Of a stretch of DNA of 47,620 bases, positions 1 through 47,620 are shown one piece after another. The stretch's first letter is position 1, and each line of letters starts with the position of its first letter. The translations under genes and the position numbers were made by a program. Source of the stretch: Alphaproteobacteria bacterium (GTDB lineage Bacteria > Pseudomonadota > Alphaproteobacteria > Sphingomonadales > Kordiimonadaceae); assembly GCA_006226495.1 (NCBI GenBank), contig SBGU01000019.1, forward strand, positions 1 through 47,620, given 5' to 3'. The notes beneath the pieces were generated by a model. The model made no database searches. It was not told the origin of the DNA and saw nothing but the letters and a program-made list of their open reading frames with translations.

Positions 1-64
1 CGACTTGCATGTGTTAGGCCTGCCGCCAGCGTTCGTTCTGAGCCAGGATCAAACTCTCATGTTC
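1..64 (-). rRNA. rrs: 16S ribosomal RNA, 5' end only
   Basis: The reverse complement reads AGAGTTTGATCCTGGCTCAG followed by the conserved AACGAACGCTGGCGGCAGGC and ACACATGCAAGTCG segments, which is the universal 5' end of bacterial 16S rRNA. Only about the first 64 bases are present because the gene runs off the left edge. The mature 5' end is placed about seven bases before AGAGTTTG by analogy with E. coli; the exact base is uncertain. Confidence 0.97.
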
Positions 65-218
65 AATCCAAGCTTGTCTCATAGACAAACTCTTCAAAAT
101 TAACGTCTGCACATTTTGGTGGTTACCACAAATCAATCTGATCTAAACCAAATCGATCCGTCGTCTCCAGGATGCACAGACTTTAGCGCCATAACGCTGC
201 CCGCGCATCCCTTCCTAC

Positions 219-240
219 TTATCAACAATGTCAAAGAACT
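219..240 (-). promoter_or_regulatory. rRNA leader antitermination element (boxA-like)
   Basis: In the rRNA sense the leader contains GTTCTTTGACATTGTTGA, which resembles the boxA element TGCTCTTTAACA used by Nus factors to make rRNA transcription resistant to termination. It lies about 155 bases before the 16S gene. The rest of the 65-307 leader shows no gene; it should hold the 5' arm of the 16S processing stem. Confidence 0.6.
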
Positions 241-313
241 TAAGGACCCAAGCCCTTAACCGTCCGGTCCGTGTCGCTCAATCTCGAGCGCCGCGCCCCG
301 TCGGTGGAGGCGG

Positions 314-371
314 GTTATAGGGGTGGTTTCCGAACCTGTAAACACCTTTTTTGCGTTTTTTTGAAAAAACC
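314..371 (-). promoter_or_regulatory. rRNA operon promoter with A-rich UP element
   Basis: On the minus strand a -35 element TTTACA (337-342) and a -10 element TATAAC (314-319) are separated by exactly 17 bases. Just upstream (343-371) is a stretch of A and T tracts resembling an UP element that contacts the RNA polymerase alpha subunit. Transcription should start near 307 and run into the leader and 16S gene. Between 372 and 465 nothing else is recognised. Confidence 0.7.
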
Positions 372-465
372 TCAAAATCGGCATCAACCCCCTGTTTTGC
401 ATCACAATATGTCGTGGATGCAGCCCGCGGAGACACAAAATTACCCGACAACCCTTTACGACCGG

Positions 466-1194
466 TTAATCGCCGGCGGAATCGCGTTTCTGGTAGTCCC
501 GAAGCATGTTCATGAAGGTGCCGGTGAGGCGGAAATCTTCGGTCGCATAGCGGAAATGGCGCTCATAGGGCCGTTCGATCAGGCCGATCTTGCCCATATT
601 GATCTCTGCGGGGTCGTCGGTGCCGATGGCGTCGTTGAGCGCATAGATACCGCGCGGCGCGCCGGACAGCAGCGCAGAGTTCGGCCCGGCGTCCTGCCCG
701 CCTATAGAAAAAGGCCCAATCCTCAGGGGTTCGCCCACCACTGATTCCGCAAGGCCGGCCACGGGATGCGGCACCGGGGTGCGGTCAACGAGCCGTTCAT
801 TCAGCCCGGCCATGGAGCGGGCCACCTGCCCGAGGAACAGGCGATTCTGGTAATCAGTCATACCGGCCCCCACAGCGTCTCTATTAAGAGCACCCAGAAT
901 CCAGTCGGCCACCGACATCACAGAGCCGTCTTCCATCAGGATATAGGAATCGCGGAGATCCGCACCTTCGGGGGCCGCTTCGCGCAAGCTGTCGAGCGGA
1001 TATACAGGGACAACAAGCGGCGCGGACAACTGGCTTGCGGCCCTGGGTGCCGGGATGGCGCCGGTTTCAGCATTGGTTTGCGCGGGATTCGACGCCTCCT
1101 CGGCGGCCACGCCCTTGAGCGCAGCCGCCAGGAGAATCAGCAAGCTGAAGGTGAAAGCCCCCAGAACAAGTGCCCTACCGGTCCTGCCTGCCAT
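466..1194 (-). CDS. Exported or membrane-anchored protein of unknown function
   Basis: A 242-residue protein that I do not recognise. The ATG at 1194 is chosen because GAGGAAGA lies just upstream; an in-frame start 45 bases earlier lacks such a site. Residues about 6-28 form one hydrophobic segment ending in an Ala-rich stretch (GVAAEEAS), fitting a signal peptide or single membrane anchor. The remainder is predicted periplasmic, with a Pro/Ala linker to about residue 60 and no cysteines. It is transcribed toward the rRNA operon promoter with no obvious terminator between, and divergently from the DUF2975 gene. Function unknown. Confidence 0.75.
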   Translation of the reverse strand: MAGRTGRALVLGAFTFSLLILLAAALKGVAAEEASNPAQTNAETGAIPAPRAASQLSAPLVVPVYPLDSLREAAPEGADLRDSYILMEDGSVMSVADWILGALNRDAVGAGMTDYQNRLFLGQVARSMAGLNERLVDRTPVPHPVAGLAESVVGEPLRIGPFSIGGQDAGPNSALLSGAPRGIYALNDAIGTDDPAEINMGKIGLIERPYERHFRYATEDFRLTGTFMNMLRDYQKRDSAGD

Positions 1195-1235
1195 TGCGTC
1201 TTCCTCTATCCTCGCTTTATACTTATTCCCTATAG

Positions 1236-1247
1236 GCAATTAATTGC
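1236..1247. promoter_or_regulatory. Perfect 12-bp palindrome in divergent promoter region
   Basis: GCAATTAATTGC is a perfect palindrome in the 84-base gap between the divergent genes at 1194 and 1279. The position suits an operator, and the HTH protein encoded at 1832 is the obvious candidate binder. That link is inference. Confidence 0.35.
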
Positions 1248-1278
1248 TGTAAAACAATAATAATATGGAGAAAGCATC

Positions 1279-1809
1279 GTGCGAATCCGGCCAAGCAACA
1301 TTTCGCTCCTGCGTGTGGTCATCATTATATCCCTGATTGGCGTCATTGTGGCACCCGTGTGGATGTGGCTGGACCCCGCCAGTTTCGTCAAATTCGGCAC
1401 AGACGATGTCATCATGCGCTATGGCGGATTCGAGCGGCTGGTGCCCTGGCAATATGCCGCCGGTTTTGTTGTGACCGCCCTGCCTCAGGCACTGTTGGCC
1501 TGGTCTCTGTGCCTGATCTGGCGCCTGACCAGCCTTGTCGATGCCGGCCGCTGGTTCGATGACGCCAGCGAATCCGTGTGGCGCACGTCCGGCAAGGTGA
1601 TGCTTTGGTATGTGCTCGCGAACTGGCTGAGCCCCACGGCGCTGATCCTGGTGCTGACCGCGACCCTGGGGCCGGGCAAACGCGAACTGGCCCTCAGCAT
1701 ACAGTCGCAGGACTTCCTCGGGCTTATCCCGGCACTGATGGCGCTGGTGATCGCCCGCATGGTGGCGCTCGCCCGCGCCCAGCGCGACGAACTGAACGAA
1801 ATCGTCTGA
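1279..1809 (+). CDS. DUF2975 family four-helix membrane protein
   Basis: A 176-residue inner-membrane protein with four hydrophobic segments at about residues 10-30, 55-80, 108-128 and 145-165. The layout matches the DUF2975 family, whose members are often paired with a small Cro/CI-type HTH protein, as here. Translation probably starts at GTG 1279, with GGAG eight bases upstream. The HTH gene follows after 22 bases, so the two form an operon. Such pairs are thought to link an unknown membrane signal to transcription; the mechanism is not known. Confidence 0.75.
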   Translation: MRIRPSNISLLRVVIIISLIGVIVAPVWMWLDPASFVKFGTDDVIMRYGGFERLVPWQYAAGFVVTALPQALLAWSLCLIWRLTSLVDAGRWFDDASESVWRTSGKVMLWYVLANWLSPTALILVLTATLGPGKRELALSIQSQDFLGLIPALMALVIARMVALARAQRDELNEIV

Positions 1810-1831
1810 GCCGGCGCGGGGAGACAGCAAA

Positions 1832-2047
1832 ATGCCCATCACCGTGAAACTGGATGTGATTCTCGCCGACCGGAAGGTGAAGTCGAAAGACCTGGCCAAC
1901 CATATCGGCATAACCGAAGCCAACCTGAGCCTTCTGAAATCCGGCAAGGTCAAGGGCGTGCGATTCGGCACACTGGAGGCCATCTGCGAATACCTCGCCT
2001 GCCAGCCCGGCGATATCCTGATCTATGAGCCCGATCCAGAGGCCTGA
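1832..2047 (+). CDS. Small Cro/CI-type HTH regulator (YozG-like)
   Basis: A 71-residue protein that is almost entirely one helix-turn-helix domain. The segment KDLANHIGITEANLSLLK is the recognition motif, and the C-terminal CQPGDILIYEP is typical of the YozG-type regulators paired with DUF2975 proteins. It sits directly downstream of such a gene and is probably co-transcribed. Likely targets are its own promoter region (see palindrome 1236-1247), which is inferred from position only. Confidence 0.85.
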   Translation: MPITVKLDVILADRKVKSKDLANHIGITEANLSLLKSGKVKGVRFGTLEAICEYLACQPGDILIYEPDPEA

Positions 2048-2056
2048 AAATCACTT

Positions 2057-2078
2057 CTATATAGCACTCTCTATATAG
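2057..2078. repeat. Duplicated self-palindromic octamer CTATATAG
   Basis: Two copies of the self-complementary octamer CTATATAG (2057-2064 and 2071-2078) are separated by six bases, so the pair can also form a hairpin. They lie in the 59-base gap between the convergent HTH and LpxR-like genes. There is no T-tract, so a standard terminator is not supported. Confidence 0.5.
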
Positions 2079-2106
2079 GGGGCGTGTGAGCGGTAGCCGG
2101 GCCCGG

Positions 2107-3138
2107 TCAATAACGCCAGGACAGGGTGATGGCGCCATATTCCTGGCCGCCCTTCTGGCCTTCGTAGCTTTTGGTCCGAATCGCGTGGGTGATGGCAATG
2201 CGCACCTGGTCCCAGAACATCACCATGCCGAACTGCAGGTCAGCGACCATGGTTTTCTTGTCGACATCATGTTCATGGTCGCGCCAGGTACCGTCGAGGA
2301 AGATATTCCGGACCATCGCCCGCGCTTCGGCACCCGCAAAAACATAAAAATCGAGCCCCGAACCACCAAAATAGTCGCTGCCCGGAAGGGACGGCTGGAT
2401 TCGGGGCGGTGCCCCCAGCTCGCGGTCCAGGTTGCTGCCGAAACGGAAGGTCGCGCCCAGCGCGCCATATGTATAGATATTGCCAAGGGCCAGGCCACCG
2501 TGCGGCGTGATATCCGCGGCCCAGCCGCCGGGTTCGTCATTGCTGCCGATGACGAATCGGTGCCCCCTGAAATAATGCAGGTTCAGCCCCGGTTCGTTCG
2601 GCAACTGGTGCGACCAGCCCTGGGGGATGGGTGAACCGATCAGCTTGTGCCACTGGCGCTGGGTGAAGGCTGCGCCTGACGCGGGCCCGACGATACCGGC
2701 ATCCAGCTCCAGCACCTCGAAATCGTGCCGGCTTCTGACCGTCACGCCAAACTGCAGATAGGTCCAGCCGGCATAGGGCCGGTCATCGAGTATAAGGTCC
2801 GGATCTTCGATATCCTCGGGCGTGTACATATTCTGGCCAAGCCCGAAGGTATAATAGATGTCGGCATCCGGCGACCCGGTCGCGACCGGCGACAGTTTCT
2901 TCAGGAGCGCGCTGACCTTGTCGGCCATGCCGACCTCGTCCGGATGGTGCACATAACTGAGCCTGAGGCCGTTCGTGTAGTCCCGGTCGGTCTTGCCGAA
3001 AAAGAGGTCGTTTTCGACCTGCAGGGTAATGACATGCTTTTCGTGGCCGCCGCTTTCTGTTGCATATGCAACAGAACCGGCCTGGCATACGCCGGCACAT
3101 ACGACCGCCGCGCGGTAAAAACCCCGATCCAGAATCAT
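2107..3138 (-). CDS. LpxR-like outer-membrane lipid A 3'-O-deacylase
   Basis: A 343-residue exported protein of the DUF2219/LpxR family. LpxR is an outer-membrane barrel that removes the 3'-acyloxyacyl chain from lipid A. An N-terminal signal sequence of about 27 residues is followed by ENDLFFGKTDRDYTNG, which carries the family Asn-Asp pair and the Tyr-Thr-Asn-Gly motif. Further on is FTQRQWHKLIG with the likely catalytic His, and the chain ends in an aromatic residue (SWRY) as barrels do. The ATG at 3138 is chosen because GGGGGG precedes it closely. The substrate is inferred from family. Patatin and glycosyltransferase genes nearby fit envelope modification. Confidence 0.85.
   Translation of the reverse strand: MILDRGFYRAAVVCAGVCQAGSVAYATESGGHEKHVITLQVENDLFFGKTDRDYTNGLRLSYVHHPDEVGMADKVSALLKKLSPVATGSPDADIYYTFGLGQNMYTPEDIEDPDLILDDRPYAGWTYLQFGVTVRSRHDFEVLELDAGIVGPASGAAFTQRQWHKLIGSPIPQGWSHQLPNEPGLNLHYFRGHRFVIGSNDEPGGWAADITPHGGLALGNIYTYGALGATFRFGSNLDRELGAPPRIQPSLPGSDYFGGSGLDFYVFAGAEARAMVRNIFLDGTWRDHEHDVDKKTMVADLQFGMVMFWDQVRIAITHAIRTKSYEGQKGGQEYGAITLSWRY
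3055..3076. repeat. Perfect 22-bp palindrome inside the lpxR-like gene
   Basis: The half-site TTCTGTTGCAT is followed by its exact reverse complement, giving 22 perfectly symmetric bases within the region coding for the signal-peptide cleavage area. Its core TGTTGCA-N2-TGCAACA recurs at 22419-22434, upstream of leuA. A dimeric regulator site or an mRNA hairpin are both possible. Confidence 0.6.
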
Positions 3139-3155
3139 GCTGCCCCCCATCAAGT

Positions 3156-3204
3156 TTGTGCCTCTTTATATAGGGCGCGTCTTTTTGACGCCAATGAGGC
3201 ACAA
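3156..3204 (-). promoter_or_regulatory. Candidate lpxR promoter framed by a 9-bp inverted repeat
   Basis: On the minus strand TTGGCG (3189-3194) and TATATA (3167-3172), 16 bases apart, form a plausible promoter. The pair is enclosed by inverted copies of TTGTGCCTC (3156-3164) and GAGGCACAA (3196-3204). A smaller GCGTC/GACGC repeat (3177-3181 and 3187-3191) sits in the spacer. The symmetry could be an operator. A divergent promoter for the patatin gene must also lie between here and 3331 but is not evident. Confidence 0.45.
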
Positions 3205-3330
3205 GGACGCGGCGAAGTGAACACGGTTCGCCGATTCTTGCGCCGCGCAAGCCCAGCATATTGATCATGAGACCTTGCGCTTGCCATCTTTTTTGCTTCA
3301 AATCGGGCGAGACCAACAGAAGAGATAAAA

Positions 3331-4341
3331 ATGCTCGGTATTCTGCGCAGTAAAGACACGACAGCCAACGACCCCACGCCCCCAGAGGAACAAAGCGAAC
3401 CGACCTCCGCGCCGCGCCGGCCCAAGATCGGCCTGGCCCTTGGCGCCGGCGTGGCCCGGGGCTGGGCCCATATCGGTGTGCTGCGCCGGCTGGAGGAAGA
3501 AGGCATCCCGATCGACATGATCGCCGGCACCTCGATCGGGGCCGTGGTGGGCGGCGCCTATGCGAGCGGTGCGCTGGACGCGGTCGAGGAATGGGCCCGC
3601 AGCCTGAAGGAGTATAATTTTTTCCGCTTCCTTGACGTGCGCCTGAGCGGTGGCCTGTTTGGCAGCGACCGGCTGAACCAGTTGATGAAGGACCGCTTTG
3701 GCGACTGGACGTTCGAGGATTTGCCCGTTCCTTTCACCGCCATCGCCTGCGAACTGAAGACAGGCCATGAAATCTGGCTGGACAAGGGGCCGGTCTCGGA
3801 CGCGATTCGGGCCAGCTTTGCCCTGCCCGGCGTGTTCGAACCCCGCAAGATCGACGGTCGCTGGCTGGTCGATGGCGCGCTGGTGAACCCGGTGCCGGTG
3901 TCGGTGTGCCGCGCGGCGGGCTGCGAAATGGTCATTGCGGTCAACCTGGCCGAAGACCTGTATGGCCGCGCGCGTGCCCGCGCCGACGGTGCATTGGACA
4001 GCGACGAATATGGTGTGTTCGACCAGAGCATGAGCGAAGGCCTGTTCGAAAAGCGCGGCGGTTCGTCTTTCTTCCGGCGCCTGTTCGGACGCAAGTCCGA
4101 CGCACCCAGCCTGTTCTCGAACATGATCGCCAGCCTGAATATCATGCAGAACCGGCTGTCGCGGTCGCGTCTTGCCGGTGACCCACCCGATATTTCCATA
4201 ACGCCGCGCTGCGGCCATATCGGCCTGATGGAATTCCACCGCACCGAGGAGCTGATCGACGAAGGTGTCGCGGCCTTCAATGCCGTGCTGCCACAACTGA
4301 AGGACGCGCTGGCCATTGTCACGCACCGGATCAATAGCTGA
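3331..4341 (+). CDS. Patatin-like phospholipase (RssA/NTE type)
   Basis: A 336-residue serine hydrolase of the patatin family. The oxyanion loop GAGVARGW (about 39-45) is followed by the nucleophile elbow GTSIG with Ser about 68, and the catalytic Asp lies in DGALVNPVP near residue 172, so the Ser-Asp dyad is complete. There is no signal peptide, so it is probably cytoplasmic or peripheral to the inner membrane and acts on phospholipid acyl esters. The C-terminal 130 residues are specific to bacterial RssA-like proteins. Start ATG 3331 follows a weak AGAGA site. The glycosyltransferase gene begins about 10 bases downstream of its stop, suggesting one operon. Confidence 0.88.
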   Translation: MLGILRSKDTTANDPTPPEEQSEPTSAPRRPKIGLALGAGVARGWAHIGVLRRLEEEGIPIDMIAGTSIGAVVGGAYASGALDAVEEWARSLKEYNFFRFLDVRLSGGLFGSDRLNQLMKDRFGDWTFEDLPVPFTAIACELKTGHEIWLDKGPVSDAIRASFALPGVFEPRKIDGRWLVDGALVNPVPVSVCRAAGCEMVIAVNLAEDLYGRARARADGALDSDEYGVFDQSMSEGLFEKRGGSSFFRRLFGRKSDAPSLFSNMIASLNIMQNRLSRSRLAGDPPDISITPRCGHIGLMEFHRTEELIDEGVAAFNAVLPQLKDALAIVTHRINS

Positions 4342-4351
4342 GCGGCCGCGC

Positions 4352-5521
4352 GTGGGCAGGAAACTGAAAATCCTCTATCACCACCGCATTGCCGCGCAGG
4401 ACGGACAAAGCGTGCATATGCACGAACTGATCAACGCCTTCGTGGCATTGGGCCATGAAATCCATATGGTCGGCCCGTCCCTGCAGCCGAAAAACCTGGG
4501 CGAGGAAAATAGCACCCTCGCTTTCGTGCGCCGTGCCCTGCCCGGGTTCCTGCTGGAGATGCTGGAACTGGTTTATGCCGTGCGGGCCTATTTCAAGCTG
4601 CGGTCGGCAGCCAAGGCCTTCCGGCCAGACATACTATATGAACGCCACAATCTGTTCCTGCCTGCCGGGCGCTGGTTCCAGCGCAAGACCGGCATCCCCT
4701 ATCTCCTGGAAGTGAATGCACCGCTTGCCGATGAACGCGGCAAATATGGCGGGCTGGTTCTGAAACGGCTCGCAAAGAAACAGGAACGCAAAACCTGGCA
4801 GGCCGCGGACCGGTTATTCCCTGTTACCAACGTACTGGCATCCATTCTTGTGGCGGACGGTGCGCCGGCGGACCGGATCACCGTGCTGCACAATGGTATC
4901 AATGAAGCACAATATACCGCCCTGGACGGCCGGCCCATCCGGCAGCGTTTCGGCCTTGAGGGCCGGACGGTGCTGGGCTTCACCGGTTTTGTGCGCGAAT
5001 GGCACCGGCTGGACCGTATTATCGAGCTGCTGGCGAAATATGACGCTGACACCAGCCCGCATATGCTGATTGTGGGTGACGGGCCGGCGGTGCCGGAATG
5101 CCGTGCGCGGGCCGAGACCCTTGGCATTGCAGACCGGGTTCATTTTGCCGGTTTTGTCGACCGGCATGCCATCCCCGGTTATCTGGCCGCCATGGATATC
5201 GCCCTGCAGCCTGCAGTCACCGAATATGCAAGCCCGCTGAAACTGTTTGAATATATGGCCGCCGGGCTCGCCACCGTGGCACCCGCGCAGGCCAATATTC
5301 TCGAGGTTCTGGAGGACGGGGTGGATTCGCTTCTATTCGCACCGGGTGATTTTGAGGGAGCCGAGAGCCGGATTCGCACCCTTGTGGCGGATGCTGCCCT
5401 TCGGGAGCGCCTGGGCGCCGCGGCCCGGCGCAAGATTTCCGCGCGCGGCTATACCTGGGAAAGCAATGCCCGCCGTATCACGGACATTGCGGAAAGCCTG
5501 CTGGAACACACCGCGTCTTAG
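4352..5521 (+). CDS. GT4-family glycosyltransferase
   Basis: A retaining GT-B glycosyltransferase of about 389 residues. The N-terminal KILYHHRIAAQDGQSVHMHE forms the first Rossmann strand and acceptor loop. The C-terminal half contains GFVREWHRLD, LIVGDGPAVPECR, and the donor-binding segment SPLKLFEYMAAGLATVAP with the family E-x7-E-like pattern. The GTG at 4352 is preferred because the family begins near that residue; a TTG at 4316 in the same frame would overlap the patatin gene. The sugar and acceptor cannot be read from sequence; a cell-surface polysaccharide or glycolipid is likely. Its stop overlaps the convergent CBS gene by four bases. Confidence 0.85.
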   Translation: MGRKLKILYHHRIAAQDGQSVHMHELINAFVALGHEIHMVGPSLQPKNLGEENSTLAFVRRALPGFLLEMLELVYAVRAYFKLRSAAKAFRPDILYERHNLFLPAGRWFQRKTGIPYLLEVNAPLADERGKYGGLVLKRLAKKQERKTWQAADRLFPVTNVLASILVADGAPADRITVLHNGINEAQYTALDGRPIRQRFGLEGRTVLGFTGFVREWHRLDRIIELLAKYDADTSPHMLIVGDGPAVPECRARAETLGIADRVHFAGFVDRHAIPGYLAAMDIALQPAVTEYASPLKLFEYMAAGLATVAPAQANILEVLEDGVDSLLFAPGDFEGAESRIRTLVADAALRERLGAAARRKISARGYTWESNARRITDIAESLLEHTAS

Positions 5522-5946
5522 GCGGTGGCGATATATTCTTTCAGTGCCTCGGCTTCTTTTTCGGATTCTTCCATCCGCTCCTTGACCACGTCACCGATCG
5601 AGATCATGCCGATAACCTGGCCGTCCTCGACCACCGGCACGTGGCGGATGCGGCGTTCGGTCATCATGGTCATGAGATGCTGCAGGGTATCGTCCCGGCG
5701 GCAGGTGAAAACCGATTTGGTCATCAGGGTTGCGATATTGTCAGCCAGCACACCGCCGCCACGAATGGCAATGCCGCGCACCACATCGCGCTCCGAAATG
5801 ATGCCGCACAGTTTCCCCTTGTCGATAACCGGAACCGCGCCGATGCGTCGCTCGCCCAGAAGTTTGGCGACATCAAGTACTGAACAACTGGTGTCCAGCG
5901 CCACAAGATCGTGGCCTTTCTGTTCCAGGATATGACCGACATTCAT
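5518..5946 (-). CDS. Tandem CBS-domain protein
   Basis: A 142-residue protein made of two CBS repeats (about 8-60 and 72-128), each ending in the typical G-x-IS-x-x-DV motif (GIISERDVVRG and GMISIGDVVKE). Stand-alone CBS pairs bind adenosyl nucleotides and sense energy or redox state. The C-terminus is an acidic helix. The gene is alone on its strand, convergent with the glycosyltransferase gene with overlapping stop codons. Its partner protein is unknown. Confidence 0.9.
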   Translation of the reverse strand: MNVGHILEQKGHDLVALDTSCSVLDVAKLLGERRIGAVPVIDKGKLCGIISERDVVRGIAIRGGGVLADNIATLMTKSVFTCRRDDTLQHLMTMMTERRIRHVPVVEDGQVIGMISIGDVVKERMEESEKEAEALKEYIATA

Positions 5947-6177
5947 ACGCGTCTCCCTTCGGTTGGACCGGACTGACCGGGCGATGGTGGGAACTCCGAA
6001 CGTCTGCCTCCATTATGCCCTGATTCTGCGCGAGGACAAAAATCTTTCCGCCAGACCGCGAAGAAGGTTGCAGCGGGTTAATTCCAGCCGGGGCTATCTT
6101 CGTAGCGCCAGTTCCGTTACAACTTCGACGGGGCAACGGCAATCAGGGGATACTTTTCGACCGTCTCGAGGGAGGAC

Positions 6178-6957
6178 ATGTCTCAGATTTTCTTTAAAAA
6201 AAGGGAACGCCGTGCATCCGTTTTTGCCACTCTGGGGCTTGTAACCCTGTGTTTCGCGGCCATCGCCTTTCTTGCCGCCGGTCCGTTTTTCCGCATCGAG
6301 GCCTTTCGGGCCCTGTGGGGCAATGGCGATGACCTGAACATTCGGTTGCGGCTGGTGACCGTAAGCCTGCGCCTTGTCGCCCTTGGCGGTGTTTTCACCC
6401 TGGCCGGCATTATCCATGGTCTGACCAGCCCCCGCGTGCGGATCAGTTGGCGCGGGTTTGCCGCAGTCCTGATGCTGGGCGCGATCGGCTGGCCCACCTG
6501 GACGACCTACAGCCATGCGTCTTCCGCACCGGCCCTGCATGACATCACCACAAACCTTGAGGACCCGCCCCAGTTCGCGCAACTGCCCGCAGCGGCGGAC
6601 GGGACCCCTGTACAAGGCGGCCGGGAAAGTGCGGAATATCGCGCGCTGCACCAGTCGCAGTACAGCGACCTTGCCAGCATGAAACTGGCGGCGCCACCGG
6701 CAGATGCCGCAGCAAAAGCACTGCAGGTTGCCAGCAGCGAAGGCTGGAAAATTGTCGCGAGTGACCTGGCAAACGGCCGGATCGAAGCGGTGACGGAATC
6801 GCGCTGGTTCGGGTTTCGGACCCGGCTTGTCGTGCGGGTGCGCGCAAACGCCGCGGGCAGCCTGCTTGACATCCGCGCTGTATCTGAGATGGGTGTGGGC
6901 GACTGGGGCATTGGTGCCGCGCTGATCCGTTCCTACATGAACGCACTGGCGGCCTGA
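6178..6957 (+). CDS. DUF1499 domain membrane protein
   Basis: A 259-residue protein with three hydrophobic segments in the first 110 residues, followed by a soluble DUF1499 domain (about 118-255). DUF1499 hallmarks visible are the PPQFAQL start, YSDLASMKL, and the closing DWGIGAALIRSYMNAL stretch. The molecular role of DUF1499 is unknown. ATG 6178 follows GGGAGGAC, a good ribosome-binding site. The next two genes follow closely and are probably co-transcribed. The 231 bases upstream contain no recognised gene. Confidence 0.8.
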   Translation: MSQIFFKKRERRASVFATLGLVTLCFAAIAFLAAGPFFRIEAFRALWGNGDDLNIRLRLVTVSLRLVALGGVFTLAGIIHGLTSPRVRISWRGFAAVLMLGAIGWPTWTTYSHASSAPALHDITTNLEDPPQFAQLPAAADGTPVQGGRESAEYRALHQSQYSDLASMKLAAPPADAAAKALQVASSEGWKIVASDLANGRIEAVTESRWFGFRTRLVVRVRANAAGSLLDIRAVSEMGVGDWGIGAALIRSYMNALAA

Positions 6958-7001
6958 GGGCGAACCGCCCTGCCCGATGCGTTCATCAAGAGGAAACGCC
7001 C

Positions 7002-7265
7002 ATGAAGAATATATTGATCATCCTCGTGGCCGGCCTTGCCCTCGGCGGCATCGGCTACTGGGGTTTTACCGTCTATGGCCAGATCGAAGGTGTTCAGGTC
7101 AGCGGACATGGTTATGCTGCCATGGCCATCGGCCTGGTGATGACCCTTGTTGTCGGCGTCGGTCTGATGGCGCTCCTGTTTTTCAGCAACAAACACGGGC
7201 ATGACGAGGCCGTGCACCACTGGCATGGCAACACAGAATCGGACGACGACGAACAAAAGGATTGA
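7002..7265 (+). CDS. Small membrane protein with His/Asp-rich tail
   Basis: An 87-residue protein that I do not recognise. It has two hydrophobic segments (about 4-24 and 41-62) and a polar C-terminal tail rich in His and acidic residues (HGHDEAVHHWHGNTES). The tail could bind metal, but that is only a compositional hint. GAGG lies seven bases before ATG 7002. Its TGA overlaps the ATG of the mechanosensitive channel gene, so the two are translationally coupled; a role with the channel is possible. Confidence 0.7.
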   Translation: MKNILIILVAGLALGGIGYWGFTVYGQIEGVQVSGHGYAAMAIGLVMTLVVGVGLMALLFFSNKHGHDEAVHHWHGNTESDDDEQKD

Positions 7266-8434
7266 TGGGCTGTATGGAAAAGGCTGACCTGAAAGCATTC
7301 TGGGACCTGGTGGTCGATGTCTGGACCGCGGGCCTATACGGCATCGATATCGGCAGCATTATCCTGGCTGTGGGCATCCTGCTGTTTTTCCTGCTGGCAC
7401 GAAACCTGTTCACCCGCTTTGTCATCAACCGCTTCAGCGCCTGGGCGAAAAAAAGCCGCACCAGCCTCGATGATTCGCTTCTCGAGACTCTCGAACCGCC
7501 GATCCGCTTCATCCCGGTCGTGCTCGGTTTCTTTTTTGCAACCAGTTTCATCGATTTCAATGATCAGGCTTATGTGTTCATCACCAATGTGAACCGGTCA
7601 CTGGTTGCCTTCACAATCTTCTGGGCGCTGTACCGGGCGGCCGACCCTGTCTCGGAACTGCTGCGGCATGCCGAGCATTTCCTGACCGTGGCCATGATCG
7701 ACTGGTTCGCAAAAGCGACCAAGATCGCTTTTGCCTTGTTGGGCGGCGCCACGATCCTCGAAATCTGGGGTATCCAGGTCGGGCCGATCATCGCCGGCCT
7801 CGGCCTGTTCGGTGTTGCCGTCGCCCTGGGCGCGCAGGACCTGTTCAAGAACCTGATTGCCGGCCTGTTTGTGATTGGCGAACGCCGTTTCCTGCCTGGC
7901 GACTGGATTCTGGTGGACGGTGTCGTTGAAGGCACGGTTGAACATATCGGGTTTCGCACCACCATGGTGCGGCGCTTCGACAAGGCACCGGTTTATGTGC
8001 CGAACGCCAAACTGTCCGACAATGCCGTGACCAACTTTTCGCGCATGACCTTCCGCCGCATCAAATGGCTGATCGGCCTTGAATATGGCTCGACCGCAGA
8101 ACAATTGCAGCAGGTGCGCGACAATATCGAGAATTACCTCGCCAACAATGACGCGTTCGCCCGGCCCGAGGACACGGCGACCTTTGTGCGGATCGACCGC
8201 TTTTCCGACAGTTCCATCGATATCCTTCTCTATTGTTTCACCAATACCACCGACTGGCTGGAATGGCTGGCGATCAAGGAAAAACTGCTGCTGGCGATAA
8301 AACATATTGTCGAAGAAGCCGGAACCGGCTTTGCATTCCCCAGCCGTTCCCTGTATCTCGAAACGATGCCGGGTGAATTTGAGCTCGCCCCGCTTCACAC
8401 CCAGGACAAAGCCGCAAAGGACGCCAGACCATGA
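7265..8434 (+). CDS. MscS-family mechanosensitive ion channel
   Basis: A 389-residue protein with N-terminal membrane helices (about 20-45, 75-100, 105-125) and the pore helix with small residues in GLGLFGVAVALGAQDLFKN. This is followed by the MscS beta domain signature RRFLPGDWILVDGVVEGTVEHIG and PNAKLSDNAVTNFSR. It should open under membrane tension to release solutes during osmotic downshock. The ATG at 7265 overlaps the preceding stop (TGATG), and AAAGGA lies just upstream. The stop overlaps the thioesterase start (ATGA). Confidence 0.92.
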   Translation: MGCMEKADLKAFWDLVVDVWTAGLYGIDIGSIILAVGILLFFLLARNLFTRFVINRFSAWAKKSRTSLDDSLLETLEPPIRFIPVVLGFFFATSFIDFNDQAYVFITNVNRSLVAFTIFWALYRAADPVSELLRHAEHFLTVAMIDWFAKATKIAFALLGGATILEIWGIQVGPIIAGLGLFGVAVALGAQDLFKNLIAGLFVIGERRFLPGDWILVDGVVEGTVEHIGFRTTMVRRFDKAPVYVPNAKLSDNAVTNFSRMTFRRIKWLIGLEYGSTAEQLQQVRDNIENYLANNDAFARPEDTATFVRIDRFSDSSIDILLYCFTNTTDWLEWLAIKEKLLLAIKHIVEEAGTGFAFPSRSLYLETMPGEFELAPLHTQDKAAKDARP

Positions 8435-8826
8435 CCGAACGCCGCCGCGCGACCATCCGCACCATCCCGCAGCCGTCCGACCTCAATGTGAATGGCAACA
8501 TTTTTGGCGGTTGGGTCCTGTGTCAGATGGATCTGGCCGGCGCCGACACCGCCAGCCGCACCGCCTGCGGCCCGGTGGCGACTGTCGCGATCGAAGGCAT
8601 GAAGTTTCACCAGCCCATCAATCTGGGCGATGTGATCAGTGTCTATACCGACGTCGAAAAAATCGGCCGCAGTTCGATTACCGTGATGATCGAGGTTTAT
8701 GCCGAACGTGGCATCGAACGCCAAAGCCACAAGGTAACAGAAGGCCGCTATATTTTTGTGGCCATCGACGAGCACGGCCGCCCGCGCCCCGTGCCGGAGG
8801 CCGGACGCCAGAAAACCACCGCCTAG
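8431..8826 (+). CDS. Acyl-CoA thioesterase, hotdog fold (YciA type)
   Basis: A 131-residue single hotdog-domain protein. The signature NVNGNIFGGWVLCQMDLAG holds the Asn and active-site region of YciA-type thioesterases, followed by the family-typical GMKFHQPINLGDVISVY and RYIFVAID strands. It should hydrolyse medium- to long-chain acyl-CoAs in the cytoplasm. It overlaps the channel gene by four bases, so it is the last gene of an operon running from 6178. Its stop overlaps the stop of the convergent gene at 8823. Confidence 0.88.
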   Translation: MTERRRATIRTIPQPSDLNVNGNIFGGWVLCQMDLAGADTASRTACGPVATVAIEGMKFHQPINLGDVISVYTDVEKIGRSSITVMIEVYAERGIERQSHKVTEGRYIFVAIDEHGRPRPVPEAGRQKTTA

Positions 8827-9194
8827 CGGCTGCCGCCTTCCTGCGGCTGACCAACCTCAATACCGGCCTTGTCGATTTCTGCCGTGCAATAGGTTGCCAC
8901 ACTGTCGAGAAGCGACCGGGTTTCCGGCTTCAGTTCGTTGCGTGACAGTTGCACCGACATGTCTAGATACTGGCTGAAATCCAGCCGCTTCTGGAATTCC
9001 TTCACCGTGCAGTCACACAAGGGCTTGCAGGTTTCTTCACCAAAGCCGGGCACACAATCCTTCATGCAACGCTGATTATCGAGGTCCAGAAGTTCCTGCG
9101 GGATCGGTTGGCTTTTGCTCGCCTGCGCGAGGACAACACCGCTGCCCACAAGGCAGGACAGGCCAATGGCAAATGCTTTCAGGCTGCGGTTCAC
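8823..9194 (-). CDS. Secreted cysteine-containing protein of unknown function
   Basis: A 123-residue protein with a clear signal peptide (residues 1-23, ending VVLAQA). The mature part carries six cysteines: CMKDCVPGFGEETCKPLCDC and one near the C-terminus. This fits a periplasmic disulfide-bonded fold. I do not recognise a family. Start ATG 9194 follows AGGAGATC. It is divergent from msrA, 100 bases apart; methionine sulfoxide reduction and periplasmic thiol chemistry could be related, but this is speculation. Confidence 0.7.
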   Translation of the reverse strand: MNRSLKAFAIGLSCLVGSGVVLAQASKSQPIPQELLDLDNQRCMKDCVPGFGEETCKPLCDCTVKEFQKRLDFSQYLDMSVQLSRNELKPETRSLLDSVATYCTAEIDKAGIEVGQPQEGGSR

Positions 9195-9294
9195 GAGGAT
9201 CTCCTACACACAATTTTTATCATACTGCCCCTCGACAAGGGGACAAGGCAACTACATATTCTGCGGCATCAGTTCATGAGATAAAAAGGACATA

Positions 9295-9765
9295 ATGATG
9301 GCAATCGCAACCTTTGGAGCCGGCTGTTTCTGGGGTGTTGAAGAGGTTTTCCGCACGACGGATGGCGTTATTGCCACCACGGTCGGTTATATGGGTGGCA
9401 CGACCCTGAACCCGACCTACAAGGATGTCTGCACAGACACGACCGGCCATGCCGAGGTTGTACAGGTGGAATACGACCCCGACGTGGTCAGCTTCGACGC
9501 GCTTGTGGATATCTTCTTCGCCAATCACAATCCGACGGAATGGAACCGCCAGGGCCCGGACGAAGGCACCCAGTACCGCTCGGTCGTATTTTATGAGGAC
9601 GAAGGCCAGAAAGAGGTCGCCGAACGTAAAAAGGCCGAACTGGCCGCTTCCGGCAAGTTCAAGCGCCCGATCGTCACCATTATCGAGGATGTGAAGGACT
9701 TCTGGCCAGCCGAGGACTATCATCAGAAATATCTGCTGAAGCGCGGCATGTCCGTGTGCCACTAG
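9295..9765 (+). CDS. msrA: Peptide methionine-S-sulfoxide reductase MsrA
   Basis: A 156-residue enzyme that reduces methionine-S-sulfoxide in proteins. The active-site motif GAGCFWGVEEVF (Cys about 11) is at the N-terminus, followed by VGYMGG, GHAEVVQVEYDP and the late DYHQKYLLKR motif, all diagnostic. A Cys two residues from the end (SVCH) may act as resolving cysteine. AAAAGGA lies close before the ATG; a second ATG follows directly. It is convergent with the TPR gene. Confidence 0.96.
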   Translation: MMAIATFGAGCFWGVEEVFRTTDGVIATTVGYMGGTTLNPTYKDVCTDTTGHAEVVQVEYDPDVVSFDALVDIFFANHNPTEWNRQGPDEGTQYRSVVFYEDEGQKEVAERKKAELAASGKFKRPIVTIIEDVKDFWPAEDYHQKYLLKRGMSVCH

Positions 9766-9775
9766 GGCGCGGGCG

Positions 9776-11956
9776 TCAGTAATTCAGGACCAGCGGCTGC
9801 ATCTGGCGTTCGGTCCAGCTTTCCAGATCAAGGCCGTCGGGCAAACGCTCGGCGGCCTTGGCTTTTGCTTCCATGGCCTCGTCGTCCCGCCCCGGCTGGC
9901 GCGCCAGGAACCCGGCCAGCATGGCCCAGGGTTCAAAATTGTCTTCTTCAAGTTCGACCGCACGCTCGAACGCCTGCTCTGCCATGGTTTCATCGCCGCC
10001 TGAAACGATGAGGAAACGCCCGAACGACATCCAGGCTGCACTCGAATCCGGATCGATTTCCAGTGAACGTTCAAAATGGCCTATGGCGGCTTCGGACCGG
10101 CCCTGCACAAAGCGGATCAGCCCGATATCGGCATCGATGGTGCTGCAGCTATTGTCCAGCGCCTGCGCCCGCAGAAGCGCCTCTTCCGCGGCTTCCATGT
10201 CGCCGATTTCATACAGCAGCGCTTCACCATATTCATGCCAGATGAAATGGTCTTCGGTGTCAAGGGTCACGGCCTTGCCAAGCAGGGTCAAAACCTCCGC
10301 AGTATCGCCGCCCGTATAGCGCAGCACACGGGCAAGCATGGCATGGGCAAAGGCACTGTCCGGCTGTGCTTTCACCAGTTGCCGGGCATAGGTTTGCACC
10401 AGGTCAGGCCGGTACAGGCGGTAGATGCCCAGCCAGACGATATCGAACAGGATTTCCGGCCGCCCCGGCGCACATTTGAGCGCACGCTCATAGGCCGTCC
10501 AGGCTTCATCGACCGCTTCATCGGCATGCAGGTAAATCTGGCCGAGCCTGTGCCATGCCCAGGCATAATCCGGGCTCAGGCGCACGGCTTCGCGCAGGTG
10601 ATGTTTGGCCATCGCCACATCCTGCTTTTCCTCGAACAGCAGCACACCCAGCATGGCGTGGGCCCAGTCGAAATCGGCCTCCAGCCTGAGCGCGCGGCGC
10701 AGCATGGCCTCGGCCCCGGCGATATTGCGGCGCCCCATATGCAGCGCCTGCGCCATGTGGGTTGCGACCCAGGCGCTTTCGGGCGCCAGGTCGACCGCCT
10801 TTTTCAGGGTGTCGATGCCGGTGTCAACCTGCCCGAACTGTTCCCACTGCAGCCAGCCAAGGCGCGCCAGCACATCATAATCGTGCGGCGCGGTCGCCAG
10901 CGCCTTCTTGTAGGCTTCCATCGCCTTCAACGGGTCATTCAGCGCGCCATGATACAGCATGCCGATGCGGCGCCAGGCGCCCGGGTCGTCGCCGGTCAGC
11001 GCCAGAACCTGCTCATAAAGCGCGAGCGCTTTTTTGGGCCGGTGCAACTGTTCGTCATAGAGTTCAGCCAGGTTGAAAAGCGTCGGCACATCCTCGGGGT
11101 CCAGCGTTTGTGCGCGCACCAGCGCCTGTTCCGCCTTCTTCGGCCGGTCGCCAAGGGCAAAGCGAACATAACCCAGATGGAACCAGGCCCACTGATAGTC
11201 GGGCCACAGCTTGACCGCCTGCATCAGCACCTTTTCGGCAGCTTCGAAATCCTCGCTCTGGCGATACAGCGACCAACCCAGCCAGCCATGATAATAGCTT
11301 TCTGCGGGCTCGAGGCTGATGGCATGGCGCAGCATGCTTTGCCCTTCTTCGACCCGGCCCATGAAGTCAGCCAGCATGATGCCCAGCTTGCCCCAGGCCC
11401 AGTCGTCGGTCGGGTCTTCGTCGATGGCGCGGCGGAACGCTTTTTCGGCTTCGTCGTACCGGTGCATATTCACGCTGAGCAAATGGCCATATTGCGACCA
11501 GGCCCAGGTGTCGCTGGGGTCGATGTCCAGCACCTTTTCCCAGGCAATACGCGCGCTTTCCCAGTCTTCCGAGGTTTCGGCGGCGCGGGCATCGGCGATC
11601 GCGGTTTCCTTGCCGTCCGCCACCATGTGTGGCAACAGCAGGTCGCGCTCGGCGCGTTCCTTCTTGGGGGCTGCGGTTTCGCGCGTGCTCAATTGGCTAC
11701 GACCACCGCGGGCCGCACTGTCTGCGGGATCAATTTCCAGAGCGTGGGCATAGGCCGCGGCCGCATCGGCCCTGCGGCCCGGCTGCACGGACAACAGGTC
11801 ACCCAGCATGCGCCAGGCGCCGGCATGACGCGGGGCCATGGCAATCACGGCACGAACGGTCTGTTCGGCCGAGGCGCCCTGCCCCTCCGCTGCCTGCCGG
11901 CGGGCCAGTTCAAGAAACTCAGCCGCCGTTGCCTGTATGTCCAAGAGTTCAGCCAT
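9776..11956 (-). CDS. Large TPR-repeat protein
   Basis: A 726-residue protein built almost wholly of tetratricopeptide-like helical repeats, from about residue 5 to 710. Many repeats are 36-38 residues rather than 34 and open with Trp-rich turns such as TWAWSQYGHLL, DWAWGKLGIML and YHGWLGWSLY. No signal peptide or catalytic domain is seen, so it is probably a cytoplasmic scaffold. The ATG at 11956 is preferred over a start 96 bases upstream because the intergenic AGGGC-like site and the first repeat begin there. It lies 59 bases downstream of the Zur-type gene on the same strand, so the two may be co-transcribed. Partner unknown. Confidence 0.85.
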   Translation of the reverse strand: MAELLDIQATAAEFLELARRQAAEGQGASAEQTVRAVIAMAPRHAGAWRMLGDLLSVQPGRRADAAAAYAHALEIDPADSAARGGRSQLSTRETAAPKKERAERDLLLPHMVADGKETAIADARAAETSEDWESARIAWEKVLDIDPSDTWAWSQYGHLLSVNMHRYDEAEKAFRRAIDEDPTDDWAWGKLGIMLADFMGRVEEGQSMLRHAISLEPAESYYHGWLGWSLYRQSEDFEAAEKVLMQAVKLWPDYQWAWFHLGYVRFALGDRPKKAEQALVRAQTLDPEDVPTLFNLAELYDEQLHRPKKALALYEQVLALTGDDPGAWRRIGMLYHGALNDPLKAMEAYKKALATAPHDYDVLARLGWLQWEQFGQVDTGIDTLKKAVDLAPESAWVATHMAQALHMGRRNIAGAEAMLRRALRLEADFDWAHAMLGVLLFEEKQDVAMAKHHLREAVRLSPDYAWAWHRLGQIYLHADEAVDEAWTAYERALKCAPGRPEILFDIVWLGIYRLYRPDLVQTYARQLVKAQPDSAFAHAMLARVLRYTGGDTAEVLTLLGKAVTLDTEDHFIWHEYGEALLYEIGDMEAAEEALLRAQALDNSCSTIDADIGLIRFVQGRSEAAIGHFERSLEIDPDSSAAWMSFGRFLIVSGGDETMAEQAFERAVELEEDNFEPWAMLAGFLARQPGRDDEAMEAKAKAAERLPDGLDLESWTERQMQPLVLNY

Positions 11957-12015
11957 AAGGCTTAGCCCTTTACCGAGGCCCGAGACAAAAGACGAGTCAA
12001 TTTTGCGGAATGCCG

Positions 12016-12489
12016 TCAGGCAGCCTTGGCGCCCTGGCGGCAATTGGAACACAGTCCATGCAGTTCCAGTGTCTGCCGCCGGATGGCAAAATCGGCGCTG
12101 GTGGCAGCCGCCATCACCGCTTCGCTGAGTGTCCGGGAGGTCACTTCTTTCACGGTTTCACACTTGTCGCAGATCAGGAACTGGCTGACATGGCTGTCAC
12201 CCGGATGCGGACAGCCGATATAGGCATTGAGGGATTCGATCTTGTGCACAAGGCCTTCTTCCATCAGAAAGTCGAGCGCACGATAGACGGTGGGCGGCTT
12301 GGCGGAGCCCCCTTCATTAGCCAACTGGTCCAGAAGGTCATAGGCTTTCACCGCCTTGTGGCCCTGCCAGATCATCTTCAGGATACGGCGTCTGAGGTCG
12401 GTGAAGCGCGAACCGCGTTCTTCGCAGATACGCTCTGCCTCTGCGAGCGCCTGTTCGACGCAAACCGTATGATCGTGTGAATGAGCCAC
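12016..12489 (-). CDS. zur: Fur-family regulator, zinc-sensing Zur type
   Basis: A 157-residue Fur-superfamily repressor. The winged-helix part contains FTDLRRRILKMIWQ and KPPTVYRALDFLMEEGLVHKI, the dimerisation part has CPHPGDSHVSQFLICDKC, and the C-terminus has a second CxxC (CSNC). The two CxxC pairs form the structural zinc site. The lack of a classic HHHDH iron motif and the short length favour Zur over Fur. GTG 12489 is chosen because AGGGGAAG lies upstream. A Zur-box-like repeat lies 66 bases before it, suggesting autoregulation. No zinc transporter genes are in the window. Confidence 0.85.
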   Translation of the reverse strand: MAHSHDHTVCVEQALAEAERICEERGSRFTDLRRRILKMIWQGHKAVKAYDLLDQLANEGGSAKPPTVYRALDFLMEEGLVHKIESLNAYIGCPHPGDSHVSQFLICDKCETVKEVTSRTLSEAVMAAATSADFAIRRQTLELHGLCSNCRQGAKAA

Positions 12490-12554
12490 TTTCTTCCCCT
12501 GTATTTCCAGGCAGTCTAGCCCTATCCGCCAGCGGATTCCAGCTTTGACAGTGT

Positions 12555-12569
12555 TGTTATGCTGTAACA
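12555..12569. promoter_or_regulatory. Candidate Zur box upstream of zur
   Basis: TGTTATGCTGTAACA is an inverted repeat (TGTTA-N5-TAACA) similar to proteobacterial Zur operators of the type TGTTATA-TATAACA. It lies 66 bases upstream of the zur start in the only promoter region available to that gene. The remaining bases to 12648 contain a CAGGGGC/GCCCCTG hairpin (12578-12601) without a T-tract. Confidence 0.5.
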
Positions 12570-12648
12570 TTGTTGTGCAGGGGCCGGATTACAAGCCCCT
12601 GTGGATTGGCCGCGGCGGCACATGGTGCCACCGCCACGGTGCCACTTG

Positions 12649-13974
12649 CTATTTCCTGGCCAGAAGCTCCAGTGCGGCACTGGTCATGGCCTCGACGCCA
12701 CCTCTGATGGTTTTCTGCGGCTCTGGCGCAAAGATGGAGGAATGCAGGCTCGGCAATTTGTAGGTGCCCGCGTCTGCCGCCGCCACATCGGCCTCGGGGC
12801 TGGCGCCCAGCCAGAAAATCAGGCTCGGGATCTTGGGATCGGTGCGGCCAAAATGCGCAAAGTCTTCCGCGCCCATAACCGGGGTCAGGCTGTGCACATG
12901 GTCCTTGCCCATTTTTTCCTCAAGCACGCCAAAGACCCGTTTGGTCAGCGCCGGGTCGTTATAGGTCGCCGGCGTGCCTTCACTGTAGGAAACCTCGGGC
13001 CATTTGTCCTTCGGCAGGCCAAACGCCTGGGCTTCGCCTTCCGCCACGCGCTTGATGCCGGACAGGAGGTTCTTGCGCACCTCGTCATCATAGGAACGCA
13101 CCGTCAGTTGCAGGTGCGCACCGTTCGAGATGATATTGTGTTTGGTGCCGGCATGGAACGAACCGACGGTCACCACCGCTGGTTCCAGCGGCGATGTCTC
13201 GCGCGAGACCAGGGTCTGCAGGGCCACCACGATATAGGACGCCAGCACGATCGGGTCCTTGGTGGTGTGCGGATAGGCACCATGGCCACCGATGCCCTTC
13301 ACCTCGATATCAACGGAATCGACGTTCGCGAGCGCATACCCTTCGGTCATGCCGATGTCGCCGGCTTTCATGGCCGGGCTGACATGCAGGGCCAGGTTAT
13401 AGTCCGGGCGCGGGAAACGTTCGAACAGCCCGTCTTTCAGCATGGCTTCGGCGCCGATCACCCGTTCTTCAGCCGGCTGGCCGACCATCACCAGGGTGCC
13501 GCTCCAACTGTCGCGCATCGCCGCCAGCCGGCGTGCGGTGCCGACAAAACTGGTCATATGGATATCATGCCCGCAGGCATGCATCACCGGCACCGTGACA
13601 CCCTTGTCGTCCACCGTCGTGACTTCGCTGGCGTAGGGCACCCCCGTGGTTTCCTTCACCGGCAGCGCGTCCATGTCGGCGCGGATCAGGACCGTGGGAC
13701 CGTCGCCGTTTTTCATGACGCCGACAAGGCCGTAACCACCCACATGTTCGGTGACATCAAAGCCCACGTCCCGCAGTTCCCTGGCCATACGGGCAGAGCT
13801 TTCCTTTTCCTGAAGCGAGATTTCGGGATGGCTGTGCAGGTGTTTGTAAAGCGCTTCGAGATAGCCGTAGTCGGCATCGATCGCGGCCTCAAGCCCATCC
13901 TTTGCAGCGGCGCCTGTTGCCAGCGACGTGGCAGCCAAAACCGCGACACCGCAGCTTGCCAGAAATTTCTTCAT
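12649..13974 (-). CDS. Exported M20-family amidohydrolase/peptidase
   Basis: A 441-residue metal-dependent amidohydrolase of the M20D (hippurate hydrolase, IAA-amino acid hydrolase) type. A signal peptide covers residues 1-24 (ending ATGAAAKD). The metal-binding motifs are visible: HSHPEISLQE, ADMDALPV, MHACGHDIHM, the catalytic PAEE, ALHVSPAMKAG and the late MGAEDFAHF. The enzyme is predicted periplasmic and should cleave an amide or N-acyl amino acid; the substrate is unknown. ATG 13974 is preceded by GGGGGAAA. It follows rodA by 71 bases on the same strand. Confidence 0.88.
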   Translation of the reverse strand: MKKFLASCGVAVLAATSLATGAAAKDGLEAAIDADYGYLEALYKHLHSHPEISLQEKESSARMARELRDVGFDVTEHVGGYGLVGVMKNGDGPTVLIRADMDALPVKETTGVPYASEVTTVDDKGVTVPVMHACGHDIHMTSFVGTARRLAAMRDSWSGTLVMVGQPAEERVIGAEAMLKDGLFERFPRPDYNLALHVSPAMKAGDIGMTEGYALANVDSVDIEVKGIGGHGAYPHTTKDPIVLASYIVVALQTLVSRETSPLEPAVVTVGSFHAGTKHNIISNGAHLQLTVRSYDDEVRKNLLSGIKRVAEGEAQAFGLPKDKWPEVSYSEGTPATYNDPALTKRVFGVLEEKMGKDHVHSLTPVMGAEDFAHFGRTDPKIPSLIFWLGASPEADVAAADAGTYKLPSLHSSIFAPEPQKTIRGGVEAMTSAALELLARK

Positions 13975-14045
13975 GATGTTTCCCCCATATTGTTTGATGT
14001 TTTTACCGAAGATACGGCGCTTGCCGCCGCTTTCAAGGCATAATA

Positions 14046-15200
14046 CTAGCCGAGCCCGCTCCCCTTGGGTGCCAGGGTCACGTGCCGGTGGGTTGCCACC
14101 GACAGGATCAGGCCATAGGCGATCATCCAGGTCAGCATGGCGGACCCGCCATAGGAAATCATCGGCAGCGGCACGCCAACCACCGGCATCAGGCCCATCA
14201 CCATCGCCACATTGATGAAAACATACAGGAACAGGGATATGGAAAGCCCGGCCGCCAATAATCGCCCGAACTGGTTCCGGCAACCGATGCCGATCAGAAG
14301 CCCGTAGGTCAGCACAATGCCATAGAGTGCGAGCACGGACACGGCGCCCACCAGGCCAAATTCTTCCGCAAGCACGGTAAAGATGAAGTCGGTCTTCATC
14401 TCGGGCAGAAAGTTGAGCTGGCTCTGTGTGCCTTCCAGGAAACCCTTGCCGGTCATGCCACCCGACCCCAGCGCGATCTTTGACTGGGTGATCTGATACC
14501 CTGCCCCCAGCGGGTCGGATTCCGGATTGAGGAATGTGAGCACCCGGTCTTTCTGATAGTCGCGCAGGAACTGCCATCCGACCGGCACAGCCGCAGCGAC
14601 ACCAAGGAAACAGACCACAAAAAGCCAGGACGGCAGGCCGGCCAGGAAAATGACCGCTGCGCCACCCGCGATGATCATGATGCCTGTGCCAAGGTCGGGC
14701 TGTATAACCACAAGGGCCACCGGCAGGAAGATCAGCACCAGCGGGATCACGAGCGAACGCAGGCTGCGGCTTTGGCTGTAGTTGCGGCCATGGAAATAAC
14801 GCGCCAGCGCCAGTACCACTGCAATTTTCATCAATTCGGACGGCTGGATACGCATGAATCCGATGTCCAGCCAGCGCTGGCCGCCCATGCCAACGGCGCC
14901 CATGACCTCAACAAGCACCAGAAGCGCAATACCGATACCCCAAGCCGGATAGGCGAATGCCATCCAGTAGCGGATATCGATGACCGCGATCACCAGCATC
15001 AAGACAAAGGCACCGCCGAAACGCACGGCCTGGGTCGATGCCCACGGGTCCCATTCGCCGCCCGCCACCGAATAGAGTATGGCAAACCCGACACAGGCGA
15101 TCAGGATATTCAGAAATACAATGCCCCAATTGAGGCCCAGAAGGCGCTGGACCAGACTTTTGTCGACACGGCGCGGGCCGAACATGCGGGTGGTTCCCAT
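14046..15200 (-). CDS. rodA: Rod-shape peptidoglycan glycosyltransferase RodA
   Basis: A 384-residue SEDS-family polymerase with about ten membrane helices. RodA polymerises lipid II into glycan strands together with PBP2 in the elongasome. Diagnostic segments are GGQRWLDIGFMRIQPSELMK, VVIQPDLGTG, ALGSGGMTGKGFLEGTQ, the catalytic-loop Glu/Asp region FLPEMKTDFIFTVLAEEFG, and GVPLPMISYGGSAML. Its start codon shares one base with the stop of the PBP2 gene, so the two are translationally coupled. Last gene of the mre cluster. Confidence 0.96.
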   Translation of the reverse strand: MGTTRMFGPRRVDKSLVQRLLGLNWGIVFLNILIACVGFAILYSVAGGEWDPWASTQAVRFGGAFVLMLVIAVIDIRYWMAFAYPAWGIGIALLVLVEVMGAVGMGGQRWLDIGFMRIQPSELMKIAVVLALARYFHGRNYSQSRSLRSLVIPLVLIFLPVALVVIQPDLGTGIMIIAGGAAVIFLAGLPSWLFVVCFLGVAAAVPVGWQFLRDYQKDRVLTFLNPESDPLGAGYQITQSKIALGSGGMTGKGFLEGTQSQLNFLPEMKTDFIFTVLAEEFGLVGAVSVLALYGIVLTYGLLIGIGCRNQFGRLLAAGLSISLFLYVFINVAMVMGLMPVVGVPLPMISYGGSAMLTWMIAYGLILSVATHRHVTLAPKGSGLG

Positions 15201-17080
15201 CAGTCCTGGCCCTCCTGGACAGTTGCCTGCATGGCTGCGGCCTTGCTGGCCGCTTCGGCCGCCGCGCGGCTTTCCCTGAGTTCAAGCGCCTTGTCCATGA
15301 TGGCACGGCCGATGGGCGCCGCGGTACTGGAACCGCCGCCGCCGTGTTGCACCAGAATAGATACAGCGATTTCAGGCTTTTCGGTCGGTGTATAACCGAT
15401 AAACAGCGCATGGTCGCGCTGGGCCCAGGGCAGTTCCTTGTTATCGATCACACCGGTCTGACGCTCCGCCTTCGTGATGCGGCGCACCTGTGCAGTACCG
15501 GTCTTGCCGGCCTGTGTCGCCGCCGATTTCCTGCGGCGATAGTCGTGCGCGGTGCCACCGACTTCCATCACCATTTCCATGCCGCGCCGGGCAAGCTGCA
15601 TATAAAGCGGGTTCACATCCATGGGCAGGAATGCGTTCGGTGCCGCATCCTGGCCGTCGGCCGACCGCACGAGCGACGGCCACACGGAATAACCACTGGC
15701 CAGCCGCGCGGTCATGACCGCAAGCTGCAGGGGCGTCATCAGCAGGGCACCCTGGCCGATGGAAACGTTCAGGGTTTCGCCTGCGTGCCAGATATCGCGC
15801 TGGGTGCGGCGTTTCCATTCGCGGTCGGGCACCAGGCCTTCCTTTTCGCCGTCGACGCCGATGTCGAAAACATCGCCCACACCGAACCGCCGTGCCATGT
15901 CGGCAATACGGTCGATATCCAGTTCCTGCGCCACCTTGTAGAAATAGATGTCGCAGCTTTTCGACAGCGCGCCCAACAGGTCCAGCTTGCCGTGCCCGCG
16001 TTTTTGCCAACAGTGGAACGTATGGTCGCCAAACGGCAGCGCGCCATTGCAATAATGCTCGGTCTCCGGTTTCACCACGCCGGCTTCAAGTGCCGCCATG
16101 GCAACAATCGGCTTGAAGGTCGAACCCGGCGGATAAAGACCGGCCACTGCCTTGTTGATCAGCGGCTTGCGCGGGTCCTGCAGCAAGGCCTGCCAGTTTT
16201 CCTGGCTGATGCCGTTGGTGAATTCGTTGGGATCGAAACTTGGGGTCGAGGCGAGCGTGAGGATTTCACCGGTCTTCACATCCATAACCACGGCGCCGGC
16301 GGCCTCTTCCCCCAGTCGCTGCATGACAAATTGCTGCAGGTCCAGGTCGATGGCAAGATGCAGGCTGTTGCCGCTGACAGCATCCTGCCGGGGCGGCAGT
16401 TCGCGGATTTCCCGGCCAACGGCATTGACCTCGACCCGTCGTGTACCGGCAGTGCCGCGCAGACTGTCCTCATAGCGCCGTTCAAGCCCCTGCCTGCCGA
16501 CCTTGAAGCCGGGCAACTGGAACAAGGGGCTGCCGGGCATCTCGTCTTCCTGCGGGCTGGCCATATAACCGATCAGGTGCGCAATCTCGTTGCCATGCGG
16601 GTAAAAACGGGACAGGCCGGAATCCGTCACCACGCCCGGCAGGTCGGGCATGTCCACATTCACTTCGGCAAAGGTTTTCCAGTCCAGCCCCTGGGCGATG
16701 GTGACCGGCATGAATTTGCGCTGACGCTTGATCTGGCGCTGCACCCGTGACAGGCGACGTTCATCCAGCTTGATCACGCGGCCAAGCCGCGCCAGGGTGC
16801 CCGCAAGGTCGCGGGCCTGTTCGGGGATCAGAAACACCCGGAAATCCTGCCGGTTGACGGCAAGGGTCTTGCCAAGACGGTCGAAAATCTCGCCACGCTC
16901 CGGCACGATCCAGCGGATCGAGATACGGTTGCGGTCGGCCCGCAGCTTGTATTTGTCGCCCTCGATGATCGACAGATAATAAAGCCGGCCGCCAAGCGCG
17001 GTCAGCGCCAGGCCTTGGGCCCCCGCGAGCAACAGTGCCCGCCGGCTGAATGTCTGGTATCTCAGTCCCTCGCGCGCCAT
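15200..17080 (-). CDS. mrdA: Penicillin-binding protein 2 (elongasome transpeptidase)
   Basis: A 626-residue class B PBP that cross-links peptidoglycan for side-wall growth. One membrane anchor (about 14-34) is followed by the dimerisation/pedestal domain and a transpeptidase domain. Its motifs are complete: GSTFKPIVA (catalytic Ser about 325), the SxN-equivalent SKSCD (about 377), and AGKTGTAQ (about 527). The C-terminus is an Ala-rich helix. It sits four bases after mreD and one base overlaps rodA. Confidence 0.95.
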   Translation of the reverse strand: MAREGLRYQTFSRRALLLAGAQGLALTALGGRLYYLSIIEGDKYKLRADRNRISIRWIVPERGEIFDRLGKTLAVNRQDFRVFLIPEQARDLAGTLARLGRVIKLDERRLSRVQRQIKRQRKFMPVTIAQGLDWKTFAEVNVDMPDLPGVVTDSGLSRFYPHGNEIAHLIGYMASPQEDEMPGSPLFQLPGFKVGRQGLERRYEDSLRGTAGTRRVEVNAVGREIRELPPRQDAVSGNSLHLAIDLDLQQFVMQRLGEEAAGAVVMDVKTGEILTLASTPSFDPNEFTNGISQENWQALLQDPRKPLINKAVAGLYPPGSTFKPIVAMAALEAGVVKPETEHYCNGALPFGDHTFHCWQKRGHGKLDLLGALSKSCDIYFYKVAQELDIDRIADMARRFGVGDVFDIGVDGEKEGLVPDREWKRRTQRDIWHAGETLNVSIGQGALLMTPLQLAVMTARLASGYSVWPSLVRSADGQDAAPNAFLPMDVNPLYMQLARRGMEMVMEVGGTAHDYRRRKSAATQAGKTGTAQVRRITKAERQTGVIDNKELPWAQRDHALFIGYTPTEKPEIAVSILVQHGGGGSSTAAPIGRAIMDKALELRESRAAAEAASKAAAMQATVQEGQD

Positions 17081-17084
17081 GACC

Positions 17085-17597
17085 TTACCTGAGGGCTGTG
17101 CGGCGCAGGCGGCCCAATACGAAGCCGACCGGCGCGTAGGAGAAGGCCGTCACCAGCCACTGCAAGAGCAAAGGCCGCACCGGCCACAAGGTTGTCTCAA
17201 CGCCGGAAATGACGATCCAGGACAGCACATACATGGCCAGCGACATCAGGGCGAACACCAGCCAGTGCACGAAGCGCGAGCGGCCCCGATAATGTTTGAG
17301 CTGATTGAGCACAAAAAGCCGCGTCAGCACGAGGATGAGCATATTGAGCCCAAGCGGCACATCCAGCCACAGGTCCATGAACAGGCCCAGCACCGCACAA
17401 GCGCCATAGGGCATCAGGAGCGGCCGGTTGGACAGCCAGTAGAATACCGAAATCAGAACGAGGTTCGGCATGATCTCGTTGGCGACACCACTGCCGATCG
17501 GCAACAGCATCAATAGCGCCATGAACAGGCTGACCAACAGCGGTACAAAACCGGCAATGCCGAACGAGACGATGGGCGACGACCGACCGATGCTCAT
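17085..17597 (-). CDS. mreD: Rod-shape determining protein MreD
   Basis: A 170-residue inner-membrane protein with about five hydrophobic helices and no other domain. Its identity comes from this topology, its length (family about 160-175) and its position between mreC and the PBP2 gene. MreD is a membrane component of the elongasome that counteracts MreC activation of PBP2. It overlaps mreC by four bases (ATGA). Confidence 0.9.
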   Translation of the reverse strand: MSIGRSSPIVSFGIAGFVPLLVSLFMALLMLLPIGSGVANEIMPNLVLISVFYWLSNRPLLMPYGACAVLGLFMDLWLDVPLGLNMLILVLTRLFVLNQLKHYRGRSRFVHWLVFALMSLAMYVLSWIVISGVETTLWPVRPLLLQWLVTAFSYAPVGFVLGRLRRTALR

Positions 17598-18472
17598 TGA
17601 TGCCCCCCGCCCGGGCTTTCCATCAGGCTTTGGTCCTCGTCCGGCACAGGCACATAGGACATGACCCGGACATAGTCGAGCTTGCCCAGGAAACCGAGCG
17701 GCTCAAGAAGCACAAATTCATCGTCGATGTAGGTTACGCGGCCAACCGGCAGATCGGGCGGGAAGATGCCGCCATGGCCGGACGTCAGGACCCGGTCGCC
17801 AACCTTCACATCCGCGCCCTTGGGCAGGAACCTGAGGCGCAGGAAATTCTCGTTCTGGCCTTCTGCAATCGCAAGCTCGCCAGAACGTTCAAGCCGGACA
17901 GGCACACGGCTGTTGAGGTCGGTTACCAGAAGGACACGGGTGGTAAGATGACCAACCTGGATGGTGCGACCGACGATGCCACGGTCATCCACCACAGGCA
18001 GGTCGCGCACAAGACCGTCTGACGAGCCGGCATTGATAAGGATGCTGCGTTCAAACGCGCCGCCACCGACGCCGATAACCCGCGCCGTGGCTGCGGGCGG
18101 CACCTCGCGCTGGGGCACCTTCAGCATCTGGCGCAGGCGTTCGTTTTCGCGGCTCAGTTGAAGGGCCGCTTCGCGCCATTCGCGCAGGCGGCCATTTTCG
18201 TCGCGCAGGCTCTGGTTCTCGAGATAGATGTCCGACACGCCGGCTACACGCTCAAGCCCGGCCTGGATCGCCCGCACAGGACGTTCCAGCACGGTCAGCA
18301 CCGGGGCCGCGATATCATTGGCGTATGCCCGGACCTGCACAGGGATGCTGGAGCCAATGAACTCCAGCACCAGCAGCGCCACCGACAGCGCAATGTAGAA
18401 CCACAGCGCCTCACGCCCCCGCATCCCTCGCCTTTCACGGAAACGTGCCGGTGTCAGACCAATGGAATGCAT
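17594..18472 (-). CDS. mreC: Rod-shape determining protein MreC
   Basis: A 292-residue bitopic protein. A membrane helix (about 22-42) is followed by a coiled coil (about 75-115, LRDENGRLREWREAALQL) and the MreC beta domain, with the family segments GSSDGLVRDLPVVDDRGIVG, LLVTDLNSRVPV and LTSGHGGIFPPDLPVG. It links the cytoskeletal MreB to the periplasmic PBP2. It lies 51 bases after mreB and overlaps mreD. Confidence 0.95.
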   Translation of the reverse strand: MHSIGLTPARFRERRGMRGREALWFYIALSVALLVLEFIGSSIPVQVRAYANDIAAPVLTVLERPVRAIQAGLERVAGVSDIYLENQSLRDENGRLREWREAALQLSRENERLRQMLKVPQREVPPAATARVIGVGGGAFERSILINAGSSDGLVRDLPVVDDRGIVGRTIQVGHLTTRVLLVTDLNSRVPVRLERSGELAIAEGQNENFLRLRFLPKGADVKVGDRVLTSGHGGIFPPDLPVGRVTYIDDEFVLLEPLGFLGKLDYVRVMSYVPVPDEDQSLMESPGGGHQ

Positions 18473-18523
18473 GGTGGGACTCAGGGTTCTACCTCCCGTT
18501 CATGAAGGCCGTGTTCGGGACCT

Positions 18524-19699
<1,176 letters not shown>

Positions 19700-19748
19700 T
19701 TATGGAAAATTTCGACAAATCAGCAGGCTAACCGTGGCTTGCGCGGTG

Positions 19749-20561
19749 TCAGGGTGCTCCCTGCGTCCAGCCGGAATATTGCACCGCGAGCGCGAAGATA
19801 TTGTTCAGCATATGCAGCAGAATGGCCGGCCAGATGGACCGTGTCAGATGGAAGGTGACACCAAAACCGGCCCCCATGATGAAATAAAGCGGCCACAGGG
19901 TCAGTTGGAAATGGAAGGTGGCAAAACAGGCCGATGCCACCCCGATGGCAACGGCTGCGCCGAAACGGCGTTCCAGCGACGACTGCAGGTATCCCCGGAA
20001 CACAAATTCCTCGGCAATCGGGCCGACCAAGGCCATGAACACCCAGGTCAGGACAAGCTGCAGGGTACCGCCAGCAGCGTTGGTTGCCGCGATGATTTCC
20101 TCCGCTGCGCCACCCTGCAGGTCCCCCTCTGACAGGAAGGCAATCGCATACAGGCCGCTGAAAAGCCGGATCAGGATGAACATCTGCGCGACCAGAAGAA
20201 GCGCCGGGCCGAATTCCCGGGCCGCAGGGCCCCAGCCAACGGCTGCCCGATACGCCGCGCCCTGGTTCCGCAGTTTCAGCCAGAAAATCAGCAACATAGA
20301 AACAGCGGAAAGTGCACCGCCCATGAGGCCGACATCCGCGATCCGGCTGTTCACTTCTTCCGTGCCATACAGAACGCCAATGACCGCAGCGACACCCGCA
20401 CCAAATGCCACCTGCAGCGCCAGATACCACAGCATGGCCCCTGCCCCCTGCCACAGCCCGGGCGCGGCCGCCACGCTCATGGCTGGCGCAGGCTCAGGTG
20501 TCGCGCCGCCTTCAGGCACGGCGGCGCCGGACACAACTGGCTGCTGGTCGTCTTGCTGCAT
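19749..20561 (-). CDS. CPBP-family intramembrane metalloprotease
   Basis: A 270-residue membrane protein with about eight hydrophobic segments. The C-terminal half carries the CPBP (CAAX protease/bacteriocin-processing) motifs: EEFVFRGYLQ, the FATFHFQ His, and HMLNN. These supply the metal ligands of an intramembrane protease. The N-terminal 35 residues are Pro/Ala-rich and disordered. The ATG at 20561 is preferred because GGGAGC precedes it. The substrate is unknown. It lies downstream of the leuA terminator, so it has its own promoter. Confidence 0.85.
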   Translation of the reverse strand: MQQDDQQPVVSGAAVPEGGATPEPAPAMSVAAAPGLWQGAGAMLWYLALQVAFGAGVAAVIGVLYGTEEVNSRIADVGLMGGALSAVSMLLIFWLKLRNQGAAYRAAVGWGPAAREFGPALLLVAQMFILIRLFSGLYAIAFLSEGDLQGGAAEEIIAATNAAGGTLQLVLTWVFMALVGPIAEEFVFRGYLQSSLERRFGAAVAIGVASACFATFHFQLTLWPLYFIMGAGFGVTFHLTRSIWPAILLHMLNNIFALAVQYSGWTQGAP

Positions 20562-20616
20562 CGGATGCTCCCGCTTCATCTGTGCGCACCAGAGCAAAGA
20601 AAACCGGATGGGGCAA

Positions 20617-20644
20617 AGAAAAAAGGGTGCCGAAGCACCCTTTT
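20617..20644 (-). terminator. Rho-independent terminator of leuA
   Basis: In the minus sense AAAAGGGTGC-TTCG-GCACCCTTTTTT forms a ten-pair stem with a UUCG tetraloop and a T tract. It begins 27 bases after the leuA stop codon. Confidence 0.9.
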
Positions 20645-20670
20645 CCAACAGGATCGTGGTCCCGTGCGTG

Positions 20671-22215
20671 TCAGACCGGGCCCGGGGCCGATTTCTCGCG
20701 CTTGACCAGCAGCTTGTTCACGGCAGCCACATACGCGCGGGCCGCGGCCGTGACCGTATCCTCGTGCGCACCCTGGCCGTTGACCGTGCGGCCATCTTCT
20801 TCAAGCCGGACCGTGCATTCAGCCTGTGCGTCCGTACCTTGCGTGACGGCATGCACCTGGAAAAGCTGCAGGTGCGGTTCGAAGCCGATCATGCTCTTGA
20901 TCGCATTGAAGGCCGCATCGACGGGGCCGGAGCCATAAACCACCGCCTTTTTCTCTTCGCCATCGATGGTCATGGTGACATCCGAGAAAGCGGTTCCGGT
21001 GGTCGAGCTGTAGGTATTGAGCGAGATCACCTGCATGCGGTTCGCGTTGGTGGCCACCTCGTCGTCCACAAGGGCGACGATATCCTCGTCATAGATATTC
21101 TTCTTGCGGTCGCCCAGTTCCTTGAAGCGGCGGAAACAGTCCTGGAAGGCATTGTCACCCAGTTCGTAGCCCAGTTCCTTCAGCTTGTCGGCAAAGGCAT
21201 GGCGGCCCGAATGTTTGCCCATGGTGAGCACCGACTTGGTCACGCCCACCGATTCCGGGGTCATGATCTCGTAGGTTTCGGCGTTTTTCAGCATACCATC
21301 CTGGTGGATGCCGCTTTCGTGCGCGAAGGCGTTGGCGCCGACGATGGCTTTATTGTTCTGAACCGTAAAGCCGGTCACGGTGGAGACAAGGCGGCTCGCG
21401 CGCATGATTTCCTGGGTCACGATGCGGGTATGGTAGGGCATCGCGTCCGCGCGGGTCCTGAGCGCCATCACCACTTCTTCCATGGCGGCATTGCCGGCGC
21501 GTTCGCCGATGCCGTTGATGGTGCATTCCACCTGGCGCGCACCGCCCGCAATACCGGCGAGCGAATTGGCAACCGCGAGGCCGAGGTCGTTGTGGCAGTG
21601 GGTCGAGAAGATCGCCTTGTCGGCGTTCGGCACCCGTTCGATGATGGTGCGGAACATGGCCTCATATTCGGCGGGTGTTGTATAACCCACGGTATCCGGC
21701 AGGTTGATGGTGCTGGCGCCCGCCTTGATCGCGGTTTCAACCGCGCGGCACAGGAAATCGATATCCGAACGGGTCGCATCTTCGGCCGACCATTCAACAT
21801 CGTCAATCTTGCTGCGCGCATGGCTGACCGATTTGTGGATGGCCTCGATCACCGCTTCCGGCTCCATCTGCAGCTTGAACTTCATATGCAAGGGGCTGGT
21901 GGCGATGAAGGTATGAATGCGACCGCTGGCCGCGGGCTTGAGCGCTTCCGCCGCCCGGTCGATATCGCCAAGGGCCGCGCGGGCCAGCGAACAGACGGTC
22001 GAGTTTTTCACCCGCGCCGCAATCTTGTTCACGCAATCGAAATCGCCGTTCGACGCGATGGCGAAGCCGGCTTCGATGATATCGACCCCCATGCCTTCCA
22101 ACACGCTGGCGATCTGCAGTTTTTCGTCGAGGGTCATTGACGCGCCGGGCGATTGCTCGCCGTCGCGCAAGGTGGTGTCAAAAATCCGCACCCGGTTTGC
22201 TTCGGTGTGTGACAT
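20671..22215 (-). CDS. leuA: 2-isopropylmalate synthase LeuA
   Basis: A 514-residue enzyme that condenses acetyl-CoA with 2-oxoisovalerate, the committed step of leucine synthesis. The N-terminal TIM barrel has [13 protein letters not shown] and the metal site [18 protein letters not shown]. The C-terminal LeuA dimer domain, about residues 375-500, carries the leucine feedback site. Full length matches the family. The start ATG 22215 follows AGGATACAGG. The leader upstream contains a Leu-rich reading frame and hairpins that suggest attenuation. Confidence 0.97.
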
Positions 22216-22270
22216 TGCCTGTATCCTAAATTTCGTAACGAGACTGAATGTGAAAAATCAGTGGCGGTTA

Positions 22271-22339
22271 CCCTTAAGCACCCCGGCGCCCGTGGCGCCG
22301 CCTGCCGTGATGCTTAAGGGCCGATAAGTCGACCGGCCC
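22271..22339 (-). promoter_or_regulatory. Two overlapping stem-loops in the leuA leader (candidate attenuator)
   Basis: In the leuA sense the first stem-loop pairs GGGCCG with CGGCCC (22318-22339). The second pairs CCCTTAAGCA with TGCTTAAGGG (22271-22280 with 22311-22320), with an inner GGCGCC/GGCGCC stem. The two share three bases (22318-22320), so they compete at that junction. The Leu-rich codons of the leader ORF end eight bases before the first stem. No strong T-tract follows the second stem, so the mechanism is unclear. Confidence 0.5.
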
Positions 22340-22472
22340 CGAAAATTAGCAGGAGAGCAAGCAGAAGCGTGCCCGAAGCGAAGGTGAAGGCACGGGCAGC
22401 CATGTCGGCGCGCGAAGTTGTTGCACGTGCAACAGCTTTGGCTTTACCCCGACGATTTTGCGGCCCGTTCAT
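22314..22472 (-). CDS. Leucine-rich leader ORF upstream of leuA
   Basis: A 52-codon reading frame from ATG 22472 to TAA 22314, ending 98 bases before the leuA start. The N-terminal half is basic and contains the palindrome at 22419-22434. Residues 36-42 are LLLALLL (codons CTT CTG CTT GCT CTC CTG CTA), followed by Ile-Phe. Two readings are possible. It may be a leucine attenuation leader whose translation senses Leu-tRNA, which the position and the hairpins at its 3' end favour. It may instead be a small single-helix membrane protein. The ribosome-binding site (GGAAGG) is rather far away. Confidence 0.45.
   Translation of the reverse strand: MNGPQNRRGKAKAVARATTSRADMAARAFTFASGTLLLALLLIFGAGRLIGP
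22419..22434. repeat. Perfect 16-bp palindrome upstream of leuA
   Basis: TGTTGCACGTGCAACA is perfectly symmetric and lies within the 5' part of the leuA leader ORF. It differs from the core of the palindrome at 3055-3076 only in the two central bases, suggesting a shared regulator site. The stretch 22473-22762 further upstream shows no gene; the leuA promoter probably lies there near TTGTGA and TATCCC (about 22506-22533). Confidence 0.55.
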
Positions 22473-22762
22473 GAGGGTGCAATCACCTTCCGTTATGCGT
22501 TGCGATTAGGGATATCAGATTATTTTCTTTTCACAAGGCCGATTTTCGAGAAATTTTATTTCAAGAGAAACCATTTTTTCTTGTCCTGCCTGACCCTGAC
22601 CGGAACCGCCACCGCCCTGAAATTAAAGCATAATGCCGGCCCCGGCACCCCACGCCTGCCATTGAACACAACTACCTGACCAATCCGCCACGCGCAATAA
22701 TCATTCATTACTGCGGGATGGTACGCAGGGCTACCAGCAAACCCTTCCCGGCAGGGGGCGAG

Positions 22763-23344
22763 TCATTGGAAATGCTGGTTTCCATCAAGGTTCCCGGCAT
22801 CAAGGCTGTAATCCAGTTCGTCGCACCATTCGCCTTTGACATAGACCTGCCGTTCGCTGGGCTGCAACACGAATCCAAGCCGTTCCAGCACCCGGCCCGA
22901 CGCCGGGTTGCGGGCATCGATTTCTGCCGCAAAATACCGGGGTGGAAACGCCGCCGCCAGCGCCGGCAACAGAGCCCTGAGGGCCTCGGTCATATAGCCC
23001 TTGCCCCAGGCATTCCGGCGCAGGCTGTAACCGATATAGATCGTATCCGGCCGGTCGTGCACGCCCCGCCCGATACCGATGTCGCCAACAGCCTGCCCTG
23101 TCGAACGTTCCTCGACGAACAACTGGTACCAGCCGCCCATTGGAAAGGGTTCCGCCACCGCCATGCGCTCGCAAAATGCCTGAGCGCGTTCAAGCGGATA
23201 GGGATAGTCCCACAGCGTATACCGCGCCACCTGCGCATCGTCCCGCCAACTGTGGAATGCGCTGGCGTCATCCGGGCGAAAGGCACGGACGGTCAGGCGA
23301 GCGGTCGATATGGGCAACATCATGGTGGTTGCGGTGCTATTCAT
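22763..23344 (-). CDS. GNAT N-acetyltransferase, RimJ/RimL type
   Basis: A 193-residue acetyltransferase. The opening TARLTVRAFRPDDASAFHSW is the RimJ/RimL (Acetyltransf_3) signature, IGYSLRRNAWGKGYMTEAL is the acetyl-CoA binding loop, and NPASGRVLERLGFV is the closing motif. The substrate, a ribosomal protein, an amino acid or an antibiotic, cannot be deduced. The start overlaps the stop of the gene at 23337 on the same strand, so they are translationally coupled. Confidence 0.88.
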   Translation of the reverse strand: MNSTATTMMLPISTARLTVRAFRPDDASAFHSWRDDAQVARYTLWDYPYPLERAQAFCERMAVAEPFPMGGWYQLFVEERSTGQAVGDIGIGRGVHDRPDTIYIGYSLRRNAWGKGYMTEALRALLPALAAAFPPRYFAAEIDARNPASGRVLERLGFVLQPSERQVYVKGEWCDELDYSLDAGNLDGNQHFQ

Positions 23345-24695
23345 CGGGCATAAGCCTCACCAGCCCCACCAAAGCACCGTTCAAGGCCTTTGCTGCCTTG
23401 GTACGATCATCCTCCACCAGGGCATCAAGGAAGGCGACCAGGTGCCCGTCGGGGTCATAGTCCCTGAGGGCAGCGCGATAGGACGCGCTGAAGGCGGCAT
23501 CCTCGCCAGCCTCCCCTTCCATGGCGCGAACAACAATCGATGTCAGGTCGGCTTTTCCGCGGGTGCGGGTAGCGGCATACTTGCCTGCTAGTTGGTGGAA
23601 TGCCCAGAAACATGGCAGTGTCTGCCGCCTGCCCTGATATTCACTGTCCTCAGGGACCCGTCCGTTCAGGAATAGCAGGCACCGATCGACATTGAGGGCG
23701 AACATTCGTCGCGGGCCAACAACATTTCCGGCGACAACGCGGGTCGTTTCATCAGCAATCGCGCGCACGAGGCCCACATAATACATGTAACCGACAAAAT
23801 CAGCGTCAGGGTTCAAACGTTCAAAACCGAAGTCGAGCGACATTGTTTCAGAAAGATCGGTCGTAATATTGCGCAGCATAAGAGCTTGCTTATCGTCAAA
23901 AATATCGCCCCGAAACGATACTGCCATGATTCCGTAGGGATAGCCCCGTGTTCGCCAATCCGCCTGCGCAGAGCTTGCATCCCAGCCGGCCAGCAAGGTC
24001 GGAACCTCCTCGAATTCGTAGGCAAGACGGTCACGATAGAAGTCAGCGAAACGGGACATCATGTCCTTCAGACTGGCGCGAACATCGTCCGGAATTGCGG
24101 GGTCGAGCAACAGCCGATAGTCAAGAGTTTCCTCAAAATCCGCATCGCCCAGGTAAATAGGGACCCGGTACCGCATGGCTTCAATATCGACGATGCCGCT
24201 GGCATTGACACGGTAATAGGCGGGCTCGGCATCGAAATCCGCACACACACCCGGTTTATCCTGCACACACAGGCGGTTCTCGAACGCATCGGGACGGGCC
24301 AGCACCAGCCCGGACGACAACAGGAAACCCGATTTACCAATCGGAACGAGGCCGATCTCGGCATCGTCGCCAAATGCCTGGTCAGGTTCGATCAACAGGG
24401 CAAATTCAGTCAGGTCGTGACTATCGATCGACGTGACCGCGCCATTGGCCACGATCAGATCGGGCGCACCGACAAAACGCCAGGATTTGCGTCGTTGCGC
24501 TGTGTCTTGCTGAAAGAATTCCATGCGGGCAACCGGCTCTGAAAACCTGTAGGCGACAGAAATGCCATCCGGCTGTCTGGTCAAGGTGATGAATGCGGTG
24601 GGGCGATTTTCAGGATCGTCGGCCTGCACCGAGAAGAACGAGGGCAACACCGACAGGAAAAGGGGAAGTAGGATGGTTTTCGCAAGCCTTGTCAT
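23337..24695 (-). CDS. Large exported protein of unknown function
   Basis: A 452-residue protein that I do not recognise. The ATG at 24695 is chosen because GAAGG lies just upstream; it gives a clean signal peptide (residues 1-25, ending FFSVQADD). The mature protein has a beta-rich N-terminal half and a helical C-terminal half, with three cysteines near residues 142, 149 and a later pair around FLNGRV and LPCFWAFHQ. No HExxH or other catalytic motif was found. It is co-transcribed with the GNAT gene. Periplasmic location is inferred. Confidence 0.7.
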   Translation of the reverse strand: MTRLAKTILLPLFLSVLPSFFSVQADDPENRPTAFITLTRQPDGISVAYRFSEPVARMEFFQQDTAQRRKSWRFVGAPDLIVANGAVTSIDSHDLTEFALLIEPDQAFGDDAEIGLVPIGKSGFLLSSGLVLARPDAFENRLCVQDKPGVCADFDAEPAYYRVNASGIVDIEAMRYRVPIYLGDADFEETLDYRLLLDPAIPDDVRASLKDMMSRFADFYRDRLAYEFEEVPTLLAGWDASSAQADWRTRGYPYGIMAVSFRGDIFDDKQALMLRNITTDLSETMSLDFGFERLNPDADFVGYMYYVGLVRAIADETTRVVAGNVVGPRRMFALNVDRCLLFLNGRVPEDSEYQGRRQTLPCFWAFHQLAGKYAATRTRGKADLTSIVVRAMEGEAGEDAAFSASYRAALRDYDPDGHLVAFLDALVEDDRTKAAKALNGALVGLVRLMPDE

Positions 24696-24783
24696 ATCGC
24701 CTTCCATAACGTCGCGACGCCCGGTCAAAGTTCGTTCCGCAGTTTGCAGCCATAAATAGCCGCACTCAATCGAAATGAGTGCA

Positions 24784-24814
24784 TAAAAAAAGCGGCTGAC
24801 ACCAGCCGCTTTTC
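24784..24814 (-). terminator. Rho-independent terminator after the outer-membrane protein gene
   Basis: In the minus sense AAAAGCGGCTG pairs with CAGCCGCTTTT across a four-base loop and is followed by a T tract. It lies 18 bases after the stop of the gene at 24832. Confidence 0.9.
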
Positions 24815-24831
24815 TTCAGGCCCTGACGGGA

Positions 24832-25359
24832 TCAGAAATTGACCAACAGCGCCACCTTGCCGCGCAGCATTTCCGAGCCGGCGGGCTTGGCATAGTCTGC
24901 GCCGACACGCAGGGACAGCATGTCACCCAGCTTGCGTTCGAAGCCGGCGCCGAAGCGCAGGTCGTCGGCACTTTCGGTGCTGCCAACCTGGGTGACCGTG
25001 TCGAAATCCACGTCCATATAGCCGATGGTGCCATACAGCAGGTTCTGCTGGCCTTCGCCAAACGCAAGGCCGGCAAGCGCGCTTGCGCCCCATTCGCCCT
25101 TGAAGTGACGGATGCTCTGTTCGGCTTCGTAGGTACCGGTGACATGGTCGCCGTAATTGACTTCGACGCCAACAACCAGCGGGCCCAGAACCCGGAAACG
25201 GTAGCCCGCCAGGCCACCTGCAAACACGGTGCCTTCCTTGGCATCGATCGCGCTTTCGATACCGCCATACAGGCCGCTGAACGTGTCTGCAGCCAAGCAG
25301 CCCGTGGATGTTGCAGCCATAAGCGAGGCCGCAATGGCGGCACGTGCGAAGAATTTCAT
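24832..25359 (-). CDS. Outer-membrane beta-barrel protein
   Basis: A 175-residue exported protein with a signal peptide (1-24, ending GCLAAD) and alternating strands typical of an eight-strand barrel: SGLYGGIES, AGGLAGYRFR, VVGVEVNYGD, NLLYGTIGYM, LRFGAGFERKLG, and a terminal Phe (LLVNF), which is the barrel assembly signal. It resembles OmpA-like or Omp25-type surface proteins of alphaproteobacteria. AGGAGGAA precedes ATG 25359 closely, predicting strong translation. The 5' leader is structured. Confidence 0.82.
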   Translation of the reverse strand: MKFFARAAIAASLMAATSTGCLAADTFSGLYGGIESAIDAKEGTVFAGGLAGYRFRVLGPLVVGVEVNYGDHVTGTYEAEQSIRHFKGEWGASALAGLAFGEGQQNLLYGTIGYMDVDFDTVTQVGSTESADDLRFGAGFERKLGDMLSLRVGADYAKPAGSEMLRGKVALLVNF

Positions 25360-25391
25360 GGTTCCTCCTGTCAGGTTTGTTTTGAGGTCCC

Positions 25392-25434
25392 GGCAAATTT
25401 GCCCGGGGCAAGGACGATGGCAGCGGTCGCTGCC
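25392..25434 (-). promoter_or_regulatory. Structured 5' leader of the outer-membrane protein gene
   Basis: Two symmetric elements precede the gene: the palindrome GGCAAATTTGCC (25392-25403, with flanking CCC and GGG) and the hairpin GGCAGCG-GT-CGCTGCC (25419-25434). Together they could fold in the leader RNA and set stability or small-RNA control, as is common for abundant outer-membrane protein mRNAs. Function inferred. Confidence 0.4.
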
Positions 25435-25513
25435 GCGCCGGTCCTTAGCAGGCCATGCCTGGGCTGTAAATCAGGCAAAATTCAGGACGGACGAGACGAT
25501 ATATGACACGCGC

Positions 25514-25546
25514 AAAAAAAGAGGGCGATCCCGGTTGGGATCGCCC
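25514..25546 (-). terminator. Rho-independent terminator of ilvC
   Basis: In the minus sense GGGCGATCCC pairs with GGGATCGCCC over a four-base loop and is followed by CTCTTTTTTT. It lies about 40 bases after the ilvC stop. Confidence 0.92.
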
Positions 25547-25584
25547 AAGAGAGCTCTCGTAAGATAAGAGAGTCTAAGGGGGAC

Positions 25585-26625
<1,041 letters not shown>

Positions 26626-26664
26626 CTATGGCCACATCTACCCAAATGGTTGTCAAAACTGTTT

Positions 26665-27189
26665 TCAAAGACCCCCGGGCCCGCGCGAAAGCGCCACGGC
26701 CCCGGTACGTGCAACTTCAACGAGGCCAAGCTCGCTCATCAGTTCCACAAAGGCGTCGATCTTGTCGGCAGAGCCGGTAAGTTCGAACACAAAGCTGTTC
26801 ACGGATGCATCGACCGCGCGGGCACGGAACGTGTCGGCCAGACGGAGCGCTTCCACGCGCTTTTCGCCGGTGCCCGACACTTTGACGAGCGCCATGTCGC
26901 GGGCGACAAAAGCACCTTCCATGGTCAGGTCGCCCACCTTGTGCACCGGCACCAGGCGGTCGAGCTGCGCCTTGATCTGTTCGATCACCATACGGGTGCC
27001 GGATGTCACCACGGTGATACGCGACCGTTCGCCGGTGGTGTCCACCGCTGCCACGGTCAGGCTTTCAATATTGTAGCCGCGGCCGGAAAACAGGCCGATT
27101 ACGCGAGCCAGAACACCCGCTTCGTTGTCCACGATCACACTGATGGTGTGCCGTGCAATAGGGCCAATTTCTTTCATGGAGCCGTCCAT
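26665..27189 (-). CDS. ilvN: Acetolactate synthase regulatory subunit IlvN/IlvH
   Basis: A 174-residue regulatory subunit. An ACT domain occupies about residues 14-85 (HTISVIVDNEAGVLARVIGL, FSGRGYNIESL), which binds valine for feedback inhibition. The C-terminal half is the ALS_ss_C domain. It associates with IlvB. A second in-frame ATG four codons in (27177) is an equally good start. The gene begins 25 bases after the ilvB stop. Confidence 0.96.
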   Translation of the reverse strand: MDGSMKEIGPIARHTISVIVDNEAGVLARVIGLFSGRGYNIESLTVAAVDTTGERSRITVVTSGTRMVIEQIKAQLDRLVPVHKVGDLTMEGAFVARDMALVKVSGTGEKRVEALRLADTFRARAVDASVNSFVFELTGSADKIDAFVELMSELGLVEVARTGAVALSRGPGGL

Positions 27190-27214
27190 CTCTATTCACT
27201 CATGACCTTCAGAT

Positions 27215-29014
27215 TTATACGACCGCCAGGGCTTCGTCATCTTTTGGCTTCCCGACCACGTCACCCGGCAGCAGCATTTCATTATGCGCTGCGCCTGCTG
27301 GGACCATCGGGAAACAATTCTCAAGCTTGGCCACGCGGCAATCCATCAGGACAGGACCATCATGGTCGATCATTTCCTGGATGGCGGCATCCAGGTCTGC
27401 AGGGTCTTCGACCTGCATGCCCTTGATGCCATAAGCTTCAGCCAGCTTCACAAAATCAGGCAGGGATTCGGAATAGCTTTCCGACCGGCGCCCGTCGTAG
27501 CTGAGGTCCTGCCACTGGCGCACCATGCCCATATATTCATTGTTCATGATGAAGATTTTCACCGGCAGGTGATACTGGGCGATGGTCCCCAGTTCCTGCA
27601 GGTTCATCTGGAACGAGGCTTCGCCCGACACATCGACAACCAGCCGGTCCGGATGCGCGATCTGGGCGCCGACCGCTGCCGGCAGGCCGTAGCCCATGGT
27701 GCCAAGGCCGCCCGAGGTGAGCCAGCGGTTGGGTTTGTCGAAACCAAGGAACTGGGCAGCCCACATCTGGTGCTGGCCAACTTCGGTCGAGATAATCGGA
27801 TCGCGGTCCTTCGTCAGCGCAAACAGGCGCTCGAGCGACTTTTGCGGCATGATGACCTCGGTACTGTCCTCATAGGACAGGCATTTTTTCTGCCGCCAGT
27901 GCTCGATCTGTTTCCACCATTCGCCCAGCGACGGCTGGGTGGCACCCAGCTTTTCTTCGTGCCAGACCGCAATCAGTTGCGTCAGCGCATTGAGGGCGTC
28001 GCCGATGACCGGCACATCAACCGGCACGTTCTTGTTGATGGACGACAGGTCGATATCGACCTGGATCTTCTTCGACCCCGGCGAAAAGGCGTCGATACGG
28101 CCGGTGACCCGGTCGTCGAAGCGCGCGCCGATGGCCAGCATCACGTCGCAGTCGTGCATGGCATGGTTGGCTTCCCAGGTGCCGTGCATGCCCAGCATAC
28201 CCAGGAACTGCTTGTCACTGGCCGGATAGGCACCAAGGCCCATCAACGTGCTGGTAACCGGGAAACCGGTGATACGGGCAAATTCGGCCAGCAGGTCCGA
28301 AGCTTCGGGCCCGGCGTTGATGACACCCCCCCCCGAATAGATGATCGGACGTTCCGCCGCAGCCAGAAGGCGCGCCGCAGTGCGGATGGCCTGTTCGTCG
28401 CACTGAACCTGCGGGCGGTATGTGCGGTGCGACCGGTAACCGGTGCGGACATAAGGTGCCTTTTCGATCTGCACGTCCTTGGGCAGGTCGATGACCACAG
28501 GGCCCGGACGGCCATTGGTGGCAACATAGAAAGCTTCCGAAATGACATTCGGCAGGTCGGCGGTTTCCTTGACCAGGTAATTGTGCTTGGTACAGGGCCG
28601 CGTGATGCCAACGGTGTCGGCTTCCTGGAAAGCGTCGTTGCCGATCAGGTGGCGGGCAACCTGCCCCGTGAGGCACACGATCGGGATCGAATCCAGCATG
28701 GCGTCCGTCAGTCCGGTTACGGCATTGGTCGCACCGGGGCCCGACGTCACCAGCACAACACCGGGTTTGCCGGTCGCGCGGGCATAACCTTCGGCCGCAT
28801 GAACCGCGGCCTGTTCGTGCCGCACCAGGATGTGGCGGATGTCGTCCTGTTTGAAAATCTCGTCATAGATAGGCAATACCGCGCCGCCCGGATAACCGAA
28901 CACCACTTCCACACCTAGTTCCCTGAGCGCACGAAGAATCATTTGTGCTCCCGACAGGATCGGTGCTTCGGAGGTTGCCTGCTTTTCGCGGGCCTTGGTG
29001 TCTGTTGCGGTCAT
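27215..29014 (-). CDS. ilvB: Acetolactate synthase catalytic subunit IlvB
   Basis: A 599-residue ThDP enzyme that condenses two pyruvates (or pyruvate and 2-oxobutyrate). The catalytic Glu lies in LVRHEQAAVHAAEGYARATG. The FAD/middle domain follows, and the ThDP-Mg site is at GEASFQMNLQELGT with NNEYMGMVRQWQ. It is longer at both ends than E. coli IlvI, as usual in alphaproteobacteria. A run of nine G in the coding strand (28326-28334) lies in the SGGGVIN codons. It heads ilvBNC, behind a structured 300-base leader. Confidence 0.97.
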   Translation of the reverse strand: MTATDTKAREKQATSEAPILSGAQMILRALRELGVEVVFGYPGGAVLPIYDEIFKQDDIRHILVRHEQAAVHAAEGYARATGKPGVVLVTSGPGATNAVTGLTDAMLDSIPIVCLTGQVARHLIGNDAFQEADTVGITRPCTKHNYLVKETADLPNVISEAFYVATNGRPGPVVIDLPKDVQIEKAPYVRTGYRSHRTYRPQVQCDEQAIRTAARLLAAAERPIIYSGGGVINAGPEASDLLAEFARITGFPVTSTLMGLGAYPASDKQFLGMLGMHGTWEANHAMHDCDVMLAIGARFDDRVTGRIDAFSPGSKKIQVDIDLSSINKNVPVDVPVIGDALNALTQLIAVWHEEKLGATQPSLGEWWKQIEHWRQKKCLSYEDSTEVIMPQKSLERLFALTKDRDPIISTEVGQHQMWAAQFLGFDKPNRWLTSGGLGTMGYGLPAAVGAQIAHPDRLVVDVSGEASFQMNLQELGTIAQYHLPVKIFIMNNEYMGMVRQWQDLSYDGRRSESYSESLPDFVKLAEAYGIKGMQVEDPADLDAAIQEMIDHDGPVLMDCRVAKLENCFPMVPAGAAHNEMLLPGDVVGKPKDDEALAVV

Positions 29015-29315
29015 TGTCCTCTATGTCCACTCAAAAATGTTATATCCAGCGATCCCCCGCCTTTACCCGGCCGGGGCACTCCATACTCTCCAAACCCGCC
29101 CTGAACATGCCGGGCGACACCCGGCGCGCTCACCCTCACTATCGCCATGGCCGGGCCCTTGGCCCGCACCGCCCGATAATAGTTGGGGGCGCTACAGGAG
29201 CGCCCCCAGGGGGTGGGTCTCGTCACAGTTCGGAACCAACTTGGGCTGGAGGTTCCACTATCGGCACCTGGGCTGGCTTGGCACCGATAGCGCCAAACTA
29301 TTGTACGAAAATTTC
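29015..29315 (-). promoter_or_regulatory. Long multi-hairpin leader of ilvB
   Basis: The 301 bases between miaA and ilvB hold at least five stem-loops in the ilvB sense: 29258-29290 (11 pairs), 29232-29256, 29184-29208 (10 perfect pairs, TGGGGGCGCT/AGCGCCCCCA), 29153-29165 and 29109-29125. The first pairs fully only with G-U wobbles on the minus strand, so it looks like an RNA structure of the ilvB sense. A promoter TTGACT-17-TAGTTT (29295-29323) overlaps the miaA stop. No branched-chain-rich leader peptide was found. A cis-regulatory leader or a small RNA are both possible. Confidence 0.5.
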
Positions 29316-30260
29316 TCAGTCAACAGGTTTTTTGATCTTTTTATTCAAGATTTCCCGGTATTCGCTTTCCGAAAGTTGCGCAGGGATACGACCCCAGTCG
29401 GAAAACTGGTTCCGGAACCAGGTCAGTTGCCGTTTGGCAAAGCGCCGGGTTTGCATGCGCGCGTCTTCCATGGCGGTGGCCTCGTCCATCTCGCCGCGGG
29501 CCAGTGCCATCAGGCTCGGCACACCCAGCGCGCGCATCGCCGGCAGGCTGACATCCAGATTACGCGCCATAAGGACCTCGACTTCCGCCATCGCGCCTTC
29601 TTTCATCATGATATCGAAGCGGCGGTTGCAGCGGTCATAGAGAACGTCCCGGGGCGGATCGAGCACAAGGCGGGTAATGCCGCCGGCGTCGACATAGGGT
29701 TTCATCGGCCCCGGCCTTGTATCCTGCTGCCAGTCGCTGATGGCGCGGCCCGTTGCGTGCCAGACCTCGAGCGCGCGGCAGATGCGCTGGCTGTCCCCCG
29801 GCGCAAGGCGCGCCGCGGTCGCGGGGTCCACCGTCGCCAGTTCGGCGTGCAGGGTTGTGCTGCCCTCGCGCGCACAGCGGTCGCGCACGTCCGCACGGAT
29901 GGCGTCGGGGATTTCAGGGATTTCGGCGATGCCGTCGATCAGCACCTTGAAATACATGCCGGTGCCGCCGATCACGATCGGGGTTTTGCCAGCCTGCCAT
30001 GCGGCTTCGATTTCCTGCATCGCAAGATCGGCCCACAGGGCAGCGGAACAGACCTCGGTCGGGTCCATGAAACCATACAGCCGGTGCGGGGCTGCGGCTT
30101 CGTCTTCCACGCTTGGGCGCGCGGTTATGATACGCAGGTCTTTGTATACCTGCATGCTGTCGGCGTTGATGATGACACCATCCAGGTCATGCGCGAGCCT
30201 GAGCGACAAAGCCGACTTGCCGCTGGCGGTTGGACCTGCAATAAGAATGGCTCGTTTCAA
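29316..30260 (-). CDS. miaA: tRNA dimethylallyltransferase MiaA
   Basis: A 314-residue enzyme that adds the dimethylallyl group to A37 of tRNAs reading UNN codons. The P-loop GPTASGKSALSLRLA is at the N-terminus, followed by INADSMQVYKDL, GGTGMYFKVLIDG and the C-terminal TRRFAKRQLTWFRNQ motif. The start is a TTG at 30260 with GAGG upstream; no ATG fits. It is divergent from serB with only 36 bases between, so the promoters must overlap. Confidence 0.93.
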   Translation of the reverse strand: MKRAILIAGPTASGKSALSLRLAHDLDGVIINADSMQVYKDLRIITARPSVEDEAAAPHRLYGFMDPTEVCSAALWADLAMQEIEAAWQAGKTPIVIGGTGMYFKVLIDGIAEIPEIPDAIRADVRDRCAREGSTTLHAELATVDPATAARLAPGDSQRICRALEVWHATGRAISDWQQDTRPGPMKPYVDAGGITRLVLDPPRDVLYDRCNRRFDIMMKEGAMAEVEVLMARNLDVSLPAMRALGVPSLMALARGEMDEATAMEDARMQTRRFAKRQLTWFRNQFSDWGRIPAQLSESEYREILNKKIKKPVD

Positions 30261-30296
30261 AACCGTCGCCTCGTGCGCTAGTTGGAAGTTCCGTCT

Positions 30297-31181
30297 ATGA
30301 ATATGGTGCTGACCCTGATCGTCAACCCCCAGAATGGTGATGTCCTGAAGGAAGCCGAACGCCGGGCGCGCGATGTGCTGCCGGCATTGGGTGCTGCGGA
30401 CATTCTTTCTGAAGGCGAAGCTATCGACCTGCCGGCACCCGACGGGGCCGCCGCCCTGAAAAAACAGTTCGCCAGCGCCTTCAGCGACCTGCCGGTCGAC
30501 TGGGCAATCCAGCAAGCAGAAGGCCGCCGCAAGAAACTGTTCCTGGCGGATATGGATTCGACCATGATCACGGTCGAGTGTATCGACGAACTGGCCGACT
30601 TTGCCGGCATCAAGGACCATGTGGCCGCGATCACCGAGGCCGCCATGCGCGGCGAACTGGATTTCGAAGGCGCGCTCACCGAACGGGTCGCGCTCCTCAA
30701 GGGCCTGCCGCTCGAGAAACTGGCGCTCTGCTACAAGGAACGCATCAAGCTGATGGGCGGTGCCCGCACGCTGGTGCAGACCATGAAGGCAAAAGGGGTA
30801 CGCACGGTGCTGGTATCCGGTGGCTTTACCTATTTCACCGAAAAGGTCGGGGCCGCCATCGGCTTCGACAGGCACCGCGCCAATATCCTCGAGACCGAAG
30901 GCTACGCACTTTCCGGCACCGTTGCGCGCCCCATTTGCGGCGCCCACACCAAGCTCGAAACCCTGCAGGCGGAAAGCGCCGCGCTGGGTATTGCACACAC
31001 CGAAACGCTCGCGGTCGGCGACGGCGCCAACGATATCCCGATGATCGACGCCGCCGGCCTGGGCGTGGCCTACCATGCCAAACCGAAAACCGCTGCGGCT
31101 GCCGATGTGGCGATCAACCACACGGACCTGACCGCGCTCCTGTTCCTGCAGGGTTACCGCCGGTCCGAGTTCGTAGCCTGA
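30297..31181 (+). CDS. serB: Phosphoserine phosphatase SerB
   Basis: A 294-residue HAD phosphatase that finishes serine synthesis. An N-terminal regulatory (ACT-like) part covers about 1-75. The HAD motifs are FLADMDSTMITVE (nucleophile Asp), SGGFTYFTEK, and ETLAVGDGANDIPMI. Length matches alphaproteobacterial SerB. ATG 30297 follows GGAAG by eight bases. It is convergent with degP and separated by a terminator. Confidence 0.96.
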   Translation: MNMVLTLIVNPQNGDVLKEAERRARDVLPALGAADILSEGEAIDLPAPDGAAALKKQFASAFSDLPVDWAIQQAEGRRKKLFLADMDSTMITVECIDELADFAGIKDHVAAITEAAMRGELDFEGALTERVALLKGLPLEKLALCYKERIKLMGGARTLVQTMKAKGVRTVLVSGGFTYFTEKVGAAIGFDRHRANILETEGYALSGTVARPICGAHTKLETLQAESAALGIAHTETLAVGDGANDIPMIDAAGLGVAYHAKPKTAAAADVAINHTDLTALLFLQGYRRSEFVA

Positions 31182-31205
31182 TTACGGCGCGCACAGTCCT
31201 GCAAA

Positions 31206-31240
31206 AGCAAAAGGGCCGGCAAAACCGGCCCTTTCAATTT
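31206..31240. terminator. Bidirectional-type terminator between serB and degP
   Basis: AAAGGGCCGG and CCGGCCCTTT form a ten-pair stem with a five-base loop, flanked by A-rich sequence on the left and TTTCAATTT on the right. It can serve both the convergent serB (plus) and degP (minus) transcripts. Confidence 0.8.
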
Positions 31241-31272
31241 ATCTGCCCGACTGTCGGGCGGAAACCTGTGCC

Positions 31273-32808
31273 TTAACGGCGGCGCAGGGCTTCCTCTTCC
31301 TCTTCGGTCATCACCTTCAGGGGCACATGCACCGTGTTGCCACGATAGCTGATGAGCAGAAGGATGCGTTCCCGTTTCTCATCCAGCGCCTGGCCAACCA
31401 GGTCGGCCACGTCTGCCGGCTGCGACACTTCCTGCTGGTTGACAGCAAGGATAACCGTACCCGGGCGGATACCGGCCTGGTAGGCCGGGCTGCGGCGGGC
31501 AACACGCGACACCACAACACCGTCGACATCTTCATCGAGGTTATAGCGGCGGCGCAGGTTGTCGGTCATCGGTGCCAGTTCAAGGCCCTGCACCATCTCG
31601 CGGTCGGCATAACCACCGTCCGGACCACCACGGCCCTGGTTGTTGTCGCCTTCGGCTTCCGCCAGCTTTTCTTCCTTCAGTTCACCGGTGGTGACATTGA
31701 TCTTCTGGCGCTTGCCGGCGCGGACGATTTCCACAACAACAGGCTTGCCGATATCGGTACGCTTCACAAGGCGGCTGAGGCTGGTGCTGTCTTCGACTTC
31801 CTTGCCGTCCCAGGTCACGATGATATCGCTTTGCTTGAGGCCGGCTTTCTCGGCCGGGCTGCCTTCCTGCACATTGGTGACCATGGCACCCTTGTGATAT
31901 TCCATGCCCAGCGATTCAGCGATTTCTTCGGTCATCGGCTGGATGCCGACACCGAGCCAGCCACGGCGTACCTTGCCAAACTGCTGCAGTTCGCGCATCA
32001 CGCGGTCGGCGTCGTTCGACGGGATCGAGAAACCGATACCCACGTTGCCGCCCGACGGCGAGAAGATGGCAGAGTTCACACCGATCACTTCACCCTTCAT
32101 GTTGAAGAGCGGGCCACCGGAGTTGCCACGGTTGATGGGCGCATCGGTCTGGATGAATTCAATATCGCTGTTGCCGCCGATCGCACGGTTGCGGGCGGAA
32201 ACGATACCGGCAGTGACCGAACCACCAAGACCGAACGGGTTACCGATGGCCACAACCCAGTCGCCGATGCGTTCCTTGTCGGAATCGCCCCAGACAACGA
32301 AGGGCAGCTTTTCGCCATTCTTCGGTTCGATCTTCAGGACGGCAACATCCGAAAGCTGATCCTTGCCCAGCACCTTCGCGGCATATTCGGTACCATCGGT
32401 GGTGATGACAGTGATCTCGTCGGCTTCTTCAACCACATGGTTGTTGGTGATGACGATACCCGAGGCATCAACAATGAAGCCGGAACCAAGCGAGCGTGCC
32501 TGGCGCGGCTCGGGGTCTTCATCGTCGCGGTTGCGGAACTGGTCCCACAGGTCGCCGAACGGCAGGCCTTCGGGCAGCGCCGGCACACGCGCGACACGGC
32601 TTTCGCGGATGGTTTGTACTGTCGAAATATTCACAACAGCCGGCGACAGCTTTTCAACCAGGTCCGCGAAGCTTTCAGGAGCCCCGCGGGCCGCTGCGGG
32701 TTTCACCATGATCATGGCGGCTGCCAGGATGGCAATACCCATCATCATGGCGCGCCACAGGCCCGCTGTCGTTCGTCCGTCAATCACTCTTGTCAAGTTG
32801 GTGCTCAA
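31273..32808 (-). CDS. degP: Do/DegP-like periplasmic serine protease
   Basis: A 511-residue HtrA-family protease and chaperone. A signal sequence covers about 18-40. The trypsin-like domain has His in ITNNHVVEEAD, Asp in LSDVAVLKIE and the catalytic Ser in INRGNSGGPLFN. Two PDZ domains follow (about 285-375 and 405-495). A TTG at 32808 with AAGGAG upstream is the best start; the hydrophobic signal begins soon after. It follows the hfl genes and the DUF2065 gene, a conserved grouping for inner-membrane and envelope protein quality control. Confidence 0.94.
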   Translation of the reverse strand: MSTNLTRVIDGRTTAGLWRAMMMGIAILAAAMIMVKPAAARGAPESFADLVEKLSPAVVNISTVQTIRESRVARVPALPEGLPFGDLWDQFRNRDDEDPEPRQARSLGSGFIVDASGIVITNNHVVEEADEITVITTDGTEYAAKVLGKDQLSDVAVLKIEPKNGEKLPFVVWGDSDKERIGDWVVAIGNPFGLGGSVTAGIVSARNRAIGGNSDIEFIQTDAPINRGNSGGPLFNMKGEVIGVNSAIFSPSGGNVGIGFSIPSNDADRVMRELQQFGKVRRGWLGVGIQPMTEEIAESLGMEYHKGAMVTNVQEGSPAEKAGLKQSDIIVTWDGKEVEDSTSLSRLVKRTDIGKPVVVEIVRAGKRQKINVTTGELKEEKLAEAEGDNNQGRGGPDGGYADREMVQGLELAPMTDNLRRRYNLDEDVDGVVVSRVARRSPAYQAGIRPGTVILAVNQQEVSQPADVADLVGQALDEKRERILLLISYRGNTVHVPLKVMTEEEEEALRRR

Positions 32809-32867
32809 GGCACTTACTCCTTCGATTATTTTTCTCTGCGTGTTGGCCGCATGTCTCGCACAGATTT

Positions 32868-33062
32868 CTACGAACCTTGTGCGAGCCAGACCATCGCAAC
32901 ACCAATCGCCGCCAGGGTCAACCCTAGCCACCTGAGCTTTGCGACAGGTTGTTCCAGCATTGCGACAAGCAGTCGCCTCAACCGGTCCGGTATAAGCGCA
33001 TAGGCCACGCCCTCAATGAAGAGAGCGAGGCCCAGTGCGGTTATCAGCAAGGTCCAGTCCAT
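32868..33062 (-). CDS. DUF2065 family small membrane protein (YjeT-like)
   Basis: A 64-residue protein with two hydrophobic helices (about 4-23 and 42-61) joined by a basic loop (PDRLRRLLVAM). It matches DUF2065 in length, layout and place between hflC and degP, as in many proteobacteria. It begins six bases after the hflC stop. Its function is unknown but an association with the FtsH-HflKC complex is suggested by context. Confidence 0.88.
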   Translation of the reverse strand: MDWTLLITALGLALFIEGVAYALIPDRLRRLLVAMLEQPVAKLRWLGLTLAAIGVAMVWLAQGS

Positions 33063-33068
33063 CGGGGA

Positions 33069-33950
33069 CTAGCGCTTGCCCTTGGCTTTTTCACCCGCGC
33101 CCATGAACAGGTGGAAGAATTCGCTGTCCGGCGACAGCACCAGGGTGGTGTCGTCCTTGCCTAGCGCTTTCTTGTAGGCCTGCATGGTCCGGTAGAATTC
33201 GAAGAACTCCTGGTCCTTGCCGAAGGCCTCGGCGAAAATCTTCACTGCCTGGCCTTCCGCTTCACCGCGGATGGTCTGGGACTGGCGTTCGGCGTCCGCC
33301 AGAAGTTCGGCTTTCTGGCGATCGGCCTGGGCCTTGATCTTCACAGCGTCCCGGTTACCGGCAGCACGCTTTTCAGCGGCTTCCCGCTGGCGTTCGGTTT
33401 CCATGCGCTGGAAAATGGCCTGACTGTTGGCCTGCGGCAGGTCAACCCGCTTCAGGCGCACGTCCACCACTTCAAGGCCGAAGGTCTTGGCGCGTTCGTT
33501 GGTCAGTTCCTTGATGCGCTGCATCAACTGGGCGCGCTGGCCCGAAACGATATTTTGCATCACCTCGTTGGCAAGCACCTGGCGCACGGTCGATTCCATG
33601 GCGTTTTCCAGAAGGCTCTCCGCAGCGGTTTCGGTGCGGGCCGCCTGGTAGCGCTTCAGCGGGTCGACAATGCGGTAACGGGCGAAGCTGTCCACCATCA
33701 GGCGGCGCTGGTCACTGGCCAGCACTTCCTGCGGGCGAATATCCAGGCCCATGATGCGCTTCTCAAGGAAGATCACCTGTTCGACAAACGGCACTTTCAG
33801 GTGCAGGCCGGGTTCGGTGACCGTGCGTTTGGGTTCACCGAACTTGACCACGATCGCCTGTTCACGCTCGCTGACGATATAGAGGCTGCCAAGGCCGACA
33901 AACACGACAGCGGCAAGCGTTACAAGGGCTGCAATAGATTTGATATTCAT
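33069..33950 (-). CDS. hflC: FtsH protease modulator HflC
   Basis: A 293-residue SPFH/band-7 protein. One membrane helix (about 5-25) precedes the SPFH domain (YIVSEREQAIVVKFGEPKR), and a long Ala/Glu/Gln-rich coiled coil spans about 165-245 (QREAAEKRAAGNRDAVKIK). HflC forms with HflK a large cage around the FtsH protease. It lies four bases after hflK. Confidence 0.95.
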   Translation of the reverse strand: MNIKSIAALVTLAAVVFVGLGSLYIVSEREQAIVVKFGEPKRTVTEPGLHLKVPFVEQVIFLEKRIMGLDIRPQEVLASDQRRLMVDSFARYRIVDPLKRYQAARTETAAESLLENAMESTVRQVLANEVMQNIVSGQRAQLMQRIKELTNERAKTFGLEVVDVRLKRVDLPQANSQAIFQRMETERQREAAEKRAAGNRDAVKIKAQADRQKAELLADAERQSQTIRGEAEGQAVKIFAEAFGKDQEFFEFYRTMQAYKKALGKDDTTLVLSPDSEFFHLFMGAGEKAKGKR

Positions 33951-33953
33951 GAT

Positions 33954-35033
33954 CTATTTCCCCTCGCTTTTCTGTTTCTTCAGCATCTCGGTGACCGGCA
34001 GGTACGGCACGGTGGCACCGTCAGTCTCCAGGATCACCTTGTCCATACCGGACAGGATTTCTTCCATGGTCTCGAGATAGATGCGTTTTTTGGTCACGTC
34101 CTTGGCCTGCACATATTCGTTATAGACCGACATGAAGCGCGCAGCTTCACCCTGTGCGCGGGCAACGGTTTGTGCCCTGTAGGCTTCGGCTTCCTGGATC
34201 AGCTTTTCAGCCGAGCCCTCGGCTTCGTTCACAACCTTGTTGCGATAGGCTTCGGCTTCGTTGCGGAAACGCTGCTGGTCGGCTTCGGCGCGCTGAACGT
34301 CAAGGAAAGCGTCCTTCACTTCAGCAGGCGCTTCAGATTCGATGATCTGGACCCGCAATATAGTGACGCCAGCTTCATAGTTGTCGAGCGTGGATTGCAG
34401 CAGCGTCAGCACGTCCTGTTCCAATTGGCCACGGCCCGTGGTGATGATCGGCACGATCTTGTTGGTGCCCACCAGTTCACGCATGGCGCTTTCTGCCACG
34501 GCCTTGATGGTTTCTTCGGGGTCCTCGATCTTGAACAGATACTGACCCAGGTCCTTGATGCGCCAGACCACATTGAAGCGGATGTCGACGATATTTTCGT
34601 CGGCGGTCAGCATCAGGCTTTCGTCCGGGCGGGCAGACGAACCACGGCCGCGGCGCGGATCAATCTCGCGGCTGCCGATGGAAATCTGTTTCTCGTCCGT
34701 TACGCCGCGCACTTCGGCGCTTTCTATCGGGTATGGAAGGTGCCAGTGCAGGCCGGGCGACGCGTTGTCCGTCCATTTGCCGAAGGTCAGCACCACAGCC
34801 TGTTCGTTTGCATCCACGCGGTAAAGGCCGCTTGCGAGCCACAGAAGCACGGCCACAAGGGCAATGACACTGAAACCACCCGCGCCACCCGGCAGCGCGC
34901 TTCTCAGCTTGTCCTGTCCCTTGCGGATAAAGTCGTCGATATGCGGTGGTTCACCGCCGCCACCGCCACCACGGCGGGGGCCCTGCCCCCACGGATTCGG
35001 CCGCTCGCGGTCACCATTATTTTGCCAAGGCAT
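33954..35033 (-). CDS. hflK: FtsH protease modulator HflK
   Basis: A 359-residue SPFH protein. The cytoplasmic N-terminus is Gly/Pro/Arg-rich (about 1-45), followed by one membrane helix (about 55-72), the SPFH domain (DANEQAVVLTFGKW) and a coiled coil (FRNEAEAYRNKVVNEAEG). It partners with HflC. The start ATG 35033 follows AGGGGAG-like sequence. It is divergent from mrp. Confidence 0.95.
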   Translation of the reverse strand: MPWQNNGDRERPNPWGQGPRRGGGGGGEPPHIDDFIRKGQDKLRSALPGGAGGFSVIALVAVLLWLASGLYRVDANEQAVVLTFGKWTDNASPGLHWHLPYPIESAEVRGVTDEKQISIGSREIDPRRGRGSSARPDESLMLTADENIVDIRFNVVWRIKDLGQYLFKIEDPEETIKAVAESAMRELVGTNKIVPIITTGRGQLEQDVLTLLQSTLDNYEAGVTILRVQIIESEAPAEVKDAFLDVQRAEADQQRFRNEAEAYRNKVVNEAEGSAEKLIQEAEAYRAQTVARAQGEAARFMSVYNEYVQAKDVTKKRIYLETMEEILSGMDKVILETDGATVPYLPVTEMLKKQKSEGK

Positions 35034-35183
35034 GTTTTTCTCCCCTAAACGACGACCGATTGACGGACCGCCGGCACGACCTGTTTGTCCACAGAAAGGC
35101 CGTGTCTTGTTCTGCTATATATGGTAGGCACCGGCCTGCTGCAACGATGCTGGCCGAAAATTCGACCTTTTAAGAGGCACTTT

Positions 35184-36257
35184 ATGTCCGATTTCCTGAA
35201 ACAGTCGATCCTGAAATCCCTTGAAGCGGTCAGCCTGCCTGGTGCCGGGCAGAATATTGTAGCGGCCGGCATGGTCAGCGCCGTGATCGTGGATGGCGGC
35301 CAGGCGGGCATCGTGCTGGACTTTGGTGGCAATGCGCCTGCAGAGCCCGAAGCCCTGCGCGCCCGCATCGAAGCGCTGGTGAAATCAGTGGAAGGTGTGA
35401 CCGCCGCCAATGTTGTGGTGACAGCCTCCCGCCCCGCACAGGCCAAACCGCAGCCGCCCAAAATGGCAGCGCCGGCCAAGCCCGCGCCCACACCGGTCGA
35501 AATTCCGGGCGTAAAACATATTATCGCGGTCGCCAGCGGCAAGGGTGGGGTCGGCAAATCGACAACATCGATCAACCTTGCGCTGGCCCTGCAGGCCCGT
35601 GGCCTGAAGGTCGGGGTCATGGATGCCGACATCTTTGGCCCCAGCCTGCCGATGCTGGTGGGTGTGGATGACCGGCCCGAATTGAAGGACAAAATCATCC
35701 AGCCGCTTTTTGCCTACGGCCTGAAGGTTATGTCGATCGGTTTCCTGATCGATGTCGACCAGCCGGTGGTGTGGCGTGGCCCGCGGGTGATGGGCGCAAC
35801 CCAACAATTGCTGCGCGATGTGGCCTGGGGGCCGCTCGATATACTGGTGGTCGACATGCCGCCCGGCACCGGCGACGTGCAGTTGACCATGGTGCAGCAG
35901 GCGCCCCTGTCGGGTGCGGTGATCGTCTCGACCCCGCAGGACCTGGCGCTGATCGACGCTCGCAAGGGCCTGGCCATGTTCCGGCAGGTACAGGTGCCGA
36001 TCCTGGGTATTATCGAGAATATGAGCAGTTTCGTGTGCCCGCACTGCGGCGGGGAAAGCCATATTTTCGGCCATGGCGGTGCCCAGGAAACCGCCAGAAA
36101 ACTGGGCTGCACCTTCCTTGGTGGCATTCCGCTGCATATCAGCGTGCGTGAACATGCCGACGCGGGCACGCCCATTGTGGCCGCAGAACCAGAAAGCCCG
36201 ATCAGCCAGGCCTATGGCACCATCGCGGCCCAGATTGCAGACAGCCTGAAGCTCTAG
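35184..36257 (+). CDS. mrp: Iron-sulfur cluster carrier Mrp/ApbC
   Basis: A 357-residue P-loop ATPase. An N-terminal MIP18/DUF59 domain (about 1-80) is followed by a Pro/Ala linker and the Mrp domain, with the deviant Walker A VASGKGGVGKSTTSINLA, DADIFGPSLP and the cluster-binding CxxC (SSFVCPHCGGES). It binds and transfers Fe-S clusters in the cytoplasm. ATG 35184 is supported by AAGAGG just upstream and the family N-terminus. Its stop lies ten bases from the convergent folA stop. Confidence 0.95.
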   Translation: MSDFLKQSILKSLEAVSLPGAGQNIVAAGMVSAVIVDGGQAGIVLDFGGNAPAEPEALRARIEALVKSVEGVTAANVVVTASRPAQAKPQPPKMAAPAKPAPTPVEIPGVKHIIAVASGKGGVGKSTTSINLALALQARGLKVGVMDADIFGPSLPMLVGVDDRPELKDKIIQPLFAYGLKVMSIGFLIDVDQPVVWRGPRVMGATQQLLRDVAWGPLDILVVDMPPGTGDVQLTMVQQAPLSGAVIVSTPQDLALIDARKGLAMFRQVQVPILGIIENMSSFVCPHCGGESHIFGHGGAQETARKLGCTFLGGIPLHISVREHADAGTPIVAAEPESPISQAYGTIAAQIADSLKL

Positions 36258-36267
36258 ATCGGCCCGT

Positions 36268-36747
36268 TCACGCGCGGTCGTAGGTCACGAAGGCATAAGC
36301 GGGTTTGCCGTCTTCGACCGGATGGCTGTCGCGCGCGACTTCATGCCAAACCGATTTGTCGACCGGCGGGAAAAAGGCGTCACCGTCTACCTTCAGGGCC
36401 ACTTCTGTGATTTCCAGCCGGTCCGCGCGCGGCAGGGCCTCGGCATAAATCTGGCCGCCGCCGACAATCATCACATCCCCCTCGCCCGCCATGGCAATGG
36501 CTGCATCAAGGCTTTGGGCAACCTCGACACCGTCCGCCGACCAGCCGGCATTGCGGGTGATCACGATATTGCGGCGGCCGGGCAGCGGACGGCCAATGCT
36601 GTCATAGGTCTTGCGGCCCATCAGTATCGGTCGGCCCATGGTGACGGCCTTGAAATGCTTCAGGTCGGCCGGCAGGTGCCACGGCAAACCGCCATCTTTG
36701 CCGATTGCCCGGTTTTCTGCCATTGCCACCACAAGAATCAAAGCCAC
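36268..36747 (-). CDS. folA: Dihydrofolate reductase FolA
   Basis: A 159-residue enzyme that reduces dihydrofolate with NADPH. The active-site loop AENRAIGKDGGLPWHLPADL with the acidic Asp in the first helix, the GRKTYDSIGRPLPGR segment and the GGGQIYAEAL motif are all typical. It starts with GTG 36747. It regenerates the folate oxidised by ThyA, encoded about 2 kb upstream on the same strand; the histidine kinase gene between them ends 18 bases before it. Confidence 0.96.
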   Translation of the reverse strand: MALILVVAMAENRAIGKDGGLPWHLPADLKHFKAVTMGRPILMGRKTYDSIGRPLPGRRNIVITRNAGWSADGVEVAQSLDAAIAMAGEGDVMIVGGGQIYAEALPRADRLEITEVALKVDGDAFFPPVDKSVWHEVARDSHPVEDGKPAYAFVTYDRA

Positions 36748-36765
36748 AGGTAAACTCCACTCACG

Positions 36766-38670
36766 TCAGATCATCATATTGTCGTCGTCATCTTCGCCCA
36801 CCGCTTCTTCCAGCGGCAGATGCGCCCGGATGGTGGTCCCCACACCCGGGATGCTGCGCACGCTGATGCGGCCATGCATGCGGTCCACCAGCTCGCGACA
36901 AATGGCAAGACCAAGGCCGACGCCACCGTGGCGGCGCGACAGGGCCGTGTCAACCTGCGTGAACCGATCGAAGAGGGTCGCCTGTTTGTCTTCGGGGATA
37001 CCGATACCCGTGTCCTGCACCTCAAGCACCCAACCGGCCTGCCCGTTCGGGAAAGCCTTTGGGTGCAAGCGCACGACAACCGAACCCACGTTCGTGAACT
37101 TGATGGCATTGGACGCAAGATTGATCAGGATCTGCCGGAGCCTGAGCTCGTCGCCCCAGATCTGTTCGGGCATGGCATCCGCCACTTCCGCCTTATATTC
37201 GATGCCCTTGCTTTCGGCCTGCTGCGCCAGAAGCGCGATGACCCGGTCGACCAGCATGCGGGTATCGACAACCTTGCGTTCGATATTGATCTTGCCGGCT
37301 TCAAGCTTGGCGAGGTCAAGGATATCGTTGATCAGGCTGAGGAGATGGGACCCGGACGTGTGGATATCGTGGGCATATTCAACATAGCGCGCGTCGCCCA
37401 GCACGCCGAGGGCCTGCTCGCGCAGGATCTGCGAAAACCCGAGGATGGCATTCAGCGGCGTCCTCAATTCATGGCTCATGGTGGCCAGGAATTCGGATTT
37501 TGCCCGGTTGGCGGCTTCAGCGGCACGACGGGCTTCTTCCACGTCCTTGTTCAGGTTCTGCAAAAGCTTGTAATGGTCCTCAAGCTCCTCGTGCGCTTCC
37601 TTGAGCGCGCGGGTGCGCCGGTTCACGATCTCGACCACGCGCTTGGCGCGCTGCGACTGTGACCAGACGATAAAGACCACAAGGCCGGTCAGGATCAGGC
37701 ACACGCTCGCGGTGATGACCGCAGCGCCGTAATCGACCCGGAAGGCGCTCAGCGGCGCCCAGGGCATGACCTGCCATTCCTGCAGCCCGAACTTGATCGT
37801 GCGTTCCATGCGCCAGATCGGCTGACGCAGCGAAAAGCCACCCATTTCGCTTACTTGGCCACCGGCGCGCACCGTAAAGCCGGTCGACAGGGACCCGCCG
37901 CCCCATCGGCTGGAAAGCTGAAGATTGAGCGGGGACAGCCGGTTGTTTTCGGTGATGGCGCGCACAAGCGACGCCATATCGACAACCTGCACAACAAGGC
38001 CCTTGTTGCCACCACGGCTGAGGAACGGGTTCGCCAGCAGGACATAGCCCAGGCCTGGCGAAATCTCGTGTCCCAGCGGCGGCAACGGGATGGCTGCCGG
38101 CTCATCACTGAGCAATGTCTCTTCGAGAAAGGTTCTGACTTCAGGCCATGCTGCAATATTCAGGCCTGCCCACGCCGCTTCCTGCGCCTCGTCGGGCGTC
38201 CAGACATAAACCAGATACAGGCCACGGTCCGTGGGGTCGGACGGCTCCGGCTGTACACCGTCCGTTGATTCCGGGTCGTAGGCCCGGAAAGGGTGCCCTT
38301 CGACCTTGCTCATATATTGTTCCAGTTGCCCGATACGGTCGCGCCGCACGGACATGACCGCGCCCACAAGTGTGCGGTGCACATTCAGGCTTGAACTGCT
38401 GCTGACCATGCGCACGAATTCTTCGCGGGTTACCGTGCCGGCGGCGCGGTAATAGCGGTACAGGTCGCCCGCGGCGGCCATGCTGACATCGAGGCTGCCC
38501 TGGATACGGTCGACATAAAGCTCGGCGGCGGATTCGAACCGCGCCTGCGCTTCGGCCTCCGCCGAATGCACGGCTTCGCGCGTGGCCGACCAGGTCAGGC
38601 CAAGACCGATAATCACCACAATGACGATAAGCGCCAACTGGCGCAGATCAACGTCGCCTTCACGCGGCAC
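36766..38670 (-). CDS. CHASE-domain sensor histidine kinase (orphan)
   Basis: A 634-residue membrane kinase. TM1 is about 9-27, a periplasmic CHASE-type sensor spans about 30-315 (the stretch from AELYVDRIQG to LVGAVMSVRRD is typical), and TM2 is about 317-340. A coiled coil precedes HisKA (phospho-His in ATMSHELRTPLNAILGFSQ), and HATPase_c has NLASNAIKF, DTGIGIPEDKQ and GGVGLGLAICREL. There is no receiver domain and no response regulator gene nearby. It is translated from GTG 38670, 34 bases after thyA, and is probably co-transcribed with thyA and folA. Ligand unknown. Confidence 0.9.
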   Translation of the reverse strand: MPREGDVDLRQLALIVIVVIIGLGLTWSATREAVHSAEAEAQARFESAAELYVDRIQGSLDVSMAAAGDLYRYYRAAGTVTREEFVRMVSSSSSLNVHRTLVGAVMSVRRDRIGQLEQYMSKVEGHPFRAYDPESTDGVQPEPSDPTDRGLYLVYVWTPDEAQEAAWAGLNIAAWPEVRTFLEETLLSDEPAAIPLPPLGHEISPGLGYVLLANPFLSRGGNKGLVVQVVDMASLVRAITENNRLSPLNLQLSSRWGGGSLSTGFTVRAGGQVSEMGGFSLRQPIWRMERTIKFGLQEWQVMPWAPLSAFRVDYGAAVITASVCLILTGLVVFIVWSQSQRAKRVVEIVNRRTRALKEAHEELEDHYKLLQNLNKDVEEARRAAEAANRAKSEFLATMSHELRTPLNAILGFSQILREQALGVLGDARYVEYAHDIHTSGSHLLSLINDILDLAKLEAGKINIERKVVDTRMLVDRVIALLAQQAESKGIEYKAEVADAMPEQIWGDELRLRQILINLASNAIKFTNVGSVVVRLHPKAFPNGQAGWVLEVQDTGIGIPEDKQATLFDRFTQVDTALSRRHGGVGLGLAICRELVDRMHGRISVRSIPGVGTTIRAHLPLEEAVGEDDDDNMMI

Positions 38671-38704
38671 TGGCGCCCCCTTTTGCCCCTAAGGTTGCCA
38701 ATTG

Positions 38705-39499
38705 TCAGACTGCGACCGCCGCCTTGATATGGGCGTGCGCAGTATAATTGTCGATACGGATATCGTCGTAGGTAAAGGCAAACAAATCGCTAACGTCCGG
38801 ATTGAGCCACAGGCTCGGCAGCGGCAGCGGAGCGCGGCTGAGCTGAAGATCGGCCTGTTCGATATGGTTGCTGTACAGGTGTGCATCACCCAGCGTGTGC
38901 ACAAAGTCGCCGGCCTTCAGCCCGCACACCTGCGCCACCATATGGGTGAGGAGCGCATAGGACGCGATATTGAAAGGCACGCCAAGGAACACATCGGCAC
39001 TGCGCTGATAGAGCTGGCAGCTCAGCCGCCCCTCGGCCACATAGAACTGGAACAGACAGTGGCACGGCGGCAGGGCCATACGGTCGACATCCGCCACGTT
39101 CCAGGCCGAGACGATCAGGCGCCGGCTGTTGGGATTGGTCCTGATCTGGTCAATGACACCTTTGATCTGGTCGACCGTACCGCCGTCCGGCGTCGGCCAA
39201 CTGCGCCACTGGTGGCCATAGACCGGACCCAGGTCGCCTTTTTCGTCCGCCCATTCGTCCCAGATGGAAACACCATTATCTTTCAGGTACTTGATGTTGG
39301 TATCGCCAGCGATGAACCACAGAAGTTCATGGATGATCGAGCGCATATGCAGCTTTTTGGTGGTGACCATCGGAAAGCCTTCCGACAGGTCGAAGCGCAT
39401 CTGGTGGCCGAATACGCTGTAGGTGCCCGTACCCGTCCGGTCGCCCTTGAAGACGCCTTCGTCGCGGATTCGTTTCACCAAATCCAGATATTGCCGCAT
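38705..39499 (-). CDS. thyA: Thymidylate synthase ThyA
   Basis: A 264-residue enzyme, the same length as E. coli ThyA, that methylates dUMP using methylenetetrahydrofolate. The catalytic Cys is in [12 protein letters not shown], followed by [20 protein letters not shown] and the nucleotide motif [12 protein letters not shown]. It heads the thyA-kinase-folA group. Confidence 0.97.
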
Positions 39500-39619
39500 G
39501 TGTCCTGCCCTCCCTCGATACCGTCCTGAAAGCTATAAGGCGGCACAGGACGCGAGGCAAGCGCTGGCTGCCGCGCGGCAGCAGAAGGACGTGCGGTCGG
39601 TCGCGGGCGGGTGCCCGGG

Positions 39620-39973
39620 TCAGGATTTCTTGACGAATTCCGACTTGAGTTTCATGGCGCCGATGCCGTCGATCTTGCAGTCGATATCATGATCGCCGCC
39701 CACAAGACGGATGTTCTTCACCTTGGTTCCAACCTTCACGGTCAGGGACGAACCCTTGACCTTCAGGTCCTTGATCACGGTTACGGTATCGCCGTCGGCG
39801 AGCGGATTGCCGTTGGCGTCGCGAATTTCACTGCCGGAGTCGCCGCTGCCTTCAGAAGCTGCCACCCATTCATGGCCGCATTCCGGGCACACAAGCATGG
39901 CCCCGTCCTCATAGGCATAGGGGGACTGGCAATTCGGGCAGGGCGGCAAGTCGCTCACAGGTCTGATCTCCAT
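39620..39973 (-). CDS. Zinc-ribbon protein YjdM (PhnA family)
   Basis: A 117-residue protein with an N-terminal zinc ribbon ([14 protein letters not shown] and [10 protein letters not shown]) and the C-terminal PhnA domain ([20 protein letters not shown]). YjdM/PhnA proteins are widespread; despite the name they are not phosphonoacetate hydrolases and their role is unknown. ATG 39973 is preferred, with GGGGG just upstream. Confidence 0.92.
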
Positions 39974-40084
39974 TGTTCGACCCCCTTGCATAAAAGAGAG
40001 CCGGTGCAATGGCAATGTCATTCCCGGCGCGGGACAAAGTGCCGCGCCGGTTCGTCAGTCAATCGGGCCTCAGTTGGCCGACCC

Positions 40085-40687
40085 TCAATGTATCTGCATC
40101 GAAGCAGCGGGACCGTGCAGATGCACGTCCCGGCCAGCATGGCGCCTGAGGATATCAAGCGCCTTCTGTTCCTGGTTCAGGCTGCCGGTGCGTACCCACA
40201 ACAGAAGCCCGCCCCAGGCCTGTTCCCGCCGCAGGCGTTCGCGGGTGCGCCGTGCATGCCGGAACGCAATGGCCCCGCCGCAGGCCGCACCGAACAGGCC
40301 CAGCCCGGTGGTCAGCACCGCCGCCTGCCACGCAAGCATACCGTGCGCGGTGGCGATACCGGCGCCAACAAGCAGCAGCACATAGACAGGCACAAAGGCG
40401 ACCACGAGCAGCACGGTCGAACGGCTGCCCCGGTCCACATGCGCCTCGCGCGGCACACTGGCGTCGTCCTCAAGTTCAGCGACATTGCGCACCGGGTGCC
40501 TGAGCGCACTTTCCACCGCATCGGGCGCCACGGGGCGTGATACGGCGGCATTCGAAAAGCCATGGCTTTCGAGGTCGTCGACAGCGTCCTGAAGGTCCTG
40601 TTCGGTGTCAAACAGGGCAACTGCCTCCCGGAAGTTGCCACGCGGGCCCTTTGCATCGGCCCATTCCCAGTGTTCCTGGTCGGTCAT
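40085..40687 (-). CDS. Two-helix membrane protein of unknown function
   Basis: A 200-residue protein. The N-terminal 75 residues resemble a small alpha-beta domain (REAVALFDTEQDLQDAVDDL) like that seen in general-stress membrane proteins. Two hydrophobic helices follow (about 90-113 and 116-138), and the C-terminal part holds a second similar domain (LLLWVRTGSLNQEQKALDIL). It ends near a His (ASMQIH). ATG 40687 follows GGGAGGG. The duplicated domain suggests a role in oligomerisation. No firm function. Confidence 0.75.
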   Translation of the reverse strand: MTDQEHWEWADAKGPRGNFREAVALFDTEQDLQDAVDDLESHGFSNAAVSRPVAPDAVESALRHPVRNVAELEDDASVPREAHVDRGSRSTVLLVVAFVPVYVLLLVGAGIATAHGMLAWQAAVLTTGLGLFGAACGGAIAFRHARRTRERLRREQAWGGLLLWVRTGSLNQEQKALDILRRHAGRDVHLHGPAASMQIH

Positions 40688-40830
40688 GATAAATCCCTCC
40701 CATTTCAAGGTTACTGGAAGGGCCATTATGCCACAGTTTCGACCGGAACCCGAATCCAACTTCGGATACATCTTTTCAGGCATCCGCCTGTCATAAGGCT
40801 TTAAATTCGCACGCGGAACGCTTATATCAG

Positions 40831-41165
40831 TCGTGCCGGGCAACCGGCTATGGCGATAAACGGCGCATTAAGTAGGTATTTCGGACCCGGGGGCGGTACC
40901 CGGCGCCTCCACCAGAAACGGCCAGCAGGCCAGCGGTCGGCAGACCGTTTCTGATGGGGGCGAAATAGGATCGACGTGTATTGAACGGTGTATTGCTTTT
41001 CGCTCAGGATGGTACCGCTGTGATGGGCCAAAACGAATAAATGCTAACGACAATGACGTCGAGTTTGCTGTTGCTGCGTAAGCGGTCCCAGTAAGCTACA
41101 TTTATAAATTCCTGATGGTTGACGCCAACAGGTGGGGTCCGGGCCACCTAGCAACAGAACGGCCC
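40831..41165 (+). ncRNA. ssrA: Circularly permuted two-piece tmRNA (ssrA)
   Basis: The acceptor piece comes first: a GCCGG-GCAA-CCGGC hairpin (40835-40848), TTTCGGACCCGGG, a T-arm CCGGG-loop-CCCGG, then CGCCTCC and ACCA ending at 40914. An intervening loop (40915-40955) is closed by GAAACGG/CCGTTTC. The coding piece starts at 40956 with GGGGGCG, which pairs with CGCCTCC (one G-U) to rebuild the seven-pair acceptor stem, followed by the conserved AGGATCGACG. The tag frame GCT at 41043 to TAA at 41081 encodes ANDNDVEFAVAA. The conserved CTAGCAACAGAA near the 3' end matches the family. tmRNA rescues stalled ribosomes and marks products for ClpXP. Outer ends are approximate (about 15 bases). Confidence 0.95.
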
Positions 41166-41373
41166 ATATTCTTTTCCCCAGCACTATATCCGAAAGCAAG
41201 CATACCGGTTCCCGACGGGAGTGGCTGGCGCATCGGTATGGTCGAGCCAGAAAATGTCAGAATCGCGTTGCACTATTTTGACTATAGTCATCATGCACCC
41301 CACCGCTTGTTGCCGGCAGCAGCATCTTCAGGACAGGTAACAGGCGGTTGTTACCGCCAACGCCGAGTACAAA

Positions 41374-41422
41374 GAAAAAAAATGCTGTCAGGTCCGAGTA
41401 GCCACGCCCGTCCCTGACAGCA
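41374..41422 (-). terminator. Rho-independent terminator of the luxI-orfX transcript
   Basis: In the minus sense TGCTGTCAGG (41413-41422) pairs with CCTGACAGCA (41383-41392) and runs into eight T (41374-41382). It ends the region 97 bases after the orfX stop. Two further hairpins lie between orfX and this terminator. Confidence 0.9.
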
Positions 41423-41518
41423 AATATTGTTTCGCCGGAGTTCTGGAAACGGCGAAACGAGAGAGGTCCCTCCTGGACGCCCGTACCTTTGGGGCACGGG
41501 CCTGCAATTCTGCGCGGC

Positions 41519-41860
41519 CTACTGGCAATAGGCCGTATCGAAACTGTCGTCTTCAGCGCCGTCCAGCAACGCCTGGATTTCGGCATAGGTCAGCGCGAAC
41601 AGACGATCCTCGTAGCTCATGCCCGCGACGGCATAGAGAATCCGCGCCAGCGCCTGCTGCACATAGCCAATGTCCATGCGGTCCTGCGGGTCGGCAACAA
41701 GGTCCTCGCCGGCGCTGACATTGGCCAGGCGTTCAACCCTGACCACAATCGATTCAATGCGTGCCCGGTTCAACTGCGACAACAGGAAGCCCAGTTGATC
41801 GATAGCGCCGCCAAGATTGAGCGGAGCCGATCGGCTGAAGTTTTTGGCAACAAGGTTCAT
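41519..41860 (-). CDS. Unknown 113-residue protein coupled to luxI (orfX)
   Basis: A small protein that I do not recognise. It has no membrane segment or signal peptide. The first half has amphipathic helix-like stretches (AIDQLGFLLSQLNRARIES and VVRVERLANV), followed by a second helical part (DIGYVQQALARILYAVAGMS) and an acidic C-terminus. Its ATG overlaps the luxI stop (ATGA), so it is translated with luxI. A role in signal synthesis, as a helper or inhibitor of LuxI or LuxR, is the natural inference but unproven. Confidence 0.8.
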   Translation of the reverse strand: MNLVAKNFSRSAPLNLGGAIDQLGFLLSQLNRARIESIVVRVERLANVSAGEDLVADPQDRMDIGYVQQALARILYAVAGMSYEDRLFALTYAEIQALLDGAEDDSFDTAYCQ

Positions 41861-42492
41861 ATGGCCATCTCCAGGGTTGGTTCAGGGGCGGCCGCAACAT
41901 GCAGGACATTTCGGGCACTGCCGCATGCCGCGCGGACGATTTCAAAATGGCTTGGGTCAAGGTCGATGCCGAGCGCGACTGCCAGAGAGCCCTTTATCGG
42001 CACCGGCAACCCAAGCGGGCGGACATGCCATCCGGCTTTCAGGATAACCGGCAGGCGCGAAAGTTGGGTGACACACACCACCCGGCCAATGTCTGATTGA
42101 AGGGCATATTCATAGAGCCCGCACACAAGTTCACGTGCCACCAGGTCCCGGCAGTGCGCGGATGCAGACGGCTCCAGACAACAGAACCGCGATATGATCC
42201 AGACATTCTCGGCATTGGGCATGCCGTCTGCAAACAGGGCAGCCGACATGGCTTCAAGCGGATGCGGGCCAACGGACGGCATCAGCCGCAAGCCGCCAAG
42301 AACATTGCCATGCGTATCGATTGACAGGAGATATACGGTATCGGCGCCATCAAAACGGTCGCGCCCGATCCCCGACGCACCATCCAGGCTCCAGCCGGCT
42401 TCGCGCGCACGTTCCTGGTACCGCTGCTGCCACACCTGGCGCAGGTAACCATATTGGTCGGATCTGTCCGTGGCTCCGACGAGAACGATCAA
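41857..42492 (-). CDS. LuxI-family autoinducer synthase, atypical
   Basis: A 211-residue protein of the LuxI acyl-homoserine lactone synthase family, which makes the signal from S-adenosylmethionine and an acyl donor. Conserved positions kept are Arg24, Trp34, Asp48 and Asp51 (FDGADTVYLLSID), Arg69 (GGLRLMPS) and Arg102 (ISRFCC). The usual Glu in the W-E-x-S-R motif is replaced: here VWIISRF. The start is a TTG at 42492 with GGGGGAGG seven bases upstream; no ATG fits. It follows luxR by about 102 bases. The product cannot be predicted. Confidence 0.88.
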   Translation of the reverse strand: MIVLVGATDRSDQYGYLRQVWQQRYQERAREAGWSLDGASGIGRDRFDGADTVYLLSIDTHGNVLGGLRLMPSVGPHPLEAMSAALFADGMPNAENVWIISRFCCLEPSASAHCRDLVARELVCGLYEYALQSDIGRVVCVTQLSRLPVILKAGWHVRPLGLPVPIKGSLAVALGIDLDPSHFEIVRAACGSARNVLHVAAAPEPTLEMAI

Positions 42493-42536
42493 ACGGGCCT
42501 CCCCCTCTTGCAGGCTCGGGAAGGATCATCTTACGT

Positions 42537-42550
42537 TTGGCCGCGGCCAA
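42537..42550. promoter_or_regulatory. Perfect 14-bp palindrome upstream of luxI
   Basis: TTGGCCGCGGCCAA is perfectly symmetric and lies 45-58 bases before the luxI start in the luxR-luxI gap. It may be an operator or a leader hairpin. Confidence 0.4.
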
Positions 42551-42581
42551 CTACCGGCTGATCAGACTAGTTTTTTTTGAA

Positions 42582-42600
42582 AGGTGGTATGTTACTACCT
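42582..42600. promoter_or_regulatory. Candidate lux box between luxR and luxI
   Basis: AGGTGGTATGTTACTACCT is a 19-base imperfect inverted repeat (AGGTgGTA-N3-TACtACCT) that overlaps the luxR stop codon and lies about 90-108 bases upstream of luxI. Size, symmetry and place fit a LuxR-type operator. The sequence does not match the canonical lux box, so the call rests on position. Confidence 0.45.
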
Positions 42601-43311
42601 ATGATTAATCAGGCTGGACAGAAACGCCTTCACAACCGCCTGCACCCGGGTATGGACCCCAAGCTTCAGTTTCGCGCTTTCGACATGATTATGGACCGTG
42701 CGTTCGGCAATCGACAGGATCGACGCAATTTCCCAGTCTGTCTTGCCCGCAGCCACCCATTCAAGGCACTGGCGTTCGCGCGCGGTCAGGCGCACGACCG
42801 GATGTTCGGCAGTGCCGTCCCCTGACTTCAACTTCAACGCAGCTTCGTGCAGATAGATGCTCATCAGGTGGATGGCGTGTTCTGCCGCCGGATCTATGTC
42901 GGCATCAATGCCGACGATATTGACTGCACCAGGAAAAGCACCCGCGACATGGATGGGCACGGTGACACCATTCAGCACATAAATCTCGCCCGGCTGGTTA
43001 TCGCTATCCGCCACAACCAATTCATGTTCCCAGTTGAATGGCAGGTTCTGGCGCGGAGAAAGCTGCAAGATACGCGCGGTCTGGACGCCGGAATCGCCGC
43101 TGGTTGTTGATGCCCAGTCATCGGGGAAATCCGCCAGGAACACCACGCTTTCAGGGGTGGACCCGACCTCGACACAGGCTACGCAGGCATAATGCCGAAA
43201 TCCCAACTGGCGCGCTGTTTTCAGGAATGACTGGCCGAGCTCATCCAGACTGTCGACCGACCTGGATGCATCGATAAAATCCATTGCAAGCTGAAAATAC
43301 TCGAGTTTCAT
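42595..43311 (-). CDS. LuxR-family regulator, atypical ligand pocket
   Basis: A 238-residue protein with an N-terminal autoinducer-binding domain (about 5-160) and a C-terminal LuxR HTH (about 173-230, LTARERQCLEWVAAGKTDWE, TVHNHVESAKLKLGVHTR). The domain keeps Trp66 and Trp94, spaced exactly as in LuxR (28). At the positions of the usual Tyr61, Asp70 and Pro71, it has Thr70, Ala79 and Arg80. The GVTVPIHVAG motif is kept. ATG 43311 follows AGGGGA; a longer in-frame start is less likely. It probably controls luxI and orfX. Confidence 0.9.
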   Translation of the reverse strand: MKLEYFQLAMDFIDASRSVDSLDELGQSFLKTARQLGFRHYACVACVEVGSTPESVVFLADFPDDWASTTSGDSGVQTARILQLSPRQNLPFNWEHELVVADSDNQPGEIYVLNGVTVPIHVAGAFPGAVNIVGIDADIDPAAEHAIHLMSIYLHEAALKLKSGDGTAEHPVVRLTARERQCLEWVAAGKTDWEIASILSIAERTVHNHVESAKLKLGVHTRVQAVVKAFLSSLINHR

Positions 43312-43461
43312 ACGTCCCCTGGTGGCAAACCCTCGCGGGCCTCGCACCGCCACACTGTAAGGATGCTGTTCCCGAACCAACGGGTTCAGCAGCCCTTTCT
43401 ACCCCCTGTACAAACGGCATGGCGACCAGCAGTAGTAGTTCCGACCGCCAGGCATGCCGCC

Positions 43462-43490
43462 ATTATAGGTAATCTAGGCATAATTGGTAA
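43462..43490 (-). promoter_or_regulatory. Candidate luxR promoter
   Basis: On the minus strand TTACCA (43485-43490) and TATAAT (43462-43467) are exactly 17 bases apart, 151 bases before the luxR start. The palindrome ATGCCGGCAT (43491-43500) abuts the -35 element and could bind a regulator. The rest of the 43312-43676 gap holds no gene; the divergent sspB promoter should be on its right side, possibly TTCACG with TTATAA near 43594-43626. Confidence 0.5.
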
Positions 43491-43676
43491 ATGCCGGCAT
43501 AACCATTAATTTCTTCGCAAACCTGTCCCCGTCATGCCCGTTTCGCGGGTACCTTGCAATACCTGCGGCAGCGCCGGCTAAAAATCGCACGTTTTCCCTT
43601 CACGACCGAATGCACACGTTTTATAAGAAGCCCGAACGGGGCCGCCCCATTTTTTCGAGCAAGTTTGGGTTACCGC

Positions 43677-44198
43677 ATGTCAGAGACATATATCGATTAT
43701 GATGCCAAGGTTCAGGAAGCACTGCGCAGCGTTGTGCGCGCGGTCCTGATGGACACCGAGAAAGAGGGCCTGAAGGGTGAACACCACTTCTATATCGCCT
43801 TCAAGACACAGGCACCCGGTGTCCATATCCCTGCGCACCTGACCAGCCGCTTCCCGGACGAAATGACCATCGTGCTGCAGCATAAATTCTGGGGCCTGAA
43901 GGTGCACGAAGACCGGTTCGAGGTCGGACTGTCGTTCAACCAGAAGCCCGAAACCCTGGAAATTCCTTTTGCTGCGGTGGTGGGCTTTGTCGACCCCAGC
44001 GTACAGTTTGCCCTGCAGTTCCATGACGAAGCCGAGCTTGAAGCCCTCGACGACGAAGACTTCGAGGAAGTCCCGTTCGAGGAAATCACAGCCCAGGAAA
44101 TTGCCGCAGATGAACCCGTTGCGGAACCTGCATCCGAGCCCGCAGCCGGCGCCGACGGCGGCAATGTCGTCACGCTCGACGCCTTCCGCAAGAAATAA
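43677..44198 (+). CDS. sspB: Alpha-type SspB, ClpXP adaptor for tmRNA-tagged proteins
   Basis: A 173-residue protein. The folded N-terminal domain (about 1-115) starts with DYDAKVQEALRSVVRAVL and contains HHFYIAFKTQAPGVHIP and the core stretch from VLQHKFWGLKV to FEVGLSFNQKP, the SspB-alpha fold. An acidic flexible linker (EALDDEDFEEVPFEE and onward) leads to the conserved C-terminal tip NVVTLDAFRKK, which docks on ClpX. SspB delivers ssrA-tagged substrates to ClpXP. The ssrA gene lies 2.5 kb to the left. ATG 43677 begins the family N-terminus. Confidence 0.93.
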   Translation: MSETYIDYDAKVQEALRSVVRAVLMDTEKEGLKGEHHFYIAFKTQAPGVHIPAHLTSRFPDEMTIVLQHKFWGLKVHEDRFEVGLSFNQKPETLEIPFAAVVGFVDPSVQFALQFHDEAELEALDDEDFEEVPFEEITAQEIAADEPVAEPASEPAAGADGGNVVTLDAFRKK

Positions 44199-44285
44199 CA
44201 GGGAACAACCCTGATCCGCGCCGGCCTTCCGGGGCCGGCCCTGCATAAATCCCCTGGCCTGCCCCAATCCAAGGAATCCGACATC

Positions 44286-45896
44286 ATGACCGACTGGACC
44301 TATGCCAAGCTGTTTCAACTGGGTGAGGACAAGACCCCCTACCGCAAGCTGACCGGTGATTTTGTCTCCGTACAGGAGGTGGGCGGCAAGAAGGTCCTGA
44401 AGGTCGAAGACGAAGGCCTCGAACTCCTGAGCCGGACAGCGATGGCCGATATCGCGCACCTTCTGCGGCCCGGCCACCTGCAACAGCTTGCCAATATCCT
44501 CAAGGACCCGGAAGCCAGCGGCAACGACCGTTTTGTCGCCGAAGAGCTGCTGAAAAACGCCAATATTGCCGCAGGCCGTGTGCTGCCGGGCTGCCAGGAC
44601 ACCGGCACCGCCATCGTGGTCGGCAAGAAGGGCCAGTATGTCTGGACCGACGGTGATGACGGCGCGCCCCTGAGCCGCGGTGTCATGCGCACCTATACGG
44701 AAACCAACCTGCGCTACAGCCAGATGGCGCCCTTGTCCATGTACAAGGAAGTCAACACCAGGAACAACACGCCGGCCCAGATCGACATCTATGCCGACAA
44801 GGGCAATGAGTATCATTTCCTGTTCATGGCCAAGGGTGGTGGCAGCGCCAACAAGACCTTCCTGTTCCAGCAGACGCCTGCGTCGCTTCGGGAAGACAAA
44901 ATGCTGGCCTTCCTTGAGGAAAAGATCAAAACCCTCGGTACCGCGGCCTGCCCGCCCTATCACCTGGCCATCGTGATCGGTGGCCTGTCGGCGGAACAGA
45001 ACCTGGCAACGGTGAAAAAGGCTTCAGCACGTGACCTCGATACCCTGCCGACCGAAGGCGATGCCACCGGCCGTGCCTTCCGCGACGTCGAGATGGAAGA
45101 AAAAATCCACAAGATGACCCAGAATATGGGCATCGGCGCCCAGTTCGGCGGCAAGTATTTCTGCCATGACGTGCGGGTGATCCGCCTGCCGCGCCACGGC
45201 GCCAGCCTGCCTGTGGGTATCGGCGTGTCCTGCTCGGCCGACCGTCAGGCCAAGGCCAAGATCACTGAAGACGGCATCTTCCTTGAAGCCCTCGAGACCG
45301 ATCCGGCCAAATACCTGCCGGAAGTCGACCATGGCAAACTGTCGGATGATGTGGTGAAGCTGGACCTCAACCGCCCGATGGCGGACATCCTGGCGGAACT
45401 GACCCGGTACCCGATCAAGACGCGCCTCAGCCTCACGGGCACCATCGTCGTGGCCCGCGACCTCGCCCATGCCCGCATCCAGCAGATGATCGAGGACGGC
45501 GCCGAAATGCCGCAATATTTCAAGGATCATATCATCTATTATGCCGGCCCGGCCAAAACGCCGGAAGGCTATGCCTCAGGCTCGTTCGGCCCCACGACTG
45601 CCGGCCGCATGGACAGCTATGTCGGCCCGTTCCAGCAACTGGGCGGCAGCATGATCAGCCTCGCCAAGGGCAACCGTTCGCGCGCCGTCACCGACGCCTG
45701 CAAGGAAAACCGCGGTTTCTACCTTGGCTCCATCGGCGGCCCGGCGGCGATCCTGGCCAAGAACAATATCCGCAAGGTCGAGGTGCTGGATTTCCCGGAA
45801 CTCGGCATGGAAGCGGTCTGGAAAATCGAGGTCGAGGATTTCCCGGCCTTCATCGTGGTCGACGACAAGGGCAACGACTTCTTCAAGGACATCTGA
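44286..45896 (+). CDS. fumA: Fumarate hydratase, class I (iron-sulfur)
   Basis: A 536-residue class I fumarase, catalysing fumarate to malate in the TCA cycle with a 4Fe-4S cluster. The cluster cysteines are likely those in [19 protein letters not shown] and [10 protein letters not shown]. Alpha and beta halves are fused in one chain, as in the long FumA form. TSxPG-type loops are seen in the C-terminal half ([15 protein letters not shown]). It follows sspB by 87 bases on the same strand with a GC-rich hairpin (44220-44239) in the gap. Oxygen-sensitive; no class II gene is in the window. Confidence 0.95.
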
Positions 45897-45918
45897 GGGC
45901 AAAAAGGCCTGAAGGAAC

Positions 45919-45950
45919 AAAGGGCGGCTCTGATGGCCGCCCTTTTTTTT
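45919..45950 (+). terminator. Rho-independent terminator of the fumarase gene
   Basis: AAGGGCGGC pairs with GCCGCCCTT over a seven-base loop and is followed by eight T. It is 22 bases after the fumarase stop and only a few bases from the convergent decarboxylase stop. Confidence 0.95.
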
Positions 45951-45954
45951 GTTT

Positions 45955-47322
45955 TCAGCCGATGATGGCCCCTTTGGCGGCACGGATGGCCGCCAGCGAC
46001 CGGTCGACATCGGCCTCGGTCGTGCGCCAGCTTGAAACCGCGATGCGGATGGCATCCCGACCTCGCCAGATGGTGGGGCCGAACCAGCATTCGCCCGATG
46101 CCTCGACATGGGCACGGATGGCGGTCAATTGTTCCGGCGTACCGATGCGGGCGACCACTTGGTTGAGCGTTACCTCATTCAGTACATCGAAGCCGATGTC
46201 CCTGAGGCCCGCCTCGAAACGGCGGGCATGCGACCGGCAACGTTCGAACAGTTCGACCATGCCCTGCCGCCCCATGTTGGCGATGGCGGCCCAGACCTCG
46301 ACCCCGCGTGCCCGGCGCGAAAATTCAGGCACCATGTCCTTGGGTGCCGCGCCGGCATCCACCTTCAGGTAAGGCGCCATGGTGGCCATGGCGCGGTTGA
46401 GGGCCGCCGCATCCCGCACGATCACGATGCCATTGTCATAGGGCGTGTTCAGCCATTTGTGGCCGTCTGTCACCCAACTGTCCGCCAGTTCCAGCCCCGC
46501 GGTCGCCGCCTGCAGGTCGGGCACCATGCGCGCCCACAGGCCCACGGCGCCATCCACATGCACCCAGGCGCCAGCTTTGCGCGCCTTTTCGGCAATGGCA
46601 CCAATCGGATCGATCGAGCCTGAATTGACATTGCCGCACTGGGTGCAGACAATGGTGCGGTCATCCAGGTGCGGCAGGTTGTCGGCGCGCATGCGGCCTT
46701 GGCTGTCGACCGGCACCCGGATCACCCGTTTTTTGCCAAGCCCCAGCATCGCCAGCGCTTTTTCGATGGTGACATGCACCTCGTCCGATACCACCACCTT
46801 GATCTGCGGTGCGCCGAACAGGCCATCGGCCTCGACATCGTACCCTAGGCGATTGAGAAGCGCATTGCGTGCCGCCGCCAGGGCGGTAAAGCTTGCCATG
46901 GTGGCCCCCGTGGTCATGCCGACTGCGCTATTTTGTGGCAGATGCAACAAATCTTTCAGCCAGGCACCGGCAATCTGTTCGAGTTTTGTTGCAGCCGGTG
47001 AATTGACATCCGACGAGACGCACTGGTCCCAGGCACCCGCCAGCCAGTTGGCCGCAACGGTAACCGGCAGCGCCCCGCCAATCACAAAACCGAAATAGCG
47101 ACCGCCGGCATTGGCCACCGTCGCCGGGCTGCCGATCGCGTGCAGTTGGTCCAGAAGCGCCACACCGGCAAGTCCCTGTTCCGGAACAGGAACATCGAAT
47201 GCCGCCAGACCGTCGCGCGCCGTCCGGGGCGGGAATACCGCCTGCTCGGGCAGGCCGTCGATATAGGTACCGGCATGAAGGGCGGCGCGCGCCAGCAGCG
47301 GGCCGTAGGTGTCGTCTGTCAT
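45955..47322 (-). CDS. PLP-dependent decarboxylase, group II
   Basis: A 455-residue fold-type I PLP enzyme of the aromatic-L-amino-acid/glutamate decarboxylase family. The PLP lysine is in VTDGHKWLNTPYDNG, the Asp in HVDGAVGLWA, and MTTGATMASFTALAAARN forms the phosphate-binding region. NAGGRYFGFVIGGALP is typical of the subgroup. The substrate is unknown; aromatic amino acids are only one option. It starts four bases after the ArsR-type gene and is in the same operon, so a metabolite- or metal-sensing regulator probably controls it. Confidence 0.87.
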   Translation of the reverse strand: MTDDTYGPLLARAALHAGTYIDGLPEQAVFPPRTARDGLAAFDVPVPEQGLAGVALLDQLHAIGSPATVANAGGRYFGFVIGGALPVTVAANWLAGAWDQCVSSDVNSPAATKLEQIAGAWLKDLLHLPQNSAVGMTTGATMASFTALAAARNALLNRLGYDVEADGLFGAPQIKVVVSDEVHVTIEKALAMLGLGKKRVIRVPVDSQGRMRADNLPHLDDRTIVCTQCGNVNSGSIDPIGAIAEKARKAGAWVHVDGAVGLWARMVPDLQAATAGLELADSWVTDGHKWLNTPYDNGIVIVRDAAALNRAMATMAPYLKVDAGAAPKDMVPEFSRRARGVEVWAAIANMGRQGMVELFERCRSHARRFEAGLRDIGFDVLNEVTLNQVVARIGTPEQLTAIRAHVEASGECWFGPTIWRGRDAIRIAVSSWRTTEADVDRSLAAIRAAKGAIIG

Positions 47323-47325
47323 GGT

Positions 47326-47620
47326 CTAGATACTCTCGCTGAGGGTTTTTCTGATGCGGGCGATTTCGCCTTCGTTGCGACGGTAGAAGGTCCAGCCCTT
47401 CTTCCGGGTCGGGATGATAAGGCCGGCGTCGGCCAGCACCTGCAAATGCCGCGCCGCCGTCGGCTGGCTGACACCCAGCTTGTCGGTGATGAAGTTGGCG
47501 CATACGCCGTCCAGGATCAGGTCGCCATCCACCTGCGGCGGGAAGTTCGCCAGCCTCAAGCAGTCCAGTGAATTGCCGCTGGCCGTGGCCACCGATTGCG
47601 AGCAGTACCTGCACGATCGG
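47326..47620 (-). CDS. ArsR-type winged-helix regulator, possibly cut by window edge
   Basis: A winged-helix repressor. The recognition region ITDKLGVSQPTAARHLQVL and the wing GLIIPTRKKGWTFYRR are typical of ArsR/SmtB. No metal-binding CxC motif is seen. A GTG at 47592 gives 88 residues, but the frame stays open to the window edge and the usual first helix is missing, so the true start may be outside. It is followed by the decarboxylase gene with a three-base gap and probably regulates it. Confidence 0.75.
   Translation of the reverse strand, partial: RSCRYCSQSVATASGNSLDCLRLANFPPQVDGDLILDGVCANFITDKLGVSQPTAARHLQVLADAGLIIPTRKKGWTFYRRNEGEIARIRKTLSESI

Follow-up and report, generated by a model that had tools for sequence, protein, structure and literature searches.

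The question raised by this locus is whether a LuxI-type synthase and a LuxR-type receptor that have both diverged from their families still make and sense an acyl-homoserine lactone (AHL), have moved to another signal, or have lost signaling. The window, that is, the whole stretch of 47,620 nucleotides analysed here, is one entire contig of the 4.32 Mb draft genome (60 contigs) of a member of the genus Kordiimonas. The original prediction was of an intact luxR-luxI-orfX cassette whose synthase and receptor had diverged jointly toward a different ligand and had not decayed. The cassette itself is as described: all three genes are open frames, with no stop codon or frameshift, at the positions given in Table 1; luxR and luxI are separated by 102 bases, and the third gene is coupled to luxI through the four-base ATGA at 41857-41860. 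The luxI gene of the window starts with TTG, upstream of which lies GAGGGGGAG, whereas three congeners have ATG. A genome scan found a single LuxI in the host, and a second luxI was rejected. On one side the cassette is flanked by thyA and a tmRNA gene, on the other by sspB and fumarase (protein genes named by eye). The permuted, alphaproteobacterial tmRNA is on the plus strand at 40796-41168 according to Rfam and at 40822-41172 according to ARAGORN, with the tag ANDNDVEFAVAA, and the lux cassette is placed between it and the nearby sspB. In other bacteria, SspB is an adaptor for tmRNA-tagged proteins. We consider it reasonably probable that AHL synthesis and sensing have been lost here and that a circuit of LuxR, operator and OrfX persists.

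Table 1 Features of the lux cassette, numbered from the first base of the window
Feature	Position	Strand	Description
luxR	42595..43311	minus	238 aa; autoinducer-binding and GerE HTH domains
LuxR residues 60-90	43042..43134	minus	rewritten ligand-pocket segment (TraR W57-W85 region); changed in 11 of the 19 columns on which three relatives agree
20-bp element CTAGTCTGATCAGCCGGTAG	42551..42570	minus	in the luxR-luxI gap and found at this place in six loci; candidate LuxR operator
luxI	41857..42492	minus	211 aa; TTG start; Autoind_synth family
LuxI codon 28	42409..42411	minus	Arg; Phe, Tyr or Leu in 80 of 80 others surveyed
LuxI codon 99	42196..42198	minus	Ile at the Glu of W-E-x-S-R; Glu or Asp in 80 of 80 others
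orfX	41519..41860	minus	113 aa; predicted four-helix protein; 4-base overlap with luxI

The window LuxI passes the PF00765 family threshold with 75.8 bits (cut-off 24) and is below the cut-offs of the TraI-type NCBIfam models NF010408 (73.7 versus 292 bits) and NF052393 (71.6 versus 250 bits). It possesses the core residues Arg24, Trp34, Asp45, Asp48, Arg69 and Arg102, and also Ser101. In a comparison set of 80 other LuxIs (51 from the family and order, 29 from the class), taken from the loci of best-scoring matches and consequently leaning toward canonical proteins and under-sampling weak or odd ones, Arg24, Asp45, Asp48, Arg69 and Arg102 are invariant and Trp34 is present in 75; where the window has Ile99, 76 carry Glu and 4 Asp, and where it has Arg28, 68 carry Phe, 8 Tyr and 4 Leu. 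The six retained core residues indicate that the fold, and probably the SAM site, may be under selection. The replacement of the W-E-x-S-R pattern by VWIISRF, noticed in the original prediction, is borne out by a gapless alignment, in which it faces VWELSRF in an AHL synthase of solved structure and W-E-x-SRF in the three congeners; the change of Phe28 to Arg had been missed. Shifted alignments of LuxI and LuxR were ruled out by comparison with the solved synthase, QscR and the congeners, and the substitutions are real.

In mutagenesis work on LuxI and RhlI, the Glu of W-E-x-S-R is said to be essential, and we know of no characterised LuxI-type enzyme that lacks an acidic residue at this position. 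Because it has neither the acid of W-E-x-S-R nor Phe28, the window LuxI has likely lost AHL synthesis, though the core residues are kept. It is highly improbable that the pair still makes and senses an ordinary AHL despite its substitutions, as position 99 is acidic throughout the comparison set and the Glu is reportedly indispensable; such an outcome would nevertheless agree with a PF00765 score far over the cut-off and with a LuxR pocket that retains both Trp residues and the Gly. It would also agree with the LuxI set in the accessible part of PMC5539150, where identity is 83%, not 100%, at Glu101 and 92% at Phe29, so that exceptions exist elsewhere; the lack of universality of Glu101 counts against a loss of synthesis as well. 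A table in the excerpted text of PMC9654057 places Glu101 among the active-site residues of LasI, RhlI and TraI, together with Phe27, Phe29 and Phe28, respectively. The papers found in our literature search for evidence on catalytic residues gave no more than lists of residues that are conserved or belong to the active site.

The window LuxR matches PF03472 (52.3 bits, cut-off 23) and the GerE domain PF00196 (72.4 bits, cut-off 23.5). Its Trp66 and Trp94 are the family Trp pair (Trp57 and Trp85 of TraR), at the expected spacing of 28 in an ungapped QscR alignment, and the Glu179, Leu183 and Gly189 of its HTH correspond by spacing to E178, L182 and G188. The key residues of AHL-responsive LuxRs, as given in the part of PMC4338825 seen, are W57, Y61, D70, P71, W85 and G113. 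Three of these six are present in the window (W57, W85 and G113), and the others have become Thr70 (Y61T, codon 43102-43104), Ala79 (D70A, codon 43075-43077) and Arg80 (P71R, codon 43072-43074), which are the Thr, Ala and Arg of the original prediction and hold up in both the QscR alignment and the congener comparison. The joint divergence of synthase and receptor is confirmed. Within the ligand domain, 9 of 64 columns are changed outside residues 60-90 (Table 1), a clustering count made for the window only among the species. Among the pocket changes is a stretch rich in Gly, Ser and Thr (STTSGDSG), and a 7-residue loop preceding GVTVP is deleted, which had also been overlooked.

Not all of these changes carry equal weight. 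A similar loop is missing from the first of the two K. gwangyangensis LuxRs, whose neighboring LuxI is canonical, so the deletion is weak evidence. The change of Pro71 to Arg drops from the argument because it is common to K. marina and K. gwangyangensis, both of which have canonical LuxIs; the changes at the LuxI Glu, Tyr61 and Asp70 are absent there and continue to set the window apart. Asp70 is kept in all four LuxRs beside a canonical LuxI and is absent from all three others (window, G001 and G002), although these LuxRs come from related lineages and are not independent. The structure model of the window LuxR is too poor for the pocket to be read (mean pLDDT 66, and below 50 over residues 61-112). 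The pocket changes suggest that AHL sensing by this LuxR was lost; what is available of PMC4338825 states that missing key residues raise the possibility of other ligands. Two other LuxRs with autoinducer domains are encoded in the host genome. One of these, L122:1441-2163 on another contig, adjoins a gene resembling aldehyde dehydrogenase (by eye) and has Trp57, Tyr61, Asp70, Pro71 and Trp85; because it keeps these residues, the species may still be able to sense foreign AHLs through it.

The same triple, in the same order and place, is found in K. marina (G012), K. gwangyangensis (G010) and the MAG HF-Din21 (G017), confirming that it recurs. The three congeners have a canonical LuxI, with Glu and Phe28 present, and a LuxR with Tyr61 and Asp70 intact. 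Since congeners with a canonical LuxI retain all four residues, the window lineage appears to have lost them within the genus, and among the four species compared the changes are specific to it. In K. gwangyangensis, two tandem luxR genes precede luxI (L041:7176-7892 and 7952-8692). The luxI frames of the luxR-luxI-orfX loci are 222-231 codons long from stop to stop; many other LuxI homologues of the genus are in longer frames of 284-331 codons, likewise from stop to stop.

Across the family, sspB was detected in 28 of 29 genomes (G016 gave no match). Analysis of the stretch around sspB covered 27 genomes (the window included, G019 left out, and three of the others shortened by contig ends), and lux genes are present there in six: the full triple in the window and its three congeners, and luxR-orfX without luxI, at the same place, in G001 and G002, which belong to another genus. 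The LuxRs of G001 and G002 have Asn at Asp70 and no Trp57, with Tyr61 and Pro71 present. Each of these two genomes encodes, at another site, a distantly related LuxI homologue (E 6.6e-7 and 3.1e-4), so neither can be counted as AHL-free. The absence of luxI from their locus is compatible both with loss there and with gain in Kordiimonas. A loss of AHL signaling would account for the luxI-less loci no less well than a new signal would, and these loci count against the different ligand of the original prediction.

A tree built from 52 LuxIs groups the window with its three congeners in a clade with 100/100 support, in which the window LuxI is sister to that of K. marina (89/85). Its end branch is 1.43, compared with 0.13 for K. 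marina and 0.17 and 0.24 for the other two. Counting columns where three of the four species agree and one differs, the window LuxI is the odd one out at 58 of 134, and the other three LuxIs at 5/81, 4/80 and 9/85. The corresponding window counts in neighboring genes are 1/100 for SspB, 15/442 for fumarase, 5/219 for ThyA and 9/109 for the gene at 40085-40693; within the cassette they are 1/25 for orfX, 2/45 for the LuxR DNA-binding domain and 20/83 for the LuxR ligand domain. From these counts, the acceleration is specific to LuxI, with LuxR change mostly on the ligand side. The ligand domain of K. gwangyangensis LuxR, at 18/81, is nearly as divergent in sum as that of the window, which counts against reading the window's changes as loss of AHL sensing.

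An extreme branch for LuxI alone, in a 60-contig draft genome, might instead reflect replacement of luxI by a foreign or divergent copy, or an assembly artefact. We attach very little credence to either, given that the window LuxI is inside the four-species clade and beside K. marina, and that the flanking genes match those of the congeners on both sides of the cassette. A peptide-pattern scan of genome contigs with the window LuxI gave no donor, a result that applies to close donors only as the scan missed the three known relatives; a search of genomes with the clade alignment matched only the three relatives, and a close donor genome was accordingly rejected. Compensating frameshifts in luxI were also rejected: frames -1 and +1 match K. 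marina no better. The gene has no stop and no indel relative to K. marina or K. gwangyangensis.

Saturation limits the codon models, with several of the branch lengths at the bound of about 10. With free branch lengths, omega on the window LuxI branch is 0.131 versus 0.048 elsewhere (2dlnL 10.1, with the branch length at its bound); in the control genes 2dlnL reaches 8.7 at most (fumarase, HF-Din21 branch). An omega of 1 is rejected for this branch with free length (2dlnL 32.8). When the branch is fixed at 1.2, 1.7, 2.4 or 4.6, omega becomes 1.16, 0.81, 0.57 or 0.29; omega of 1 stands at a length of 1.2 (2dlnL 2.0), and the likelihood is better with longer branches. Overall, omega on the window branch is 0.13-1.16, depending on branch length, against a background of 0.045-0.052. 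Rejection of omega of 1 on the window branch with free length is weak for SspB (2dlnL 2.6) and orfX (4.1), and neither LuxR (2dlnL 1.6) nor orfX showed a significant rise of omega on that branch. Neutral decay was simulated by random mutation of the luxI of two relatives to 57% or 50% protein identity, and stop-free genes remained in 61, 47, 30 and 18 of 3000 runs. From these results, constraint on luxI has been much weakened or altered, yet the gene was probably not neutral along the whole branch. The original view that the pair had not decayed finds some support in the simulations and the free-branch rejection, but none at a branch length fixed at 1.2.

The same evidence bears on a signal switch, in which LuxI and LuxR would have co-diverged toward a different small molecule (a non-AHL, or one with an unusual acyl or amine donor), with the family core residues retained and the remodelling on the catalytic and acyl side. 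We regard this as rather unlikely: no characterised LuxI-type enzyme is known to us to lack the acidic residue, the LuxR pocket changes include the STTSGDSG run and a deletion, and two genomes of another genus lack luxI at the locus. A switch would nevertheless account for an intact frame that prolonged neutral decay would rarely leave stop-free, for an omega under 1 in the models that fit better, for the kept Arg and Asp residues of LuxI, and for changes that are clustered and not scattered (P 0.004 for LuxI and 0.002 for LuxR in a runs test, the latter in part due to the quiet DNA-binding domain). As far as the excerpts of these papers go, non-AHL receptors of the LuxR type are known (PMC4414361) and LuxR solos often carry altered residues in the pocket (PMC4338825). 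The stop-free luxI, the rejection of a neutral rate with free branch length, the kept LuxI core and the LuxR omega that is not significantly raised likewise count against a loss of AHL signaling. On balance, such a loss, with a surviving core, seems to us more likely than a move to a new signal.

The core would include DNA as well as protein. The motif CTAGTCTGATCAGCCGATAG begins 24-30 bases past the luxR stop in all six lux loci, including the two without luxI. Identity to the 20-bp element is 20/20 in K. gwangyangensis, 19 in the window, 18 in K. marina, 15 in HF-Din21 and 16 in each of G001 and G002, a summed identity of 84, against at most 59 in 400 shuffles; the best matches upstream of luxR reach only 10-12. 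Genome-wide, with up to three mismatches, the element occurs once each in the host, K. marina and K. gwangyangensis genomes and was not found in those of HF-Din21, G001 and G002; the reversed control pattern has one match in the host genome and one in that of K. gwangyangensis. Matches of 15/20 and 16/20 in two lux-free loci are elsewhere on the stretch and were taken as chance. Its place and conservation suggest that LuxR binds the element. It is possible that the element is a plain promoter; as a palindrome it is imperfect, with 6 of 9 pairs in K. gwangyangensis, and other stretches of the same gaps reach 7 of 9.

The AlphaFold model of OrfX has four helices (mean pLDDT 73). OrfX has no Pfam match, only weak or sub-cut-off matches in NCBIfam and PHROGs, and in the PDB no sequence match below E 0.8 and no fold match below E 2.5; membership of a known family was therefore rejected. 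A profile search found orfX in 6 of 29 family genomes, the six with lux loci, with other matches at E 0.2 to 0.7. Among 385 genomes of the class, orfX was present in the window's own, and one other gave a weak, partial match (E 0.006).

We propose that this is a Kordiimonas AHL quorum-sensing locus of the form luxR - operator - luxI - orfX whose AHL parts were lost on the branch leading to this species. LuxI, without the acidic residue of W-E-x-S-R and Phe28, would make no AHL, and LuxR, with its pocket segment rewritten and a nearby loop deleted, would act independently of AHL. The LuxR DNA-binding domain, the likely operator and orfX appear to remain constrained, and because of this LuxR probably still regulates the luxI-orfX operon in the absence of AHL, OrfX being a putative output or partner. 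A more tentative possibility, which we doubt but take seriously, is that LuxI has turned to another activity, either a different signal or that of a SAM-binding pseudoenzyme, in a rewired LuxR-operator-OrfX circuit whose new four-helix partner, OrfX, would so far be known from this family only. Another genus shows the same LuxR-operator-OrfX core with no luxI at the locus. Within one family the locus forms a series, from the full canonical cassette through one in which synthase and receptor are changed to luxR-orfX without luxI, making the question of how a receptor outlives its signal directly testable. The series also draws attention to OrfX, an uncharacterised small protein, as the part of the locus persisting with LuxR.

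The nearest known systems are the K. marina and K. gwangyangensis loci, which extend from thyA to sspB-fumarase and resemble the window in order, place, element, LuxR DNA-binding domain and orfX. Their LuxIs are 43-47% identical to that of the window and differ in having W-E-[VI]-SRF and Phe28, and their LuxRs differ in having Tyr61 and Asp70; K. gwangyangensis differs further in its two luxR genes. Solved LuxI-type synthases of PF00765 (3p2f, 6wn0, 6wns, 5w8a and LasI 1ro5) share the core residues from Arg24 to Arg102 and Ser101 with the window LuxI, in which Ile replaces the Glu of W-E-x-S-R and Arg replaces Phe28. HchA-linked LuxR solos, as far as the text of PMC4338825 at hand shows, have Y61F/T/S/I, D70A/R/Q/N and P71T/R/D/K, and so include the same letters as the window LuxR at all three positions. 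The best NCBIfam match of the window LuxR is TIGR03541, but at 77.9 bits, below the cut-off of 215.6, HchA-type membership was rejected; unlike those solos, the window luxR adjoins luxI, and the closest relative found is the K. marina LuxR (67% identity). Degraded luxI/luxR systems of Rhizobium comprise pseudogenes and very short or absent genes in the accessible portion of PMC13133039, and myxobacterial LuxI-like proteins without some conserved residues are described in that of PMC7862692. On these partial accounts, the cases are alike in that AHL parts are lost, or luxI is lost with luxR remaining; in contrast to the Rhizobium cases so described, the window retains a full-length luxI with active-site changes beside a receptor with an altered pocket.
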